64,000 nt of DNA, from positions 108,635-172,634 of the forward strand of contig NZ_MJEI01000099.1 of the NCBI RefSeq assembly GCF_002095395.1, in the 5' to 3' direction. The position numbers and the translations under genes are program-made. The DNA comes from Williamsia sp. 1135 (GTDB lineage: Bacteria > Actinomycetota > Actinomycetes > Mycobacteriales > Mycobacteriaceae). Of this stretch, positions 1 to 64,000 are shown in pieces; positions within the stretch are counted from its first letter, which is position 1, and every line of letters begins with the position of its first letter. The notes beneath the pieces were generated by a model that worked only from the letters and a program-made list of their open reading frames with translations, did no database searches and was not told where the DNA came from.

Positions 1-1482
1 TGCCATGAGAATGATCAACCCACGCCCGCCACCGGAGGTGGACGTCACGACGATCACCGCACCGAGTCCGGCGCCTGCCGAGATGCCGAGGATGCCGGGT
101 TCGGCCAACGGGTTGCGAACGGTGCCCTGCACGACGCACCCGGCGAGAGCGAGCGCCGCACCCGCGAGGACGGCGGCGGCCACCCGTGGGACGCGTTCGT
201 CGAGTGCGCGTCCGACGAGGTCCGGAGCGGTCCCCTGCAGCCAGAGCACGATGTCGCCGGTGCGCAGCCACAGGGTCCCGGCGAGGAGATCGATGATGAT
301 CGATGCGATGAGCAAGACGGCTGCGATCGCCAGGGTCACCAGGAAGGTGCGCCGCGAGCGAAGCCGGATTCGCTGTGACGGCGGTGGTCGGGTGGACCCT
401 GAATCACGTAGGCGCATGGCGAGAGCCACGATGACCACGGCGCCCAGCAGCGCGGTGGGCACGCCGGTCGGGATCGACGCGGCACCCTGTGCGCCGAGGA
501 TCGCGCGGAGCGCGACGTATGCGAGGAGGATCAGCAGCGCCCCGATCAGGCCCGAGACGGGGATCAGGAAAACATGCCGGTGCAGGGCGTGAATGCGTCC
601 GGCGAGCAGGCGGGCGAGCACGGGTGCCGCAAGTCCGAGGAAGGCGATCGGCCCGGCCAGGGTGACCGAGATGGCGGTCAGCAGTACGGCGCAGAGCACC
701 GCGACGATGCGGGTGGATTGGATCGGTACACCGACAGCGGCAGCGGCGTCGTCGCCGAGACCGAGCACGTCGAGCCTGCGGGAGAGCAGCAGGGCCACGC
801 ACACCATCACGATGATGACCGGGGCCGCGCGTACGAACGCGTCGATGTTCAGCTGCGCGAGAGAACCGTTGCCCCAGGCGAAAAGGCCGGTGGTGTTCTC
901 CTTGAAGACGATGAGAAGCATTGCCGTCGCCGCGTCGAGAGCCATTGCGATGGCGGCACCGGCGAGGATGAGCCGGGTGGTTGCGGTGCCGGCCGCGCGG
1001 CCGGACAACCCCAGCACGATGGCCGCGGCAACCAGGCCTCCGAGAAACGCGACGCCGCCCGACGCCCACAGCGGCACAGCCAGTCCGAACGCGGCCGCCA
1101 GGGTGAGCGCGAAGTACGAACCGGCGGTGACGGCCAGGGTGTCGGGAGAGGCGAGGATGTTCCGGGTGATCGACTGCAGCAGTATTCCGGCGACGCCGAG
1201 GGCGAAACCCGCTGCTACACCGGCCAACAGGCGCGGCAGACGGGATCCGGTCAGTATCTCACCGACCGGGACCCCGCCGACGGTCTCGTCCGCGCCCCCG
1301 AGCATGCGCAGCAGGTCCCACATCCCGACTCCCGAGGTGCCCTGGGTGAGGTGCCACATCCCGATCAGGACAACGCCGATAAGCAGCGTGACCAACACGG
1401 TCGCGCCGCCGACACCACCCCGGACGCCGACGTCGGGCAGCGACTGCCGCTGCTCGACGTCGGCGGAACGCGTCGTGGTCAA
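1..1482 (-). CDS. Iron-siderophore ABC transporter permease, fused double FecCD (partial)
   Basis: Inner-membrane permease that would import ferric siderophores with the adjacent binding protein and ATPase. About 494 residues are visible before the left edge. Two FecCD repeats lie in tandem. The first (about residues 20-335) contains GSRLPRLLAGVAAGFALGVA, then LLQSITRNILASPDTLAVT. The second restarts with ERVPRVAAAVLAGAALALAG and VVQGTVRNPLAEPGILGISA, the same FecCD hallmark repeated. This FhuB-like fusion normally runs about 650-700 residues, so roughly 160-200 residues are missing off the window. I chose a TTG start whose TTGA overlaps the stop of the binding-protein gene, giving translational coupling. 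The fusion call rests on repeated FecCD motifs read directly; the substrate is inferred from context. Confidence 0.9.
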   Translation of the reverse strand, partial: MTTTRSADVEQRQSLPDVGVRGGVGGATVLVTLLIGVVLIGMWHLTQGTSGVGMWDLLRMLGGADETVGGVPVGEILTGSRLPRLLAGVAAGFALGVAGILLQSITRNILASPDTLAVTAGSYFALTLAAAFGLAVPLWASGGVAFLGGLVAAAIVLGLSGRAAGTATTRLILAGAAIAMALDAATAMLLIVFKENTTGLFAWGNGSLAQLNIDAFVRAAPVIIVMVCVALLLSRRLDVLGLGDDAAAAVGVPIQSTRIVAVLCAVLLTAISVTLAGPIAFLGLAAPVLARLLAGRIHALHRHVFLIPVSGLIGALLILLAYVALRAILGAQGAASIPTGVPTALLGAVVIVALAMRLRDSGSTRPPPSQRIRLRSRRTFLVTLAIAAVLLIASIIIDLLAGTLWLRTGDIVLWLQGTAPDLVGRALDERVPRVAAAVLAGAALALAGCVVQGTVRNPLAEPGILGISAGAGLGAVIVVTSTSGGGRGLIILMA

Positions 1483-2537
1483 GCGTTGGTGAGGACGTCG
1501 ACGTAGGCGTCGACCGCCTGCTGGCAGGAGAGTGGACCGCCGGCGCCCCAGACGCCCGGAGGGAACGCGTGCGCGCGGCCCTGTTGCACTGCGGGCAGCG
1601 ACGTCCAGATCGGGTTCTTCGCCATCTCGGTGACGTAGCTCTCGGCCTCGTCGTCAGTCGAGTAGAAGAGGTTGGCGTTGCCCACGGCGGTGAGACCCTC
1701 GATGTCGGTCTGTGCCAGTCCGTAGGCGGGATCGACTCCGCCGCTGCCGTATTGCTCGTTGATCTCGTTCGTCCAGGCCGACGTCATGCCGAGCTGCTCG
1801 CCCAGTGCGGTGAACAGGGCGCCCTGACCGTGGGGGCGGATGATGACGTTGCCACCCTCGATCCAGCCGTCGAAGAACAGGAAGTCTCGGTTGGGGAGCT
1901 CGACGGCCCGACCTTCTCCTTCGCCTGGGCGAGGTGGTCGTCGAACTCCTGGAGTACCTGGTCGGCGCGTTCGGTGCGGCCGGTGGCCTCACCGATCTGC
2001 GCGAAGACGTTCTTCATGTTGCCGATGGGGTCGGCGCCGTCGGCTCCGAGCGTGGCGAGCACGGGGACCCCGCGGGCCTCGAGCTGACCGATGATCTCGT
2101 CGTCGGCGCTATGCCTCGACGATGATGAGATCTGGGTTTGCGGCGTAGAGGGTGTCGAGGTCGGGTTCGCCGCGGGTGCCGACGTCTGCGACGCCCTCGG
2201 GGAGCTTCTCGGCGCTGACGTACGTGGAATAACCCTCAGCGTCGGACACCGCCACCGGCGAGACGCACAACGTGAGCGCGTCCTCGATCTGCTGCCACTC
2301 CAGCACGGCAACGCGCTTGGCAGGCTGGTCGAGTTCAACGGTGCGGCCGACGCCGTCGGTCAATGAGACCGAGCCGGTTGATGTTTCGGTCGTGTCATCG
2401 GTGCAGGCCTGCGAGGTCGGCGGTGCGACGCTGCTGCTGTCGGCCTCGTCGACGCTGGTGGAGCCACAGCCGGCGACGGTCAGGGCCACGACGGCAAAGG
2501 CCGCCGAGACTGTCGCGAAACTCTTGGTGCGGGTCAC
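1479..2537 (-). pseudogene. Iron-siderophore ABC substrate-binding lipoprotein, two frame changes
   Basis: FepB/FecB-type (Peripla_BP_2) binding lipoprotein that would deliver ferric siderophore to the FecCD permease. The N terminus is a lipoprotein signal with lipobox LTVAGC (Cys about residue 24). The frame from 2537 stops at 2109 just after NPDLIIVEA. The homologous sequence continues in another frame (ADDEIIGQLEARGVPVLATL) and returns to the original frame near 1900 (ELPNRDFLFFDGWIEGGNV), ending at 1479. Removing one base near 2110 and adding one near 1900 would give a full-length protein of about 350 residues. The gene overlaps the ATPase gene (ATGA) and the permease gene. Either it is a recently inactivated gene or the consensus carries two indels; the coherent protein in every segment favours the second. 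Confidence 0.75.
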
Positions 2538-3427
2538 GAAAAATCCTCTCGAGTGGGGTTGGTGGACGTGTTCGGGGCATCACCCGAGAGCCGGGCGGGG
2601 TGCCGTCCGATGGGGTCGATGCGCAGGCGGTTCGTGCGATGGTCGAGGTGGACATCGACGCCGATGTCGTAGACGTTCTCGATGTTCTCGGCGGTGAGGA
2701 CATCGAGGGGCGCGCCGGAGGCGTGAATTGTGCCCGCAGACATCAGGATCAGGGTGTCGGCGACATGCGCTGCGTGATGGAGATCATGTAGGACGATGCC
2801 GACCGCTGCGCCGTGTTCATCGGCGAGATCTCGGACGAGGTCCAGGGTGTCGATCTGATAGCGCAGGTCGAGGTGGTTCGTCGGCTCGTCCAGCAGGACC
2901 ACTCCGGTGTCCTGGGCGACGCACGCGGCAAGCCAGACCCGCTGCACCTCGCCGCCGGACAACTCGCCGACAGACCGCTCGGAAAACCCGTGCACGCCGG
3001 TGGCATTCATCGCCTTGTCGACGGCTTGTCGGTCCTCATCGGACAGTCCCGAAAAACCGCGCCGGTAGGGGTGGCGCCCGAACGCGACCACTTCGCGCAC
3101 TGAAAGTCCCTGTGGTGCAGGGCGGGACTGGGTGAACAGGGTGACTTCCCGCGCGAACTCGCGCGAACTCAGCAGCGAGGCCGCACGCTCGTGCGCGCCG
3201 AGGCGTAGCTCGCCGGCGTCGATGTTGTGCAAGCGAGCCAATGACCTGAGCAGAGTCGACTTCCCGCTGCCGTTCGGTCCCACCAGGGCCGTGACGTGGC
3301 CGGGCCGGAGCTCGACCGACACGCCATGAACCACTGGCTGCCTGCCGTATCGCAGCGTCAGGTTCTCACCCACCAGTGCCGGCGGGTGGGCTCGCGCGTC
3401 AGGGCGCGGAGCGGGCGAGGAGGTCAT
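2534..3427 (-). CDS. Iron-siderophore ABC transporter ATP-binding protein
   Basis: Cytoplasmic ATPase that energises ferric-siderophore import (FecE/FepC family). The 297-residue product carries Walker A GPNGSGKST at residues 50-58, a Q-loop FTQ at 98-100, signature LSGGE at 156-160 and Walker B VVLLDE at 176-181, followed by a switch His in VLHDLHH. The frame is open upstream to 3496, but starting at MTSSPAPRPD places the putative iron box 85 bases upstream rather than at the start codon, so I prefer this start. Its stop overlaps the ATG of the binding protein by four bases, making it the first gene of a leftward three-gene operon. Confidence 0.9.
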   Translation of the reverse strand: MTSSPAPRPDARAHPPALVGENLTLRYGRQPVVHGVSVELRPGHVTALVGPNGSGKSTLLRSLARLHNIDAGELRLGAHERAASLLSSREFAREVTLFTQSRPAPQGLSVREVVAFGRHPYRRGFSGLSDEDRQAVDKAMNATGVHGFSERSVGELSGGEVQRVWLAACVAQDTGVVLLDEPTNHLDLRYQIDTLDLVRDLADEHGAAVGIVLHDLHHAAHVADTLILMSAGTIHASGAPLDVLTAENIENVYDIGVDVHLDHRTNRLRIDPIGRHPARLSGDAPNTSTNPTREDFS

Positions 3428-3511
3428 GGGATCAGTTCTGAGTCGAAGTGGCCACCCGCGCCGTTGACCGCGGGTGTCGACCACCCTCGGCGACACCGCG
3501 CGAGATCAGCA

Positions 3512-3530
3512 GAAGGTTAGGCAACCCTTG
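3512..3530. promoter_or_regulatory. Candidate IdeR/DtxR iron box
   Basis: The 19-base site GAAGGTTAGGCAACCCTTG matches the IdeR/DtxR consensus (TTAGGTTAGGCTAACCTAA) at about 13 of 19 positions by eye and keeps the dyad core GGTTAGGCAACC. It lies 85 bases upstream of the chosen ATPase start, in the gap between the siderophore operon and the AraC gene. Iron-loaded IdeR binding here would repress the uptake operon when iron is sufficient. Confidence 0.6.
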
Positions 3531-3596
3531 CAAGTGGACTATAGGGCTAGGACCCTCGTGTCTGCAATCCGGATATCGGGACGGCCGATACGGGAT

Positions 3597-4442
3597 TCAG
3601 GACATCTGTCGTGTGGCGCGCGGCGCTGCGCAGAAGGCACCGGGTGTCGTTCCCATGACCCGGCGGAAGGCTTCGATGAAGGTGCTGGGTTGCGCGTATC
3701 CCAGCAGCTCGGAGGCGGTCTGCACCTCGTATCCCTCGGACAGCAGGATCAGCGCCTGGTGGACACGCAGCACCTGCCGCCACTGCGCGAAAGACAGGCC
3801 GGTGGTGCGGCGGAACAGACGGGTGGTCGTCCGTTCGCTGATTCCCAGGGTCTCCGCCCAGTCGTCGAGCGCGCGGTTGTCGGCCGGATCGGCGAGTAGC
3901 GCTGTAGCGATCGCATCGATCCGCTGATCGCCGGGCAGCTGCAGGGTCAGTTGCCGCTCGGTCGGCTCGAGGACGTCGAAGACCACGAGTTCCGCCCGCG
4001 CTCGGGCATCGTCGTCGAGGTCGGTGCGTGCGAGGTGGGTCAGCAGGGACTCGAGGACGGGAGTCATCGAGATCGTCGTGGGGCCGTCGAAGGTATCCGG
4101 GGTGTGGTGGGGCGCGAAGTACGCGCCGTGGAACTGCGCGTTCGCCGTCAGCCGGCCCGCGTGCACCGTTCCCGCCGGCAGCCAGAGCGCACTGCCGGCG
4201 GACACGGTGAACACCCGTTTGTCGATCAGCGCGGTCAGCGTTCCATCGCGAACCCACACCAGTTCGTGAGTCGGATGCGCATGCGGCTCGTACTCCAGGG
4301 GAACCCCGGCGGTCTCCGACTCGGCGAAGATGACGAACGACAATGGCGTGCTGTCGGTCACCGTGCTGGCCCGGCGAACCACGGTGCCCCGCTCACGCGG
4401 CCACGATCCGACGCCCGTCCGTTCACGAGCGGGCGATGGCAT
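3597..4442 (-). CDS. AraC family transcriptional regulator, cupin plus HTH
   Basis: DNA-binding regulator of 281 residues. An N-terminal cupin-like sensor region (PHAHPTHELVWVRDGTLTAL, then WLPAGTVHAGR) is followed by a C-terminal double helix-turn-helix (LDDWAETLGISERTTTRLFR and ELLGYAQPSTFIEAFRRVMG). A GTG at 4361 would give a 254-residue protein, and no clear ribosome site separates the two starts. It is read in the same direction as, and just upstream of, the siderophore operon, so it may control that operon. That is inference from position, and the effector is unknown. Confidence 0.85.
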   Translation of the reverse strand: MPSPARERTGVGSWPRERGTVVRRASTVTDSTPLSFVIFAESETAGVPLEYEPHAHPTHELVWVRDGTLTALIDKRVFTVSAGSALWLPAGTVHAGRLTANAQFHGAYFAPHHTPDTFDGPTTISMTPVLESLLTHLARTDLDDDARARAELVVFDVLEPTERQLTLQLPGDQRIDAIATALLADPADNRALDDWAETLGISERTTTRLFRRTTGLSFAQWRQVLRVHQALILLSEGYEVQTASELLGYAQPSTFIEAFRRVMGTTPGAFCAAPRATRQMS

Positions 4443-4510
4443 GCCGACGAGAATACGGCAGCGCCGCCGGCTGTCGCCGGTAGATCACCCGCTGCCGAAC
4501 GGCCGACCGG

Positions 4511-5695
4511 TTACTTGGGCACGCGCAGTATCAGCGCCGATCCTTGTCCGCCACCGCCGCACAGCGCTGCGACCCCGACACCACCGCCTCGACGCCCCAG
4601 CTCCAGCGCCAGGTGCAAAGCGATTCTGGCACCGGACATCCCGAGGGGATGCCCAATGGCAATGGCACCGCCGTTGACGTTGACCCTCGTGGGGTCGAGT
4701 CCGAGCTCACGCGTCGACGCGATACCGACAGCCGCAAAGGCCTCGTTGATCTCGATGAGATCGAGTCCTGTGGGGTCGATGCCTTCGGTGGCACAGGCAG
4801 CGGCAATGGCGCGCGCGGGTTGCAGTTGGAGCGTCGAATCGGGGCCTGCGACCATCCCGTGGGCTCCGATCTCGGCGAGCGGGGTGAGGCCGAGAGCGTG
4901 CGCCTTGGCCTTGCTCATCACGACGACCGCGGCAGCACCGTCGTTGATCGTCGACGCGTTGCCTGCGGTGATGGTGCCTTCCGGGGAGAACGCGGGTCGC
5001 AGACGCGCGAGGGTGGTCGGTGTCGTGTCGGGGCGGATGCCTTCATCGTGGGCGAAGATGACCGGCTCGCCTTTACGCTGCGGAATGGGCACGGGCACAA
5101 CTTCGTCCGCGAACAGTCCGTTCTTCCAGGCGGTGGCCGCCCGCTGGTGCGACGCGGCGGCGAACTCATCCTGGTCTGTGCGGGCCAGCGGGTTGACGCT
5201 GTCGGTGAGTGCGCCCATGGCCTGATCGGTGAAGATGTCGTGGAGCCCGTCATAGGCGAGGTGGTCACGCATCGTCACGTCGCCGTATTTGAAGCCCGTA
5301 CGAGACTTCTCGAGCATGTGCGGGGCCTGGGTCATGGATTCCTGCCCACCGGCGACCACGATGTCGACGACACCCGCCCGGATGATCTGATCGGCGAGCG
5401 CGATCGCATCGACTCCGGACAGACACACCTTGTTGACGGTCAAGGCGGGCACCGACATCGGGATGCCTCCGGCCACCGCGGCTTGCCGGGCGGGGATCTG
5501 CCCTGCCCCTGCGGTGAGGACCTGGCCCATGATGACGTACTGCACCTGATCGCCCGTGATCCCGGCTTTGTCGAGCGCCGCCTTGATTGCGATGCCGCCG
5601 AGATCGGAACCCGAGAACCCTGACAGTGAACCCATGAGACGGCCGACGGGTGTGCGTGCTCCGGCGACGATGACCGAAGTCGTGTTGTCGCTCAC
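4511..5695 (-). CDS. Acetyl-CoA C-acetyltransferase (thiolase)
   Basis: Thiolase of 394 residues that would cleave acetoacetyl-CoA (or 3-oxoadipyl-CoA) with CoA. The nucleophilic Cys91 sits in NKVCLSG. The catalytic His is in [17 protein letters not shown] and the second Cys in ALCGGGGQG near the C terminus. The stretch [20 protein letters not shown] resembles mycobacterial FadA4-type acetoacetyl-CoA thiolases more than PcaF proteins. Its ATG overlaps the stop of the CoA-transferase beta gene by four bases, so the three genes form one coupled operon. With the transferase this makes an acetoacetate-to-acetyl-CoA route; a beta-ketoadipate role (PcaF) is the alternative. Confidence 0.9.
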
Positions 5696-6354
5696 GAGAT
5701 TTCGACCTCGAGGCCGGCACCGGTGGCTGCGATGACGTCGTCGGCGCTCACGCCGGGTGCGAGCTCCCGCAGGACGAGGGTGCCGTCGCCGACGACGTCG
5801 ATGACCGCGAGGTTGGTGATGATGCGGTTGACCACGCGCTCACCGGTCAGCGGCAGCGTGCAGGCGTCGAGGATTTTCGGGCTGCCGCTGCGGTCGGTGT
5901 GTTCCATGAGGACGATGACCCGGGCGGCGCCGTGGACGAGGTCCATCGCCCCGCCCATGCCTTTGACCATCTTGCCGGGGACCATCCAGTTGGCGAGGTC
6001 ACCGTGGCGTGAGACCTGCATGCCACCGAGGACTGCGGTGTCGATGTGGCCACCGCGAATCATGCCGAAGGACAACGAGGAATCGAAGAATGCTGCACCC
6101 GGATTGACGGTGACGGTTTCTTTCCCCGCATTGATCAGGTCGGCGTCGACCGCGTCGTCTGTCGGATACGGGCCGGTGCCGAGGATGCCGTTCTCGGAGT
6201 GCAGGGTGACCTGTACGTCGGAGGTCAGAAAGCCCGGAATCAATGTGGGCAGGCCGATTCCGAGGTTGACGTATTCGCCGTCGATCATGTCGGCGGCGGC
6301 GCGCGCGGCCATCTGGTCTCTGGTCCATCCCGTGACAGTGGTCGGTGCGCTCAT
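5692..6354 (-). CDS. 3-oxoacid CoA-transferase, subunit B
   Basis: Beta subunit, 220 residues, of a succinyl-CoA:3-oxoacid CoA-transferase. The catalytic Glu54 is in the family motif SENGILG, and [19 protein letters not shown] and [19 protein letters not shown] are typical of ScoB/PcaJ proteins. The frame is open further upstream, but the ATG at 6354 overlaps the stop of subunit A (ATGA) and gives the family's usual length. It works as a heterodimer with the upstream subunit and feeds the thiolase. Sequence alone does not separate acetoacetate from 3-oxoadipate as substrate. Confidence 0.92.
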
Positions 6355-7118
6355 CGGGTTGCTCCTGCGGTCGCTGTGACGGTGCGCTTTTCGATGCGCT
6401 TGTCCTGTGGTCCGGTGTGCACGATTCGCTGGACGAAGACGCCGGGTAGATGCACCGATGCGGGGTCGATCTCGCCTGGTTGCACGAGCTTCTCGACCTG
6501 CGCGATGGTGATGCGGCCCGCCATGGCGGCCAGGGGGTTGAAGTTCATCGCTGTCTTCTCGAAGACGAGGTTGCCCTCGGTGTCGCCGACTGCGGCATGA
6601 ACCAACGCGAAGTCGGCGTTGATCGACTCCTCCAGGACGTAGCGTTTCTCGCCGAACGTCCGGGTTTCCTTGGGAGGCGAGGCGATGGCGATCGAACCGT
6701 CGGCGGCATAGCGCCATGGCATTCCGCCTTCGGAGATCGGGCTTCCGACACCGGCTGGGGTGAAGAACGCCGGTATCCCGGTGCCACCGGCACGAAGGCG
6801 CTCGGCGAGGGTGCCTTGCGGGGTGAGTTCGACTTCGAGTTCGCCGGCGAGGTACTGACGCGCGAACTCCTTGTTCTCACCGACGTACGAGGCGGTGACG
6901 CGCCGGATGCGGCCCAGCGACAGCAAGATGCCGAGACCGTGGTCGTCGACGCCGCAATTGTTGGAGAACACTTCGAGGTCGCCTGCCCCGGCATCCGCGA
7001 TGGCGCCGATCAGGGCGTCAGGAATGCCGCACAATCCGAACCCACCGACCGCCAAGGTCGCGGCGTCTCGGATGTCCGCGACCGCGTCGGCGGCGGAACC
7101 CACAACCTTCGATGCCAT
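6351..7118 (-). CDS. 3-oxoacid CoA-transferase, subunit A
   Basis: Alpha subunit, 255 residues, of the CoA-transferase. The N-terminal motif GGFGLCGIP is at residues 25-33, followed by the conserved [33 protein letters not shown] and, late in the protein, [19 protein letters not shown] and [12 protein letters not shown], which bind and position CoA in ScoA/PcaI proteins. I chose the ATG at 7118 (GGAG six bases upstream) over an adjacent TTG. First gene of the leftward operon, divergent from the IclR regulator across an operator-rich gap. Confidence 0.9.
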
Positions 7119-7132
7119 CAATGCTCCTACTT

Positions 7133-7266
7133 GTTCACTGGATAAACGCTCTGCACGATGGCCCCAGTGAACGTTTTCCCAGTTCGCAGGTCAAGAGGTC
7201 GGGGCTGATGGAATCCCGATTGATCGCCGTGCGAACACTCAAGGGCATTGCGTTCACTGAGTGAAC
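7133..7266. promoter_or_regulatory. Candidate IclR operators between the CoA-transferase operon and its regulator
   Basis: GTTCACTGAGTGAAC at 7252-7266 is a perfect 15-base palindrome ending 16 bases before the regulator's ATG. A degenerate copy, GTTCACTGGATAAAC, is at 7133-7147 just upstream of the CoA-transferase ATG, and an inverted half site CAGTGAAC is at 7165-7172. This fits autoregulation plus control of the divergent operon by the adjacent IclR protein. The binding assignment is inference. Confidence 0.6.
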
Positions 7267-7282
7267 GCGCGAGACTTGGCGC

Positions 7283-8095
7283 ATGGCTGATCTGGACAAC
7301 CCAAGCGTGGTGGCGCGTGTCGGTTCGCTGTTGCGAGCCGTCGGTGCCGCCGAACCCGCCGGGGCGTCGACCACCGACCTGGCCAAGGCAGCCGGGATCG
7401 CCCGTCCGACCGCCCACCGGTTGCTGACCTCACTGTCGGATGAAGGCCTGATCGACAGGGACACGAAGACCGGACGCTGGGCGCTCGGACCGGAGTTGTA
7501 TCTACTCGGTGCGAGCGCCGCGAATCGCTACGACATCACCGGCCAGGCCCGCGACATCCTCGACGGCCTCGCCCGTGACACCGGGGAAAGCGCGTTCCTC
7601 TCCGCACGCCGCGGCGACGAAACGGTGTGCGTGCTCAGTCAAGAGGGCAGCTTTCCGCTGCGATCGCACGTCCTGCACGAAGGCATCCGTTTCCCGCTGG
7701 GGGTCGCTTCTGCAGGCTTGGTGATCCTCACCCATCTCCCCGCGCGGGAGGTCGACGACTTCTTCTCGCGGACCGACCTCGAACGCAATTGGGGTGAGAT
7801 GCATTTGGAGTCATCGATTCGGCGGCGGATCGCGGCGACGCTGCAGAGTGGTTACGCCGTCAACCCGGGGCTGCTCGTCGAAGGGAGTCACGGTATCGGG
7901 GCGGCCGTATTCGACCGATCGGGCCGTCCGGCCTGGGCGCTGAGCCTGACCGGGGTGCAGACGCGGTTCCGGCCGGAAAGGCTTCCGACGTTGGGTGCAA
8001 CACTTTTGGATGCGGCCCACCTGTTGTCCACGCGGCTTCGGCTCTCGTGTCTGCAGATTTTCGAGAGCGCTCGAACCTGTTCAATTCAGGAATGA
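7283..8095 (+). CDS. IclR family transcriptional regulator
   Basis: Regulator of 270 residues. The N-terminal winged HTH spans about residues 28-57 (TDLAKAAGIARPTAHRLLTS). The IclR effector domain follows, with VLHEGIRFPLGVASAGLVIL and a C-terminal NPGLLVEGSHGIGAAVFDRS, both characteristic. It is divergent from the CoA-transferase/thiolase operon and likely controls it in response to an oxoacid or aromatic intermediate. About 18 residues after the usual family end (LSTRLR) look non-homologous, ending CSIQE. Confidence 0.92.
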   Translation: MADLDNPSVVARVGSLLRAVGAAEPAGASTTDLAKAAGIARPTAHRLLTSLSDEGLIDRDTKTGRWALGPELYLLGASAANRYDITGQARDILDGLARDTGESAFLSARRGDETVCVLSQEGSFPLRSHVLHEGIRFPLGVASAGLVILTHLPAREVDDFFSRTDLERNWGEMHLESSIRRRIAATLQSGYAVNPGLLVEGSHGIGAAVFDRSGRPAWALSLTGVQTRFRPERLPTLGATLLDAAHLLSTRLRLSCLQIFESARTCSIQE

Positions 8096-8125
8096 TTTCC
8101 CGTACAGTTATAAAGTAAGTCGATG

Positions 8126-8143
8126 CCATTGCCGCGGCAATGG
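8126..8143. repeat. 18-base perfect palindrome downstream of the IclR gene
   Basis: CCATTGCCGCGGCAATGG lies in an otherwise AT-rich 132-base gap between the IclR gene and the convergent DinB-fold gene. It could be a short terminator stem without a U-tract or an operator. No gene was seen in this gap. Confidence 0.5.
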
Positions 8144-8227
8144 TATTGGCCAGGTATTCGGGTTCAGCCCCAACAGGTCGGATGCTACTCATAATTGAGC
8201 CCCCTGACACCTAGCCCATAAGTGGTG

Positions 8228-8866
8228 TCAACGAGACATGAGCTGCTCGGCGCCCGACCCGGTCAACGCATCTTCTGGCACCACCCGGCCTGACACCGCG
8301 AGCAGCAGATCGATGGCCCGGCCATGCGCCGCCTGACCCTTCTCGGACCCTGTTGCCAGATCGGCGTCGGTCGCGACCAGTCGTAACCTTTCGATGCGCT
8401 CTCGCCCGTCGCCGAAGCGAACGGTGGTTCTGCACTGATAGTCCAGCGCTTCGACGACGGAAGCGGTGGGATAACTCGCGTTGATCTGCAACGGCCGACG
8501 AATGTCCTCCCCGTGGACGAACGCCTCGACCAGTCGAGTGGCAGGGTTCGCGGGCGGCGTGCGCGTCGACCCGACGACTGCACGCATCGCTTCCAGGGTG
8601 TCGCGCGGGTTGTCGCCTCTGGCCCTGGCGATCCCGGAGGCATTGTCTTCGTCGAAATCGAAACGCGCCACGATCATTCGCCGAACGAAGCCAAGCCTGG
8701 AGGTCCCTGCGGAGTCGACCAGGTGTGCCAAGACGTCGTGGACATCCCATCCCGGACACAGTGACGGCGTCGCCCACGAGCCGTCGGGGATCCGACTCAG
8801 GTCTCCAACGAGTTGCGCTCGCTCTGCGTGAACTACCGGCCATACGTCGGACAATGCGATTCCCAT
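8228..8866 (-). CDS. Maleylpyruvate isomerase-type (MDMPI/DinB fold) protein
   Basis: Protein of 212 residues in the mycothiol-dependent maleylpyruvate isomerase-like family. The N-terminal four-helix metal site is suggested by CPGWDVHDVLAHLVDSAG (His pair) and the later VEAFVHGEDIRRPL, where H-x3-D-x-RRP is the family's third metal-ligand motif. Substrate is unknown; many members are thiol-dependent S-transferases or detoxification proteins. It sits in the same direction as the next DinB-fold gene but with a gap, so cotranscription is possible but not clear. Confidence 0.8.
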   Translation of the reverse strand: MGIALSDVWPVVHAERAQLVGDLSRIPDGSWATPSLCPGWDVHDVLAHLVDSAGTSRLGFVRRMIVARFDFDEDNASGIARARGDNPRDTLEAMRAVVGSTRTPPANPATRLVEAFVHGEDIRRPLQINASYPTASVVEALDYQCRTTVRFGDGRERIERLRLVATDADLATGSEKGQAAHGRAIDLLLAVSGRVVPEDALTGSGAEQLMSR

Positions 8867-8924
8867 GCTCCGTTAGACCGGTGCCGGACGGAGAACTCAT
8901 CGCGGCCCCGAGTCCGCGGCCCGT

Positions 8925-9461
8925 TCAATTCTTGCTGAAGCGGTCCCCGGTCACGTCGTAGAGATGGTGCACGGGGTCGTGGATGAAGTAGATCCCCAGA
9001 GTTTCGACGGTGAACTCGCTGCCGTCGCTCCGCAGGCCACGCCGACCGAGTGCGTCGTCCGGAACCTCGGCGAACGCGTCGGCGACTCGGGTGGCGGCAG
9101 CCGTCAGTTCTGTCGCCACGTCACCGGGATCCTGATCTCGATAGCGCTCGGCGATCGCGGTGGCGTCCTGATCCCAATTGTCGAACTCGGGGACATCCTG
9201 GGACAGCATCTGCTCGACGCGTTCGGTGAACTTGGTGAACACGTCGCGAACGTGGGCCGCGTACTCCAGCGGTGACCAGGTGTCATCGTCGGGCCGCAGG
9301 CGAGCGTCACCGCCGGCGAGCGCAGTCGGCCATGCCGATGCGTTCTCCATGACCAGCCGGGGTATGTCCCGGTAGTCGACGATCGCGGGATCGCATCCGC
9401 AGTCCGGGCACGGCCGGTCGAGGACCCATGTCCAGTTCTTGGTGTCCGGTGTGATCGCCAT
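8925..9461 (-). CDS. DinB family protein
   Basis: Protein of 178 residues with a conserved N-terminal WVLDRPCPDCGCDPA, a central SPLEYAAHVRDVFTKFTERV with the first metal His, and a C-terminal IYFIHDPVHHLYDV supplying further His ligands. These fit actinobacterial DinB-like metal-dependent proteins. I chose the ATG at 9461, preceded by GGGAGA at a good distance; an in-frame ATG five codons upstream is possible. Function unknown beyond the fold. Confidence 0.82.
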   Translation of the reverse strand: MAITPDTKNWTWVLDRPCPDCGCDPAIVDYRDIPRLVMENASAWPTALAGGDARLRPDDDTWSPLEYAAHVRDVFTKFTERVEQMLSQDVPEFDNWDQDATAIAERYRDQDPGDVATELTAAATRVADAFAEVPDDALGRRGLRSDGSEFTVETLGIYFIHDPVHHLYDVTGDRFSKN

Positions 9462-9543
9462 CGGGTCTCCCGTCATCAGGTGCGAGGCAAGATTACCGCT
9501 CTGGCGCGAGGGAGTGGGCAATTCGCGCGCGGCGGCCGTTATC

Positions 9544-9573
9544 TTTTCGTGACTTTTCGTGACCTTTTCGTGA
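9544..9573. repeat. Three direct repeats TTTTCGTGA upstream of the MAA operon
   Basis: TTTTCGTGA occurs at 9544-9552, 9554-9562 and 9565-9573, start-to-start spacings of 10 and 11 bases, or about one helical turn. They lie about 95 bases upstream of the first gene of the sunscreen operon, in the gap between it and the divergent DinB gene. The phased spacing suggests tandem binding of an activator or repressor; no candidate protein is encoded next to it. Confidence 0.55.
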
Positions 9574-9666
9574 TGTTCGGTGCGTCCTTGCCGACACCTG
9601 GTCTGTTCACACTCGAAGAGGTCGAGCAATGGCATTGGACATCAACGGATTCCAGGAAGGAACACG

Positions 9667-10335
9667 ATGGCTGCCATCTTGTTTGGATCAATCAGTACCC
9701 TTGCGGATACCTCCGAAATTCAGCGCCGTGCGTTCAACGAAGCGTTCGAAGCCCACGGATTGGACTGGAAGTGGGGTCGAGACGACTACATCTCCATGTT
9801 GGCGAGTAACGGTGGTGCGCAACGTATTGCCGACTATGCCGAGTCTCGTGGCGAGACCGTTGATGCGGCTGCGGTTCATGCAACCAAATCGTCGATCTTT
9901 CAGGAACTGGTGGCGATGCTGGGCATCGAGCCCCGTGCCGGCGTCTTGGACGCGGTTGCGGCTGCGAAGACCCACAACGTCAAACTCGGCCTGGTCACGA
10001 CGACGTCACCCGAGAACGTCACCGCGCTGCTCGCCGGACTCCCGGACGTATCTCGCGAAACCTTCGATGTGGTGGTGGATTCGGCGACGGTGGACACGGG
10101 GAAGCCCGACCCGGCGTCGTACAACTACGCACTGGATCAACTCGGGGAAGACGCCGGCTCGTGCGTCGCGATCGAGGACAACGTCGGCGGAGTGCACGCG
10201 GCCACAGCCGCCTCCGTGATCTGCGTGGCATTCCCGAATCAGAACACCGTGAGTGGCGACTTCTCTGAAGCCGTCGAGGTTGTCGGTCAGCTCGATGCAG
10301 ATCGTCTGCGCGCCTTGACCGACACCGATCGCTAG
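9667..10335 (+). CDS. HAD-like hydrolase family protein lacking motif-I aspartates
   Basis: Protein of 222 residues in the HAD subfamily IA (CbbY/beta-phosphoglucomutase-like). Motif II (GLVTTT), motif III Lys ([12 protein letters not shown]) and motif IV ([14 protein letters not shown]) are present, and the cap follows residue 15. Motif I, normally DxDGT, reads FGSIST, so both the nucleophile and acid/base aspartates are absent. It may be non-catalytic or use other chemistry. I started at the ATG at 9667, with AAGGA upstream, rather than the longer open frame. It is 28 bases ahead of mysA in the same direction and so is probably the first gene of the MAA operon. Its role there is unknown. 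Confidence 0.85.
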
Positions 10336-10363
10336 CGCTCACCGGCAGTCAGAGAGGATTCAG

Positions 10364-11590
10364 ATGAGCGACATCCAAGCCAGCGTCACCGCCACCGAAC
10401 GCGCATTCCACGTCGAAGGCTACGAGAAGATCGAGTACGACCTGTTGTACGTCGACGGCGTCTTTTCCATCGACCAGCCACACCTGGCCGATACCTATCG
10501 CGGCTATGGCCGCTGCCTGATGGTGATCGACGAAAGTGTGTACGCGCTTTACGGAACGCAGATCCATCGGTACTTCGACCACCACGATCTGCAGCTCACG
10601 GTTGTTCCCGTCGGTATTGCCGAGACCGCGAAATCGCTCCGCACCTACGAAGACATCGTCGGCAAGTTCGACGAGTTCGGTCTTGTCCGGACCGAACCGG
10701 TCCTGGTGGTGGGCGGCGGCCTCACAACCGACGTGGCCGGTTTCGCGTGTGCCAGTTATCGACGCAATACACCGTACATCCGCATACCGACCACCTTGAT
10801 CGGACTGATCGATGCCAGCGTGTCGATCAAGGTGGCGGTCAATCACGGCAAGCACAAGAACCGGCTGGGCGCTTACCATGCCTCCCAGAAAGTGTTGCTG
10901 GACTTCGCTTTTCTCCGAACCCTGCCTGCCGACCAGGTGCGTAACGGTATGGCCGAGCTCATCAAGATCGCGACGGTCGGTAACTCGGCCATTTTCGACA
11001 TGCTCGACGAGTACGGCCCCGAGCTCCTGCGCACCCGATTCGGGCATCTGGACGGAACTGCAGAGCTACGCGCAGTGGCGGACAGCCTGACCTATCAGGC
11101 CATCGAGACCATGCTCGAACTCGAGGCGCCGAATCTTCATGAGCTGATGCTCGACCGGGTCATCGCGTTCGGGCACACGTGGAGTCCCACACTCGAACTG
11201 TCGCCTCCGGAACCGTTCTTCCACGGTCATGCGATCAATATCGACATGGCACTGTCGACCACGCTCGCCGAGAAGCGGGGACTCATCTCGGTCGATGACC
11301 GCGACCGGATCCTCGGGGTGATGAACCGCCTGGGCCTCGCCCTCGACAGCGACCATCTCACCCCCGAATTGCTGGCTGAGGCAACGCAGTCCATCCTCAG
11401 GACGCGAGATGGACTACTGCGGGCGGCGGTACCGAATCCGATCGGGCAATGCCAGTTCCTCAACGACGTCACCGTCGACGAACTCGCCGACACGCTCACC
11501 GTGCACAAGAAGATCTGTCTCGACTTCGAGCGCGAGGGTGCAGGGATCGACATGTTCACATCTGCGCCGATGGCCTCCGTCGATGGCTGA
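10364..11590 (+). CDS. mysA: Demethyl-4-deoxygadusol synthase (sedoheptulose 7-phosphate cyclase)
   Basis: Sugar-phosphate cyclase of 408 residues related to dehydroquinate synthase. It would cyclise sedoheptulose 7-phosphate to demethyl-4-deoxygadusol, the first MAA step, using NAD and a divalent metal. Seen are [10 protein letters not shown] at 117-126 (NAD site), [30 protein letters not shown] at 163-172, Glu198 in MAELIK, and the His motifs FGHTWSP and HGHAINID for metal. The C-terminal NGxGID-like tail GAGIDMF also fits DDGS proteins. A 2-epi-5-epi-valiolone synthase is the close alternative, but the following mysB-C-D order strongly favours DDGS. AGAGGA precedes the ATG. Confidence 0.92.
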
Positions 11591-12416
11591 GATGGTGTCG
11601 ATCCCGTCGCACCCGGTCACGCCGTCGACAATCCTTGCGGTGGAGCTCGCCGAACTCGTGGAGTTGGTCGATGCGGCGCCCGAGCCGGCGCCGGGGCTCA
11701 AGGACCGGTTGCGACGGGCGCGCGACTTGGCGCGCGGTCTCGACCCCTACCTGGAGGAGTGCACGACCCCGGAGTCACCCGCGCTGGCCGCTCTGGCGGC
11801 GCGTACTCGGGCGGAGCGCTGGGGAGAGCGGTCGCTGGTCTCCGGATCGGGGCCGTTGGAACAGGAGATGCTGTCGGGACATGTGGAGGGCCAGACACTG
11901 AAGTTCCTGGTCCACATGACCCGCGCCCGCCGGGTCCTCGACATCGGGATGTTCACCGGATACTCGGCGCTCGCCATGGCCGAGGCGCTCCCCGAGGGCG
12001 GCGAGGTGGTGGCCTGTGAGGTCGATCCATACGTCGCCGACGTCGCCCGCCAGTGTTTCGCCGAATCACCTGCAGGGAGCCGGATTCGGGTGGAAGTCGG
12101 TCCAGCGCTGAACACCGTTCTCCGGCTCGACGGGCCGTTCGACCTGGTGTTCATCGACGCAGACAAGACCGGGTACCTCGACTACTTCCACTACCTCATC
12201 GGCAGTGAGCTCCTCGCGCCGCACGGAGTGATCGCCGTCGACAACACACTCTTGCAAGGGGAGCCCTACGCGAACAATGGTTCCCGTTCCACCAACGGTC
12301 AGGCGATTGCCGACTTCAACCGGGTCGTCGCCAACGATGCCAGGGTGGAGCAGGTGCTGCTGCCGTTGCGCGACGGGGTAACCCTCATCCGGCGAACGGG
12401 TGCGGACGGGCCATGA
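11583..12416 (+). CDS. mysB: O-methyltransferase, MAA pathway
   Basis: SAM-dependent O-methyltransferase of 277 residues (caffeoyl-CoA OMT-like) that would methylate demethyl-4-deoxygadusol to 4-deoxygadusol. Motif I is [20 protein letters not shown]; the metal/catalytic region is [19 protein letters not shown], and [11 protein letters not shown] completes the fold. The ATG at 11583 overlaps the end of mysA by eight bases and the stop overlaps mysC (ATGA), so translation is coupled. An ATG nine bases further in is an alternative start. Confidence 0.9.
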
Positions 12417-13714
12417 CGGCAGCGTCGTCGGTCAGGACAATCGGTGCACTGGCGGGACTCCTCGCGACGTTTCCGGTCGATCTCGCGGTCACTGTGATCG
12501 CCGTGCTCCGGCGCGTGCCACCGCCGGTGGTGGACGAAACGAGCAGGCGCCGCACGGTTCTCATCACGGGTGGCAAGATGACGAAGTCGTTGTCGCTCGC
12601 CCGCGCCTTCCACCTGGCCGGGCACCGGGTCATCCTGGCCGAATCAGCGAAGTACCGGTTCACCGGCCATCGTTTCTCCAAGGCCGTCGACACGTTCCAC
12701 TGCCTCCCGGAACCGACGTCACCGCACTACGCCGATGCATTGCTCGACGTGGTCAAGCGGGAAGAGGTCGATGTCTTCGTGCCGGTCTCGAGCCCGGCGT
12801 CCAGTGTCTACGAGGCGGATGCGGGCGAGATCCTCGGAGACTTCTGCGACGTCGTCCACGGGAATCTGCGTACGGTGCGGATGGTCGATGACAAAGACCA
12901 ATTCTCGGAGTTCGCGCGGTCGGTCGGCGTCCGGGTTCCGGATTCGCGGCGCATCACCGACCCGGTCCAGATCTCGGAGTTCGATTTCCCGCCCGGCCGC
13001 GAGTACATCCTGAAGCGTATCGCCTACAACCCCGTCGGGCGCATGGACCTCACGAAGCTCTCACGCGAGACGCCCGAGCGAAATCTGCAGTTCGCTGCGA
13101 GCTTGTCGATCTCCGAGGATGATCCGTGGATCTTGCAGGAATACATTGCAGGCCAGGAGTATTGCACGCACGGTACCGCGCGTGCAGGGAATCTACAGGT
13201 GTACGCGTGCTGTGAGTCGTCGGCCTTTCAGGTCAACTACGAGATGGTGGACAAGCCGGAAATCCTCTCGTGGGTGCAGACGTTCGTGGGTAGGCTCGGT
13301 GTGAGCGGCCAGTATTCGTTCGACTTCATCGAGGGTGCGGACGGGCATGCCTACGCAATCGAGTGCAATCCCCGGACTCATTCGGCCATCACCATGTTCG
13401 AAGGCCACCCCCAGCTGGCCTCCGCCTATCTCGACGACCGTCACCCGATGATCGTTCCGGACGCGGATTCACTGCCGACGTACTGGATCTACCATGAGCT
13501 GTGGCGGTTGCTGACCGAACCGGGTCGCCGCCATCGCCTGCGGGTCATCGGACGAGGACGCGACGCCATCTTCGCAGCATGGGATCCGCTCCCATATCTA
13601 CTCGTTCATCATCTTCAGATCCCGTCTCTGCTCGTGAAGAGTCTGATCACCGGAAAAGTCTGGACGCGTATCGATTTCAACATTGGCAAGCTTGTCGAGC
13701 TGGGGGGCGACTGA
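12413..13714 (+). CDS. mysC: ATP-grasp mycosporine-glycine synthase
   Basis: ATP-grasp ligase of 433 residues that would join glycine to 4-deoxygadusol, giving mycosporine-glycine. As in cyanobacterial MysC, an N-terminal hydrophobic segment (about residues 10-32) precedes VLITGGKMTKSLSLARAFHL and AGHRVILAES. The ATP-grasp part has REYILKRIAYNPVGRMDLTK, then DPWILQEYIAGQEYCTHG, and the metal-binding YAIECNPRTHSAI (E-x-N-x-R). Both ends overlap neighbours by one to four bases. The N-terminal segment suggests membrane association. Confidence 0.92.
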   Translation: MTAASSVRTIGALAGLLATFPVDLAVTVIAVLRRVPPPVVDETSRRRTVLITGGKMTKSLSLARAFHLAGHRVILAESAKYRFTGHRFSKAVDTFHCLPEPTSPHYADALLDVVKREEVDVFVPVSSPASSVYEADAGEILGDFCDVVHGNLRTVRMVDDKDQFSEFARSVGVRVPDSRRITDPVQISEFDFPPGREYILKRIAYNPVGRMDLTKLSRETPERNLQFAASLSISEDDPWILQEYIAGQEYCTHGTARAGNLQVYACCESSAFQVNYEMVDKPEILSWVQTFVGRLGVSGQYSFDFIEGADGHAYAIECNPRTHSAITMFEGHPQLASAYLDDRHPMIVPDADSLPTYWIYHELWRLLTEPGRRHRLRVIGRGRDAIFAAWDPLPYLLVHHLQIPSLLVKSLITGKVWTRIDFNIGKLVELGGD

Positions 13715-14748
13715 TGCGACCGGTGAAAGTTCTCGCCCTGGCGGGCTCGCCCGTCGACTACTTCCGCGCCGACCTGTCCCGGGTGTACTCGACGGGCTTC
13801 GTAGATGCGTTCAGGGGTCTGGACGGCTACCGCATCGAGGTGGCCTACGTCTCGCCTGATGGCCGCTGGCGGTTCATGAGCGAGCTGAACGCGGACGAGA
13901 TCGCTGCAGCGCGGGCGGTCTCCCTCGCGGACGCCGTCGGCTACATCCAGGCGCGACGCTACGACGTGATCGTTCCTGAGATGTTCTGTCTCCCGGGTAT
14001 GACGGCGTACCGGTCTCTGTTCGACGTGATCGGCGTCCCGTACCTGGGTAACCGTGCCGATGTGATGGCACTGACGGCCGACAAGCATTTGACGCGCGTT
14101 GTCGTCGCCGGGGCGGGAGTCGCGGTGCCCGCAGGTGAGGTGCTCAGGGCGGGTGAGAAGTACACCGGAGAATTGCCCGTTGTCGTCAAACCTGCGGACT
14201 CCGACAACTCCATGGGTGTGACCTTGGTACGAGAGAACTCGGACATGAACCTCGCAGTTGACGATGCGCTGCTGTACTCGGATTCGCTACTCGTCGAGAC
14301 CTACGTACCACTGGGCCGAGAGGTGCGGTGCGGCATAATCGTTCGCGATGGCGAGTTGGTGTGCCTGCCCCTCGAAGAGTACGCAGTCGACGAGCAGGAT
14401 CACCCCATCCGCGCTCGCGCCGACAAGCTGGACCGGACCTCCGACGGTCAGCTGTACCTGGTGGCGAAAGAGTCCACCAAGGCGTGGATGGTCGACGTGG
14501 ACGACCCGGTGACCGAGGCGGTGTGGGCCGCTGCCCGACGCGCTCACGTCGCTCTCGGTTGCCGGCACTACAGTCTGTTCGACTTCCGGATCGATCCGGA
14601 CGGCGTGCCCTGGTTTCTCGAGGCCGGACTGTACTGCTCGTACTCACCGAGCAGCGTGATCGCAGTGATGGCTTCCGCCGCCGGTATCACCGTCGATGAG
14701 TTGTTCGCCATCGGCCTGCGAGAGATCGCGCGAGAGAAGGCTCGCTGA
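13714..14748 (+). CDS. mysD: D-Ala-D-Ala ligase-like MAA synthetase
   Basis: ATP-grasp ligase of 344 residues of the MysD type, which condenses mycosporine-glycine with a second amino acid (Ser to shinorine, Thr to porphyra-334). Visible are IGVPYLGNRADVMALTADKH, the ATP-binding PVVVKPADSDNSMGVTLV, LLVETYVPLGREVRCGIIV and the C-terminal FDFRIDPDGVPWFLEAGLYC region carrying the metal ligands. The ATG shares the A of the mysC TGA, and the stop shares a base with the next gene. Which amino acid is accepted cannot be read from sequence. Confidence 0.9.
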   Translation: MRPVKVLALAGSPVDYFRADLSRVYSTGFVDAFRGLDGYRIEVAYVSPDGRWRFMSELNADEIAAARAVSLADAVGYIQARRYDVIVPEMFCLPGMTAYRSLFDVIGVPYLGNRADVMALTADKHLTRVVVAGAGVAVPAGEVLRAGEKYTGELPVVVKPADSDNSMGVTLVRENSDMNLAVDDALLYSDSLLVETYVPLGREVRCGIIVRDGELVCLPLEEYAVDEQDHPIRARADKLDRTSDGQLYLVAKESTKAWMVDVDDPVTEAVWAAARRAHVALGCRHYSLFDFRIDPDGVPWFLEAGLYCSYSPSSVIAVMASAAGITVDELFAIGLREIAREKAR

Positions 14749-15509
14749 TGCAGTATCAGGTCGTCGATCCGATCGGTGCTCGCGTCACCGATCTGTCCTT
14801 GGACGAGGTGGACGGCGGCGACATGGCCCGGCTCGAGAAGCTGCTGGCGGAGGCCGGTGTCGTGGTCATTCCAGACCAGAACGTAGACGACAGGGCATTT
14901 CTCGCGTTCCTGGAGCGGTTCGGTGAGCTGATGTTCACCAAGGGCGAGATGCCGCTCGCGGGCTACCCTGACCTCAACGTCATCAGTAATGTCGGCCGGA
15001 CGACACCGCCGAGGTCCACCTTTCACGTCGACACGACGTATGTGTCGCAGCCGCCCCGGTACACCGCGTTGCGTGCGGTGCACGTGCCCCAAGAGGGTGG
15101 TCACACCCAGTTCAGCAATCAGTACGCGGCGTACGACACGCTCCCTGATGAGATTCGGGAGGACCTGGCCGGCCGCCTCGTGACCCATGTTGTCACCGGG
15201 GTGGATCCGGGCGATGACGCGGAAACGTCCGCTGTCCATCCGATCTTCCTGGCCCACCCGTTGTCGGGGAGGACCGCGCTCTATTTGTCGGCAGCGGCGA
15301 GGTGTGCGGCGATCAGCGGCAAGACGTCGGAAGAGACAGCGGAGGTCATCGCCTACCTCATCACCCACTCGACCCGAGAGGACAACGTCCTTCGGCACGC
15401 TTGGTCCGCCGGTGACGTCGTGATGTGGGACAACCGGGTTGTCATGCACCGCGCCGACCACAGTGGTGTGGTCGGCGACCGCGTGATGCATCGGGGAATG
15501 GTCAGGTAG
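14748..15509 (+). CDS. TauD/TfdA-family Fe(II)/2-oxoglutarate dioxygenase, MAA operon
   Basis: Dioxygenase of 253 residues. The 2-His-1-carboxylate site is clear: His93 and Asp95 in TFHVDTTY and His234 in WDNRVVMH, with Arg245/Arg249 (DRVMHRGMVR) for 2-oxoglutarate. The N-terminal AEAGVVVIPDQNVDD is typical of the family. Its ATG overlaps the mysD stop (TGATG), so it is translated with the MAA genes and most likely modifies the MAA product. Known MAA-tailoring MysH is a phytanoyl-CoA-type 2OG enzyme, a different branch, so this would be an alternative tailoring enzyme. The substrate is inference. Confidence 0.88.
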   Translation: MQYQVVDPIGARVTDLSLDEVDGGDMARLEKLLAEAGVVVIPDQNVDDRAFLAFLERFGELMFTKGEMPLAGYPDLNVISNVGRTTPPRSTFHVDTTYVSQPPRYTALRAVHVPQEGGHTQFSNQYAAYDTLPDEIREDLAGRLVTHVVTGVDPGDDAETSAVHPIFLAHPLSGRTALYLSAAARCAAISGKTSEETAEVIAYLITHSTREDNVLRHAWSAGDVVMWDNRVVMHRADHSGVVGDRVMHRGMVR

Positions 15510-15535
15510 ATGTCGCCTGTGCGTTCCCCAAGGCT

Positions 15536-16252
15536 TTACCGGGTAGCGACGGAAGCGCCGTGGAGCAGTTGAGTAACGTCTGCCGCGCTCGGCAGTATGT
15601 GGGTGAGAGGTTGTTGCTCAAGGGTTTCCGCGCCGAAGGAGCCGGATAGCACGCCGACGACGAAACCGGCTGCGGCATTGTGTCCGGCCAGAACGTCGCT
15701 GGGGGTGTCACCTGCGACAAGTACTCGCCGCACATCGGTCACGCCGGTTGCCTCCATGCAGCGATAGATCAGATACGGAGCCGGACGGCTGGCCGGGACG
15801 AGGTCACTGGTGATCAACGCGTCCACGGTGTCGCTGGGATAGCCGCCGACCGTCCAGCCCAGGCCGTCGAGTATGGCTTGTGCGATGTCGGACGAATACC
15901 CGGTCTGTAGCGCGATCTTGACGCCGGCTTCGTGCAGCGCGGAGAAGGTCTCACCGATTCCTGCCACCGGCTTGGGCGGGGCGTCGCGATAGGCGGTCGT
16001 GAGGCGTTCGACGAAGTCGGCGAACACCACGTCGACCCGCGTGGTCTCGGCCGGTTCACCGAGTTCGGCGAGAAGGCCGGCGATGGCTTCTCGCTTGCTG
16101 GTCCCTTTCCATCGGGCGAGAAGATCGTGCGGTACCGGGTGACCGACGGCGTCTGACACGACGCGATCGAGTACGTCGTAGACAAGTCCTCCCTCGTCGA
16201 CGGTGGTGCCGGCCATGTCGAGCGCGGCGAGGTCGAAGGTGCGAGTGGTCAT
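15536..16252 (-). CDS. Phosphonatase-like HAD hydrolase (PhnX-related, TIGR03351-type)
   Basis: HAD hydrolase of 238 residues. Motif I LDMAGTTVD carries nucleophile Asp12 and the Ala14 replacement typical of phosphonatases. The cap has WKGTSKREAI with Lys49 and Lys53. Motif II is ALQTGYSSD and motif IV VLVAGDTPSDVLAG. Lys53 aligns by eye with the Schiff-base Lys of PhnX, but the GTSKREA context also recalls beta-phosphoglucomutases. It would cleave the C-P bond of a phosphonoaldehyde or a related phosphate ester. Its ATG overlaps the stop of the GntR gene, and it faces the end of the MAA operon. Confidence 0.85.
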   Translation of the reverse strand: MTTRTFDLAALDMAGTTVDEGGLVYDVLDRVVSDAVGHPVPHDLLARWKGTSKREAIAGLLAELGEPAETTRVDVVFADFVERLTTAYRDAPPKPVAGIGETFSALHEAGVKIALQTGYSSDIAQAILDGLGWTVGGYPSDTVDALITSDLVPASRPAPYLIYRCMEATGVTDVRRVLVAGDTPSDVLAGHNAAAGFVVGVLSGSFGAETLEQQPLTHILPSAADVTQLLHGASVATR

Positions 16253-17007
16253 GAGCTCTCTTTCACGATGCGCATGTCGCCGATGGCGCGAGTGGATGCG
16301 GGTTGGGTGTTGTCGATGGTGAACGTGACCTTGTCCGGGCGGTACCGGTCGTCGGCGTACTCGATGGGTTTGCCGGCATGATCGACCGCACGACGCCTCT
16401 CCCGCAGCAGGGGAGCGCCGGGATCGATGTCGAGTTGCGCTGCGTCTACGTCGGAGGCGGCGACAGCGTCGATCGTGTGCCTGCCCTCGAACAGGTCGGC
16501 TCCACGCCCGAGGAGGTAGGCGTAGATCGAACCCGAGTCCGGATCGAAGTCGAAAAGCATGCGCCCGACGGGCTCGATGAAACTGGAGCGTTCGAGCATG
16601 GCGGGTGTGCCGTCAAGTGTTCGGAGGCGCAGCACGTCGACGACGGGTTCGCCCTCCTCTACGCCGAGGGAGGCCGCGGCGACCGCGCTAGCACCTCGTC
16701 GGGCAACTTCGATCGTGCGCTGGCCGGGGACGCGCCCGATGTTGTTCGCCCAGGTGGTGAACGACATGAACGTCTCGAACGGTTGTGCCACCGCCGCCTC
16801 GCGGACGATCGGCGGGCGACCGCGGCTCACGCTGATGAGTCCCTCGTGCCGCACCGTGGCGAGCGCGGCGCGCACTGTGCCCCGTGACGCCTCGAAACGC
16901 GCACACAGACTGGACTCTGACGGTAGCGCGGACCCGACGGGTAGTGTGCCGTCCAGGATTTCGTTGCGCAGCACATCGGCGACCCTCGTATGTAAGGGAA
17001 CGGCCAT
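16249..17007 (-). CDS. GntR/HutC family regulator with UTRA domain
   Basis: Regulator of 252 residues. The N-terminal winged HTH (about residues 5-70) reads VADVLRNEILDGTLPVGSAL, PSESSLCARFEASRGTVRAA, and the C-terminal UTRA effector domain includes PVVDVLRLRTLDGTPAMLER and PLLRERRRAVDHAGKPIEYA. I placed the start at MAVPLHTRV, which fits the family, not the longer open frame. It is cotranscribed with the phosphonatase-like gene and divergent from the FAD oxidoreductase and Phn transporter, so it is the likely phosphonate-responsive repressor. Confidence 0.92.
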   Translation of the reverse strand: MAVPLHTRVADVLRNEILDGTLPVGSALPSESSLCARFEASRGTVRAALATVRHEGLISVSRGRPPIVREAAVAQPFETFMSFTTWANNIGRVPGQRTIEVARRGASAVAAASLGVEEGEPVVDVLRLRTLDGTPAMLERSSFIEPVGRMLFDFDPDSGSIYAYLLGRGADLFEGRHTIDAVAASDVDAAQLDIDPGAPLLRERRRAVDHAGKPIEYADDRYRPDKVTFTIDNTQPASTRAIGDMRIVKESS

Positions 17008-17031
17008 CCGACACCTTCTTTCTGTCGATCG

Positions 17032-17136
17032 AACCTGTTTGAACAACTCCACCACGAACAGACTTAGCATGCCTCAATTCGGGGTTGCTGTCCCGAACTG
17101 CAAGGTAAACGTTCGGCAAACTTGTACAAACAAGTT
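17032..17136. promoter_or_regulatory. Candidate GntR operators in the phosphonate divergent promoter
   Basis: A perfect inverted repeat AACTTGT-N4-ACAAGTT is at 17119-17136, 48 bases upstream of the FAD oxidoreductase start. A weaker copy, AACCTGT-N4-ACAACT, begins at 17032, close to the regulator's own start. Both have the same four-base spacer. This fits HutC-type GntR binding on both promoters; binding by the adjacent regulator is inferred. Confidence 0.55.
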
Positions 17137-17183
17137 GCGCTGAGGTCTTGACCGCAGTTGGTCTCGGCGGTCACGGTTGTCGC

Positions 17184-18308
17184 ATGACCTCAACACACAA
17201 CCGTCACGACCTGGTGATCGTCGGTGCTGGAATCGTCGGCCTCGCGCATGCGGCCGAGGCGCTCTCACGGGGCGCGTCGGTTGCGGTCGTCGAACGTGAC
17301 GAATACGCGGTGGGTGCTTCGATTCGCAACTTCGGTCACGTGTGCACCACCGCGCAGGATGGCCGGGGCCTCGAGTTGGCGTTGGTGGCTCGCGAGCGCT
17401 GGCTCGAACTCGGCCGCAAAGCGGAGTTCGGGGTAGAGGAGTGCGGCACAGTCGTTCTCGCCCGCACAGAAGATGAAGTCGCCGTCCTGGCCGAGTTCAT
17501 CGACACCCGGGGCGCAGAGCAGGCCCGATGGCTCGATCGAGCCGATCGCAGCGCCGTGATCGGTGGCGCCGAAGTGCTGGAAGCCGCGTATCTGCCGCTT
17601 GATCTGAGGGTCGACCCCGAACGTGCGGTAGGGTCCCTCGCCACGTGGCTCGCTGCAGAAGGTGTCGAGTTCCATTGGGGCTCACAGGTCACTTCCATCG
17701 ATACCGATGAGAACGGGGTCGCGGTGCGAACCCCGAATGGTTCCGTTCACGCACGCACTGCTGTCCACGCTGTCGGCCACGACGTCGACAGGTTGTATCC
17801 GCAGATCGCCGCGGACTGGCAGGTGCAACGGTGTCGCCTCCAGATGCTGGAAGTCGAGGCGCCGCATGGACTTCGCATCGAACCGGCGTTGCTGACCGGC
17901 CTGTCGATGCTGCGGTACGCCGGGTTCGCGGCCATGCCCTCGGCTGCCGCTGTCCGTTCCCGCTTCGAAATCGAATCGCCAGAACTCCTCGACGTCGAGA
18001 TGAATCTCATGCTCACGCAACGGCCCAGTGGCGCGCTCGTCCTCGGCGACACCCATCACAACGCCCGCACCCACACCCCGTTCGACGACGAGCGAAACGC
18101 CGAACTCCTGCTGCGCGAGGGCGCCCGGCTCTTCGGTGCGCCGCTACGCGTGGCCCGCCGATGGCGTGGCGTCTATGCGACCTCACCGCTGACCGACTTT
18201 CTCGTCGCCCGGCCTGCCCCCTCTGTTCGGGTCGTGTCGGTGACGTCGGGAATCGGTATGACCACAGCGCTCGGATTGGCCCCCACCGTGTTGAACGACC
18301 TGCTCTGA
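17184..18308 (+). CDS. FAD-dependent oxidoreductase, phosphonate-associated (TIGR03364-type)
   Basis: DAO-family flavoprotein of 374 residues. The dinucleotide-binding motif VIVGAGIVGLAHAAEALSRG is at about residues 11-30, followed by VVERDEYAVGASIRNFGHV, in which ASIRNFG is characteristic of this subfamily. The end SVTSGIGMTTALGLAPTVLN carries the second FAD contact. Family members occur beside phosphonate hydrolases and transporters and are thought to oxidise an amino- or methylamino-phosphonate to an aldehyde, which the PhnX-like enzyme could then hydrolyse. That order of steps is inference. First gene of the rightward phn operon. Confidence 0.88.
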   Translation: MTSTHNRHDLVIVGAGIVGLAHAAEALSRGASVAVVERDEYAVGASIRNFGHVCTTAQDGRGLELALVARERWLELGRKAEFGVEECGTVVLARTEDEVAVLAEFIDTRGAEQARWLDRADRSAVIGGAEVLEAAYLPLDLRVDPERAVGSLATWLAAEGVEFHWGSQVTSIDTDENGVAVRTPNGSVHARTAVHAVGHDVDRLYPQIAADWQVQRCRLQMLEVEAPHGLRIEPALLTGLSMLRYAGFAAMPSAAAVRSRFEIESPELLDVEMNLMLTQRPSGALVLGDTHHNARTHTPFDDERNAELLLREGARLFGAPLRVARRWRGVYATSPLTDFLVARPAPSVRVVSVTSGIGMTTALGLAPTVLNDLL

Positions 18309-18366
18309 ATCGCCCTGAACTGCCCTACTTCACCCCCCGCTCGACTCATCACCATCAGGAGAAATC

Positions 18367-19290
18367 ATGTCCCGCACCATTCGTCGTCGCTCGTGTGCAG
18401 TGATGGCCGCCGTCACGGTCGCAATGTCGGTCGTCGCCGCCTGCGGAGACGGCAGTGACAGCGCCGCCGCCTCACCTACCTGCCCGAACGGCAAGATCCG
18501 GTTCGGCGTGGAGCCGTTCGAGGATCCCGCAAAGCTCACCCCGGCGTTCCAGGTGGTGGCCGACGGACTGTCCGAAAAGCTGAATTGCCCGGTCGAGGTC
18601 ACCGTCGTCGACAGCTACTCGGCCGAGGTACTCGCGATGCGCAACGGGCAGATGGAGCTCGGCGTGTTCGGTCCGCTCGGGTATGTGTTTGCCGGACAGG
18701 AAGCCGATGCCAAGCCGCTCGCGTCCTTCGGTACCGCAGACGGTGTGCTCTCTACCTACACCGCGGGTATCTGGGTGCCCGCAGACTCGGACATCCGATC
18801 CATAGACGATCTCCGCGGCAAGGATCTGGCGCTGTCGGAGCCCGGATCGACCTCGGGGGACGGTCTGCCACGGATGGCGTTGAAGAACGCCGGCATCAAG
18901 GAGGGTGATGTGAACATCACCTACGCCGGTGGTCACCCCGAGGCCCTGTTGGCACTGGCCAACGGCAAAGTCAATGCCGCTGAGATCAATTCGCAGCAAC
19001 TCAACACCTCGGTCAAGGAAGGCGCGTTCGATCCGACGAAGTTCCGGCAGGTCTGGACCTCCGAACCCATCCCCAACGATCCGATCACGGTGTCCGGCAG
19101 CACCAGTCCCGAGTTCCAGAAGGCTGTCGCCGAGGCATTGCTGAACCTGCCACCGGAGGCGGTGGAGAAGGCAGGCGCACTCCTCGACGTCGAGCCCGCC
19201 GGCCAGCTGCTCCCGGTCGACCAGAGCACCTACCAGCCCCTGTTCGACCTGGCTTCGGCACTGGGACTCACGTCCAAGGATGTCGAATGA
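18367..19290 (+). CDS. Phosphonate ABC transporter substrate-binding lipoprotein (PhnD-like)
   Basis: Binding protein of 307 residues, phosphate/phosphite/phosphonate family. The lipoprotein signal ends at lipobox SVVAAC (Cys about 23). The mature part has KIRFGVEPFEDPAKLTPAFQ, then VDSYSAEVLAMRNGQMELGV, FGPLGYVFA and the phosphonate-site region LSEPGSTSGDGLPRMALK, all typical of PhnD. RBS CAGGAG lies just upstream. The stop overlaps the ATPase ATG by four bases. Confidence 0.92.
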   Translation: MSRTIRRRSCAVMAAVTVAMSVVAACGDGSDSAAASPTCPNGKIRFGVEPFEDPAKLTPAFQVVADGLSEKLNCPVEVTVVDSYSAEVLAMRNGQMELGVFGPLGYVFAGQEADAKPLASFGTADGVLSTYTAGIWVPADSDIRSIDDLRGKDLALSEPGSTSGDGLPRMALKNAGIKEGDVNITYAGGHPEALLALANGKVNAAEINSQQLNTSVKEGAFDPTKFRQVWTSEPIPNDPITVSGSTSPEFQKAVAEALLNLPPEAVEKAGALLDVEPAGQLLPVDQSTYQPLFDLASALGLTSKDVE

Positions 19291-20075
19291 CCCGCGTCGC
19301 GTCGACTGTGGACCTCAACATCGCTGCGTCCCAGTCGTCGTCGGCACTCGCAATTCGGGGTATCAGGGTGCGGTACGGCAACAAGGTGGTCTTGGACGGG
19401 GTTGATCTCGACGTCGCTGCCGGCGAGGTGGTCGGCGTCCTGGGTGCCAACGGTTCCGGGAAGTCGACCCTGCTGCGATGTGTGGTCGGACTGGCGACAA
19501 CCACGGACGGACGCATCACGGTCGCGGGACGGCCCGTCGACATGCATTCGAGGGACCCCCGGTCGGCGGCGATGGTGTTCCAGAAGATCCACCTGATCCC
19601 GCGGAGGTCGGTACTCGACAACGTGTGCGCCGGCGCACTCGGTCGACTCGACATCCGTCACTCGTGGTCGACGTGGGCGTTCGGTCGAGAGCTCAAGGAG
19701 GAGGCCATGGGCTGCCTCGACAGAGTCGGCCTCGCCGATCGTGCTCATGATCGTGCCGGTCGTCTGTCCGGCGGTCAGCAGCAGCGGGTGGCAATCGCCC
19801 GTGCGCTGTGCCAACGCGCGCCTGTTCTGCTCGCTGACGAACCCGTCTCGGCGCTCGACCCTGCTGCGGCCGAACAGGTCATGCGACTGCTGTGTTCTCT
19901 CGCAGGCGATGGCATCGCGGTCGCCGCGGTCCTGCATCAACCAGATCTCGCACGCAGGCACTGTGATCGCCTCGTCGGACTCTCGGACGGTCGAATCACG
20001 TTCTCGGCCAGACCTGATCAGATCGACGACGACGTCGTCGCACGGCTCTACCTTTCCGAGGAGACGGACCGATGA
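19287..20075 (+). CDS. Phosphonate ABC transporter ATP-binding protein (PhnC-like)
   Basis: ABC ATPase of 262 residues. Walker A is GANGSGKST, Q-loop MVFQKIHL, signature LSGGQQQR and Walker B PVLLADEPVSALDP, with the switch His in VLHQPD. The insert NVCAGALGRLDIRHSW before the signature is usual for PhnC, which has an N-V-x-x-G-x-L-G motif there. It overlaps both neighbours by ATGA and powers phosphonate uptake with the PhnD- and PhnE-like proteins. Confidence 0.92.
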   Translation: MTRVASTVDLNIAASQSSSALAIRGIRVRYGNKVVLDGVDLDVAAGEVVGVLGANGSGKSTLLRCVVGLATTTDGRITVAGRPVDMHSRDPRSAAMVFQKIHLIPRRSVLDNVCAGALGRLDIRHSWSTWAFGRELKEEAMGCLDRVGLADRAHDRAGRLSGGQQQRVAIARALCQRAPVLLADEPVSALDPAAAEQVMRLLCSLAGDGIAVAAVLHQPDLARRHCDRLVGLSDGRITFSARPDQIDDDVVARLYLSEETDR

Positions 20076-20896
20076 CGACCTTGACTCTTCCTCGACTGCC
20101 GGTGCCGACGCGACCGCGCCGGCGCCTGGGCCTGATCGCCGGCGCACTCATAGCCGTCGGCCTGATAGTGGTCCACATCTGGGCGTTCACGCTCACCGAC
20201 TTCTCGGTGTCGGCGCTGATCGGTGGCTGGTCGGGCATGGTCGACTTCCTCTCCTCTGCCATCCCGCCCGACCTGTCGTGGTCGACGGTCGTCCAGCCGG
20301 GTATCGAGGCGTGTCTGGTGACACTCGCCATCGCGCTGGTGGGCACCACCCTGTCGATCCCGTTCTCCGTGGCGCTCGCGGTCCTCGGGGCACGCACCAC
20401 ATCGCGCAATTCGTTTGTGTATCAAGCCGCTCGAGGCGTGATGTCATTTCTGCGTGCGGTTCCGGACATCGTCTTCGCGCTCATCTTCGTCACGGCCGTG
20501 GGGTTGGGACCGTTTGCCGGCGTGCTGGCCTTGATCTTCCACAACTCGGGCGTGATGGCGAAGCTGTGGTCAGAAACGATGGAAGAGATTGATGACGGTC
20601 CGACCGAGGCGCTACGCGTCGGCGGAGCGTCGAGCGCGCAAGTGGCCGTCCACGCCGTACTCCCATCGGTGGTCCCTCAATGCGTCGGGCTGCTGCTGTA
20701 CCGCTTCGACGTCAACGTGCGGTCATCCCTGGTGCTCGGCCTGGTCGGCGCGGGAGGTATCGGCTTCCTCATCAACCAGTCGATCGCACTGTTCCGATTC
20801 GATCAGATGTTGACCTACATCCTCATGGTGCTCGTCATGGTAGTCGCGGTCGACCTGCTCAGCGGTGCGGTCCGGCGCCGGCTGGGGGCGGCGTGA
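20072..20896 (+). CDS. Phosphonate ABC transporter permease (PhnE-like)
   Basis: Inner-membrane permease of 274 residues with about six hydrophobic segments. The BPD_transp_1 loop reads EALRVGGASSAQVAVHAVLP, followed by NVRSSLVLGLVGAGGIGFLI, the PhnE signature. The N terminus is basic and cytoplasmic, with the first membrane span around residues 23-42. Overlaps PhnC by ATGA, and its stop overlaps the GTG of the truncated alcohol dehydrogenase. Confidence 0.92.
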   Translation: MTTLTLPRLPVPTRPRRRLGLIAGALIAVGLIVVHIWAFTLTDFSVSALIGGWSGMVDFLSSAIPPDLSWSTVVQPGIEACLVTLAIALVGTTLSIPFSVALAVLGARTTSRNSFVYQAARGVMSFLRAVPDIVFALIFVTAVGLGPFAGVLALIFHNSGVMAKLWSETMEEIDDGPTEALRVGGASSAQVAVHAVLPSVVPQCVGLLLYRFDVNVRSSLVLGLVGAGGIGFLINQSIALFRFDQMLTYILMVLVMVVAVDLLSGAVRRRLGAA

Positions 20897-21303
20897 TCGC
20901 CACTGCCGCAGTCTGGTCGGGGAGCGGCTTCACGCTCACCGAAGTTGCGCCACCCGTTCTCGGCGACGGTGAGATGTTGATCGAGAACGAACTGGCGACG
21001 ATCTGCGGAAGTGATGTGCACACCGTCGGTGGACGCCGGACCACACCCGTCCCGACGATCCTGGGACATGAAGCCGTCGGACGTGTGGTCTCCGCCGGAC
21101 CAGGTGCGGCGGCGACCCCCGGAGATCGGGTCGTGTGGACCGTGGGCACGGCGTGCGGCATGTGCCGACGGTGCAGCCGCGGAGTGCCCCAGAAGTGCGT
21201 CAACGTCCGCAAATACGGCCACGAGGCAACAACAGATGCATGGACTCTCAACGGCGCGTTCGCTTCCCATGTCCCTTCGCTGCCGGTCAGCTCTACGGCC
21301 TGC
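20893..21303 (+). pseudogene. Phosphonate-associated zinc alcohol dehydrogenase, 3'-truncated
   Basis: The N-terminal half (about 137 residues) of a medium-chain zinc alcohol dehydrogenase (TIGR03366-type, found in phosphonate clusters). Visible are catalytic-zinc Cys in ATICGSDVHTVGG, GHEAVGRVVSAGPG, and the structural-zinc Cys cluster TACGMCRRCSRGVPQKC. Homology fades after NGAFASHVPSLPVSSTA. The frame stays open to 21627, but from about 21303 the DNA is the 5' part of a leftward esterase gene. The Rossmann half is missing, so the enzyme cannot be functional. The GTG start overlaps the PhnE stop (GTGA). Confidence 0.8.
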
Positions 21304-21615
21304 GGTCTCCTCCAACCACCCCGACCCGTCCTCGCCGCCGCCGGCGCCGTTGAGCAAGTAGACCGTTGGGGCGCCGCGAAGGTCGCCGGAAGGCCGAATC
21401 AGCTGGAACGGGATGTCGGCACCCATGGCCGGGGAGTGCACGGTGATCTCCCAGCGGCTGTCTTGTACGTGGCTGAGCGACGTCACGTGGGGGCCGGAGT
21501 CCGGCGCCGGATCGGCGTAGGCGGTCGCCGGGAACATGACGCCGGTGACGATGAGTGCTGCTGCGGTCGCCAACAATTGGAGCCGGCGAATCGTCGGCCG
21601 GCGGGTAGGAATCAC
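21304..21615 (-). pseudogene. Secreted mycolyltransferase/esterase family gene, 3'-truncated
   Basis: Only the first about 104 codons of an antigen-85-like (esterase D family) secreted protein remain. A signal peptide (RLQLLATAAALIVTGVMF, cleavage after AYA) is followed by HVTSLSHVQDSRWEITVHSP and TVYLLNGAGGGEDGSGWLEE, the oxyanion-hole region of the family. Beyond that the frame runs into antisense alcohol dehydrogenase sequence with no homology. The catalytic Ser, Glu and His are all absent. Together with the truncated dehydrogenase it marks a rearrangement or deletion junction. Confidence 0.75.
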
Positions 21616-21692
21616 GGCTTACATTAGCGTGGCTAAGCACAAACTTCAGTGCCTGCGATGACCGAACGAGCGAGATGTGCTCCACTCGAACG

Positions 21693-21732
21693 AATCTGCT
21701 CCACTTCCAGCGTGCTGGAAGTGGAGCAGATT
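21693..21732. terminator. Perfect 19-base-arm hairpin downstream of icd
   Basis: AATCTGCTCCACTTCCAGC at 21693-21711 is exactly complementary to 21714-21732, with a two-base centre. It starts 31 bases past the icd stop on the minus strand and has no U-tract, as is common for actinobacterial terminators. It would end icd transcription before the esterase remnant. Confidence 0.7.
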
Positions 21733-21762
21733 GCGATGAGTAGAGCAGCTGTGGGCGAGTGC

Positions 21763-24000
<2,238 letters not shown>

Positions 24001-24206
24001 AATCGCGTTCGTCTCCATGTTCGTCACGTGCGGCAGGGATCTTCCTGTCTTCATCTACCAGTATCACGTCGGACTCGAGATCGTGCGTACGAACGGGTCG
24101 GTCGGGGGCCTGCCACCCAACGCACCGCCGGTGCGTAACCGTGTCGCTGCTACGCATCGATACGGCCGGCGGCGGTCGGGTGGCGAGAAGTTCAACTGTC
24201 TGTCAC

Positions 24207-24389
24207 CTAGGCATCGTCGGTGGCGTCACCCAGATGTTCTGCCCCGGGGGTTGCCGGTGCCAGGACGGCGTCGTCGTCCGGGTCGGCGGGTGGGGACGCG
24301 GGCGATCCCAGCTTTTCCGATCCGGGGGTGGCGGGTGCCAGCACGTCGTCCGTCGCCTCGACGTCGGGTTGGGAGTTCTCTGAGGTCAT
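24207..24389 (-). CDS. Small acidic protein with a repeated APATPG motif
   Basis: Hypothetical 60-residue protein, unrecognised. It contains two copies of a motif: DDVLAPATPGSEKLG and DDAVLAPATPGAEHLG, separated by a Pro/Asp-rich linker. The internal repeat at protein level and AAAGG upstream of the ATG at 24389 support coding. It is acidic and Pro-rich with no signal peptide or membrane segment, so it is probably disordered. It lies between icd and a MarR gene. Confidence 0.55.
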   Translation of the reverse strand: MTSENSQPDVEATDDVLAPATPGSEKLGSPASPPADPDDDAVLAPATPGAEHLGDATDDA

Positions 24390-24494
24390 TCCGGCTGCCT
24401 TTCGTGGTGTCGACCATGAGATGAAACTGATCCTCTTCTCCAAGGAGAAGGTGATTCTTATACGACGATACCCACAGGCGTGCTGGGGAAACCC

Positions 24495-24968
24495 TCAACG
24501 GTCTTCGGGAGCGGCGGCGAATGCCCGGAACGCTCGCATGAGCGAGGGGATCAGCTCTCGCAGCGTGTCTTGCCCGAGGTGCTCGGTGAGGGCTTGATCG
24601 ACCTCGGCGTATGACGCCATCCCGACGTCGATCAGGCGTTGTCCTTCGTCGGTGACGAAAAGCCGCGCGCTGCGCCCTCGGCCGCCGCCGCCGATTCTCT
24701 CGACCGCGCCGATCTCCTCGAGTTTGTTCAGCGTCGCCTGCATGCTCTGCGGCGTCACGGCCGCCCTGCGGCCGAGTTCGCTGTACGACAGTCCTGGATT
24801 TCGCGACAGGTGGCCGAGAGCAGAGACGTGGCGGACGGCGATGCCCTCGCTGTGCAGCGCGGCGTCGACCCGGTCGCGGATCTGGCGACCGAGGACCGAC
24901 AGGAGAAATGCCGCGCTCGGCGTAGGGGTCGAGAGGGCCGAGTCGGGGCCGGGCTGTTCATCGGCCAT
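24495..24968 (-). CDS. MarR family transcriptional regulator
   Basis: Regulator of 157 residues. The winged HTH includes RHVSALGHLSRNPGLSYSEL, RRAAVTPQSMQATLNKLEE and the wing GGGGRGRSARLFVTDEGQRL. Start placed at MADEQPGPDS. It is divergent from a small membrane-protein gene across a 90-base gap that holds a clear palindrome, so it likely represses itself and that gene. Ligand unknown. Confidence 0.9.
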   Translation of the reverse strand: MADEQPGPDSALSTPTPSAAFLLSVLGRQIRDRVDAALHSEGIAVRHVSALGHLSRNPGLSYSELGRRAAVTPQSMQATLNKLEEIGAVERIGGGGRGRSARLFVTDEGQRLIDVGMASYAEVDQALTEHLGQDTLRELIPSLMRAFRAFAAAPEDR

Positions 24969-24988
24969 GTTGACAACACTTCCACACA

Positions 24989-25009
24989 AGTTGCAGTCTA
25001 ACTGAAACT
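24989..25009. promoter_or_regulatory. Candidate MarR operator
   Basis: A 21-base imperfect palindrome with the pattern AGTT-N-CAGT-N3-ACTG-N-AACT lies in the divergent gap, 21 bases upstream of the MarR ATG and about 49 bases upstream of the membrane-protein ATG. Eight of ten paired half-site positions form the AGTT/AACT and CAGT/ACTG dyads exactly. Confidence 0.55.
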
Positions 25010-25057
25010 ACGGCGCGGCGGTCAGGTCGCCGCCGGCAAGTCGAAGAAAGACAGTGC

Positions 25058-25414
25058 ATGGAAACATTGCGGGACGTCGTCATCTGGATCCATCTGATCG
25101 GCTTCGCCGCGACCTTCGGCGCCTGGGCCACCGAAGCGGCAACGCGACGACTGCGCACGACTCGGGTCATGGACTACGGCCTGCTGGTGTCGCTCATCAG
25201 CGGCGCGATCCTCGCCGCGCCGTGGCCCGCCGGCACCGACATCAACTACGTCAAGGTGAGTATCAAGCTGGTCATCCTCGTGGTGCTCGGCGGCCTGCTC
25301 GGCATGGGTAATGCCCGGCAGCGACGCACCGGGGAAGCCGTGCCCCGCGCACTCTTCTACGCAGTCGGCGGACTGTCCTTGCTGGCTGCCGGGATAGGGG
25401 TCATCTGGCGATGA
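25058..25414 (+). CDS. Small integral membrane protein, unknown function
   Basis: Protein of 118 residues with four likely membrane segments: DVVIWIHLIGFAATFGAWAT, YGLLVSLISGAILAA, LVILVVLGGLLGMG and a C-terminal ALFYAVGGLSLLAAGIGVIW. A WIHLIGFA histidine in the first helix recalls haem- or copper-related membrane proteins, but no family is certain. Preceded by AAGAAAG and divergent from the MarR gene, which likely regulates it. Confidence 0.8.
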   Translation: METLRDVVIWIHLIGFAATFGAWATEAATRRLRTTRVMDYGLLVSLISGAILAAPWPAGTDINYVKVSIKLVILVVLGGLLGMGNARQRRTGEAVPRALFYAVGGLSLLAAGIGVIWR

Positions 25415-25469
25415 GTGTCCGGCACGTGCCCACATCGCGCGCCCGCGGTCACCGCCCCAGGTCGATCGG

Positions 25470-26771
25470 CTACTCCTTCGTACCGGTGGTCGGCAGCACG
25501 TTGATGAGGACGAAGGCAACCGCGACTGCGACCACCACCTGCGGCGTGACCGACACCCCGTCTGCGCCGAGCAGCAGAATGCCGAGCAGCGCAGACGTCA
25601 GCGGGAGTCGCAACATCACGGCACACATGGCACCGATACCCATCGCGATCGCGGGCGCCGAGCTCATGCCCGGCAGTCCGCTGATGGCGATGCCGAGGAC
25701 GGCGCCGATGAAGATCGCCGGGAAGACGGGTCCACCGCGGAAGGCGCTCAACGAGATCGAGTAGACGAACGTCTTGCAGAGGCCCAGGAGCAGCAGCACG
25801 CCCACCGAATAGTCGGCGGCATGCGCGACGAGGTCGGGCAGGGCGTCTTGCCCGGAGAACAACACCTGCGTGAACGTGTGTCCGGAGATCAGTTGATAGG
25901 CGGTCGCGGTCAGGCCGATGAGCAATCCGATTCCCGCCGTGACAAGGACACGGCTCGAATGCACGACGGGCCGCAATGCCAGTCCGATCCAGCGGATCAC
26001 CCAGCCCAGCGCAGCGGCGAAGGCTCCCACGACGACTGCCCAGCACAGGGTCGCGACGGTCGGATTCACCGCTGTCGGGACCGATGTCAGCGCCAGCGAG
26101 AAGGTGCCGAGCCCGGTCAGGTTGTCGAGTCCGATGAAGACCACGGCGCCGATGCCGGATGCGAGAAGCCCCGGTACAGCTACCAGACTCAGTGTTGCGC
26201 CTCCGATTCCGGCTGCCTCCATGATCAAGAACGCTGCGAGGATCGGTGAACCGAACAGGGTGCTGATGGCGGTGAAACTTCCCGCCGAGGCCATGATGAC
26301 CAGCGCCATCGGTGGTGCGTCCTTCTTCAGCAGGTGCACAGTCAGGACGGCGAGACCGCCTCCGATCGCGATCAGCGGAGCTTCCGGGCCGAGGACTGCG
26401 CCCAGACTGAGCGTGGCCAGTGAGGCCAGGATGATGCCGGGAAGCTCTTTGTCCACCGGCGTGCCTCCGGCGTGGAAGCCGAAGGCGGGGGAGTGTCCTG
26501 CGTTGCCGGGCAGGTATCGGATGGTCAGGGCGGTCAACACGCCGCAGAGCATGAGCCACGGGATGGGCCACCACGAAGGTGTACCGCCGGAGAAGATGTC
26601 ACCGGGTAGGTCTCGGAACACGTACTTCTGGATCTTCGTGACGGCGGCCAGGAAACCGTAGGCGACCAGAGAGATCGGGATGCCCAGGGCCGCTGCCAGC
26701 AGGAGCGCCACCGCATAAGCTTTCGAGCGCACGACCGTGACCAGATCGACGTCCGGGGTGGGCGTGGTCAT
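25470..26771 (-). CDS. ClC family chloride channel/transporter
   Basis: Membrane protein of 433 residues with about ten hydrophobic helices. ClC signature stretches are visible: SLGAVLGPEAPLIAIGGG (the GKEGP-like anion-site segment, here GPEAP) and AFRGGPVFPAIFIGAVLGIA (GxFxP). GNAGHSPAFGFHAGG occupies the position of the first GSGIP-type loop. It would move chloride or another halide. The altered selectivity loops mean the ion cannot be predicted. No CBS domains. Confidence 0.88.
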   Translation of the reverse strand: MTTPTPDVDLVTVVRSKAYAVALLLAAALGIPISLVAYGFLAAVTKIQKYVFRDLPGDIFSGGTPSWWPIPWLMLCGVLTALTIRYLPGNAGHSPAFGFHAGGTPVDKELPGIILASLATLSLGAVLGPEAPLIAIGGGLAVLTVHLLKKDAPPMALVIMASAGSFTAISTLFGSPILAAFLIMEAAGIGGATLSLVAVPGLLASGIGAVVFIGLDNLTGLGTFSLALTSVPTAVNPTVATLCWAVVVGAFAAALGWVIRWIGLALRPVVHSSRVLVTAGIGLLIGLTATAYQLISGHTFTQVLFSGQDALPDLVAHAADYSVGVLLLLGLCKTFVYSISLSAFRGGPVFPAIFIGAVLGIAISGLPGMSSAPAIAMGIGAMCAVMLRLPLTSALLGILLLGADGVSVTPQVVVAVAVAFVLINVLPTTGTKE

Positions 26772-27055
26772 CGGACCTCCAGAAGCTGATTCCCGCAGGC
26801 CGGGCGGCCTGACCGGAGGTGTTGCGACCGTGGCGGCGCGATCAGCTTGTCAGCCTGGTTCGAGCGCTGTCGTCACCCGTAGTGGATGAGACCTGCGCAG
26901 ACGAGGCCGTAGGCGACCGGGCCCAGAACGTTCAGCAACCGTGAGTCGACAAGATCCTCGAAACTTTTTCCGCGACCATGTCGAGAATGGGACGTCGGCT
27001 CCGTCCTAGTGGTACGAGCGGCCACAAGGGGCCGCGACGACGAAGGAGAATAAAC

Positions 27056-27457
27056 ATGAAATATCTGATGCTCAAGCACTACCGCGGTGGCCCGGGAATC
27101 AACTCCACCCCGATGGACGAGTGGACACCGGAGGAGGTCGATGCTCACATGCAGTACATGAACGACTTCGCGGATCGACTGCGGGACTCCGGCGAGTTCG
27201 TCGACTCGCAGGCGCTCTCGCAGGAGGGCACGTTCGTGCGATACGACGGCGAAGGTCGTCCACCGGTCACCGATGGCCCGTTCGCCGAGACGAAGGACCT
27301 CATCGCCGGCTGGATGGTCATCGATGTGGAGTCGCAAGAACGCGCCTATCAGCTGTCGGGCGAGCTTTCTGCCGCACCGGGCGCCGGCGGCGAGCCGATC
27401 CACGAGTGGCTGGAGGTTCGGCCCTTCCTCACGGCCCCGACGACTGTCACCGAGTGA
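27056..27457 (+). CDS. YCII/DGPF-domain protein
   Basis: Protein of 133 residues with the name-giving motif VTDGPFAETKDLIAGWMVID and an N-terminal MKYLMLKHYRGG beta strand typical of the family. AAGGAG precedes the ATG at a good spacing. The next gene, an ECF sigma factor with a C-terminal TPR-like region, overlaps it (GTGA). DGPF proteins are the standard genomic partner of ECF42 sigma factors; their exact role is unresolved. Confidence 0.92.
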   Translation: MKYLMLKHYRGGPGINSTPMDEWTPEEVDAHMQYMNDFADRLRDSGEFVDSQALSQEGTFVRYDGEGRPPVTDGPFAETKDLIAGWMVIDVESQERAYQLSGELSAAPGAGGEPIHEWLEVRPFLTAPTTVTE

Positions 27458-28599
27458 ACTCTGCGCTGCTGCGGGAACTGGTTCCCGCAGTGATCGGCGT
27501 CCTCGTCCGGCGTGGAGCGGATTTCGCGTCGGCCGAGGACGCCGTGCAGGAGGCCTTGATCCAGGCGCTGGACGTCTGGCCGGCCGATCCGCCACGGGAT
27601 CCCAAGGCGTGGCTGGTCTCGGTGGCGTGGCGCAGGTTCATCGACGCCACCCGCTCCGACTCCTCGCGTCGCGGTCGGGAAGTCGCGGTGGACCTCGAGC
27701 CCCCGCCCGGGCAGGCGTCGGCTGTGGACGACACGCTTGCGCTCTACTTCCTCTGCGCGCACCCGACGCTGCCACCGGCATCCGCCGTGGCGTTGACGCT
27801 GCGAGCGGTCGGTGGTCTGACCACGAGGCAGATCGCGCTGGCGTATCTGATCCCGGAAGCGACGATGGCGCAACGAATCAGCCGGGCCAAGCGGCGGATC
27901 GCCGGTATTCGGCTCGATGAGCCCGGTGACCTCCACACCGTGTTGCGGGTCCTCTACCTCGTGTTCAACGAGGGCTACGGCGGGGATGTCGATCTGGCGG
28001 CCGAGGCAATCCGGATCACCCGCCAGCTCGTCGCGCTGACCGACGAGCCGGAGGTCGCCGGTCTGTTGGCGTTGATGCTCCTTCATCACGCCCGCCGCGA
28101 GACCCGCACGGGCGCGGGAGGACGTCTCATTCCGCTGGCGGAGCAGGACAGGTCGCGGTGGGACTCGCGCCTGATCGCCGAGGGCGTGACGATCCTGCAT
28201 ACCGCGTTGGCCCGCGATCGCCTCGGTGAATACCAGGCACAGGCGGCGATCGCGGCGCTGCACGCCGACGCCACGAGCACGCCCGAGACCGATTGGGTCC
28301 AGATCGTGGAGTGGTACGACGAATTGGTGGCCCTCACCGACAGTCCGGTGGTCCGGCTGAACCGTGCGGTCGCGGTCGGGGAGGCGGACGGTCCGCAGGC
28401 GGGGTTGGCCGCCCTGTCGGACGTCAGCCCGGATCTACCGCGCCATACCGCAGTGCGGGCCTACCTGCATGAACGAGCAGGTGATCTCAAACGGGCTGCT
28501 GCGCTGTATTCGGAAGCGTCCCGGCTGGCGACCAGTGTCGGAGAAGGCGACCACCTCACGCGAGAGGCTGCGCGGGTGCGGCAGATCCTGCCATCGTGA
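27454..28599 (+). CDS. ECF sigma factor, ECF42 type
   Basis: Sigma factor of 381 residues. Sigma2 includes FASAEDAVQEALIQALDVWP and DPKAWLVSVAWRRFIDATRS; sigma4 is GLTTRQIALAYLIPEATMAQ with RISRAKRRI. About 200 extra C-terminal residues (from VLRVLYLVFNEGYGG on) form the helical TPR-like domain of ECF42, with DELVALTDSPVVRLNRAVAV. No anti-sigma factor is adjacent, as expected for this group, whose activity depends on the C-terminal domain. Starts at a GTG overlapping the DGPF gene stop. Confidence 0.92.
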   Translation: MNSALLRELVPAVIGVLVRRGADFASAEDAVQEALIQALDVWPADPPRDPKAWLVSVAWRRFIDATRSDSSRRGREVAVDLEPPPGQASAVDDTLALYFLCAHPTLPPASAVALTLRAVGGLTTRQIALAYLIPEATMAQRISRAKRRIAGIRLDEPGDLHTVLRVLYLVFNEGYGGDVDLAAEAIRITRQLVALTDEPEVAGLLALMLLHHARRETRTGAGGRLIPLAEQDRSRWDSRLIAEGVTILHTALARDRLGEYQAQAAIAALHADATSTPETDWVQIVEWYDELVALTDSPVVRLNRAVAVGEADGPQAGLAALSDVSPDLPRHTAVRAYLHERAGDLKRAAALYSEASRLATSVGEGDHLTREAARVRQILPS

Positions 28600-28672
28600 T
28601 CTGCCGGCAGCGAGAATAATTCGGCGGTTTCGCTTGCGCGACATCCTCCGTTCCCCATATTGTTACGGAGTT

Positions 28673-28689
28673 GGTCCGCCTGGCGGACC
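28673..28689. terminator. Short GC hairpin between convergent genes
   Basis: GGTCCGCC-T-GGCGGACC lies in the 177-base gap between the ECF gene and the convergent TetR gene. Its position suits a bidirectional terminator; there is no U-tract. Nothing else was seen in the gap. Confidence 0.4.
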
Positions 28690-28776
28690 CGAGGGGGATG
28701 CGTCGGTTGGGACGCCTTCGATACGTTCGATCCGTATGTCCTCCACCACGAGTTCGCGGTCGGCGCACTTCATCGG

Positions 28777-29379
28777 TCACGGCCGCGGATACATGAGCGC
28801 AGGGCCGAGCCATCGTTCGAGGTAGCTTCGCAGATCTTCTGCGTTGCGGGGTGGGCTACCGGGATCGATCACGAACGACTGGATGAGCCGGAGAACGAAC
28901 TCGACCAGTTCGTCCAGCGCTCGTTCGTCGAATCCTGCGGCCTGCCAATCGATGTCGAGACGACTCAGCATCATCTGTCCGAAGCCGCGAGCGGTGTCCG
29001 ACGTTATGCCCGCCGAATACTTGCCCTGCTGGGACGGGGCGAGCAGCACACTCAGGTGGGGCTGCCGGGGCAGGGTCTCCAGCGTGTACGCAACTGCTTC
29101 GATGACGGCCTGGGCGGGACGGACTTCACCCACGAGGTGTTCTGCCAGTTCTGCGAGGTAGTCGTCGGCCGCTCGAATGGCCGTCGCGGCGAGGAGTTCA
29201 TCTGCGCGCGAGAAATACCGGTACACCGTTTGGCGGGTGACGCCGAGCAGGCGAGCGACCTCCGCGATGTTGAAGTCGTCGCCGCGTTCGTCGACGACGG
29301 TACGTGCGGCGGTGAGTATTCGGTCGACGGCCTCGTCGTCGGATTTCGGGGTGGCGCCGGACCAGCCGTGGGTTCTCAT
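28777..29379 (-). CDS. TetR family transcriptional regulator
   Basis: Regulator of 200 residues. The N-terminal HTH is DDFNIAEVARLLGVTRQTVY with RYFSRADELL following. The C-terminal ligand domain is not recognised. It is divergent from an NAD-dependent epimerase gene, and the gap holds an ACCATACA-N12-TGTATGGT operator. The same operator recurs near 35.08 kb ahead of an alpha/beta hydrolase gene, so this protein may control both. Confidence 0.9.
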   Translation of the reverse strand: MRTHGWSGATPKSDDEAVDRILTAARTVVDERGDDFNIAEVARLLGVTRQTVYRYFSRADELLAATAIRAADDYLAELAEHLVGEVRPAQAVIEAVAYTLETLPRQPHLSVLLAPSQQGKYSAGITSDTARGFGQMMLSRLDIDWQAAGFDERALDELVEFVLRLIQSFVIDPGSPPRNAEDLRSYLERWLGPALMYPRP

Positions 29380-29455
29380 GGTCCGATCCCGAACCGGCGT
29401 CGCCGACCGTTCGGCGACCGGCGTTGCTCTTCGATCGCCCTGACATACACAAATA

Positions 29456-29484
29456 GACCATACACTTTCGCGCCAATGTATGGT
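29456..29484. promoter_or_regulatory. TetR operator, copy 1 (ACCATACA-N12-TGTATGGT)
   Basis: Perfect eight-base inverted arms ACCATACA (29457-29464) and TGTATGGT (29477-29484) with a 12-base spacer, between the TetR and epimerase starts. An identical arm/spacer arrangement is at 35066-35093. Confidence 0.65.
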
Positions 29485-29523
29485 GTGGTCGCAGTCGACG
29501 GATCAACGGAAAGCGAGCCCGCC

Positions 29524-30585
29524 ATGACCACCGCTCAGACCGTCCTGGTGACGGGTGCCTTTGGTTTGGTGGGCTCGTCGGTGGTGACCGAACTGGTGAG
29601 CCGGGGTCACAACGTCGTGGCGACAGACCTGGAATCACCTGCGAACCGAAAGGTCGCATTGAAAAGGCCTGGGGCGCAGGTGTGGTGGGCCGATCTCACC
29701 GACCCCGCCGACGTCGAGAAGCTGCTCACCTCGGTCGCGCCAGATTCGATCATCCACCTGGCGGCGGTGATCCCTCCGCTCTGCTACGCGCGTCCCGACA
29801 TCGCCCGCAAGGTCAATGTCGGCGCGACAGAGAATTTGGTGCGCGCCGCGTCGGCGATGCCCGTACCGGCCCGATTCGTCCAGGCGTCGAGCGTTGCTGT
29901 GTACGGACCACGCAACCCCTACCGCGAGACAGAACTGCTGACCGCGCAGACGCCTCGTCGCCCGGCGGATGTCTACGGCACCCAGAAAGCGGCCGCGGAA
30001 GACATCGTCCAGTCTTCTGGATTGCAGTGGGCGATACTGCGACTCGGCGGGGTTCTGACCGCGGAACTAGGTGCGACCATCAACCCGGACGCCGTGTTCT
30101 TCGAGGCGTCTCTGCCGGCTGACGGACGGATCCAGACGGTGGATGTACGCGATGTGGCCACCGCATTCGTCAACGCGTGCACCATCGAAAAGGAACCGGC
30201 TGTGTATCTGATCGGTGGCGATGACAGCCATCGGCTGCGCCAGTCCGACATCGCCTCTGCGACCTCGGCGGCCATCGGTTTGTCCGGTGGTTTTCCGGCG
30301 GGTAGGCCAGGTGATCCGGGCAACGACCCGAGTTGGTTCGCCACCGACTGGATGGACACGGAGTCGTCACAGCGAGTTCTCGCGTTTCAGGAGCACTCGT
30401 TCGCCAATCTCATGGCCGACACCAGGCGTGCGGCCGGGTGGAGACGCCACGTGGTCCGGCCCACGTCGCGGTTGGCGCGCGCAGTTCTCACCCGCAGATC
30501 TCCGTATCGCGGCTATCCCGGTTCGTACGCCGATCCGTGGGGAGTCGTGGCAGCGAAGTGGGGTCCGGCAGCGTCACCGGAGTGA
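29524..30585 (+). CDS. NAD-dependent epimerase/dehydratase family protein
   Basis: Extended short-chain dehydrogenase of 353 residues. The NAD-binding motif VLVTGAFGLVGSSVV is near the start, followed by DLTDPADVEKLL, SIIHLAAVIPP and the catalytic tyrosine motif DVYGTQKAAAED (Y-x3-K). The Ser is in VQASSVAVYG. I started at the ATG at 29524; a longer open frame runs upstream through the operator. It would act on a sugar nucleotide, steroid or acyl substrate, not specified by sequence. Likely repressed by the divergent TetR protein. Confidence 0.88.
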   Translation: MTTAQTVLVTGAFGLVGSSVVTELVSRGHNVVATDLESPANRKVALKRPGAQVWWADLTDPADVEKLLTSVAPDSIIHLAAVIPPLCYARPDIARKVNVGATENLVRAASAMPVPARFVQASSVAVYGPRNPYRETELLTAQTPRRPADVYGTQKAAAEDIVQSSGLQWAILRLGGVLTAELGATINPDAVFFEASLPADGRIQTVDVRDVATAFVNACTIEKEPAVYLIGGDDSHRLRQSDIASATSAAIGLSGGFPAGRPGDPGNDPSWFATDWMDTESSQRVLAFQEHSFANLMADTRRAAGWRRHVVRPTSRLARAVLTRRSPYRGYPGSYADPWGVVAAKWGPAASPE

Positions 30586-30600
30586 AGAGGTAAAGTAGCC

Positions 30601-30619
30601 ATACGAAACCTATTCGTAC
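30601..30619. promoter_or_regulatory. Second TetR operator, copy 1 (TACGAA-N5-TTCGTA)
   Basis: Inverted arms TACGAA (30602-30607) and TTCGTA (30613-30618) lie 14 bases before the start of the second TetR gene. The same palindrome with the same spacer recurs at 31317-31333 ahead of the WS/DGAT gene. Confidence 0.65.
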
Positions 30620-30632
30620 GGGAGGTCGGCCT

Positions 30633-31226
30633 ATGACGGTGTCAGAACAAGAATCGGCTGCACCGGCAGTGCGTCGGCGACGCGTGAACCACGAGGCTGT
30701 CATCGCGGCCGCTCAACAGATGGTCGACGAATTCGGTCCCGACGCACTGACGATGACAGCGCTCGCCTCGAGTCTCGGCGTGCGGGTTTCGTCGCTGTAC
30801 AACCACGTGAAGAGCCTGGACGAGATCAAGAACGAACTGCAGTTGCGTGCCATGCGTGAGCTGGGCGACCTCGCCAAGCGGGCCGCGATGGGCCGGACAG
30901 GGGTGGACGGTCTACGGATACTCGCCCGTGTGTTCGTGGACTACGCCGCGAAGTGGCCTCATCGATGCAGGTCACTGACCCGAGTCCCTGCCGACACCGC
31001 GGCGTTCTCGGCGGCGAGCGCGGAAGCGGGTGAAGCGCTCGCTGTCATGATCCGCACGGCGGGGGTCGCCGATGAGCGGGTTTTGCAGACGCAACTCGCG
31101 CTGTTCGCCGCGATCAGCGGTTTCGTCACATTGCAGCTGTCCGGCTTCTTCGCAGCGTTCGGCAACGCCGACGACGTATTCGAGCAGATCTTGCGTGGTG
31201 CGGTCACCGCGGCGGTTGTCGGCTGA
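30633..31226 (+). CDS. TetR family transcriptional regulator (WHG-type C-terminal domain)
   Basis: Regulator of 197 residues. The HTH is ALTMTALASSLGVRVSSLYN with HVKSLDEI. The C-terminal part, with LARVFVDYAAKWPHRCRSLT and ISGFVTLQLSGFFAAFGNAD, resembles the TetR_C WHG domain. Preceded by GGGAGG at good spacing. Its own promoter and that of the downstream WS/DGAT gene share a TACGAA-N5-TTCGTA palindrome, so autoregulation and control of the lipid gene are likely. Confidence 0.9.
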   Translation: MTVSEQESAAPAVRRRRVNHEAVIAAAQQMVDEFGPDALTMTALASSLGVRVSSLYNHVKSLDEIKNELQLRAMRELGDLAKRAAMGRTGVDGLRILARVFVDYAAKWPHRCRSLTRVPADTAAFSAASAEAGEALAVMIRTAGVADERVLQTQLALFAAISGFVTLQLSGFFAAFGNADDVFEQILRGAVTAAVVG

Positions 31227-31315
31227 CCCTCGCCGCGCGGGCTGACGCCCGACGCCTGCGGTGATGTGGGCCACGAATGCCGATCGCCGAGGCGCGGTTT
31301 GTTATGGTCGCTTCA

Positions 31316-31334
31316 ATACGAATACCTTTCGTAT
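31316..31334. promoter_or_regulatory. Second TetR operator, copy 2 (TACGAA-N5-TTCGTA)
   Basis: Extended arms ATACGAA and TTCGTAT (31316-31334) around a five-base spacer, 50 bases upstream of the WS/DGAT start. A further TACGAA half site follows at 31338-31343. Confidence 0.65.
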
Positions 31335-31383
31335 AAATACGAAGCCAAGCAGCTGGCGTGTCCCGCAGAGGAGGCGAGGGATC

Positions 31384-32676
31384 GTGGAACGAATGTCCGG
31401 GCCGGACGCCCTGATGCTGAACATGGAAACCGCGACGACGCCGATGCACACGCTCAAGCTCGGAATCCTCGACACCGGGCGTCGCGGAAGTCCGTTGAGT
31501 CTCGAGGAGATCCGCACCGCCCTGGCTCTGCATCTCGGCGCGTTCCCAAGGGCGACGCAGCGCGTGACCTCGATCCGTGGGCACCGGGCGCGGCCCTTTT
31601 GGGTGACCGATACCGACTTCCGATTGGACCAGCACCTGGAGGAGGTGACTCTGGAGGGTCCCGGCGACGAGTCCTTCGATGAACTGCTCGCCGAACTCGC
31701 AATCAGGCGGCTGCCACGTGAGCGGCCACTGTGGGCTCTCACCTTGGTCCACGGTCTCGCCGACGGCAGACAGGCTGTGGTGGTGCGGGTTCATCACGCG
31801 GTGGCCGACGGGTTGGCGGCGCTGAATTGTTTTCTCCACGCCACGAGCGAGTCTGCCGGTGGTCCGCTGCCGCAGCGCCACCCACTTCCAGAGCCCGGCT
31901 CTCCCGTCGCGGACGGACGGGATCTCGATCGTCGGCAGATGCGAGCACTGGCGCGCCGCGACACCCTGCGGCTGGTCGCCGATCTGCCGTCGGTCGTCGC
32001 CGGCGTCGCCCGCACGGCGCGCGCGGCATATCGGTTCGATCGCCGCGCTCTGGTGCCACGTTTCATGGGTGCGCAGCGGACCAGTTTCAGCACCCCCAGT
32101 GCGCATCGCCGCCGATGTGCTCGAAGTGTGCTGGAACTGGCCGATGTTCAGCGCGCGGCAGTCGCGACCGGCACCACGGTCAACGGTGTCTTCCATGGCA
32201 TCGTCGCGGCGGCGGTCCGTCAGGAGATGATCGCTCGCGACGAGGTGAGCTCCAATCCGTCGGTGGCGATGTTCGGGGTGTGCCGGGACCTGACGTCGAC
32301 CAGGACCGAGGGCAACGATCTGGCGACGGCTGCAGCGTATCTCCACACGGAGGTTGCCGACCCGATAGAACGGGTGCGCAGGACGGCGGAGAGTTGCTCC
32401 GCATCCGTGGCCCTGCGCCGGGCGACGGGCTTCGAACTCACCGATCAGTTGGCAACCTACACAGGACGTTTGGGTCCGCGTGCTCGACCTATCGCGGCCC
32501 CGATCGCCCCTCGGGTCATGAACAACGTGACCACGGCCAACATGCCGGGGCCGAGGCGGCCCCGTTGGGTCGGCGACATCAAAGTCGAGTCATGGACATC
32601 GTTCGCGCTGGCCATCGCACCTGCCGACGTCAACCTGACCGCGTACAGCTACGCGGGAGTCCTTTCTCTCGGTTGA
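31384..32676 (+). CDS. Wax ester synthase/diacylglycerol acyltransferase (WS/DGAT), 3' frame change
   Basis: Acyltransferase that would esterify acyl-CoA to a diacylglycerol or fatty alcohol for storage lipid. The start GTG gives VERMSGPDALMLNMETATTP, matching WS/DGAT N termini, with GAGGAGG upstream. The catalytic motif HHAVADG and ERPLWALTLVHGLADGRQAV are clear. The frame ends at 32676 after SYAGVLSLG, but the family's C-terminal helix continues one frame over (ITTPESMPDPARFLRRMSEA) to a stop at 32810. A one-base loss near 32673 would explain it. The product is 430 residues against about 475 expected. The catalytic core is intact. Confidence 0.85.
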   Translation: MERMSGPDALMLNMETATTPMHTLKLGILDTGRRGSPLSLEEIRTALALHLGAFPRATQRVTSIRGHRARPFWVTDTDFRLDQHLEEVTLEGPGDESFDELLAELAIRRLPRERPLWALTLVHGLADGRQAVVVRVHHAVADGLAALNCFLHATSESAGGPLPQRHPLPEPGSPVADGRDLDRRQMRALARRDTLRLVADLPSVVAGVARTARAAYRFDRRALVPRFMGAQRTSFSTPSAHRRRCARSVLELADVQRAAVATGTTVNGVFHGIVAAAVRQEMIARDEVSSNPSVAMFGVCRDLTSTRTEGNDLATAAAYLHTEVADPIERVRRTAESCSASVALRRATGFELTDQLATYTGRLGPRARPIAAPIAPRVMNNVTTANMPGPRRPRWVGDIKVESWTSFALAIAPADVNLTAYSYAGVLSLG

Positions 32677-32796
32677 TCACCACGCCGGAGTCGATGCCCG
32701 ACCCGGCCCGATTCCTCCGCCGGATGAGCGAGGCACTTCAAGAACTGACCGAAGCCCTGGCCGCACGGGGCCTCCTGGATACGAGAACGTCTCGCC

Positions 32797-33708
32797 GTGA
32801 CCACATCTGACGACAGCGACGATCGAGGCCGTTGGACCAATCGCTTCGAGTCTTCCCTCACGAGGTTGAGCCTGATCGCCGAGGTGATGCCGCGTGCTGT
32901 CGTCAGTGCTCGGACGGCGAGTCGGCGACCGCCGCACCGCTCGATTCCCCCGTCGTCCTTCGGAGTCCGGACGGTAGGAGAGTCGGCCCTCGATGAGTTC
33001 TTCATCGCGGCATTCTCCATGGTGCGGGCGGTTCCCGACGAGCATGTGGTGCGGGCCTACGTGAACGAATGTGCCCGCGAGGCCGTCGCGGTGAAAGCTC
33101 TGGGCGTGGGGGTCAACCTCGCGCCGACCGAGTTGTCGATCACCCGCAAGCTCCGGAGGAATCTCGGGGGGATGTCCTATGACCGCATCGACTTCACCTG
33201 CGCCCCTGTGTATTCGATGCGCGCGGGTGCGGAAGAATCCGAAGCGGATACGGTCGCGACGGCCCGCATGCTCGTGCACCAGGACAAGGGTCACCCGTGG
33301 CTGCTGTGGGTGCACGGCGCCGGTCAAGGACGTATCGACGATCTCCTGTCATTGCGTGCCGCGCAGTTGCACGAACTCGGATACAACGTCGTCTTCCCGG
33401 TGCTGCCAGGCCATGGTCTGCGCCGCCGTCGCGGCGGGGTCTATCCCAGCTTCGATGTCTTGACCAACGTGGAACTCACGGTGCGGGCTGTCGCAGAGGT
33501 GCGGGCGCTGATCCAGTGGATGGCGACCGTGGACGACACCCCGGTGTCGGTCGGCGGGATCTCGCTGGGCGGACCCATCGCGGGTCTGATCGCAGGCCTC
33601 GAACCCAGCGTGGAATCCGTGTTGGCGGTGGTGCCGATGCTGGACCTGCACGAGACGATGGCCCACCATCTCGTCCGCGGGGGAGACCGGGCCGGGTCGA
33701 TCCACTGA
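32797..33708 (+). CDS. Alpha/beta hydrolase, C-terminally truncated
   Basis: Cytosolic alpha/beta hydrolase-type protein of 303 residues. The oxyanion region is HPWLLWVHGAGQGRIDD and the nucleophile elbow is VGGISLGGPIAG (Ser in GISLGG). The sequence stops at DLHETMAHHLVRGGDRAGSI, before the strand carrying the catalytic Asp and His, so perhaps 80-100 residues are missing. The GTG start overlaps the shifted end of WS/DGAT by 14 bases, which supports that longer WS/DGAT frame being ancestral. It meets a convergent gene seven bases later. Confidence 0.75.
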   Translation: MTTSDDSDDRGRWTNRFESSLTRLSLIAEVMPRAVVSARTASRRPPHRSIPPSSFGVRTVGESALDEFFIAAFSMVRAVPDEHVVRAYVNECAREAVAVKALGVGVNLAPTELSITRKLRRNLGGMSYDRIDFTCAPVYSMRAGAEESEADTVATARMLVHQDKGHPWLLWVHGAGQGRIDDLLSLRAAQLHELGYNVVFPVLPGHGLRRRRGGVYPSFDVLTNVELTVRAVAEVRALIQWMATVDDTPVSVGGISLGGPIAGLIAGLEPSVESVLAVVPMLDLHETMAHHLVRGGDRAGSIH

Positions 33709-33715
33709 GCAGATC

Positions 33716-35059
33716 TCAGGTCAGAGCGTCGGGTTCGGCATCGGCCAGGAGCTCGTCGCGGTCGGATTCGAGGACGACACCGGCGGCGATCGCGGCGTCG
33801 GTGGCGGCGGTGTACCGCCGCAGGTAGTCGTCGACATCGCGGTATCTCTGGGCAAGTACTGCCGGCTCGATTCGATCGGTTCTGCCGAACAGGCGGCAGA
33901 TCCGGGACTCGTCTTGTCGCCCGAGGCCGCTGAGGACAGCCACGGGGACGTCGACGCAGGGTGTGCGCACACCACCGCAGACATTGCCCACATCGTCTGT
34001 CTCGAAACGAATCTCACCCTCCGTGGGGTTCGTGGTGAGCAGGCGCTCTGCAGGCGCCGGACCCTCACCCGTCCTGACCCAACGGGTCAGTGCGCGTAGC
34101 GCGGCACGCAATACGAACCGCTGTTGGCCCCTGTTCACCGGACCCGAGCATCCGAGGAACTCCTCGAACGGACCGACCAGGTAGCGGTCGGCATGAGCGT
34201 TGCCGGCTATCTCCCACAGTCGGAACAGCGGCCCATCCTTCTGTCGCGCATCGTGATAGCGGAAGTCGCCCAGGATGTCGGTCTCGGTCTGAACGACGAA
34301 GACAGGGACGGTGAGGTCGTCACGTATCGGCGTCGCCGGTTGCCGGAAGACGGGTAGCAGGTCGATCGCGCGCTCAGGTGTGTGTAGCGGCAGGCCTGCG
34401 GCGGCCCGGCTGTGAATCAGGAATCCGTCGAAGATGTTGTCCAGCTGGGACACACAGTTGACGTAAGTCGTGAGCGCGAGAGCGGATTGCGATTCTCCGA
34501 TTGCGAGCAAACAGGTGATGTCGACATGTTCGAGGGGTCCTTGCGAACCTCCCAGTGCCCCGGCGACCTGGGTGAAGATGTCGTAGCAAAACATATCTCC
34601 CGGGTGGGACAGCTCCTGGTACCGCTGCTGGCCGATCAGGCCGGGGGCCGGTGTCGACCCCGCGGCGCCGACGGTTCCCTGGCCGCCGGCGACACCGATG
34701 TATTGGGCGGAGATGCCCACCCATATATCTCCGTTCCGAACCAGTTCCTCTGCGAGATAGGTATATCCGGCACCGGCATCGGAGCCACTGCTGACATTGA
34801 GCCATTCCACGACGACGTTGCCGCTGCAGCGTGCGCTCTCGGCCGGTTGTCGCACCAGCGCGCGAGTGCAGAAATCGGCGACGCCGGTCACCGTCACGGG
34901 GTCGCCGCTTTCAGGTGGTGCGACCTCGAAGGACCGCGCCTCGCCGCGCACCGCGAACTCGGTCTCGTCGTATCCGGCCGCGGCGAGATCGGGACCCGGA
35001 GTGGCGGCGACCAGTCCGCCGCCGTCTGCCCGGGCCAACTCGGTGAAGGAGGCAACCAT
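33716..35059 (-). CDS. Alpha/beta hydrolase domain-containing protein (Abhydrolase_10 type)
   Basis: Protein of 447 residues. The motif CLLAIGESQSALALTTYVNC holds the putative nucleophile Ser (GESQSA), and VVVEWLNVSSGSDAGAGYTY, ELVRNGDIWVGISAQYIGVA and FLIHSRAAAGLPLH are typical of this uncharacterised family. I chose the ATG at 35059; an ATG at 35074 would put the start inside the operator. The promoter carries a second copy of the TetR operator found at 29.46 kb. Substrate unknown. Confidence 0.82.
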   Translation of the reverse strand: MVASFTELARADGGGLVAATPGPDLAAAGYDETEFAVRGEARSFEVAPPESGDPVTVTGVADFCTRALVRQPAESARCSGNVVVEWLNVSSGSDAGAGYTYLAEELVRNGDIWVGISAQYIGVAGGQGTVGAAGSTPAPGLIGQQRYQELSHPGDMFCYDIFTQVAGALGGSQGPLEHVDITCLLAIGESQSALALTTYVNCVSQLDNIFDGFLIHSRAAAGLPLHTPERAIDLLPVFRQPATPIRDDLTVPVFVVQTETDILGDFRYHDARQKDGPLFRLWEIAGNAHADRYLVGPFEEFLGCSGPVNRGQQRFVLRAALRALTRWVRTGEGPAPAERLLTTNPTEGEIRFETDDVGNVCGGVRTPCVDVPVAVLSGLGRQDESRICRLFGRTDRIEPAVLAQRYRDVDDYLRRYTAATDAAIAAGVVLESDRDELLADAEPDALT

Positions 35060-35064
35060 GATCT

Positions 35065-35094
35065 GACCATACATGCGCGGGCAGCTGTATGGTC
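35065..35094. promoter_or_regulatory. TetR operator, copy 2 (ACCATACA-N12-TGTATGGT)
   Basis: Arms GACCATACA (35065-35073) and TGTATGGTC (35086-35094) are perfect complements with a 12-base spacer, as in the copy at 29457-29484. It sits directly upstream of the Abhydrolase_10 gene. Confidence 0.65.
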
Positions 35095-35134
35095 TGGCAA
35101 GCTCGGTGTGTTTTTCAGCGCCCCCGGATCGGTA

Positions 35135-35995
35135 TCAGTTCAGGGCGGCCGCAAGCCGCCGCCACTGCTCGCGCGGATACGCCTGCGGATCGGTGTCGAG
35201 CACTTGGACGCAGACGTGATCGGCACCCGCCGACCGGTGTTCGTCCACCCGGCGTGCGATGGCGGCCTCGTCGCCCCACGCGATGATCGCGTCGAACAAC
35301 CGGTCCGACACCGTGTCGATGTCCTCCTGGGTGAACCCCGACCGCAGCAGATTGTTCGCGTAGTTCGGCAGTTGCAGATAGCTGCGGAGCCATTCGGTGC
35401 CGATCGAGCGGGCGTGGTCGGCATCGGTGGTCAGGATCGCGGTCTGCTCGGGCAGCAGCAGTGGGCCTTCGCCCAGGGTTTCTCGGGCCGTGGCGGTGAA
35501 ATCCGGGGTGACCAGGTACGGATGCGACCCGTTGGCACGAGTTGCGGACAGCCGCAGCATCTTCGGGCCCAAAGCGGCCAACACACGTGCCTCGACGGGG
35601 ACCGTCTCCTCGGCGGCATCGAGCCCCTCGAGGAACGCTTCGGTGGCCGCGAGAGGCTTCTTGTACCGGCCCGGATTGCCCGCGTCGATCAACGGCGCGT
35701 GCGAGACCCCGATGCCGAGCAGCAGCCGGTCCCCGTGCCTGCCGGTCAGGGTGGTGTACTGCGCCGCGACATCGGCCGGTTCGTGCATCCAGAGGTTGAG
35801 GATGCCCGTCGCGATGACCGACTCGGTCGTCGCTCGCAGGAGATTGGCGACTGCATCGAACACCGGGCCGCCCACGTCCGGGATCCACAACGCCGAGTAC
35901 CCCAACTCGTCGAGCTCTGCGGCTGCCTCCGCGGACTGGGCGAGATCGCCGTAACGCAACTGCGAACTCCAGATACCTACGCCTGCGAGCTTCAA
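35135..35995 (-). CDS. LLM-class F420-dependent oxidoreductase
   Basis: Luciferase-like monooxygenase family protein of 286 residues. It opens GVGIWSSQLRYGDLAQSAEA, with LDELGYSALWIPDVGGPVFD, ATGILNLWMHEPADVAAQ and LLLGIGVSHAPLIDAG, as in actinobacterial F420-dependent LLM enzymes. The start is a TTG behind a strong GGAGGAG. A C-terminal SAGADHVCVQVLDTDP closes the barrel. Substrate unknown. Confidence 0.88.
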   Translation of the reverse strand: MKLAGVGIWSSQLRYGDLAQSAEAAAELDELGYSALWIPDVGGPVFDAVANLLRATTESVIATGILNLWMHEPADVAAQYTTLTGRHGDRLLLGIGVSHAPLIDAGNPGRYKKPLAATEAFLEGLDAAEETVPVEARVLAALGPKMLRLSATRANGSHPYLVTPDFTATARETLGEGPLLLPEQTAILTTDADHARSIGTEWLRSYLQLPNYANNLLRSGFTQEDIDTVSDRLFDAIIAWGDEAAIARRVDEHRSAGADHVCVQVLDTDPQAYPREQWRRLAAALN

Positions 35996-36206
35996 GACTC
36001 TCCTCCTCGGTGACGCCGAGAACTGGCGTTCTGCCGGTCCTCGTGCGCTCAGTGGTAGCTGGTCGCCGATGCTAGCCGACGGCGGATCCACGGCAGGGTC
36101 GGTATTCCGGTGCGCTGTGGGAACAGGGATGTGCGCGCAGGGTCAGATGGCCCCGGGCAGGCGCGCATAAGGTGAGCCCACCTTGGTTCACATCGAAAGG
36201 CTTGCC

Positions 36207-37037
36207 ATGTCAAACACCGCTCCGAGACCACCGGTCCGCCGGTCGCTGCTCGCCGCGACTCTCGTCGCTCTGTTCCTCTCGGTACTCGGGCTGTCGGCGG
36301 CTCCGGCTTCTGCGGAGACGGCGAAACCGACTGTCGTGCTGGTGCATGGAGCGTTCGCCGATTCGTCGGGCTGGAAGGACGTCGCGACAGAGCTGGCCGC
36401 TCAGGGATATCCGGTGCAGTTGTTCGACAATCCTCTCCGTGGCCCCTCCCACGACTCAGCTCTCCTCGAAAAGCAGCTGTCGACGATCTCGGGCCCGATC
36501 GTGCTCGTCGGACATTCTTACGGCGGCGCAGTCATCACCAACACACACGACCCGGACGTGGTGGCGAACGTGTACATCGCCGCATTCGCGCCGCAGCAGG
36601 GTGAGTTCGTGCAGGGCCTGCTCAATCCGATCACTTTTCCCGGCAGTCGGCTACTGCCACCTGCGTTGCAACTGAAGGTCGTCGACGACCAGACCGGTAT
36701 CGCAGGCAAGAACGTGGACGGCTACATCGCACGCGAGTACTTCCGGGAGATCTTCGCCCAGGACGTCACGCCTGCGGTCGCCGCAGACATGTTCGCGCAC
36801 CAGAAATCGGCGGCCCTGGTCGCCAACCTCGAGCCGTCGGGCGCGCCGTCATGGCAGAAGGTCCCGAGCTGGTACCTGGTGTCCGCGCAGGACAGGGTCA
36901 TTCCGCCTGCGCTGCAACGCTTCATGGCCTCGCGGGCTGCTCCCGGTCACACCTTCGAGGTCGACGCAGCCCACGCATCACTCGTCTCCCAGCCGGCGGC
37001 GGTGACCAGAGTGATCGTCGCGGCCGCGCAGGGCTGA
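36207..37037 (+). CDS. Secreted alpha/beta hydrolase
   Basis: Exported hydrolase of 276 residues. The signal peptide RRSLLAATLVALFLSVLGLS ends APASA|ET. The mature part has VVLVHGAFADSSGWKDVATE, the nucleophile elbow VGHSYGG (Ser) and, near the end, SAQDRVIPPALQRFMASRA with the acid, then DAAHASLVSQP with the catalytic His. It resembles the alpha/beta hydrolases annotated as salicylate-esterase-like. A single gene. Confidence 0.9.
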   Translation: MSNTAPRPPVRRSLLAATLVALFLSVLGLSAAPASAETAKPTVVLVHGAFADSSGWKDVATELAAQGYPVQLFDNPLRGPSHDSALLEKQLSTISGPIVLVGHSYGGAVITNTHDPDVVANVYIAAFAPQQGEFVQGLLNPITFPGSRLLPPALQLKVVDDQTGIAGKNVDGYIAREYFREIFAQDVTPAVAADMFAHQKSAALVANLEPSGAPSWQKVPSWYLVSAQDRVIPPALQRFMASRAAPGHTFEVDAAHASLVSQPAAVTRVIVAAAQG

Positions 37038-37213
37038 CAGTCATGCGCCCTTCTGCTCGCCGCCCGTCATCACCTGGGTCCACCACGAATCGAGAGGGCT
37101 CGGGCTCGGCCAACGCACATCGGGTGCGACCCGGTCGTCGCGCGAGCGCGCGGTGTGGCCGGATGATTCGTGCGTTCGATCCTCGGCCGCGGACTTCCGG
37201 GGTGCCTGCAGGC

Positions 37214-37654
37214 TCATCGTGCGCCCCCGACCTCGGTGTGCACCGGTGTGGGCGGGTCCTCGGACGTCGCTTCCCGCGTGGCCCGCGACGCGCACGCGAC
37301 GGTCGGGTAGATCGCGATCTCCGCGGACAGGCCGACCTGGTGCATGGGCCGGGCGGTCGCAGGCCCGACGGCGGCGACCGCAAACCCTATCCCGTTGGCC
37401 TGGGCCTTTTCCATTGCCATGAGGGCGGCCATGCCGGCGCAGCCCAGGAACCGGGTCTGCGTCAGGTCGACGATCAGGACGGATGGGGCCGTGGACAAGG
37501 TGCAATCGACTGATTCGACGAACCGGGGTTCGGTCGTCTGGTCGAGGTCGCCGTGCACGTTCAGAACGGTGACCTCGACGTGGTCGTCCGAGGCGATCAC
37601 CGAGCGCGGACGGCCGGAGGTTGACTGGTCGAGAACGAGTTGTGACGTCATCAT
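37214..37654 (-). CDS. STAS domain protein (anti-sigma factor antagonist-like)
   Basis: Protein of 146 residues with one STAS domain: VTVLNVHGDLDQTTEPRFVE, then VLIVDLTQTRFLGCAGMAAL. At the position of the phosphorylated Ser of SpoIIAA/RsbV the sequence has Cys (FLGCAGM), so it may not be controlled by a Ser kinase in the usual way. About 25 C-terminal residues after the domain look disordered. It lies downstream of a GAF-ANTAR gene in the same direction; a second STAS gene at 52.2 kb has a Ser there. Confidence 0.82.
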   Translation of the reverse strand: MMTSQLVLDQSTSGRPRSVIASDDHVEVTVLNVHGDLDQTTEPRFVESVDCTLSTAPSVLIVDLTQTRFLGCAGMAALMAMEKAQANGIGFAVAAVGPATARPMHQVGLSAEIAIYPTVACASRATREATSEDPPTPVHTEVGGAR

Positions 37655-37841
37655 TGCAAACGCCCCTCACTGTGGACGGGGAGGCGCTGGATACGCAGGA
37701 GTGGCCAGCGCTGGGCGCGGCTGGTTTTCAACCTGAATTCATCCTTGCAAAACACATATCGTTTCGCAACAACTTTCTTCATACGGGTACATGCCGTTGC
37801 GCGACAACATCATAGAGCTCGCCGTGAGCGAGCGAGGAGCC

Positions 37842-38549
37842 TCACTCCGGCGGGTGGTCCTTGTGCACGAGGTCCTGGGCGAGCTTCGCAAGCGGAATGT
37901 TGCTGTCCTGGGACAGCTTTCGCAGCAGATTGAACGCCTGCACCGCATTGATGTCGAAACGTTCCATGATCATGCCCTTGGCCTGGCCGATGATGTCGCG
38001 ACTGGCCAGGGCGCTACGGAACTGAGCGCCACGCTCGGTGGCCGCCCACGCGACGGCAGCGTGTGCCGCGTAGAGGAGCCCGATCTCTTCGGCGTCATCA
38101 GGGAATGAGTTGGGTGTGAGCGAGTACAACGTCATCGACCCCAGCGTCTCGCTGTGGGTGTAGAGACGAAACGAGAGGATCGAGCGGAACGGGGTCATCG
38201 CGACGGCATCGGCAGCGTACTTGGGCCACCGGGTCTCGGTCGTCAGATCGTTTACCCGCACCACGGGTTCTTCCCACGCGGCCTCCAGGCAGGGTCCCTG
38301 CTGGTGGGTCACCTGGATCTTGTTGTGGGTGTCGACCAGCGGATCAGTCGAGACCTGAGTGCTCAACGAGTCTCGGTTGGTCGTGACGGTGATCCCGGCG
38401 TGTTCGGCACCTGCCACGTTCTCGACCGCAGCCGTGACGACACTTCCGAGTACTTCGTCCAGCGCTTGCTGATCGCTCCCGTGCAGGCCACGTGCCAGAT
38501 CGGCGATCGCGATATGGATATCGGTGATGGTCTGCTCGTCGTCAGGCAT
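37842..38549 (-). CDS. GAF-ANTAR domain RNA-binding antiterminator
   Basis: Protein of 235 residues. The N-terminal GAF sensor is at about 20-160 (VTHQQGPCLEAAWEEPVVRV, MTPFRSILSFRLYTHSETLG), and the C-terminal ANTAR RNA-binding domain is at about 175-230 (SRDIIGQAKGMIMERFDINA, QAFNLLRKLSQDSN). ANTAR proteins bind paired hairpins in nascent RNA to block termination. Start chosen at MPDDEQTITD. It is a close paralogue of the protein at 52779-53483 and is followed by a STAS gene. Confidence 0.9.
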   Translation of the reverse strand: MPDDEQTITDIHIAIADLARGLHGSDQQALDEVLGSVVTAAVENVAGAEHAGITVTTNRDSLSTQVSTDPLVDTHNKIQVTHQQGPCLEAAWEEPVVRVNDLTTETRWPKYAADAVAMTPFRSILSFRLYTHSETLGSMTLYSLTPNSFPDDAEEIGLLYAAHAAVAWAATERGAQFRSALASRDIIGQAKGMIMERFDINAVQAFNLLRKLSQDSNIPLAKLAQDLVHKDHPPE

Positions 38550-38640
38550 GGGACTCCAAAGAACGGTGCTAGCGATGGCAGGTCGAGGTGGGCTTCGTTT
38601 CGACCAACCGCCCATCTTGCCACGACCCGGGTGCCCGATG

Positions 38641-39585
38641 TCAGCGATGCCGGCCGCGCTCACGGCCTCCGGATCCGAAGTAATGCAGTGCGCTGGTGCC
38701 CGAGTGGTCCGGCTCGTCGCTTCTCGTCTCGGTGGTCGTCTCCGCGGTCGTCGGTCGACCGGACCGCAGTGACCATCGCAGATATCGGGTGACCAGCCGA
38801 TCGGTGGTGCCGGGTGCGATTGCGCTCGCGACCGCGGCGCTCCGGGACCACGCGCCTACGTAGACATCTCGGACGGGGAGTTGGGCAGCGCGGAGTATCG
38901 CGTTTGCGACCGTTTCCGGCGGTTGCCGCAGCCGAGCGTGCGGCCGGCGAGCGCCGGGATAGTGGTGTGCGTGTTCGACGTGGGGGGTGTCGATACGTCC
39001 GGGATGGACCAGGGTCACCGAGACGGGTGAACCTTTGGCCTCCTGCTCGGAGCGAAACGCGTCGGTGTAGCCGCGGAGTGCGTGCTTGGAGCCGGAGTAG
39101 GTCGACTGCGCCGCGATTGCCCGGTTACCGAGCGTGCTGCCGACCATGATCAGCGCGCCGCCGTGTATGCCGTCCTGGCGTCCGGCGATGTGCCGCGCGA
39201 GCGCCAGCGAGCCGTACACAGCACCCCAGTAGTTGGTGTCGAACAGGCGGTGCATGTCGTCGACCGACACCTGGTCGGCGCTCCCGAACATGGCGACCCC
39301 GGCATTGTTCACCCAGGTGTCGAATCGACCGTAGGTGGAGATCGCGGTGTCGGCGATGCGTGCGACGTCGGACTCGATCCCGACGTCGGCGGTCACTGCG
39401 ACCGCGCTCCCGCCGCGGCGCCGGATGTCGTCGACGATGTCGGCGAGTGCGGCCTCGTTCCTGGCGGCGAGCACCACCGCCGCCCCGGCCAGCGCGGCGC
39501 GGCGGGCGGTGACCAGACCGATGCCGCTCGAGGCGCCCGTGATGACCATCACCTGATCCGGCAATCGGCGGAGTGTGACGCGCAT
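38641..39585 (-). CDS. Short-chain dehydrogenase/reductase
   Basis: Classical SDR of 314 residues. The NAD(P) site is VMVITGASSGIGLVTARRAA, followed by NNAGVAMFG and catalytic STYSGSKHALRGYTDAFR (Y-x3-K), with VGSTLGNRA carrying the Ser. GAGGGAA precedes the ATG at 39585. The last about 60 residues are Arg/Thr-rich and probably disordered. Substrate unknown. It is followed by the GAF-ANTAR and STAS genes in the same direction. Confidence 0.9.
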   Translation of the reverse strand: MRVTLRRLPDQVMVITGASSGIGLVTARRAALAGAAVVLAARNEAALADIVDDIRRRGGSAVAVTADVGIESDVARIADTAISTYGRFDTWVNNAGVAMFGSADQVSVDDMHRLFDTNYWGAVYGSLALARHIAGRQDGIHGGALIMVGSTLGNRAIAAQSTYSGSKHALRGYTDAFRSEQEAKGSPVSVTLVHPGRIDTPHVEHAHHYPGARRPHARLRQPPETVANAILRAAQLPVRDVYVGAWSRSAAVASAIAPGTTDRLVTRYLRWSLRSGRPTTAETTTETRSDEPDHSGTSALHYFGSGGRERGRHR

Positions 39586-39795
39586 CGGCTTCCCTCGAGT
39601 GTGATCTGACGCGAAAGGCAGGCTGCGACAACGTGGAACAGGTGGAGCCGCGATGGACTGAGCGCCTGGTACCCCGACGTCGTCGGCCGCAAACCCTTGC
39701 TGCCGGGGCTCGACGACACTCTCACCTGGTCGATATTGCTGCAATGGATCACGTTGTCTGGTTTGGGATTCGGACAGGCAAGGTACTCACCGTCC

Positions 39796-40498
39796 ATGAC
39801 GTCGACGTTTTCCCGTGAGGATGCTTTTGCGGGTTGGTCGCGGCTACACGGCGGTATCGATCCGGTGAGCTCGGTCTGGATCAGGGGCTGGGTACGTATC
39901 GCGCATGCATGTGCGAGCCCACTCATCCGGGCGGGTGTGAGCCCGAGTGTCGCGACGGTTCTCGGGGTCCTGGTGACGGCGTCGGTTCCCATGATTGCGC
40001 TCGCCGGCTCCGCGTGGCCGCTGCTCGCACTGGTGTTTGTGCTGGTGGGGGCCGTGCTCGACGGCGTGGACGGGGCAATCGCATTGCGGACGGGCACCGC
40101 ATCCCGTTGGGGTCGGGTGCTCGATCCGTTCGCGGACCGCTGTTCGGATCTGCTGCTGATACTCACCCTCGTGATCCTCGGCGCTCCGGTGTGGCTCGGC
40201 GTCGGCCTTGCTGTGACGACGCTGATGCTCGAGTCGGTACGCGCCAGCGCTCAGGCAGCCGGGATGGAAGGTCCCGGTGCACTGACGTGGTGGGAACGGC
40301 CGTCGCGGGTGATCGTCACTTCACTTGCCGCGGCGAGTAGTGGAATCGTGTGGTGTGCAAGGCAACTCGGGGGTAACCGTGCTGCCCTGGATCGACGGGG
40401 CGAGCCTGGTGACGCTGTATTCGATCGCTGCTGGGCTGCTGGCGGTGGTCGGGCTCGTGCACCTGCTGGTTGCCGTTCACCTGCAGTTCCGCCGATAG
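39796..40498 (+). CDS. CDP-alcohol phosphatidyltransferase, frameshift in a G-run
   Basis: Membrane enzyme transferring a phosphatidyl group from a CDP-alcohol. The catalytic signature D-G-x2-D-G-x2-A-L-R-x8-G-x3-D-x3-D is seen as VLDGVDGAIALRTGTASRWG followed by RVLDPFADR. Several hydrophobic helices follow. At a GGGGG run (40369-40373) the frame changes: the expected final helix (SLVTLYSIAAGLLAVVGLVH) and stop at 40498 are read in another frame, whereas the uninterrupted frame runs on to 40722 into low-complexity Arg/Ser sequence. One extra G, real or an error, explains it. The fold's catalytic part is intact. Confidence 0.78.
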
Positions 40499-40504
40499 CA
40501 GCCG

Positions 40505-42004
40505 TCAGTCGGCCACGCCGATCATGTTCGCAACGATCGCGGCGGACATCATCACCAGGGGAAGACCGCCACCGGGATGCGACGATCCGCCGACGAGATA
40601 CAGCCCGGGCACCGGACTCCGATTCGAGGGCCGCAAGAACGCAGCCAGCGCACCGTTCGACGAGGTGCCGTAGATCGACCCGCCGGGGGTCAGTGTCCGC
40701 CGCTGGAGGTCAGCGGGACTGATGATCACTCGGTGCCGGATCCGGTCGGACACATCCAGGCCGCGCGCGGCCATCAGGTCGAGGATCTGGTCGGCATATT
40801 CCTCCCGTAGCCCGGGCGCGTCCCAGTCGGTGCCCTCTGCAGGGTCATGCGGTGGCGCGTTGACCAGGACGAACCAGGCCCCGGACCGGGCGTCGGGCGT
40901 CAACGTATGGTCCGCCGGCGCGCTCACGTAAATGGTGGGGCGGGGAACCGGGCGCGGTCTGCCCTTGCGCCCGAACACCGCGTCGAACTCCTCGTCGTAG
41001 TCCTCGGCGAACAGCACGTGATGGTGCGGTTGATCGCTCGGAGGATCATCGAGTGCCAGCAACAGCACGAACCCCGACAGTGAACGTGTGGTGCGGCGAA
41101 GTCGTCGAGCCGCGCGGCGCGCGCCCGGATGATCGGGGGAGAGCAAGTCGTTGAAGACCTGCTGGGCGTCTGCGTTGGCCACCACGAACTCGGCGTCGGT
41201 CACGGAGCCGTCGGACAGCTGCACTCCGCGGACCCCGGTTGCATCGGTGAGGATCTCGGTGACCTGGGTACCGAGGCGAACCTCCACACCCAGTACTTGC
41301 GCCCGGTTCAGCAACACGGCGGCGATGCGGCCGAGCCCGCCGTCGACATACCAGGAGCCGTAGGCTTGTTCCGCGTACGGAACGCTGGCCAAAGCGGCGG
41401 GTGCCTGCCTCGGATCGGACCCCGTGTAGGTGGCATAGCGGTCGAGCAGCATGCGTAGCCGAGGGTCCGACAGGTAGGACGTGCCGAGTCCGCGCAGAGA
41501 CTTCCACGGTGCGATGGTCGTCAGGTCGCGAAGTCGGCGGGAGAGTCGGAGCATCGTCCGGACGTCGATCGGCGATTCCAGGAACGGTGTCAGGGTGGCG
41601 TCCCAGATACGTTCGGCCCGTTCGGAGAAGGCGCTCCACTGCGCGCCACGTCCGGGCCCTAGCGCGGCGTCGAGTGCGCGCGGGATCTCGGCCGCTTCAC
41701 CGGGCAGGTCCAGTACGACGCCGTCGGGGAAGGTGTATCGGCAGGCGATCTCGAGCCGCCGAAGCGGTAGTTCGTCGGCGGTGGGGGGCCCGCCGATGGC
41801 TGCGAAGAGGTCATCGAGCACGTGAGGGAGGGTCAGCAGTGAGGGGCCGGTGTCGAAGACGAATCCGTCGACCTGCTCGACGCCGAGCTTCCCGCCCACC
41901 ACGGGTGCCTGCTCGATCAGTGTGACGGAGTGACCCTGTGCTGCCAGCCGGGCTGCCGCCGCCAATCCTCCGACGCCGGCGCCGATCACGACGATCTGGC
42001 TCAA
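40505..42004 (-). CDS. Phytoene desaturase-like (CrtI/CrtN family) oxidoreductase
   Basis: FAD-dependent carotenoid-type desaturase/oxidoreductase of 499 residues. The N-terminal dinucleotide-binding motif VVIGAGVGGLAAAARLAAQG is followed by VVGGKLGVEQVDGFVFDTGP, and the C-terminal FAD motif GLYLVGGSSHPGGGLPLVMM is a CrtI/CrtN hallmark. I chose a TTG start behind AAGGGAG; it overlaps the stop of the YihY gene (TTGA). No phytoene synthase or cyclase is nearby, so the actual substrate is uncertain. Confidence 0.88.
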   Translation of the reverse strand: MSQIVVIGAGVGGLAAAARLAAQGHSVTLIEQAPVVGGKLGVEQVDGFVFDTGPSLLTLPHVLDDLFAAIGGPPTADELPLRRLEIACRYTFPDGVVLDLPGEAAEIPRALDAALGPGRGAQWSAFSERAERIWDATLTPFLESPIDVRTMLRLSRRLRDLTTIAPWKSLRGLGTSYLSDPRLRMLLDRYATYTGSDPRQAPAALASVPYAEQAYGSWYVDGGLGRIAAVLLNRAQVLGVEVRLGTQVTEILTDATGVRGVQLSDGSVTDAEFVVANADAQQVFNDLLSPDHPGARRAARRLRRTTRSLSGFVLLLALDDPPSDQPHHHVLFAEDYDEEFDAVFGRKGRPRPVPRPTIYVSAPADHTLTPDARSGAWFVLVNAPPHDPAEGTDWDAPGLREEYADQILDLMAARGLDVSDRIRHRVIISPADLQRRTLTPGGSIYGTSSNGALAAFLRPSNRSPVPGLYLVGGSSHPGGGLPLVMMSAAIVANMIGVAD

Positions 42005-42936
42005 GATCTCCCTTTCCTGGTCGGCGTACCGACCCGACTGTCCACCGTGGCGTCGATCGAGCGCGTGAGCGACCATCCCGCGATCAGCACCATATGCAGT
42101 ATCCACAACCACAAGCCCACCGCGACGACCCCGCCGACCACCGTCAGCCCTGCGAACGGGAGGCCGACATCGATGGGGATGGAGAGGAACAGCGCGAAAC
42201 CCTGGAGGAAGCCGGCCAGCATCGACGCAGTGACGAGTGCCCCGACCACCGCGACGCGCCATCGCGGGGCCCCTGGCATGACGAAGCGGAAAACCCAGGT
42301 CAGCAATACCGCCAGCATGAGCCAGGTCGTCAGGAAACCCAGGTAGTAACGCAGGACGAGGTCGCCGAAACCGCTGCCACCACCTTCTGGGGTGAGGCCG
42401 ACCAGCTGCTTACCGATCGTCGAATAGATCCACGCCAGCGGCGGCACCACGACGAACAGGGCAAGGACTGTGCCGCGCGCCCTCCAGGCACCCAGGGTTG
42501 AACTCCGCTCCGCTTCGTCTCCTGCAATGGTCGGCTTCGACTCGGGCGACAACAACAGCGCCGACCGGCGAAGCCCCTCGCCATAGAACGACGCGGGGAA
42601 CATCAGCACCAACGCGCTCAGCAGGCCGGCGTGCACACCCGCATCGACGAGAGCGTCGTAGGCCGATCGCGCACCCATGTCCGGCGGAATCAGCACACGC
42701 AAAGAAAGCAATCGCTGTTGGACCTCATCCGTGTCGTCGAACCAGCTGATGCTCCAGACGGCGAACAGCAACCACGGCACGATGGCGATCGCGGAGTAGT
42801 ACGTCAGGGTGGCGGCCGTGCCGGCAAGGTCTCCCCGGGAGAGTCGGCCCGAGGCATCACGGACGGTGGTGCCCAGTTCGGCCGTGACCCGGACGCGGGT
42901 GTCGGTGGGCGTCGATGCCGCAGCCGGCCTGTCCAT
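42001..42936 (-). CDS. YihY/UPF0761 (BrkB-like) membrane protein
   Basis: Membrane protein of 311 residues. The family motif GDLAGTAATLTYYSAIAIVP opens the domain, with VLALFVVVPPLAWIYSTIGK and GLWLWILHMVLIAGWSLTRS at the end (LWLxW-N/H motif). About six transmembrane helices. Function of the family is unsettled; it was once miscalled RNase BN. It is upstream of, and overlaps, the desaturase gene. A GTG one codon upstream is an alternative start. Confidence 0.85.
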   Translation of the reverse strand: MDRPAAASTPTDTRVRVTAELGTTVRDASGRLSRGDLAGTAATLTYYSAIAIVPWLLFAVWSISWFDDTDEVQQRLLSLRVLIPPDMGARSAYDALVDAGVHAGLLSALVLMFPASFYGEGLRRSALLLSPESKPTIAGDEAERSSTLGAWRARGTVLALFVVVPPLAWIYSTIGKQLVGLTPEGGGSGFGDLVLRYYLGFLTTWLMLAVLLTWVFRFVMPGAPRWRVAVVGALVTASMLAGFLQGFALFLSIPIDVGLPFAGLTVVGGVVAVGLWLWILHMVLIAGWSLTRSIDATVDSRVGTPTRKGRS

Positions 42937-43265
42937 CACCGTGCCAGGATGCCCCGGGATGCCGATCTGAAACCGCCCACCGACGGATGGACGCCAGAGC
43001 GTGTTTGACATCACCCGCGGCTGGGAACACTGGACCAGCAGTCGACCGCCTGGCGGTTCGACGCGTGGTGGGGGTGAATGCTCGGGGCCACGCACTGCTG
43101 TTGACCCCCCCAGACAAGCGGGCCGGCACTTTTGTATTGGAGTCCCTGGAGAGGCGTGAAGATGACTGCTTACCGAATGGTCCGTACCGCTCGGGGTGCT
43201 CCGGATATGTGCCGAGTGGCACCTATGCTGTCACGCACGTCCGCGAGCCCCGGGGCCGGTCGCCG
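42937..43265. other. Intergenic region without a recognised gene
   Basis: Divergent gap of 329 bases between the YihY gene and a small zinc-ribbon gene. Frames here are open but show no family motif or ribosome site. It must hold both promoters; TTGACC at 43104 is the only -35-like element I noticed on the plus strand, with no convincing -10. Confidence 0.4.
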
Positions 43266-43463
43266 ATGACTGTCGCCGGAATGACGAGTAGGCACAGCGA
43301 CACCGGCAACGAAGCCTGGACGGTGCGGTGTGATCGATGCGAACACCGATTCAGAGTGGTGGCTGTCGGGCACCGCGCCGACGCGGAAGTGGTTGCCGCA
43401 GCAAATGGTTGGGACATCAACGACCACCGCACGCTGTGTCCGGCGTGTGCGTCGGTGCGCTGA
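43266..43463 (+). CDS. Small zinc-ribbon protein
   Basis: Protein of about 65 residues with two Cys pairs, VRCDRCEHRF and LCPACASVR, about 40 residues apart, suggesting one zinc site. Its centre (DAEVVAAANGWDINDHRT) resembles small actinobacterial zinc-ribbon proteins of unknown role. Start is ATG 43266 or 43281. Short, so coding is likely but not certain. The next 295 bases to the reductase gene hold nothing I recognise. Confidence 0.6.
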   Translation: MTVAGMTSRHSDTGNEAWTVRCDRCEHRFRVVAVGHRADAEVVAAANGWDINDHRTLCPACASVR

Positions 43464-43758
43464 CGCCGAGGCTCATGGCAGTCAGAGTTGACGGCCCGCG
43501 AACCCAGTGCAGACGATGTCGCCTGCGTTTCCCGAATCGACTGACGCTGCTGTTAGTGCGACGTAAGGTCACACGTAGCCTGCCACAAGCGGGCACACTG
43601 TTAGTTGCAGCCACACCTGTCAAGCCCCGATGCAGGTGACCGACATGCGCGTATCCCCAGGATGCGCGAACTTGGCCCGGGAGTTGTCCACGTGAACGTT
43701 CCACCGAGCACGACCCTGTCCCGCCCCGTCTGGTGTGACAACGCAGTCTGGTGCCGTC

Positions 43759-44856
43759 ATGGCTGAACGCGGCGCGAAACCCAACGTCCCGACGTTGCGA
43801 CGTCAGGCTCTCAAGGCGATCAGTCATCTGTTCAGCCCGCTGGAGCCCGACGATTACCTCGAGATGATCAACCCGCTGTGGACCACTAAAGAACTGCGCG
43901 GGCGAATCGAGGAGGTTCGGCCCGAGGGCGCGGATGCCGCTACGGTCTGGATCAGACCCGGATACCAGTGGCCGGGGCACATGCCGGGACAGTACGTCCG
44001 GCTTGGCCTGGTGATCGACGGTGTCTTCCATTGGCGGGCATATTCATTGACGTCAGACCCTGAGCCGCGCGACGGCCTGATCGCCGTCACGCCGAAACTC
44101 GTCGAGAACGGTGTGGTGTCGCCCTACCTGGTCCGGAAGATCCGGCCAGGCGAGATCATCCGGCTCGGCGAGATCGAGGGCGTCTTCACGTTGCCCGATC
44201 CGCGTCCGGAAAAGCTGCTGTTCATCAGCGCCGGCAGCGGTATCACGCCGATCATGAGCATGCTGCGAAGTCTGGACCACAACGACGCCATGAACGACGT
44301 GGTGGTGATCCACTCCGCACGCACCGAGGACCAGGTCATGTTCCACAGGGACCTGCAGGAGATGGACAGTCGGCAGGACGGGATGCAGCTGATCATTCGA
44401 CTGACCGGTGACGACGGGCGTATCAAGCCCGAGGATCTCGACGACCTGTGCCCGGACTGGCGCGAGCGGGAAGCGCTGTGCTCGGGCCCTGAAGAACTGT
44501 TGGACTCCCTCGTCGAGCACTGGGAGAACAACGACCTCTCCGACCGCATCCACTTCGAACGATTTCAGCCGGTCATCGGCGGGAACGCGGGCGATGGCGA
44601 GGGCGGTGGGGTGCGATTCGTGAAGAGCAAGACCGATGCCAAATGTGAACCCGGACAGACCATCCTCGCCGCAGGCGAAGATGCCGGACTCGAACTCAAG
44701 TACGGCTGCCGGATCGGGATCTGCCACACGTGTGTCGGAACCCTGAAATCTGGGCAACTCAGAGACCTGCGTACCGGTGAAGTCAGCGAGCCGGCCGGAG
44801 CCTCGGTGCGGATCTGTGTGAACAGCGCCGAAGGCGATGTCGAGATCGACCTGTAG
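43759..44856 (+). CDS. Ferredoxin reductase-type oxidoreductase, partner of the acyl desaturase
   Basis: Electron-transfer protein of 365 residues resembling Rv3230c of M. tuberculosis, which supplies electrons to DesA3. The FAD domain has GQYVRLGLVIDGVFHWRAYS (R-x-Y-S), the NAD domain FISAGSGITPIMSMLRSL, and the C-terminal 2Fe-2S ferredoxin domain has YGCRIGICHTCVGTLKSG with a fourth Cys in VRICVNSAEG. A GTG at 43735 would add eight residues. It lies 14 bases upstream of the desaturase gene. Confidence 0.9.
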   Translation: MAERGAKPNVPTLRRQALKAISHLFSPLEPDDYLEMINPLWTTKELRGRIEEVRPEGADAATVWIRPGYQWPGHMPGQYVRLGLVIDGVFHWRAYSLTSDPEPRDGLIAVTPKLVENGVVSPYLVRKIRPGEIIRLGEIEGVFTLPDPRPEKLLFISAGSGITPIMSMLRSLDHNDAMNDVVVIHSARTEDQVMFHRDLQEMDSRQDGMQLIIRLTGDDGRIKPEDLDDLCPDWREREALCSGPEELLDSLVEHWENNDLSDRIHFERFQPVIGGNAGDGEGGGVRFVKSKTDAKCEPGQTILAAGEDAGLELKYGCRIGICHTCVGTLKSGQLRDLRTGEVSEPAGASVRICVNSAEGDVEIDL

Positions 44857-44870
44857 ATCGAAGGAGAAAT

Positions 44871-46304
44871 ATGACGATCCACGAAGCGAAGCGGGAAACA
44901 AGAACGTCCAGCAAGCCGGACCCGCGGAGTCCGCTGGCCCATCTGTCCGACGAGACGATCGAGCAGTTGGGCAAGGAGTTCGACGCCATCCACGACGAGG
45001 TCTACGGCGACCTCGGAGACGCCGACCGTCGATACATCAAGACGGTGATCGCCACCCAGCGCAACCTCGCCGTCGCGGGTCGGGTCCTGCTGCTCGGATC
45101 ACGATCCAAGGTGGCATGGGTGGCCGGCACGTCCTGCCTGGGTATGGCCAAGATTCTCGAGAACATGGAGATCGGCCACAACGTCATGCACGGACAGTGG
45201 GACTGGATGAACGATCCAGATATCCACTCGTCGGTGTGGGACTGGGACACCGCGTCCACCGCGGAGGCGTGGAAGCACTCGCACAACTACATCCACCACA
45301 CGTTCACCAACATCCGCGGCAAGGACAAGGACCTCGGCTACGAGATCATGCGGATCGATCCGCATCAGCCGTGGAACCCCGTCTACCTCGCGCAGCCGTT
45401 CTACAACTTCCTGCTCACCGCGTTCTTCGAATGGGGCGTCGCCCTACACGATCTCGACCTCGACGCCATCCGTAAGGGCGAGAAGTCGACGTCCGAGCTG
45501 TGGCACGACCTCAAGGGGATCGGAGTCAAGATGCGGCGGCAGGTGATCAAGGATTACATCGGCTGGCCCGCGATCAGCGCCGGCGCTTTCGCGCTGACCC
45601 AGCTCGCGTCAGGCGGCAACATCAAGCAGCCCAAGACGTCCAGGCTGGCGAGCCGGCTCCGCCGCGCTCCCGGGGCGGGCAAGCGATCGAAGTCTGTTGC
45701 CGCCGTCATGGACCGTGCACTACCGGGTGTGGAGCAGACGTTCCTGGCAACTTTCGCTGCGGACTTCACCGCCAACATCATCCGGAACGTGTGGGCGCAC
45801 GCGATCATCTTCTGCGGCCACTTTCCCGACCAGACCTACACCTTCAGCAAAGCGGAAACCGAGAACGAGACCCGCGGTGGCTGGTACCTGCGGCAGCTGC
45901 TCGGCTCGGCGAACATCGAGGGCAGCCCGCTGTTCCACGTCATCTCCGGCAACCTCGGTTACCAGGTCGAGCACCACCTCTACCCGGATATGCCCAGCAC
46001 TCGCTACTCACAGGTCGCCCCGAAGGTGAAGGACATCTGCGAGCGTTATGAGTTGCCGTACAACTCCGGCCCCTTCGGTCAGCAGTGGGGTCAGGTGCAC
46101 CGCGCCATCTTCCGGCTGGCACTGCCGGGTGGAAAGCCGCGCCCCAAGCCCGACCCCTTCCATCGGCCTCCGCACAGCGCGGCCGACCCGGAACGGGTGA
46201 GCGAGGCCGCTCGCTTCCGGTCGCGGGTTCCGGCGAGCCATCCTGATGCCGGTCCCGAGCACGAGTCCGGTGGCGTCAATGTGGAGCCCCCGCCCCGCGA
46301 CTGA
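44871..46304 (+). CDS. desA3: Membrane acyl-CoA delta-9 desaturase, DesA3-like
   Basis: Di-iron membrane desaturase of 477 residues that would introduce a double bond into stearoyl-CoA. Three His boxes are seen: GHNVMHGQWDWMND, HSHNYIHHTF and GYQVEHHLYPD. AAGGAG precedes the ATG. Compared with my memory of Rv3229c it carries an extra basic stretch of about 35 residues (around 255-290, SRLASRLRRAPGAGKRS) before FTANIIRNVWAHAIIFCGHF, and a longer acidic/Pro C-terminal tail. Paired with the upstream reductase. Substrate chain length is inferred from the family. Confidence 0.9.
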   Translation: MTIHEAKRETRTSSKPDPRSPLAHLSDETIEQLGKEFDAIHDEVYGDLGDADRRYIKTVIATQRNLAVAGRVLLLGSRSKVAWVAGTSCLGMAKILENMEIGHNVMHGQWDWMNDPDIHSSVWDWDTASTAEAWKHSHNYIHHTFTNIRGKDKDLGYEIMRIDPHQPWNPVYLAQPFYNFLLTAFFEWGVALHDLDLDAIRKGEKSTSELWHDLKGIGVKMRRQVIKDYIGWPAISAGAFALTQLASGGNIKQPKTSRLASRLRRAPGAGKRSKSVAAVMDRALPGVEQTFLATFAADFTANIIRNVWAHAIIFCGHFPDQTYTFSKAETENETRGGWYLRQLLGSANIEGSPLFHVISGNLGYQVEHHLYPDMPSTRYSQVAPKVKDICERYELPYNSGPFGQQWGQVHRAIFRLALPGGKPRPKPDPFHRPPHSAADPERVSEAARFRSRVPASHPDAGPEHESGGVNVEPPPRD

Positions 46305-46331
46305 GCATCCCGCCACAAACCCAGTCGTTCC

Positions 46332-46365
46332 GGGCAAACCCAGGTGTTGCAACACCTGGGTTTGC
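46332..46365. terminator. Bidirectional terminator, 34-base perfect palindrome
   Basis: GGCAAACCCAGGTGTTG at 46332-46348 is exactly complementary to 46349-46365. It lies between the convergent desaturase and GGDEF/EAL genes and would terminate both. Confidence 0.8.
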
Positions 46366-46408
46366 CTGCAACGCATGGTTTTACGGGACAGAAGGCAATC
46401 CGTCTTTG

Positions 46409-48853
46409 CTAGTGAAGTCGTGCCGCCGCGGCGGCTGCTGATTCCGGGGAGTGCAAGAACGGCCCCTGCGCCTGCTGACAACCGGCCGCAGCGACCGCCT
46501 CGAGTTGTGCTGCCGTCTCGACACCGGTGGCGATCACGGTCATGTCCGCGGCCCTGGCAATCGCGACGATGCTCTGGATGACCGTGTCCGCGAAGTGCGA
46601 GGTCGTCAGATCTCGGATGAACGTCGGGGCGATCTTGATGACGTCGACCTGCTGCAGTTGGACCAGTGAGGAATAGCCCGCGCCGAAGTTGTCGATGGCG
46701 ACCTCGACCCCGAGTTCGCGCAATCGCCGCAGCTGATCGAGCGGCCGGATGCCCTCGGAGAATTCGTCTGCGGCGAAGGCGGTTTCGGTGACGTCGAGTC
46801 GTAGGTCGCCGGGGTGGACACCGCATTCCTCGAGTGCCGTGGCCACACTCTGCGGGAGCCGGTCGTCGCAGAACTGACGGGGCGACACCGTGATGGCGAG
46901 CGTGAGTTCGCCCGCGCGGTAGCCGAAGACGTTGTTCAGGTCGTGCAGCGCCTTCGAGAGGTTGAGCCGCCCGAGCGCGTCGCCGAGTCCGATGTGATCG
47001 GCCAAAGTATTGAATGTGTTCGGTTCGATCTCGTGGTGAATCGGGTGGTGCCAGCAGAGCGTGGCCTCCATGCCCACCACCCGGCCGGTCGCGGTGTCGT
47101 GGATCAGCTCGTAACGGTTGCCGAGCTGGCCGCCGGCCGGAGAAGCGATTGCCGCGCGCAGATCCTGTTCGAGCTGCTGCCGGAACTGGAACTCGCGCCG
47201 CAGCCGCACATCGAAGACTGCGGAGCGCGCGCGGCCGGACTGCTTCGCGTAGTAGAGCGCGATGTCGGCGTCGCGCAAAAGGTCACCGCCTGAGCGGTTC
47301 TCACCCTCGGTCGTGGACACCGAACCGATGCTCGCGGTCATCCGGACACTGGAGATGCCGGTATCGATCGGGGACTCGGTGATCGCCGTCAGCAGGTGTT
47401 CGGCCTGCTTTCGAGCCGAGGCTGAACCGGTGGCGTCACCGGGGCTGACGATGCTGAACTCGTCGCCCCCGATCCGGCCTACGGACGAGCCGGGCCCTGC
47501 GGCCGCAGCGAGGCGCCCCGCCACCACCCGGAGCACCTGGTCCCCGTGGCCATGGCCCAGCGAATCGTTGATGATCTTGAAGCGGTCGAGGTCGAGGAAG
47601 TGCACATTGATCGGACTGGGCCGTTCGGCGTCCGGTGCCAGCTGCGTGTCGAGTTGTTTCAGTAGACCGTCGTGGTTGAGCAACCCCGTGAGGCTGTCGT
47701 GGCTCGCGCGATGGCGCTGTTGTTCGGCGTCGAGAACCTGCTGGGTGATGTCGGTGTACGAGGCGATCGCCCTCGGCTCGTCGAGATCGACGTCGAATGC
47801 CTTGCAGGTCACCGAGAACCACCGATGTTCGCCGTCGGTTCGAGTGGCCAGCTTGCCGGTGAATCCGTCGCCGGTCTGGCGCATGTGGTCGACGAGTGCC
47901 CGGATGTCGTCATTGGGGAACATGACGGGCAGACTTCCGAGGTGGGCGCCGGGGACCGTCGATGGATCGAGCCCGAGGAGGGTGGCCGAGGCGGGGTTGG
48001 CCATCTCGATGAAGCCGTCCGGGTTCAGGACGAGGACGGCCTCGGTCAGTTCCGAGACCACGGTGCCGAACAACTCGATCGCGCGGCGAGCGGCGGTCAG
48101 GTCAGCGCACAGCAGCACATAGCCTGCACCCATCGCGGTCACCGATACCCGGACGTTCCGGATGGCGCCGTCTCGATGACGATGGACGCTCTCGATCGTG
48201 CCACCGAGCGCGAGGGCTTCGCGGGGGACGAAGGCGGCGCCGATCACGTCGGTCAGGTCGCGGCCGAGTGCCTTCGACGCGGACGTGCCGTATACCTTCT
48301 CGGCGGCCGGATTCCACGCCTGGACTACTCCCTCCGCGGAAATGGCGATCACGGCATCGCTCACGTGATCGACCAGAGCGGCCTGGTATTTCAGGGCGTC
48401 TTCCGCGGCCTTCTTGGTCGAGATGTCGCGCATGATGACCTGGAACGCGGGGCGGCCCTGCCACTCGGTTCGCACCGAGACGATCTCTGCGAGTTTTGTG
48501 GTGCCGTCGGTCAACAGCATGAGGGCTTCGGCGGGCTCGGTTGCGGTGTCTTCCTCACCGAGGCTCGCCAGCCTCTCGAGCATGCCCGGAATCGAATCGG
48601 GGTGGACGAACTCGGTGATCCAATGCCCGACCATCTGGTCGATGGACTGCGCCCGCGCCAGCCGGAGCCCGGCAGGGTTCACGTAGACGACGACGCCGCC
48701 CTCGTGGACGCAGATCGCGTCCGGGCTGAGTTCGACGAGCAGGCGGTATCGCTTGGCGAGCGACTCGGCGGAATCCGGCTCGACGGGTACGACGAGTTTG
48801 TCTTCACCGTCGGAGAGGGCCGGCGACGCGTTGTCACTTTCGCTCACGTGCAC
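46409..48853 (-). CDS. PAS-GGDEF-EAL signalling protein with a degenerate EAL domain
   Basis: Cytoplasmic c-di-GMP signalling protein of 814 residues. PAS domains occupy roughly 30-150, 160-270 and 280-395 (YRLLVELSPDAICVHEGGVV, AVIAISAEGVVQAWNPAAEK, LTEAVLVLNPDGFIEMANPA). The GGDEF domain at about 405-570 keeps its active motif in VGRIGGDEFSIV, so cyclase activity is plausible. The EAL domain (about 580-810) reads EATLCWHHP, keeps the first Glu, but has ITVS where N is expected and DNFGAGYSSL in place of DDFG. Two metal-site positions are changed, so phosphodiesterase activity is doubtful. No membrane segment. Confidence 0.9.
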   Translation of the reverse strand: MHVSESDNASPALSDGEDKLVVPVEPDSAESLAKRYRLLVELSPDAICVHEGGVVVYVNPAGLRLARAQSIDQMVGHWITEFVHPDSIPGMLERLASLGEEDTATEPAEALMLLTDGTTKLAEIVSVRTEWQGRPAFQVIMRDISTKKAAEDALKYQAALVDHVSDAVIAISAEGVVQAWNPAAEKVYGTSASKALGRDLTDVIGAAFVPREALALGGTIESVHRHRDGAIRNVRVSVTAMGAGYVLLCADLTAARRAIELFGTVVSELTEAVLVLNPDGFIEMANPASATLLGLDPSTVPGAHLGSLPVMFPNDDIRALVDHMRQTGDGFTGKLATRTDGEHRWFSVTCKAFDVDLDEPRAIASYTDITQQVLDAEQQRHRASHDSLTGLLNHDGLLKQLDTQLAPDAERPSPINVHFLDLDRFKIINDSLGHGHGDQVLRVVAGRLAAAAGPGSSVGRIGGDEFSIVSPGDATGSASARKQAEHLLTAITESPIDTGISSVRMTASIGSVSTTEGENRSGGDLLRDADIALYYAKQSGRARSAVFDVRLRREFQFRQQLEQDLRAAIASPAGGQLGNRYELIHDTATGRVVGMEATLCWHHPIHHEIEPNTFNTLADHIGLGDALGRLNLSKALHDLNNVFGYRAGELTLAITVSPRQFCDDRLPQSVATALEECGVHPGDLRLDVTETAFAADEFSEGIRPLDQLRRLRELGVEVAIDNFGAGYSSLVQLQQVDVIKIAPTFIRDLTTSHFADTVIQSIVAIARAADMTVIATGVETAAQLEAVAAAGCQQAQGPFLHSPESAAAAAARLH

Positions 48854-49024
48854 TTCCCTCCCTGTTCACAGCCGGTCCTGATCCCCGATCGGTTCTGGCG
48901 GCAACATCACTTCGAGATGATTTGCGAATGAAATTAACCATAGTCGTTCGCACAAATCATGCAGGTCAGGGACGGTATAGGGGCACGCATTTGTGCACAT
49001 ACCATTTCACGGAAAGAGGCCAGA

Positions 49025-50188
49025 ATGAATTCTATTGCTAACGCCCGGATCGCGGGACTGGGCGCTGTCACGGGGTACGGCTGGGGAAGGCAGGCGTTGT
49101 GGACAGGTCTGGCATCCGGAAAGCCCGCAGCCGAGCTCACAGCGGGCTTCGGCGGCAGTCCGAGCGAGTCCGGTTGGGTGTCGCGGATCCCCTCCGGCGG
49201 CAACGTCGAAGACGGATCGACGCGATTCGCCCGGGCCATGCGGTGGGCCGCACGGGAGGCCATCGAGGATGCCCTGGCGCACGGATGGACTCCCGGCCAG
49301 CGGGTCGGTCTCGTCCATGCCACGGTCCTGGGCGACCTCGAGTTGAGCCGCGCGTTCCAGCCCGGCCAGGGTGAGGGGTTGTCGGTTCGCCAGTACCTGG
49401 GTATGGCGCCCTCGACCCCGGCGTCGCTCCTCATGCGCGACTACGGATTCCATGGGCCGGCGGTCAATGTCTCCGCGATGTGCACGTCCGGCACCGTCGC
49501 CTTGCTGACAGCGAAGATGTGGCTCGACACCGACACCGTCGACGACGTGATCGTGTTGTCGACGGACCTGTCTGCGACCCCCGAGGTGGTCTCGCAGTTC
49601 GTGCGACTCGGGGTGGCCATCACCGATGCCGAGCCGCTTGACGCCTGCCGACCGTTTCAAACCGGTAGTCGAGGTTTTGTATTCGGAGAGGCTGCTGTCG
49701 GTTTCGTGCTGTCCAAGCAGGACACCGACGGATATCTCGACCTGCTGGGTGGAGCCATGAATCACGACGGCTACCATGTCACATCGGTCGATCCGTCGCT
49801 CGAGCACGTCAAGGGTTGCTTCACAGGCGCTCTGACCGATGCAGATGTCGAGGCCGACCAGGTGTCGTACCTCAACGCCCACGGTCCGGGAACCGCGCAG
49901 TGTGATGCCGCAGAAGCGGCTGCGGCGACCGCGCTGTTGCCGAGTGATATCGGTATCTACTCGGTCAAACCGCTGGCCGGGCATTGCCAGGCAGCGGCTG
50001 CGGCCGTCGAGATCGCGGCTGCGGCAATGAGTTACACCGATGGTGTGGTCCCGGGTGCGCCGTCGGTCGCCGAAGGTGATGCTCGCCTGGTCGACGGCCT
50101 TGTCCGCATGGAGCCGGGGATCACCGTCAAGTCGTCGCTCGGTATGGGAGGGCACAATTCGGTGGCAGTGCTCGGCCCGGTTCGCTGA
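49025..50188 (+). CDS. Solitary beta-ketoacyl synthase
   Basis: Ketosynthase-fold protein of 387 residues with the Cys-His-His triad: Cys153 in NVSAMCTSGTVAL, His in LNAHGPGTAQCD and Lys/His in VKPLAGHCQAA. The first His motif differs from the usual HGTGT. AAAGAGG precedes the ATG. No acyl carrier protein, ketoreductase or acyltransferase is nearby, so the partner and product are unknown. A strong hairpin terminates it. Confidence 0.87.
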   Translation: MNSIANARIAGLGAVTGYGWGRQALWTGLASGKPAAELTAGFGGSPSESGWVSRIPSGGNVEDGSTRFARAMRWAAREAIEDALAHGWTPGQRVGLVHATVLGDLELSRAFQPGQGEGLSVRQYLGMAPSTPASLLMRDYGFHGPAVNVSAMCTSGTVALLTAKMWLDTDTVDDVIVLSTDLSATPEVVSQFVRLGVAITDAEPLDACRPFQTGSRGFVFGEAAVGFVLSKQDTDGYLDLLGGAMNHDGYHVTSVDPSLEHVKGCFTGALTDADVEADQVSYLNAHGPGTAQCDAAEAAAATALLPSDIGIYSVKPLAGHCQAAAAAVEIAAAAMSYTDGVVPGAPSVAEGDARLVDGLVRMEPGITVKSSLGMGGHNSVAVLGPVR

Positions 50189-50212
50189 ACAGTGCTTGAG
50201 TGACACCTGGTC

Positions 50213-50248
50213 GGTGGCGCGGGGGCCTGTGCGGGCCCCCGCGCCACC
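50213..50248 (+). terminator. Strong GC hairpin after the ketosynthase gene
   Basis: GGTGGCGCGGGGGCC (50213-50227) pairs perfectly with 50234-50248 around a six-base loop. It lies between convergent genes and has no U-tract. Confidence 0.75.
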
Positions 50249-50265
50249 GCGTGTGGCGTCACGCC

Positions 50266-51198
50266 TCAGGCGGGGTCGGCCTGGTCGGCGGTCTGGTGAT
50301 CGCCGCCGATGTCGGTTCCGGATCGGGCGGGGTTCAACGACCGCCTGACCGCTTCTCGGGTCGAGAGCCGTTGCTCGCTGCGGGGGTCGGGGCCGCAGAT
50401 CATGTCGTGGCGCAGGCTGTCGACCAGTTCGACGACCGTGTTCCTCGGTATCCCGGTGATTGCCGCTGCGACCCGGCCTACGAGGCCGGTCGGGATCCCG
50501 GGAATCGAGGGGCGGGGCCGGCGGACGTCGAGTTCATCCGCGATGAGCCCGATGAGTTCGGGATAGCTGAGTCGGTCGGGGCCGCCCAGATCGTGATGGC
50601 CGTTGGTCGGCTCCCCGGTGCCGGCGTCGACGAGGGCCGTGATGACATCTTCGGTCGCGATCGGCTGCACCCGGGTGTTCATCCACTTCGGAATCGGCAA
50701 GACGGGGAGACGCTCGATGAGCCGCCGGACGAGTTCGAACGAGGTCGATCCGGCACCGATGATCAGCGCCGCCCGTTGCACGTTCGCAGGGGTCTCGGCG
50801 TCGAGGAAGATTCGCTCGACCTCTTGACGCGAGGCGAGGTGGTCAGAGAGTTCGACACCCTCTGGGATGAGTCCGGACAGGTAGACGATCTGACGTACGT
50901 CCGCCAGGCCGCAGGCGTCGGCGAAGGCATGCGCACCGGCGGCGTCTCTCTCCTCGAACCCTTTGTCATCCATGGAATGGACCAGGAAGTACGCCACGTC
51001 TGTGTCGGCGATCGCAGCGGAAATGCTGTCGGGCTCTTGTAGATCGAAATGGCGGACCTGCACCGCGTCAGCCCACCCGAACTCGGAGGCGCGGTCTGGA
51101 TCGCGCATTCCCGCAACAACCTCGTGGCCCGACTCGAGCAGGGCCGGGATCAGTCGAGATCCGATATAACCGGTCGAGCCGGTGACAAAAGCACGCAT
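50266..51198 (-). CDS. NAD(P)-binding atypical SDR (NmrA-like)
   Basis: Atypical short-chain dehydrogenase of 310 residues. The N-terminal FVTGSTGYIGSRLIPALLES is the NAD(P) site, followed by VRHFDLQEPDSISAAI and VYLSGLIPEGVELSDHLASR, typical of NmrA-like or DUF2867-linked sugar/quinone epimerase-like proteins. The classical Tyr-Lys pair is not obvious. About 70 C-terminal residues (DMICGPDPRSEQRLSTREAV) form a second small domain. Substrate unknown. Confidence 0.85.
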   Translation of the reverse strand: MRAFVTGSTGYIGSRLIPALLESGHEVVAGMRDPDRASEFGWADAVQVRHFDLQEPDSISAAIADTDVAYFLVHSMDDKGFEERDAAGAHAFADACGLADVRQIVYLSGLIPEGVELSDHLASRQEVERIFLDAETPANVQRAALIIGAGSTSFELVRRLIERLPVLPIPKWMNTRVQPIATEDVITALVDAGTGEPTNGHHDLGGPDRLSYPELIGLIADELDVRRPRPSIPGIPTGLVGRVAAAITGIPRNTVVELVDSLRHDMICGPDPRSEQRLSTREAVRRSLNPARSGTDIGGDHQTADQADPA

Positions 51199-51417
51199 GG
51201 TGTGATCTTCCTGCTGGCGGTTACGGGCGGAAGATCGCGCGGACGCAATTGTCCGACTTCTCCTCGAATGGCTGGCGGCCGGCGCTCATCTCGTCACAAC
51301 GCGCGAACGGCTCAGGTCACCCATAACTACCCCGCAGGTCGCTGCGGAAAACGTACGCATGAGATTCGCCGAATCCGGGTAGTACCCCTCGTGTTCGAGA
51401 AGCGAAGGGTAGTGATC

Positions 51418-52140
51418 GTGTCGGAGGATTCGGGGCGGGAGGACGCGCAGGTGGGAAGTGCGTGTATGCCCAACACAAACAGACTAGCGGCGATGAGTGT
51501 CGATGACGTCGGTGTCGACGGAGCGGCCGTGGCGATAATGACCGATGCCGCTCGGTCTCGTGACCTGTTGTGCGCGACCGACTCCGTGGCAGCGCGCATC
51601 GATGAGTTGCAGTTCACCCTCGGCGAAGGTCCGTGTATGGATGCATTCGTTGGCGGTGAGTCGATCATGACGGCTGACCTCGGTGAGGAGACCGCTGCGG
51701 CGAAGTGGCCGGCGTTCAGCTCAGAAGTGCTCGACGAGGTCGGTGTCCGGGGGATCTTCGCCTACCCGATTTTCGCCGGCGGCGCGCAGCTTGGTGTGCT
51801 GGAGCTCTACCGGCGACAGAACTCCGCGCTCACGTCGTCGCAGAACACTGCAGCGCACGTACTCACGGTCCGTCTTGGTGCGGTGGTGTTGGGTGAACTC
51901 GAGAATTACCGATGGTCGCTCGACGAGGCGCACTATCCGCGGTGGGAGGGAAGTCATCGATTCGCGCGTGCTGACGTGCACGCTGCAGTCGGCATGCTGT
52001 CCATTCGCTGGGGGACGTCCGTTGCCGACGCGGGCTTGCGGCTGCGTGCCCGGGCGTACGCGGAGTCTCGGTCCATCTCATCGATGGCACACGACATCGT
52101 GCACTTCCAGGGCCGGCTTCCGGACGAGGATGCGTCGTGA
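51418..52140 (+). CDS. GAF-ANTAR domain RNA-binding antiterminator
   Basis: Protein of 240 residues. GAF is at about 20-165 (RIDELQFTLGEGPCMDAFVG, VRGIFAYPIFAGGAQLGVLE). The ANTAR domain is at about 180-235 (ADVHAAVGMLSIRWGTSVAD, AGLRLRARAYAESRSISSMA). I chose a GTG start with AAGGG upstream; an ATG at 51466 is possible. It is more diverged than the other two GAF-ANTAR proteins here and ends ten bases from a convergent STAS gene. Confidence 0.88.
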   Translation: MSEDSGREDAQVGSACMPNTNRLAAMSVDDVGVDGAAVAIMTDAARSRDLLCATDSVAARIDELQFTLGEGPCMDAFVGGESIMTADLGEETAAAKWPAFSSEVLDEVGVRGIFAYPIFAGGAQLGVLELYRRQNSALTSSQNTAAHVLTVRLGAVVLGELENYRWSLDEAHYPRWEGSHRFARADVHAAVGMLSIRWGTSVADAGLRLRARAYAESRSISSMAHDIVHFQGRLPDEDAS

Positions 52141-52150
52141 CTGAGAGCAC

Positions 52151-52549
52151 TCACGCCATCGCGGCGATGGCCTGGTCCAGGGTCGGGTAGAGAGTGAGCG
52201 TCTGATCGAGTCCGACCAGTTGAATCGGCCGGGACGTCGACGGGCCGTCGGCGACGACGCCGAACAAGCCGCCGGGTGCGATCGCCTCGTACGCCGTGAC
52301 CAGTGCGCTCATGCCGGCGGAGGCCAGGAACTCGGTGCTCGTGAGGTCGATGATCAGTCCGCGGGGCTCGCCGCTCAGCGCACTGCTGACGGCGTCGGAC
52401 AGCTGTGGCGCCGTCAGGACGTCGATGCTGCCCTGCACGGTGAGGATCGCCAGCTCGTTGTGCTGAACCGTCAAGATCGTCAACGCTGCGGTTCCTGCGA
52501 CAGAGGTCTGACCATCGGTAACAAACGCATCGGCATCTTCGGAGTGCAC
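52151..52549 (-). CDS. STAS domain anti-sigma factor antagonist-like protein
   Basis: Protein of 132 residues, mostly a STAS domain: ELAILTVQGSIDVLTAPQLS and GLIIDLTSTEFLASAGMSAL. The regulated Ser of RsbV/SpoIIAA is conserved here (FLASAGM). The GTG at 52549 has AAAGGA at a suitable distance; a TTG seven codons upstream is the alternative. It lies between two GAF-ANTAR genes, mirroring the STAS/GAF-ANTAR pair near 37.5 kb. Confidence 0.85.
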   Translation of the reverse strand: MHSEDADAFVTDGQTSVAGTAALTILTVQHNELAILTVQGSIDVLTAPQLSDAVSSALSGEPRGLIIDLTSTEFLASAGMSALVTAYEAIAPGGLFGVVADGPSTSRPIQLVGLDQTLTLYPTLDQAIAAMA

Positions 52550-52778
52550 GGCGGGATTTCCTTTCGGCAAGCTGTCTCATCGACACTCGGTCAGAGTCAC
52601 CTCTGCGAGTGCGACGGCGTCGTCTTCACCGATGGATGCCATTGTTTCATGCCCGCCGACGCTCACGGTCCCAGCAGTGACCTCGGGGCTCGGTGGATGG
52701 GGACTCGAGCGGCTGGAGAAACTCGAAAAATCTAGTAGAATAGTCGCCTGACCTGGTACTAAAGCGAAGGGAAGCGAC

Positions 52779-53483
52779 GTGGGTACCCGCGGCGACGACG
52801 ACGTGTACGTGAAGATGGCCGAACTGGTGCGGGACATGAGCGCCAAGGTGCCGGACGATCCGACCGACGTGCTGCAGGAACTTCTCGAGAGCGCGGTCGC
52901 ACACATTCCAGGATGTGCTCACGCGAGTATCACCACGATGGTGGGCCGTGAGGAAGCCGCAACCCCGGTGACGACGCACGAGCACGCCCGGACCATCGAC
53001 TCCCTCCAGGTCAAGCACGGCCAGGGCCCGTTCCTGGAGGCCGCATCCGAGTCCGGGTTCGTCCACATCGCTGATCTGGAGTCAGAAGGGCGTTGGCCCG
53101 AGTTCACCGCCGACGTGTGCGACCGAACGCCGGTGCGGTCGATGGCGATCTTCCAGCTGTACATCGCACGCGGCGGTCTGGGCACTCTGAACCTGTACGC
53201 CGACAAGCCCCACGCGTTCGACGAAGAGGCGCGCGACCTCGGGTACGTCTACGCGTCCCACGCCGCCGTAGTCTGGGGCACCGCTGCGCGCGGCGACCAA
53301 TTCCGTAGCGCGCTCGCCAGCCGGGACGTCATCGGCCAGGCGAAGGGCATGTTGATGGAGCGTTTCGACATCGGCGCTGTGCAGGCGTTCGATCTGTTGC
53401 GCAGGCTTTCTCAGGACTCCAATGAACGTCTCGTCGACATCGCGGCCAGACTCGTGAGGCGGGACCACCCCGCCGGCACCTGA
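52779..53483 (+). CDS. GAF-ANTAR domain RNA-binding antiterminator
   Basis: Protein of 234 residues. GAF covers about 35-165 (QVKHGQGPFLEAASESGFVH, RTPVRSMAIFQLYIARGGLG). ANTAR covers about 175-230 (SRDVIGQAKGMLMERFDIGA, VQAFDLLRRLSQDSNERLVD), nearly identical in pattern to the protein at 37842-38549. It starts at a GTG behind AAGGGA. Divergent from the STAS gene. Confidence 0.92.
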   Translation: MGTRGDDDVYVKMAELVRDMSAKVPDDPTDVLQELLESAVAHIPGCAHASITTMVGREEAATPVTTHEHARTIDSLQVKHGQGPFLEAASESGFVHIADLESEGRWPEFTADVCDRTPVRSMAIFQLYIARGGLGTLNLYADKPHAFDEEARDLGYVYASHAAVVWGTAARGDQFRSALASRDVIGQAKGMLMERFDIGAVQAFDLLRRLSQDSNERLVDIAARLVRRDHPAGT

Positions 53484-53523
53484 TCCCGCGGAAACGGGCG
53501 CCCTGTCAGTGCAGGCCTGACTT

Positions 53524-55107
53524 TCAGGTCGTGCGGATCGCGGCCACGTCGCGCTGAACACTCTGTGCAGTACGTTCGGGCAGTGGCGGGACGGCGGCAG
53601 CGGCTCTTCTCGCGCCGAGATAGGCAACGACCCCACCCACCGCCAGCAGCGCGACTCCGATGATCAGCGCGGCGAGCCAGGCCTCGACCACGGTGGCCAG
53701 AGCCAGCACGCCGAAGGCGACGAGGGCACCACCGCAGAAGACCAGGACACCGAGGCCTGCCGCCGAGATACCGAGACCCAGGCCCAGTCGCGAGCCTTTG
53801 GACTTCACTTCTGCGAGGGCGTTCGTGATCTCCGTGCGAACCAGGGTGCGTAGCTGCGCCTGGAGGCGATCGACGAGTTGAACGACCGTGAGATCGTCAG
53901 CCGCGGCATGGTCTCCGGTGGCCGTTGACTCGTACCGCTGCGGTGGTGTTACCGACGATGTCTCTGGCGGCGTCGGCGCCGAATCATTTGCGTTCGAGGT
54001 CTCCGGGACGGGACCCGCAGTGGAAGAGAGACTTCCGTTGTCGTCGAGAGCATTGTCATCGTCACCGTGGGTCCGCCGCAACTGCCTGCCGCGCTCGACG
54101 AAGTCGGCGTCCTTCTCGGCGTTCTTGTCGGACACCTTGGTGTCGCGGGGAGGCAGCTGCAACGATTTCTCGGCGGGTATACCCGCTTGCAATTGCCGGC
54201 CACGCTCCAGTTCGGCGTCGACTTCGGCGCCGAACAGTAGGGCCAAGTTGGTGATCCACAGCCACAGTAGGAAGACGATGACGCCGGCCAGGGCGCCGTA
54301 GGTCTTGTTGTAGCTACTGAAGTTGGAGACGTACAGGGCGAACAGGACCGAGGCGACGATCCAGGTGACGATTGCCACCGCCGCACCGACGCTGATCCAC
54401 CTGAACTTCGGCTGCTGCACGTTGGGGGTGGCGTAATACAGAATCGCCACCGTCAGGACCACGAAGATGAGCACGATCGGCCAGCGGGCAATGTTCCAGA
54501 CCAGCAGCGCGGTGTCTCCGAGGCCGATGACGTCGCCGATGGACCGTGCGACGGGTCCGCTGATGGCGAGCATCAGTGCCACCGCGGCCGCCATCACGAG
54601 CGCGATGACAGTCACCAGCAGCACCACCGGTCGCAGCTTCCAGATCGGGCGACCTTCGTCGACCTCGTACATCCGGTTCATGGCGCGGCCGAAGGCGCCG
54701 ACGTAACCCGATGCCGACCAGATCGCGCCGACGAGACCGATGATCAGCGTCAGGCCGGCCGACGGCGCGTCCACCAGTTGCTCGACCGGCCCTCGCAGAG
54801 TGTCCACCGCCGACGATGGGCCGAGGTCATCGACCATCTGCAGGACCGAGTCCACCGTCTTCTCGCCTTGACCGAAGATGCCCAACAAGGAGACCAGGGC
54901 GAGTAGCGCAGGAAAAAGTGAGAGAACGGCATAGTACGTCAGCGCGGCGGCCAGGTCGGTGCACTGATCGCGCGAGAATTCGCGAACGACCTTGCGCACC
55001 ACGTAGAAAAAAGACGGCTTGGTCAGATCCGTCGGTGAATCGGGCTTTCGTGGGTCGTCGGGGTCTGGTGTGTTTGCTTCCGTCTTTCTGGCCTGGACTT
55101 CGCTCAT
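53524..55107 (-). CDS. YihY membrane protein fused to a holin-superfamily III-like domain
   Basis: Membrane protein of 527 residues with two parts. Residues about 25-305 form a YihY domain: CTDLAAALTYYAVLSLFPAL, GLVGAIWSASGYVGAFGRAM and GVIVFLLWLWITNLALLFGA. A long charged Ser/Thr/Pro-rich linker (about 320-425) follows. The C-terminal VVQLVDRLQAQLRTLVRTEI and two hydrophobic helices (GLGISAAGLGVLVFCGGALV, VVEAWLAALIIGVALLAVGG) resemble Act_Holin-3/DUF1469 proteins. Start chosen at MSEVQARK. A fusion like this suggests an envelope-linked role; function unknown. Confidence 0.87.
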   Translation of the reverse strand: MSEVQARKTEANTPDPDDPRKPDSPTDLTKPSFFYVVRKVVREFSRDQCTDLAAALTYYAVLSLFPALLALVSLLGIFGQGEKTVDSVLQMVDDLGPSSAVDTLRGPVEQLVDAPSAGLTLIIGLVGAIWSASGYVGAFGRAMNRMYEVDEGRPIWKLRPVVLLVTVIALVMAAAVALMLAISGPVARSIGDVIGLGDTALLVWNIARWPIVLIFVVLTVAILYYATPNVQQPKFRWISVGAAVAIVTWIVASVLFALYVSNFSSYNKTYGALAGVIVFLLWLWITNLALLFGAEVDAELERGRQLQAGIPAEKSLQLPPRDTKVSDKNAEKDADFVERGRQLRRTHGDDDNALDDNGSLSSTAGPVPETSNANDSAPTPPETSSVTPPQRYESTATGDHAAADDLTVVQLVDRLQAQLRTLVRTEITNALAEVKSKGSRLGLGLGISAAGLGVLVFCGGALVAFGVLALATVVEAWLAALIIGVALLAVGGVVAYLGARRAAAAVPPLPERTAQSVQRDVAAIRTT

Positions 55108-55182
55108 GCCAGTGGTTACCCCTGGTGGGTAGACCAGAAACCCAAACCAGCCCACTTGTTTCGGGCGTGAGCGGTCAGTCGG

Positions 55183-55416
55183 TCAGTCGATCTCGAAGTC
55201 GATCAAACGAGCCTCGGCCGCCGCGAAATCATCGATCGCAGCCAGGACGAACGTGGTGAGAACGTCTTCGACCGGGGCCGTCGGGTCGCTGAGCTTGCTG
55301 TCCAGCACCTCGACCGATGAGACGGGCCGCGGCTCCTCCCGGACCCGCGGATGACGTCGCCACAGCGACACCTTGAGTGTCGGGAAGCGCGGCCTCCTGC
55401 GACCTTCCCTGTTCAT
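55183..55416 (-). CDS. Small hypothetical protein
   Basis: Protein of 77 residues, unrecognised. The basic N terminus (REGRRRPRFPTLKVSLWRRH) is followed by an acidic C-terminal half (VEDVLTTFVLAAIDDFAAAE) likely to be helical. It lies upstream of the YihY-holin gene in the same direction with a 75-base gap. Composition and position make coding plausible, but I see no strong ribosome site. Confidence 0.5.
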   Translation of the reverse strand: MNREGRRRPRFPTLKVSLWRRHPRVREEPRPVSSVEVLDSKLSDPTAPVEDVLTTFVLAAIDDFAAAEARLIDFEID

Positions 55417-55485
55417 GATGGCAACGGTATCAAGCGCGGTCAGTCAGCGCCGAGCACGGAAAGCCGGTATGGATCCATCACTCAG

Positions 55486-56358
55486 TCACCAGTCGGCGAT
55501 GACCGGGATGACGCGGTCTCCCAGGATCTCCAGAGGGGTGATCGCCGCGACGTTGGGGACCCACCCGTGGACATGGCTGATCCCGAGGTCGGCGAGGGAT
55601 TTGAGCTGCCCGAGCATGTCGTCGACGCCGGCGCCGTCCGCACCGGGATCGAGCGGGAACATCACGGTTTTCTCGATGGCGTCGTAGTCGGTGCCCAGCG
55701 TCTCGCAGTGTCCGCGAAGAACATTCAATTTTTGCTCCACGTCCGGTCCGCCGAAGAGGTTGCAGGCCTGGGCGTATTGCGCGACCATGCGCAGGGTCTT
55801 CTTCTCTCCACTCCCGCCGATGAGGATCGGTGGGTGAGGACGGCGCAGGGCCTGGGGCACGTTGAGGGTGCTGCCGAGCTTGTAGTGGGTGCCGTCGTAG
55901 GGCCCCCGATCGTCAGTCCACATCTGCAGGCAGATCTGCAGGGTCTCCTCGAGTCGCTCGAACCGTTCGGCAGTGCTGGGGAAGGGCAGGCCGAGGCCGA
56001 CACACTCCTCTTCGTTCCAGGCGGCGCCGATCCCGAGGTAGGCGCGGCCCTTCGACAGCACATCGAGGGTGGTGACCGCCTTGGCCAACAGACCGGGTTC
56101 GCGGTAGACGGTGGCCGTGACCCACGCCAGCAGGTCGACCTTTTCGGTGACCGCGGCGAGGTAGCCGAGCGCGGTGTAGGCCTCGAGCATGTCGGTGTCG
56201 ACGGGGCCCACCGGTCCGATCTGCCAGAGGTGGTCCATCACGCTGATCTTCGCGAAACCCTTCGCCTCGGCGGTCTGGGCGATGGTCACCAGATCGTCCG
56301 CCAGTGCGGGCGGCCCGCCGGGGAAGGTGAAGTCTGCGATGTGCAATCCGAGTTCCAT
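55486..56358 (-). CDS. LLM-class F420-dependent oxidoreductase
   Basis: Luciferase-like protein of 290 residues. Seen are ELGLHIADFTFPGGPPALAD, the start of a TIM barrel, KISVMDHLWQIGPVGPVDTD, KAVTTLDVLSKGRAYLGIGA and RRPHPPILIGGSGEKKTLRM, all characteristic of actinobacterial TIGR03560-type F420-dependent enzymes. I placed the start at MELGLHI, not at the longer open frame. Substrate unknown. Confidence 0.9.
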   Translation of the reverse strand: MELGLHIADFTFPGGPPALADDLVTIAQTAEAKGFAKISVMDHLWQIGPVGPVDTDMLEAYTALGYLAAVTEKVDLLAWVTATVYREPGLLAKAVTTLDVLSKGRAYLGIGAAWNEEECVGLGLPFPSTAERFERLEETLQICLQMWTDDRGPYDGTHYKLGSTLNVPQALRRPHPPILIGGSGEKKTLRMVAQYAQACNLFGGPDVEQKLNVLRGHCETLGTDYDAIEKTVMFPLDPGADGAGVDDMLGQLKSLADLGISHVHGWVPNVAAITPLEILGDRVIPVIADW

Positions 56359-56560
56359 GCATTCAACGCTAACGCCGTTTGTAATCCTTACCCAGGGACT
56401 GAGGATCCTCCCCTCGCGGGCCTGTGGTGTGGTGAGTTCGACCGGGGCCGTCCCGGCAGTTCCGAACATGTTGTGCACCAGAAAGATTCGTGAACAAGGG
56501 TAAAACCCAGAGTGAATCATTTGCCGCGCTTGGAGCTCGCGGCCCTCTCACCTGCGTTTT

Positions 56561-56573
56561 TTGACTGAGTCAA
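56561..56573. promoter_or_regulatory. Candidate FurA operator
   Basis: TTGACTGAGTCAA is a perfect 13-base palindrome in an AT-rich stretch (flanked by TTTT and GAAAA), 43 bases upstream of the furA start. Mycobacterial furA-katG operons are autorepressed by FurA at an AT-rich site just ahead of furA, so this is the obvious candidate. Confidence 0.55.
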
Positions 56574-56616
56574 GAAAACGGCAGACACGGGCAGCATGCT
56601 GTGGTTATCGTTGGGC

Positions 56617-57048
56617 ATGGCCACAGCCCCGGAGAACGCGGAACGCCTTCGCTCTGCCTCGCTCCGCGTGACACGCCCCCGCGTCGCCGTGATGGATGCT
56701 GTCCATGACCACCCGCACGCCGACACCGACACCATCTTCGGTGTTGTGCGCGCAGTGCTCCCGCACGTTTCGCGGCAAGCGGTCTACGACGTTCTCGACG
56801 CCTTGACGTCGGCGCGCTTGGTACGCCGCATTCAGCCCGCCGGGCATGTCGCCCTGTACGAGTCGAGGGTTGGCGACAACCATCACCATGTCGTCTGCCG
56901 CACCTGTGGCGTCGTCGCCGATGCCGACTGTGCCGTCGGAGATGCTCCCTGTCTGACTGCGTCCGACTCTCACGGCTTCCTGCTCGACGAGGCCGAGGTC
57001 ATCTACTGGGGTTTGTGTCCCGATTGCGTGAGTAGCCCACAAGTTTGA
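56617..57048 (+). CDS. furA: Fur family peroxide/iron-responsive repressor FurA
   Basis: Repressor of 143 residues. The N-terminal winged HTH has LRVTRPRVAVMDAVHDHPHA and VSRQAVYDVLDALTSARLVR. The C-terminal metal region has GDNHHHVVCRTCGVVADADC and the late CPDC pair, giving His and two Cys-x2-Cys zinc ligands. Starts at MATAPENAE. It sits 48 bases upstream of katG in the usual actinobacterial furA-katG arrangement and would derepress katG under peroxide. Confidence 0.95.
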   Translation: MATAPENAERLRSASLRVTRPRVAVMDAVHDHPHADTDTIFGVVRAVLPHVSRQAVYDVLDALTSARLVRRIQPAGHVALYESRVGDNHHHVVCRTCGVVADADCAVGDAPCLTASDSHGFLLDEAEVIYWGLCPDCVSSPQV

Positions 57049-59319
<2,271 letters not shown>

Positions 59320-59355
59320 TGTCCCGAGACCGACGCATCTGACGTCGCTCGCACG

Positions 59356-59386
59356 GCACCCCGCTCGCCTCTGGTGAGCGGGGTGC
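59356..59386 (+). terminator. Terminator of furA-katG
   Basis: GCACCCCGCTC (59356-59366) and GAGCGGGGTGC (59376-59386) form an 11-base perfect stem with a nine-base loop, followed by TGTCGTTT. It begins 37 bases after the katG stop. Confidence 0.8.
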
Positions 59387-59449
59387 TGTCGTTTACGGTG
59401 AGAGGGCGGTGCTTGGGGATGAACGAGCTGTTGACAGGAGTGGACCACG

Positions 59450-59731
59450 GTGGACGAAACGTCCGACAAGGCTGAGCGACTGGCTGCGGCGAAGGCCGCG
59501 GGCAGGACCCCGACGTCCGGTGCGCGCTACGCACTGATGGTGGTGGCGTGCATCTTTCAGGCGCTTGTCGCGGTGTTCACGCTGATCCTGCTCGTGGACA
59601 CCACGATGAACTCGACCAGCTCAGTAGGCACCAAGGCCGTCGTCTTCGTCGTCATGCTGGCGGTGATCCTGGGTTTTTCCGCCGGAACGGTGATCACCGC
59701 CCGCTCGCTGTCGCGCCGGGCCATCGTCTGA
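59450..59731 (+). CDS. Small two-helix membrane protein
   Basis: Protein of 93 residues, unrecognised. Two membrane segments, YALMVVACIFQALVAVFTLI and AVVFVVMLAVILGFSAGTVI, follow a charged cytoplasmic N terminus (DETSDKAERLAAAKAAGR). GTG start with CAGGAG upstream. Its stop abuts the stop of the convergent GlxA-type regulator with no gap. Confidence 0.75.
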   Translation: MDETSDKAERLAAAKAAGRTPTSGARYALMVVACIFQALVAVFTLILLVDTTMNSTSSVGTKAVVFVVMLAVILGFSAGTVITARSLSRRAIV

Positions 59732-60685
59732 TCAGGCAGCGGGTCCGGCAAACTGCCGTCGATACGCCGTAGGAGTGGTGGAGTACGCAGACATGAAGTT
59801 CTGTCGAAAGGTGACCGCGCTGCCGAAGCCGCAGGCGGTAGCGATCTCGTCGACGCTCCAGTCTGTCGTCTCCAGTAGCAGCCGCGTAGAGTTGAGCCGC
59901 TGTTCGAGAATCCACCGGGCCGGTGTTGTTGCTGTGGCACTTCGGAACTGGCGCACGAAGCTGCGGCGACTCGTCCTGGCCTCGTCGGCCAGTCTGTCGA
60001 CCGTGAGCGGTTCGTGTAGCCGGCTCAGGGCCCACTCCTGAACTCTCGAAATGGCGGTGTCAGTGGCCGCGCGGGCGAGTGGGCGCTCGATGTACCGCGC
60101 TTGACCGCCGTCCCGGTGTGGCGCGACCACCAGGCTGCGCGCCACCCGCGTCGCGGTGGCGGAACCGAGGTGCTTGCGGACGAGGTGAAGGCATGCGTCG
60201 ATCGCAGAGACCGTGCCTGCCGAAGTCAGTACGTCCCCGTGGTCGATGTACAGAACGGATTCGTCCGACGTCATGCCCGGACGTCGTGCGGCGAGCTGGG
60301 GCATCATCTCCCAGTGGGTCACTGCCGAGCGCCCGTCGAGGAGTCCGGTGTCCACGACGGCGAACGCGCCGAGGCACAGACCGGCGATCGTCGCGCCGCG
60401 GCGGTGCGCTGCCTCGAGCTGGCTGCGCAGCAGATCGCTGACCGCGGGAAGGGCGGCCGGCCAGGATGGGATCACGACGATGTCGGCCCAGTCGACTGTT
60501 TCCGGACCCGCCACCTCGCCGATCGGGTACCCCTCGACTGTCCGGACCGAGCCTGGCCGATCGGACCACAGCCGGGTCTCCCAGTCGGCGGCCAACTCGA
60601 GCCGCACCACTTCTCCGAACACCATCAGCGGCGCGGCGAGATGGAACATGGTGATGTTGTCGAAGGCGTAGATGGCGATGCGCAC
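59732..60685 (-). CDS. GlxA-type AraC regulator (DJ-1/PfpI plus AraC HTH)
   Basis: Regulator of 317 residues. The N-terminal DJ-1/PfpI-like domain (about 1-170) includes ATIAGLCLGAFAVVDTGLLD, whose Cys is at the nucleophile elbow. The C-terminal AraC HTH (about 215-310) has LTVDRLADEARTSRRSFVRQ and DEIATACGFGSAVTFRQNFM. It is divergent from an isochorismatase-family hydrolase across a 140-base gap, a common pairing, and probably controls it. Effector unknown. Confidence 0.92.
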   Translation of the reverse strand: MRIAIYAFDNITMFHLAAPLMVFGEVVRLELAADWETRLWSDRPGSVRTVEGYPIGEVAGPETVDWADIVVIPSWPAALPAVSDLLRSQLEAAHRRGATIAGLCLGAFAVVDTGLLDGRSAVTHWEMMPQLAARRPGMTSDESVLYIDHGDVLTSAGTVSAIDACLHLVRKHLGSATATRVARSLVVAPHRDGGQARYIERPLARAATDTAISRVQEWALSRLHEPLTVDRLADEARTSRRSFVRQFRSATATTPARWILEQRLNSTRLLLETTDWSVDEIATACGFGSAVTFRQNFMSAYSTTPTAYRRQFAGPAA

Positions 60686-60825
60686 AATTGCTCCCAGGGT
60701 GGCCCGATCTCATCGAAAGTATGCATCCATGCCACTGTCGGCGCCACCCTTGCTGCTCGACAATGGAGGAACCGCACCCGTTCGAGGTGCGACACCGAGT
60801 CCGATCTCAGTTTGAGGAGTGAACA

Positions 60826-61461
60826 ATGACTGCACCTCGCCGCGCGTTGATCGTCGTGGACATCCAGCAGGAGTATTTCGAAGGGCCTTTGGAGATCCAG
60901 TACCCGCCGCGTGAGGAATCGCTGTCCAACACGGTGAACGCGATTGCGGTGGCCCGTGACAACGACGTGCCGGTGGTCGTAGTTCAACATCAGATGCCCG
61001 AGGGTGCACCGGTGTTCGTCGAGGGATCGACGGGCTGGTCGTTGCATCCCGACATCGAGGCGGTCCTCGACCCGGCGACCAAGCGGGTCCACAAGGTCTA
61101 CGGGAGCGTGTTTGCCGGCACGGACGTCGCAGAGTGGTTGCGCGCGAACGACCTCGACACCATCACGATCGCCGGGTACATGGCGAACAACTGCGACCTG
61201 GCAACCGCTGTCGAAGCCGAGGGATTGGGCTTCGCCGCCGAGATCCTCTCCGATGCCAGTGGCGCGATACACCTGGCGAACGAAGCCGGAGAAGTGTCCG
61301 CAGAGTCGCTCCACTCGACGCTGATGGTTCTGTTGCAGTCGAACTTTGCGGCGGTCACCACTACGGCGCAATGGACTGATGCGGTCCGGGCCGGGACCGA
61401 CTTGCCGAAGAGCAACCTGGTGGAATCCGCACTGCAGGGCCGTTCGATTGCGGCCCGCTGA
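60826..61461 (+). CDS. Isochorismatase family cysteine hydrolase
   Basis: Hydrolase of 211 residues. The catalytic Asp is in RALIVVDIQQEYFEG, the Lys in KVYGSVFAGT and the catalytic Cys in IAGYMANNCDLATAVEAEGL. These fit nicotinamidase/isochorismatase-like amidases. GAGGAG precedes the ATG. Substrate unknown; likely regulated by the divergent GlxA-type protein. Confidence 0.9.
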   Translation: MTAPRRALIVVDIQQEYFEGPLEIQYPPREESLSNTVNAIAVARDNDVPVVVVQHQMPEGAPVFVEGSTGWSLHPDIEAVLDPATKRVHKVYGSVFAGTDVAEWLRANDLDTITIAGYMANNCDLATAVEAEGLGFAAEILSDASGAIHLANEAGEVSAESLHSTLMVLLQSNFAAVTTTAQWTDAVRAGTDLPKSNLVESALQGRSIAAR

Positions 61462-61464
61462 ACC

Positions 61465-61911
61465 TCAGTTGCTGTAAACCCTTGTGATGCTGATGAATAT
61501 GACCGCGCGGCCTTGTTGGGCCATCACGCGGTCGTATTCGTCCCAGTCGTCGTGGGTGCCGCCTGCGGCAATGAAGACCTCCCGACGCAACCCGCGCAGT
61601 CGTTCGTCGTCGAGCCACGGCTGAGGGTCCTCTGGACCAGCGATCTCCGCGGTGCCCTCAACCGTTGCCCACTTCCAGTCCTGGCGGAATGTCGTGGTGA
61701 CCTGGGGGCGGGCCCGTAAGTTGTTCAGTTTGACCTTCCCGTACGTGACGAACCCGAGAACCGATTCGCCGGTGTCGGGGTGGGGGAGCAGACCGACGTT
61801 GACCATCGAAGACTGAATGGTGTTGTCCGCGCGAAGGGTGGCGACAATCGCCAGACCGTTGTCGTCGCGGGAAAGCGCCACCGCGTCCTCGACGGTGTGA
61901 AGTGCGGTCAT
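61465..61911 (-). CDS. PPOX-class F420/flavin-binding protein (TIGR03618-like)
   Basis: Split-barrel protein of 148 residues. Seen are GLAIVATLRADNTIQSSMVN and NNLRARPQVTTTFRQDWKWA, TVEGTAEI, typical of actinobacterial PPOX-class F420-dependent enzymes. The late ISITRVYSN ends like family members. Such proteins reduce diverse quinones or tetrapyrroles; substrate unknown. Convergent with the isochorismatase gene with a three-base gap. Confidence 0.88.
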   Translation of the reverse strand: MTALHTVEDAVALSRDDNGLAIVATLRADNTIQSSMVNVGLLPHPDTGESVLGFVTYGKVKLNNLRARPQVTTTFRQDWKWATVEGTAEIAGPEDPQPWLDDERLRGLRREVFIAAGGTHDDWDEYDRVMAQQGRAVIFISITRVYSN

Positions 61912-61957
61912 GGTCAGGCTCCTTCTGTCGATCGGCCGGGAGATCGGCGGTCAGTGT

Positions 61958-62251
61958 TCATTCTGCCGAATCAGGTCGGGCCACATCGGTCTCCCAACGT
62001 GCTCGCCTCTCCTCGTCTGTCTGTTCCCACCAGGGGGTGCCGCGCTCACCGAGCGCGACCTTCGCGGCCTGGACACCGGCCCGCGATTTCGCCGCCCCTT
62101 CGGTTCGGCGGACCTCCCGCCGCCACGCCATGAGTATCGACCTCAGTTCAGCGTTCCGCTCCTCGGGGATCGCGGGATCCGTCGCGCGCCATCGGCGCCC
62201 CTTCACCACGATGTAGCGTCCGTCTTCTGTGTGCTCGGGGCCATCCGCCAT
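61958..62251 (-). CDS. Conserved hypothetical protein of the biopolymer-transporter-Tol-like type
   Basis: Protein of 97 residues. The N-terminal EDGRYIVVKGRRWRATDPAI and AELRSILMAWRREVRRTEGA look like a small actinobacterial family often labelled biopolymer transporter Tol, though nothing here supports a transport role. No membrane segment. Start chosen at MADGPEHT. It is 46 bases upstream of the PPOX gene, so cotranscription is possible. Confidence 0.7.
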   Translation of the reverse strand: MADGPEHTEDGRYIVVKGRRWRATDPAIPEERNAELRSILMAWRREVRRTEGAAKSRAGVQAAKVALGERGTPWWEQTDEERRARWETDVARPDSAE

Positions 62252-62343
62252 TGATCCAGGTTGCCAGATGCAGCGACATCGGGCCAAGGTTCACGATCTG
62301 ACGCCCCGTCCGACAGAAGCACACCGTTCAGTCATATGCACAC

Positions 62344-62384
62344 GTTGCATAGGCTGTTGCCTAATCCCGCGGGCGTGTTTGATC
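62344..62384 (+). repeat. IS left terminal inverted repeat
   Basis: Starts GTTGCATAGGCTGTTGCC, matching the right end at 16-17 of the first 18 bases, then shares GCGGGCG and GTGTTTG in order. Confidence 0.65.
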
Positions 62385-62435
62385 GTGGGGGTTCGTGGCC
62401 CGGTCGGGGATTGGGCCGGGGCCGTGGCCCCGGGG

Positions 62436-63928
62436 TCAGATGGTGGCGAGGTTGTTGACTTTCACGTAGCGCAGGAAGTTGGTGGCTGCGGCGGCGAGGA
62501 TGAGTTCAGATTGTGCAGCTGCGAGGCCGCGTCGGGCGAATCGTCGTAGGGTTCGTCGGTCTTTGAGGTGGGCGTTGACGGGTTCGATGATCCCTGCGCG
62601 TTGGCGGTAGTGGGCGGTTCCTTCGTCGGTGCCGATGCGTTCTTGCATCTCTTCGATGGCGGTCCGGTCGTATTTCCCGGGCTGGGTGACTGCCGTTTTC
62701 TTCGATGTTGCAACATCTTTGGCTTTGCCGGGCGCGATGAGTCTGTTGGGTCCGGCGGCGGCGAGGTTCTCTCGTGAGAAGTAGCCGGCGTCGGCAAGGA
62801 CGGTCCCGATGACCCGATCGTGACCGGCGGCGGCGAGCTCGCTCAACGTTTGCTCGACGGCGGCGACCGTCGGTATGTACTCGCCAATATCGATGCCGCG
62901 GTCGGTGACATACGCGGCGAGGATGAGGTGATCTTCGGAGACGGCCAGCTGGGCGTTATAGGCCTGCCGGAACCCGAATCGGGTCTTCATGAGCCGGGAC
63001 TGCGGGTCGGTAAGGTTGCGTTTTCGGACTGGTTTGGAAGCGTTCCGGCGCTCGAGCGCGGCCCGCGCATTGATCAGGTTCTGCCGGGCTTTGAGCACGT
63101 TGACATTGCGATCGGGATGCACCGCCCGGCGTCCGGCCGGGCGCCGTCCTTGCGCGAGTACCTGCTGCTGAGCGGTGTAGATGGCGGTCGACTCTTCGGT
63201 GAGACGGCGTTCTTTGGCCTCAGCACGCTCGACCCTACGTATCGTCATCTTTGCTGCACTGCTGGGTCGTTCGCGGCGATCTTTCTCGATCGAGGCCAGC
63301 GCTTCAGCGATCGCAGCTTGGCGAGTGGCCCTCGACTGCAACCGCGGCGGAGTCTGATCGCCTGGGTCGTCGAGATCTTCTTGATCATCGACAGCAGCCG
63401 CTTCGGCGACGATCTCGCTCGCCATCTCTCGCAGTCTGGCTTCGGTTTTGTTCGCATCGATACTGGCGTTGGCTTCGATCTTGGTGCCATCGACGGCGAT
63501 GGTCCCGACCTTGACCATCCCTGCCGCCGCACACAGCTGCAGGACCTGGGTAACAGGCTGGTGAAGTGGGTTTCCTGGTCTTTGCGGAACCGGGCGATGA
63601 CGGTGTGATCAGGGGCGTGTTGGGCGCACGCGACCCGGAACGCGACGTCGGTGTGGCAGCGTCGTTCGATCATCCGGGAGGACCGCTCCCCGACGCAGTA
63701 GGCATAGAACAGCAGCACCAACATCATGTCCGGGTCGTAACCGCGCCGTCCGGCGTTTGAATCGGCCGTGGCCCGACGCTTACGCCGGCCATGAAACGCC
63801 GAGGTATCCAGCGCCTGAACAATATCGGCGATCAGCCACACCAGATGACCGGGCGGCAACCACTCCCGCATATCCGGCGGCAACAGAAACTGCTGATCAC
63901 GATCAGCATGGATGTACGACTTGGCCAC
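62436..63928 (-). pseudogene. IS1182-family transposase, frameshifted
   Basis: DDE transposase in two frames. The first part, from a GTG at 63928, has HADRDQQFLLPPDMREWLPP, GYDPDMMLVLLFYAYCVGER and SSRMIERRCHTDVAFRVA, typical of IS1182/DUF772. It leaves frame after ETHFTSLL near 63552. The rest reads from about 63518 with VGTIAVDGTKIEANASID, then GTVLADAGYFSRENLAAAG, and RAGIIEPVNAHLKDRRTLRR near the C terminus. One missing A in the plus-strand GGTAACAGG would join them. I see no slippery heptamer supporting programmed frameshifting, so inactive transposase or a consensus error is more likely. Confidence 0.8.
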
Positions 63929-63936
63929 ACCAGAAT

Positions 63937-64000
63937 TCTTGCACCAAACACGCCGAATCGCGGGCGTTACCGCCCGCGATTCGGCAACAGCCTCTGCAAC
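63937..64000 (-). repeat. IS right terminal inverted repeat
   Basis: The reverse complement reads GTTGCAGAGGCTGTTGCC and later GTGTTTGGTGCAAG, aligning with the left end, but interrupted by an extra hairpin (63952-63985). Confidence 0.65.
63952..63985. repeat. Subterminal 15-base-arm hairpin in the IS right end
   Basis: GCCGAATCGCGGGCG pairs perfectly with the segment at 63971-63985 around the loop TTAC. It is just upstream of the transposase start, where it could block transcription entering the element from outside. Confidence 0.7.

Follow-up and report, generated by a model that had tools for sequence, protein, structure and literature searches.

Mycosporine-like amino acids (MAAs) serve in nature as UV filters and attract commercial interest. 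A run of six genes in Williamsia sp. 1135 joins the genes predicted to make one with two further genes, for a HAD-fold protein and a TauD/TfdA dioxygenase. What would a HAD protein do in such a cluster, if not cleave phosphate? The window is the whole stretch of DNA that was analysed, 64,000 nucleotides in length, and the host genome is 5.98 Mb.

Layout of the cluster and identity of its core genes

The preliminary description of this DNA had placed six genes at 9667-15509 in one operon-like run, with overlaps of 1-8 bases from mysA on. We found all six open reading frames there, all on the + strand, and the overlaps agree with the claim: they measure 8 bases for MysA/MysB, 4 bases for MysB/MysC and 1 base each for MysC/MysD (the MysC stop and the MysD ATG at 13714) and MysD/TauD. 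A gap of 28 bases lies between HAD and MysA. The six genes and their two neighbours are as follows.

8925-9635, - strand: DinB_2 protein, the neighbour 5' of the cluster
9667-10335, + strand: HAD/CbbY-fold protein (pseudo-HAD) with motif I FGSIST as compared to FDxDGT; Pfam PF00702/PF13419; CbbY is the best PDB match
10364-11590, + strand: MysA, desmethyl-4-deoxygadusol synthase (DDGS), from 5tpr and ValA scores, tree and diagnostic columns
11583-12416, + strand: MysB, O-methyltransferase (PF01596, 2.2e-45), behind mysA in most related clusters
12413-13714, + strand: MysC, ATP-grasp ligase (NF005315, 403.5 bits), with orthologues in mys clusters
13714-14748, + strand: MysD, D-Ala-D-Ala-ligase-like second amino-acid ligase (PF07478, 1.9e-17 over 13705-14748)
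14748-15509, + strand: TauD/TfdA Fe(II)/2-oxoglutarate dioxygenase (PF02668, 1.1e-52), with HxD at 93-95
15536-16252, - strand: PhnX-like HAD, the neighbour 3' of the cluster

From spacing only, we infer that the six genes would be co-transcribed. A consensus scan for a sigma-70-like promoter returned 0 as compared to 1.2 expected in shuffles. The 3' edge of the cluster lies at 15502-15503, where the sequence stops resembling, at the nucleotide level, three related loci from Williamsia soli (L086), Williamsia sp. 1138 (L087) and W. limnetica (L088); the first two are the nearest named loci, with ~91% nucleotide identity. The phosphonate genes 3' of the operon were considered as members and rejected, because the first two are on the opposite strand and the similarity to the three Williamsia loci stops at that edge. 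The gene set recurs in other families, so the arrangement is far beyond chance.

MysA matches 5tpr, which we take to be the Anabaena DDGS (the PDB table labels it 3-dehydroquinate synthase), with 557 bits and 61% identity, as compared to 267 bits and 40% identity for the EEVS ValA (4p53). Among the 222 columns that differ between 5tpr and 4p53, MysA agrees with 5tpr in 117, with 4p53 in 31 and with neither in 74. In a tree of 23 rows, MysA groups with 5tpr and the cyclases of mys clusters, apart from ValA and the host AroB; 10 of the 20 inner forks are open, and, owing to long branches, the exact positions of ValA and AroB are uncertain. The preliminary description had named a grouping of the cyclase with EEVS as the outcome that would speak against it, and we found that the branch separating 5tpr from ValA leaves MysA with 5tpr. 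Judged from these comparisons of sequence, MysA is a DDGS and not an EEVS. That the operon makes an aminocyclitol through an EEVS is hardly credible: the sugar phosphate cyclases, the superfamily of MysA, do include EEVS, and MysA does match ValA, but the scores, the tree and the diagnostic columns rule this reading out, and MysB, MysC and MysD are all there.

Behind this DDGS-type cyclase of sedoheptulose 7-phosphate (SH7P) we found an O-methyltransferase, an ATP-grasp ligase and a D-Ala-D-Ala-ligase-like protein, in the order of a mysABCD cluster. MysC has no Pfam match and its NF005315 score is slightly below the cut-off of 406; its orthologues are found in the mys clusters of Actinomycetota and Chamaesiphon. 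With MysC and MysD recognised by family scores and gene context, the earlier account of a sunscreen cluster of the mysABCD type in a mycolic-acid actinobacterium, enlarged by two extra genes, stands, and the cluster is almost certainly a sunscreen operon with a predicted product. In the known pathway, MysA converts SH7P to desmethyl-4-deoxygadusol, which is methylated by MysB and then receives glycine from MysC and a second amino acid from MysD; starting from SH7P, MysA-D of the window would build a shinorine-type compound. The MAA clusters of Actinosynnema mirum and Pseudonocardia sp. P1, reportedly described by Miyamoto in 2014, are said to have the mysABCD core in common with the window. 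The DDGS reaction from SH7P is described in PMC4426668, and a Nakamurella MAA cluster is reported in PMC9789016.

Distribution of the cluster and of its TauD gene

We found MysC orthologues (E <=1e-140) in 24 of the 298 genomes of the host's order, the host's own genome counted; among the host's relatives the cluster is thus no rarity. Searches of the order and the phylum together gave 28 actinobacterial loci that were found through MysC first, and of these 26 carry HAD and 24 carry TauD. Two loci from one genus of the host's order (L067 and L068, in genomes G083 and G150) have mysABCD with neither HAD nor TauD. In two draws of 396 actinobacterial genomes from across the phylum, a close HAD (E <1e-60; the next matches drop to 2e-29) is present in 7 genomes, and MysC is present in the same 7. 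In a third draw, a close TauD (E <1e-80) is present in 5 of 371 genomes, all 5 among the MysC-positive ones. A scan with HAD peptide patterns outside motif I gave 112 named loci; in the best 80 of these, MysA is present in 79, MysB in 75, MysC in 76, MysD in 74 and TauD in 69, where presence is set by bit thresholds and several gaps are contig ends. The 28-locus and 80-locus sets share five genomes, with identical HAD in both.

The preliminary description took the two extra genes to make the cluster unusual. These counts do not bear that out, and the conservation had already been reported: a 2025 GATOR-GC preprint (PMC11888242) describes HAD and TauD/TfdA as conserved with MAA genes in Actinomycetota, and also in Pseudomonadota and Bacillota. 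Its clusters resemble that of the window, with a DHQS-type cyclase, an O-methyltransferase, an ATP-grasp protein, a D-Ala-D-Ala-ligase-like protein, HAD and TauD, and the window likewise has HAD and TauD/TfdA alongside the core. The layout is thus not new, and the six genes are a well-formed example of an already known type of cluster. The preprint cites unpublished work on an operon of Rhodococcus fascians D188 with HAD and TauD, from which Streptomyces coelicolor made shinorine, palythine and palythine-serine; in the R. fascians loci L094 and L135, we found the same gene order as in the window.

In cyanobacteria, MysC is present in 27 of 244 genomes and a close HAD in 0 of those 27. The sole cyanobacterial genome with a close HAD (1 of 244) is the Chamaesiphon genome at the search centre (G678), which gave no MysC match at the cut-off. 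The preprint text states that HAD and TauD are absent from Cyanobacteriota (PMC11888242). In contrast, three cyanobacterial loci are exceptions here: L151, L158 and L160 carry HAD, and L151 and L160 also carry TauD (L158 and L160 are from MAGs). Among cyanobacteria, the nearest relatives of TauD that we found come from Chamaesiphon and a related MAG (48-49%); the others are at about 27-33%. Ten TauD loci from five cyanobacterial genomes had no match to other window proteins and none to one NRPS-type pattern.

The window TauD keeps the HxD metal-binding motif (H93-V94-D95), as do all 92 related loci with a TauD match of at least 200 bits; this count is from 108 loci, of which 5 with weaker matches (L096, L128, L147, L150 and L155) and 11 with no match were set aside. 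A parallel exists in cyanobacteria, where mysABCD is joined by MysH or MysI, so that the core pathway and an amino-acid-trimming 2-oxoglutarate oxygenase both have counterparts in the window. MysH is a phytanoyl-CoA dioxygenase and differs in family from the window TauD, for which Pfam reports PF02668 TauD only. MysI of Nostoc sp. UHCC 0926 is a TauD/TfdA protein with a proposed role in palythine formation (PMC10510106). The window TauD probably acts on the sunscreen, and would trim the shinorine-type compound to a palythine.

The position of TauD varies. In the best 80 of the 112 named loci, TauD follows mysD on the same strand in 56 and lies between mysB and mysC in 7; the latter place is also found in 12 of the 28 MysC-first loci, and in a few loci TauD is in front or on the other strand. 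TauD is absent beside HAD in L065 and L085 of the 28 MysC-first loci, whose genomes, G267 and G505, have no close TauD elsewhere (best 32% and 76 bits in G267, none in G505), and in L102, L138 and L156 of the best 80 of 112, where the search covered the locus only. In L096, L147, L150 and L155 the TauD matches are weak or partial, and L158 is cut by a contig end. Because TauD is missing from these five HAD-bearing loci (L065, L085, L102, L138 and L156), HAD cannot serve palythine formation alone.

A HAD protein without the motif I aspartates

The best structural match of the window HAD is CbbY, a xylulose-1,5-bisphosphate phosphatase (4uar, 4uat). The two proteins have in common the HAD fold with its cap, motifs II to IV, and the W-x-W and GG-xx-R stretches. 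They differ in motif I, where D8 and D10 of CbbY, which we take to be the nucleophile and the general acid of the D-x-D motif, are occupied by G7 and I9. Gly-Ser-Ile (rarely Gly-Ser-Leu) replaces Asp-x-Asp of CbbY in all 107 sequences compared (one from the window, the others from 106 loci). In 66 sequences, T111, T113, K146 and E170-D171 of motifs II-IV are invariant, as are G7, S8 and P190, N193 and T194 of a PN-x-NT stretch. By their entry titles, the CbbY entries in the PDB with bound XuBP are of a D10N mutant. The Foldseek and VIA matches ranked under CbbY are other HAD proteins and are uninformative on the ligand. The earlier label "HAD-like" is right about the fold and incomplete otherwise, since the aspartates that define the hydrolase are missing.

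To see how strongly HAD is constrained, we compared dN/dS values. Against Williamsia, dN/dS is 0.05-0.06 for HAD and 0.18-0.35 for TauD. Against three Rhodococcoides loci, where dS is >1, the values are 0.16-0.17 for HAD, 0.09-0.10 for MysA and 0.17-0.23 for TauD; in this comparison MysA is more constrained than HAD, and TauD is close to HAD. The HAD values in both comparisons and the wide spread of the gene rule out a decaying gene. We also considered a HAD/MysA fusion and rejected it: the apparent case, L074, consists of two frames with a stop, and the flags on L082, L083 and L158 stem from gene order.

The aspartates are lost in all close relatives examined, the fold and the other motifs are kept, the gene is under purifying selection and, in the actinobacterial draws, it occurs in the same genomes as MysC; these data indicate that HAD is a maintained pseudo-phosphatase. 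It is very probably not a standard phosphatase and, with both catalytic aspartates missing, likely does something other than phosphate cleavage. We did not find the motif loss in print in a search of literature listings and the beginnings of abstracts. The main text of the GATOR-GC preprint names HAD from Pfam only, calls its role unvalidated and nowhere uses a word that starts with catalytic, aspart or motif (PMC11888242).

Possible roles of the HAD protein

HAD lies directly 5' of mysA in 76 of the best 80 of the 112 named loci and in 24 of the 28 MysC-first loci. Among 105 HAD/MysA pairs there are 10 in which the HAD stop and the first MysA codon of the alignment share 4 bases, in the style of coupled genes. 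Common descent may be the cause of this adjacency. Because HAD stands beside mysA, TauD is mobile and HAD persists without TauD, we prefer to see HAD as a partner of the cyclase, which would hold a sugar phosphate for MysA rather than hydrolyse one. This role, with SH7P or another phosphorylated intermediate as the ligand, is a tentative proposal: the best of those considered, but less likely than not. More doubtful still is its extended form, in which the actinobacterial and Chamaesiphon MAA clusters would have a dedicated CbbY-derived pseudo-phosphatase without catalytic aspartates, from a branch common to a non-MAA Roseobacter protein, that was recruited to take SH7P from central metabolism to MysA. 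We put the probability of the whole reading (a sunscreen operon, with TauD leading to palythine and HAD holding a sugar phosphate for MysA) at roughly 0.7. HAD is not essential for MysABCD, as L067, L068 and the cyanobacterial mys genomes without HAD indicate. Nor is the HAD family MAA-specific everywhere, since a GSI-type HAD is encoded on a plasmid of Roseobacter litoralis, where the annotation lists no MAA gene within 12 kb of it.

Could HAD instead work with TauD at the palythine step, for instance by aiding release of the hydroxylated side chain? Consistent with this, TauD is never seen without HAD (24 of 24 in the 28 MysC-first loci), L067 and L068 lack both, and HAD directly adjoins TauD in the cyanobacterial loci L151 and L160. 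However, HAD is retained in the five loci without TauD, it stays by MysA while TauD shifts place, and it is more constrained than TauD against Williamsia, although close to it against Rhodococcoides. We consider a TauD partner that does not serve MysA unlikely.

We are similarly sceptical that HAD is an enzyme with a different chemistry in the same pocket, for example through the invariant Ser8 or K146. The purifying selection and the invariance of G7, S8, K146, E170, D171, P190, N193 and T194 would fit such an enzyme, but with both motif I aspartates gone the usual nucleophile and general acid are presumably gone too, and no known step of the pathway needs a further hydrolase. An improbable alternative is a pathway regulator that senses a sugar phosphate with no hand-over to MysA; a CbbY-type fold that keeps its other motifs around a broken catalytic site would suit a sensor, and HAD comes first in the cluster at most loci, but Pfam gives HAD domains only and a regulator gene is absent beside HAD.

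The point that is new, in that we did not find it in print within the listings and abstracts covered, is that the conserved HAD gene of these clusters encodes a pseudo-phosphatase. That a HAD protein is maintained although it lacks the phosphatase nucleophile takes away the default guess of a sugar phosphatase, and points to binding, hand-over or non-standard chemistry.

Phosphonate genes downstream of the operon

Directly behind the MAA operon, at 15536–20896 of the window, we found phosphonate genes:
15536–20896 (within), minus strand, PhnX-like HAD
15536–20896 (within), minus strand, PhnF-like GntR
15536–20896 (within), plus strand, TIGR03364 FAD oxidoreductase
15536–20896 (within), plus strand, PhnD/PhnC/PhnE-type transporter

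The GSI-type HAD in other genomes

The GSI-type HAD, which carries Gly-Ser-Ile at the catalytic Asp-x-Asp of CbbY, is present in loci from Chamaesiphon polymorphus (L151), a Chamaesiphon MAG (L158) and a Synechococcales MAG (L160), and in L151 and L160 it is directly followed by TauD. These three loci run contrary to the preprint PMC11888242, which states that HAD and TauD are both missing from Cyanobacteriota. L152, which shares its 5.8 kb mys contig with L071, bears the record title Candidatus Melainabacteria and encodes a HAD identical to that of a locus from a genome of the window host's own order; the title or the binning of this contig therefore looks wrong. A GSI-type HAD (FGSIGT) is also encoded on Roseobacter litoralis plasmid pROLI81 (L166:11989–12660), with no MAA genes annotated around it in the 24.7 kb viewed.

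Variant MAA clusters

In L156, from an uncultured actinobacterium, the ORF that comes after mysD (L156:14004–15632) carries a deoxyribodipyrimidine photolyase-related domain (PF04244). In the clusters L082 and L083, the mysA position is taken by a different cyclase, which is 37–39% identical to the DDGS reference 5tpr and likewise to the EEVS ValA, and has DAGPSPRTCCDG at the site of DASVAIKVAVNH in 5tpr. Four clusters counted as mycobacterial from genus label or record title (L060, L063, L097 and L149) have the order HAD-mysA-mysC-mysD-TauD, without mysB, and whole-genome searches found no close MysB in any of the four genomes (top match 69 bits). Their products may be desmethyl sunscreens.
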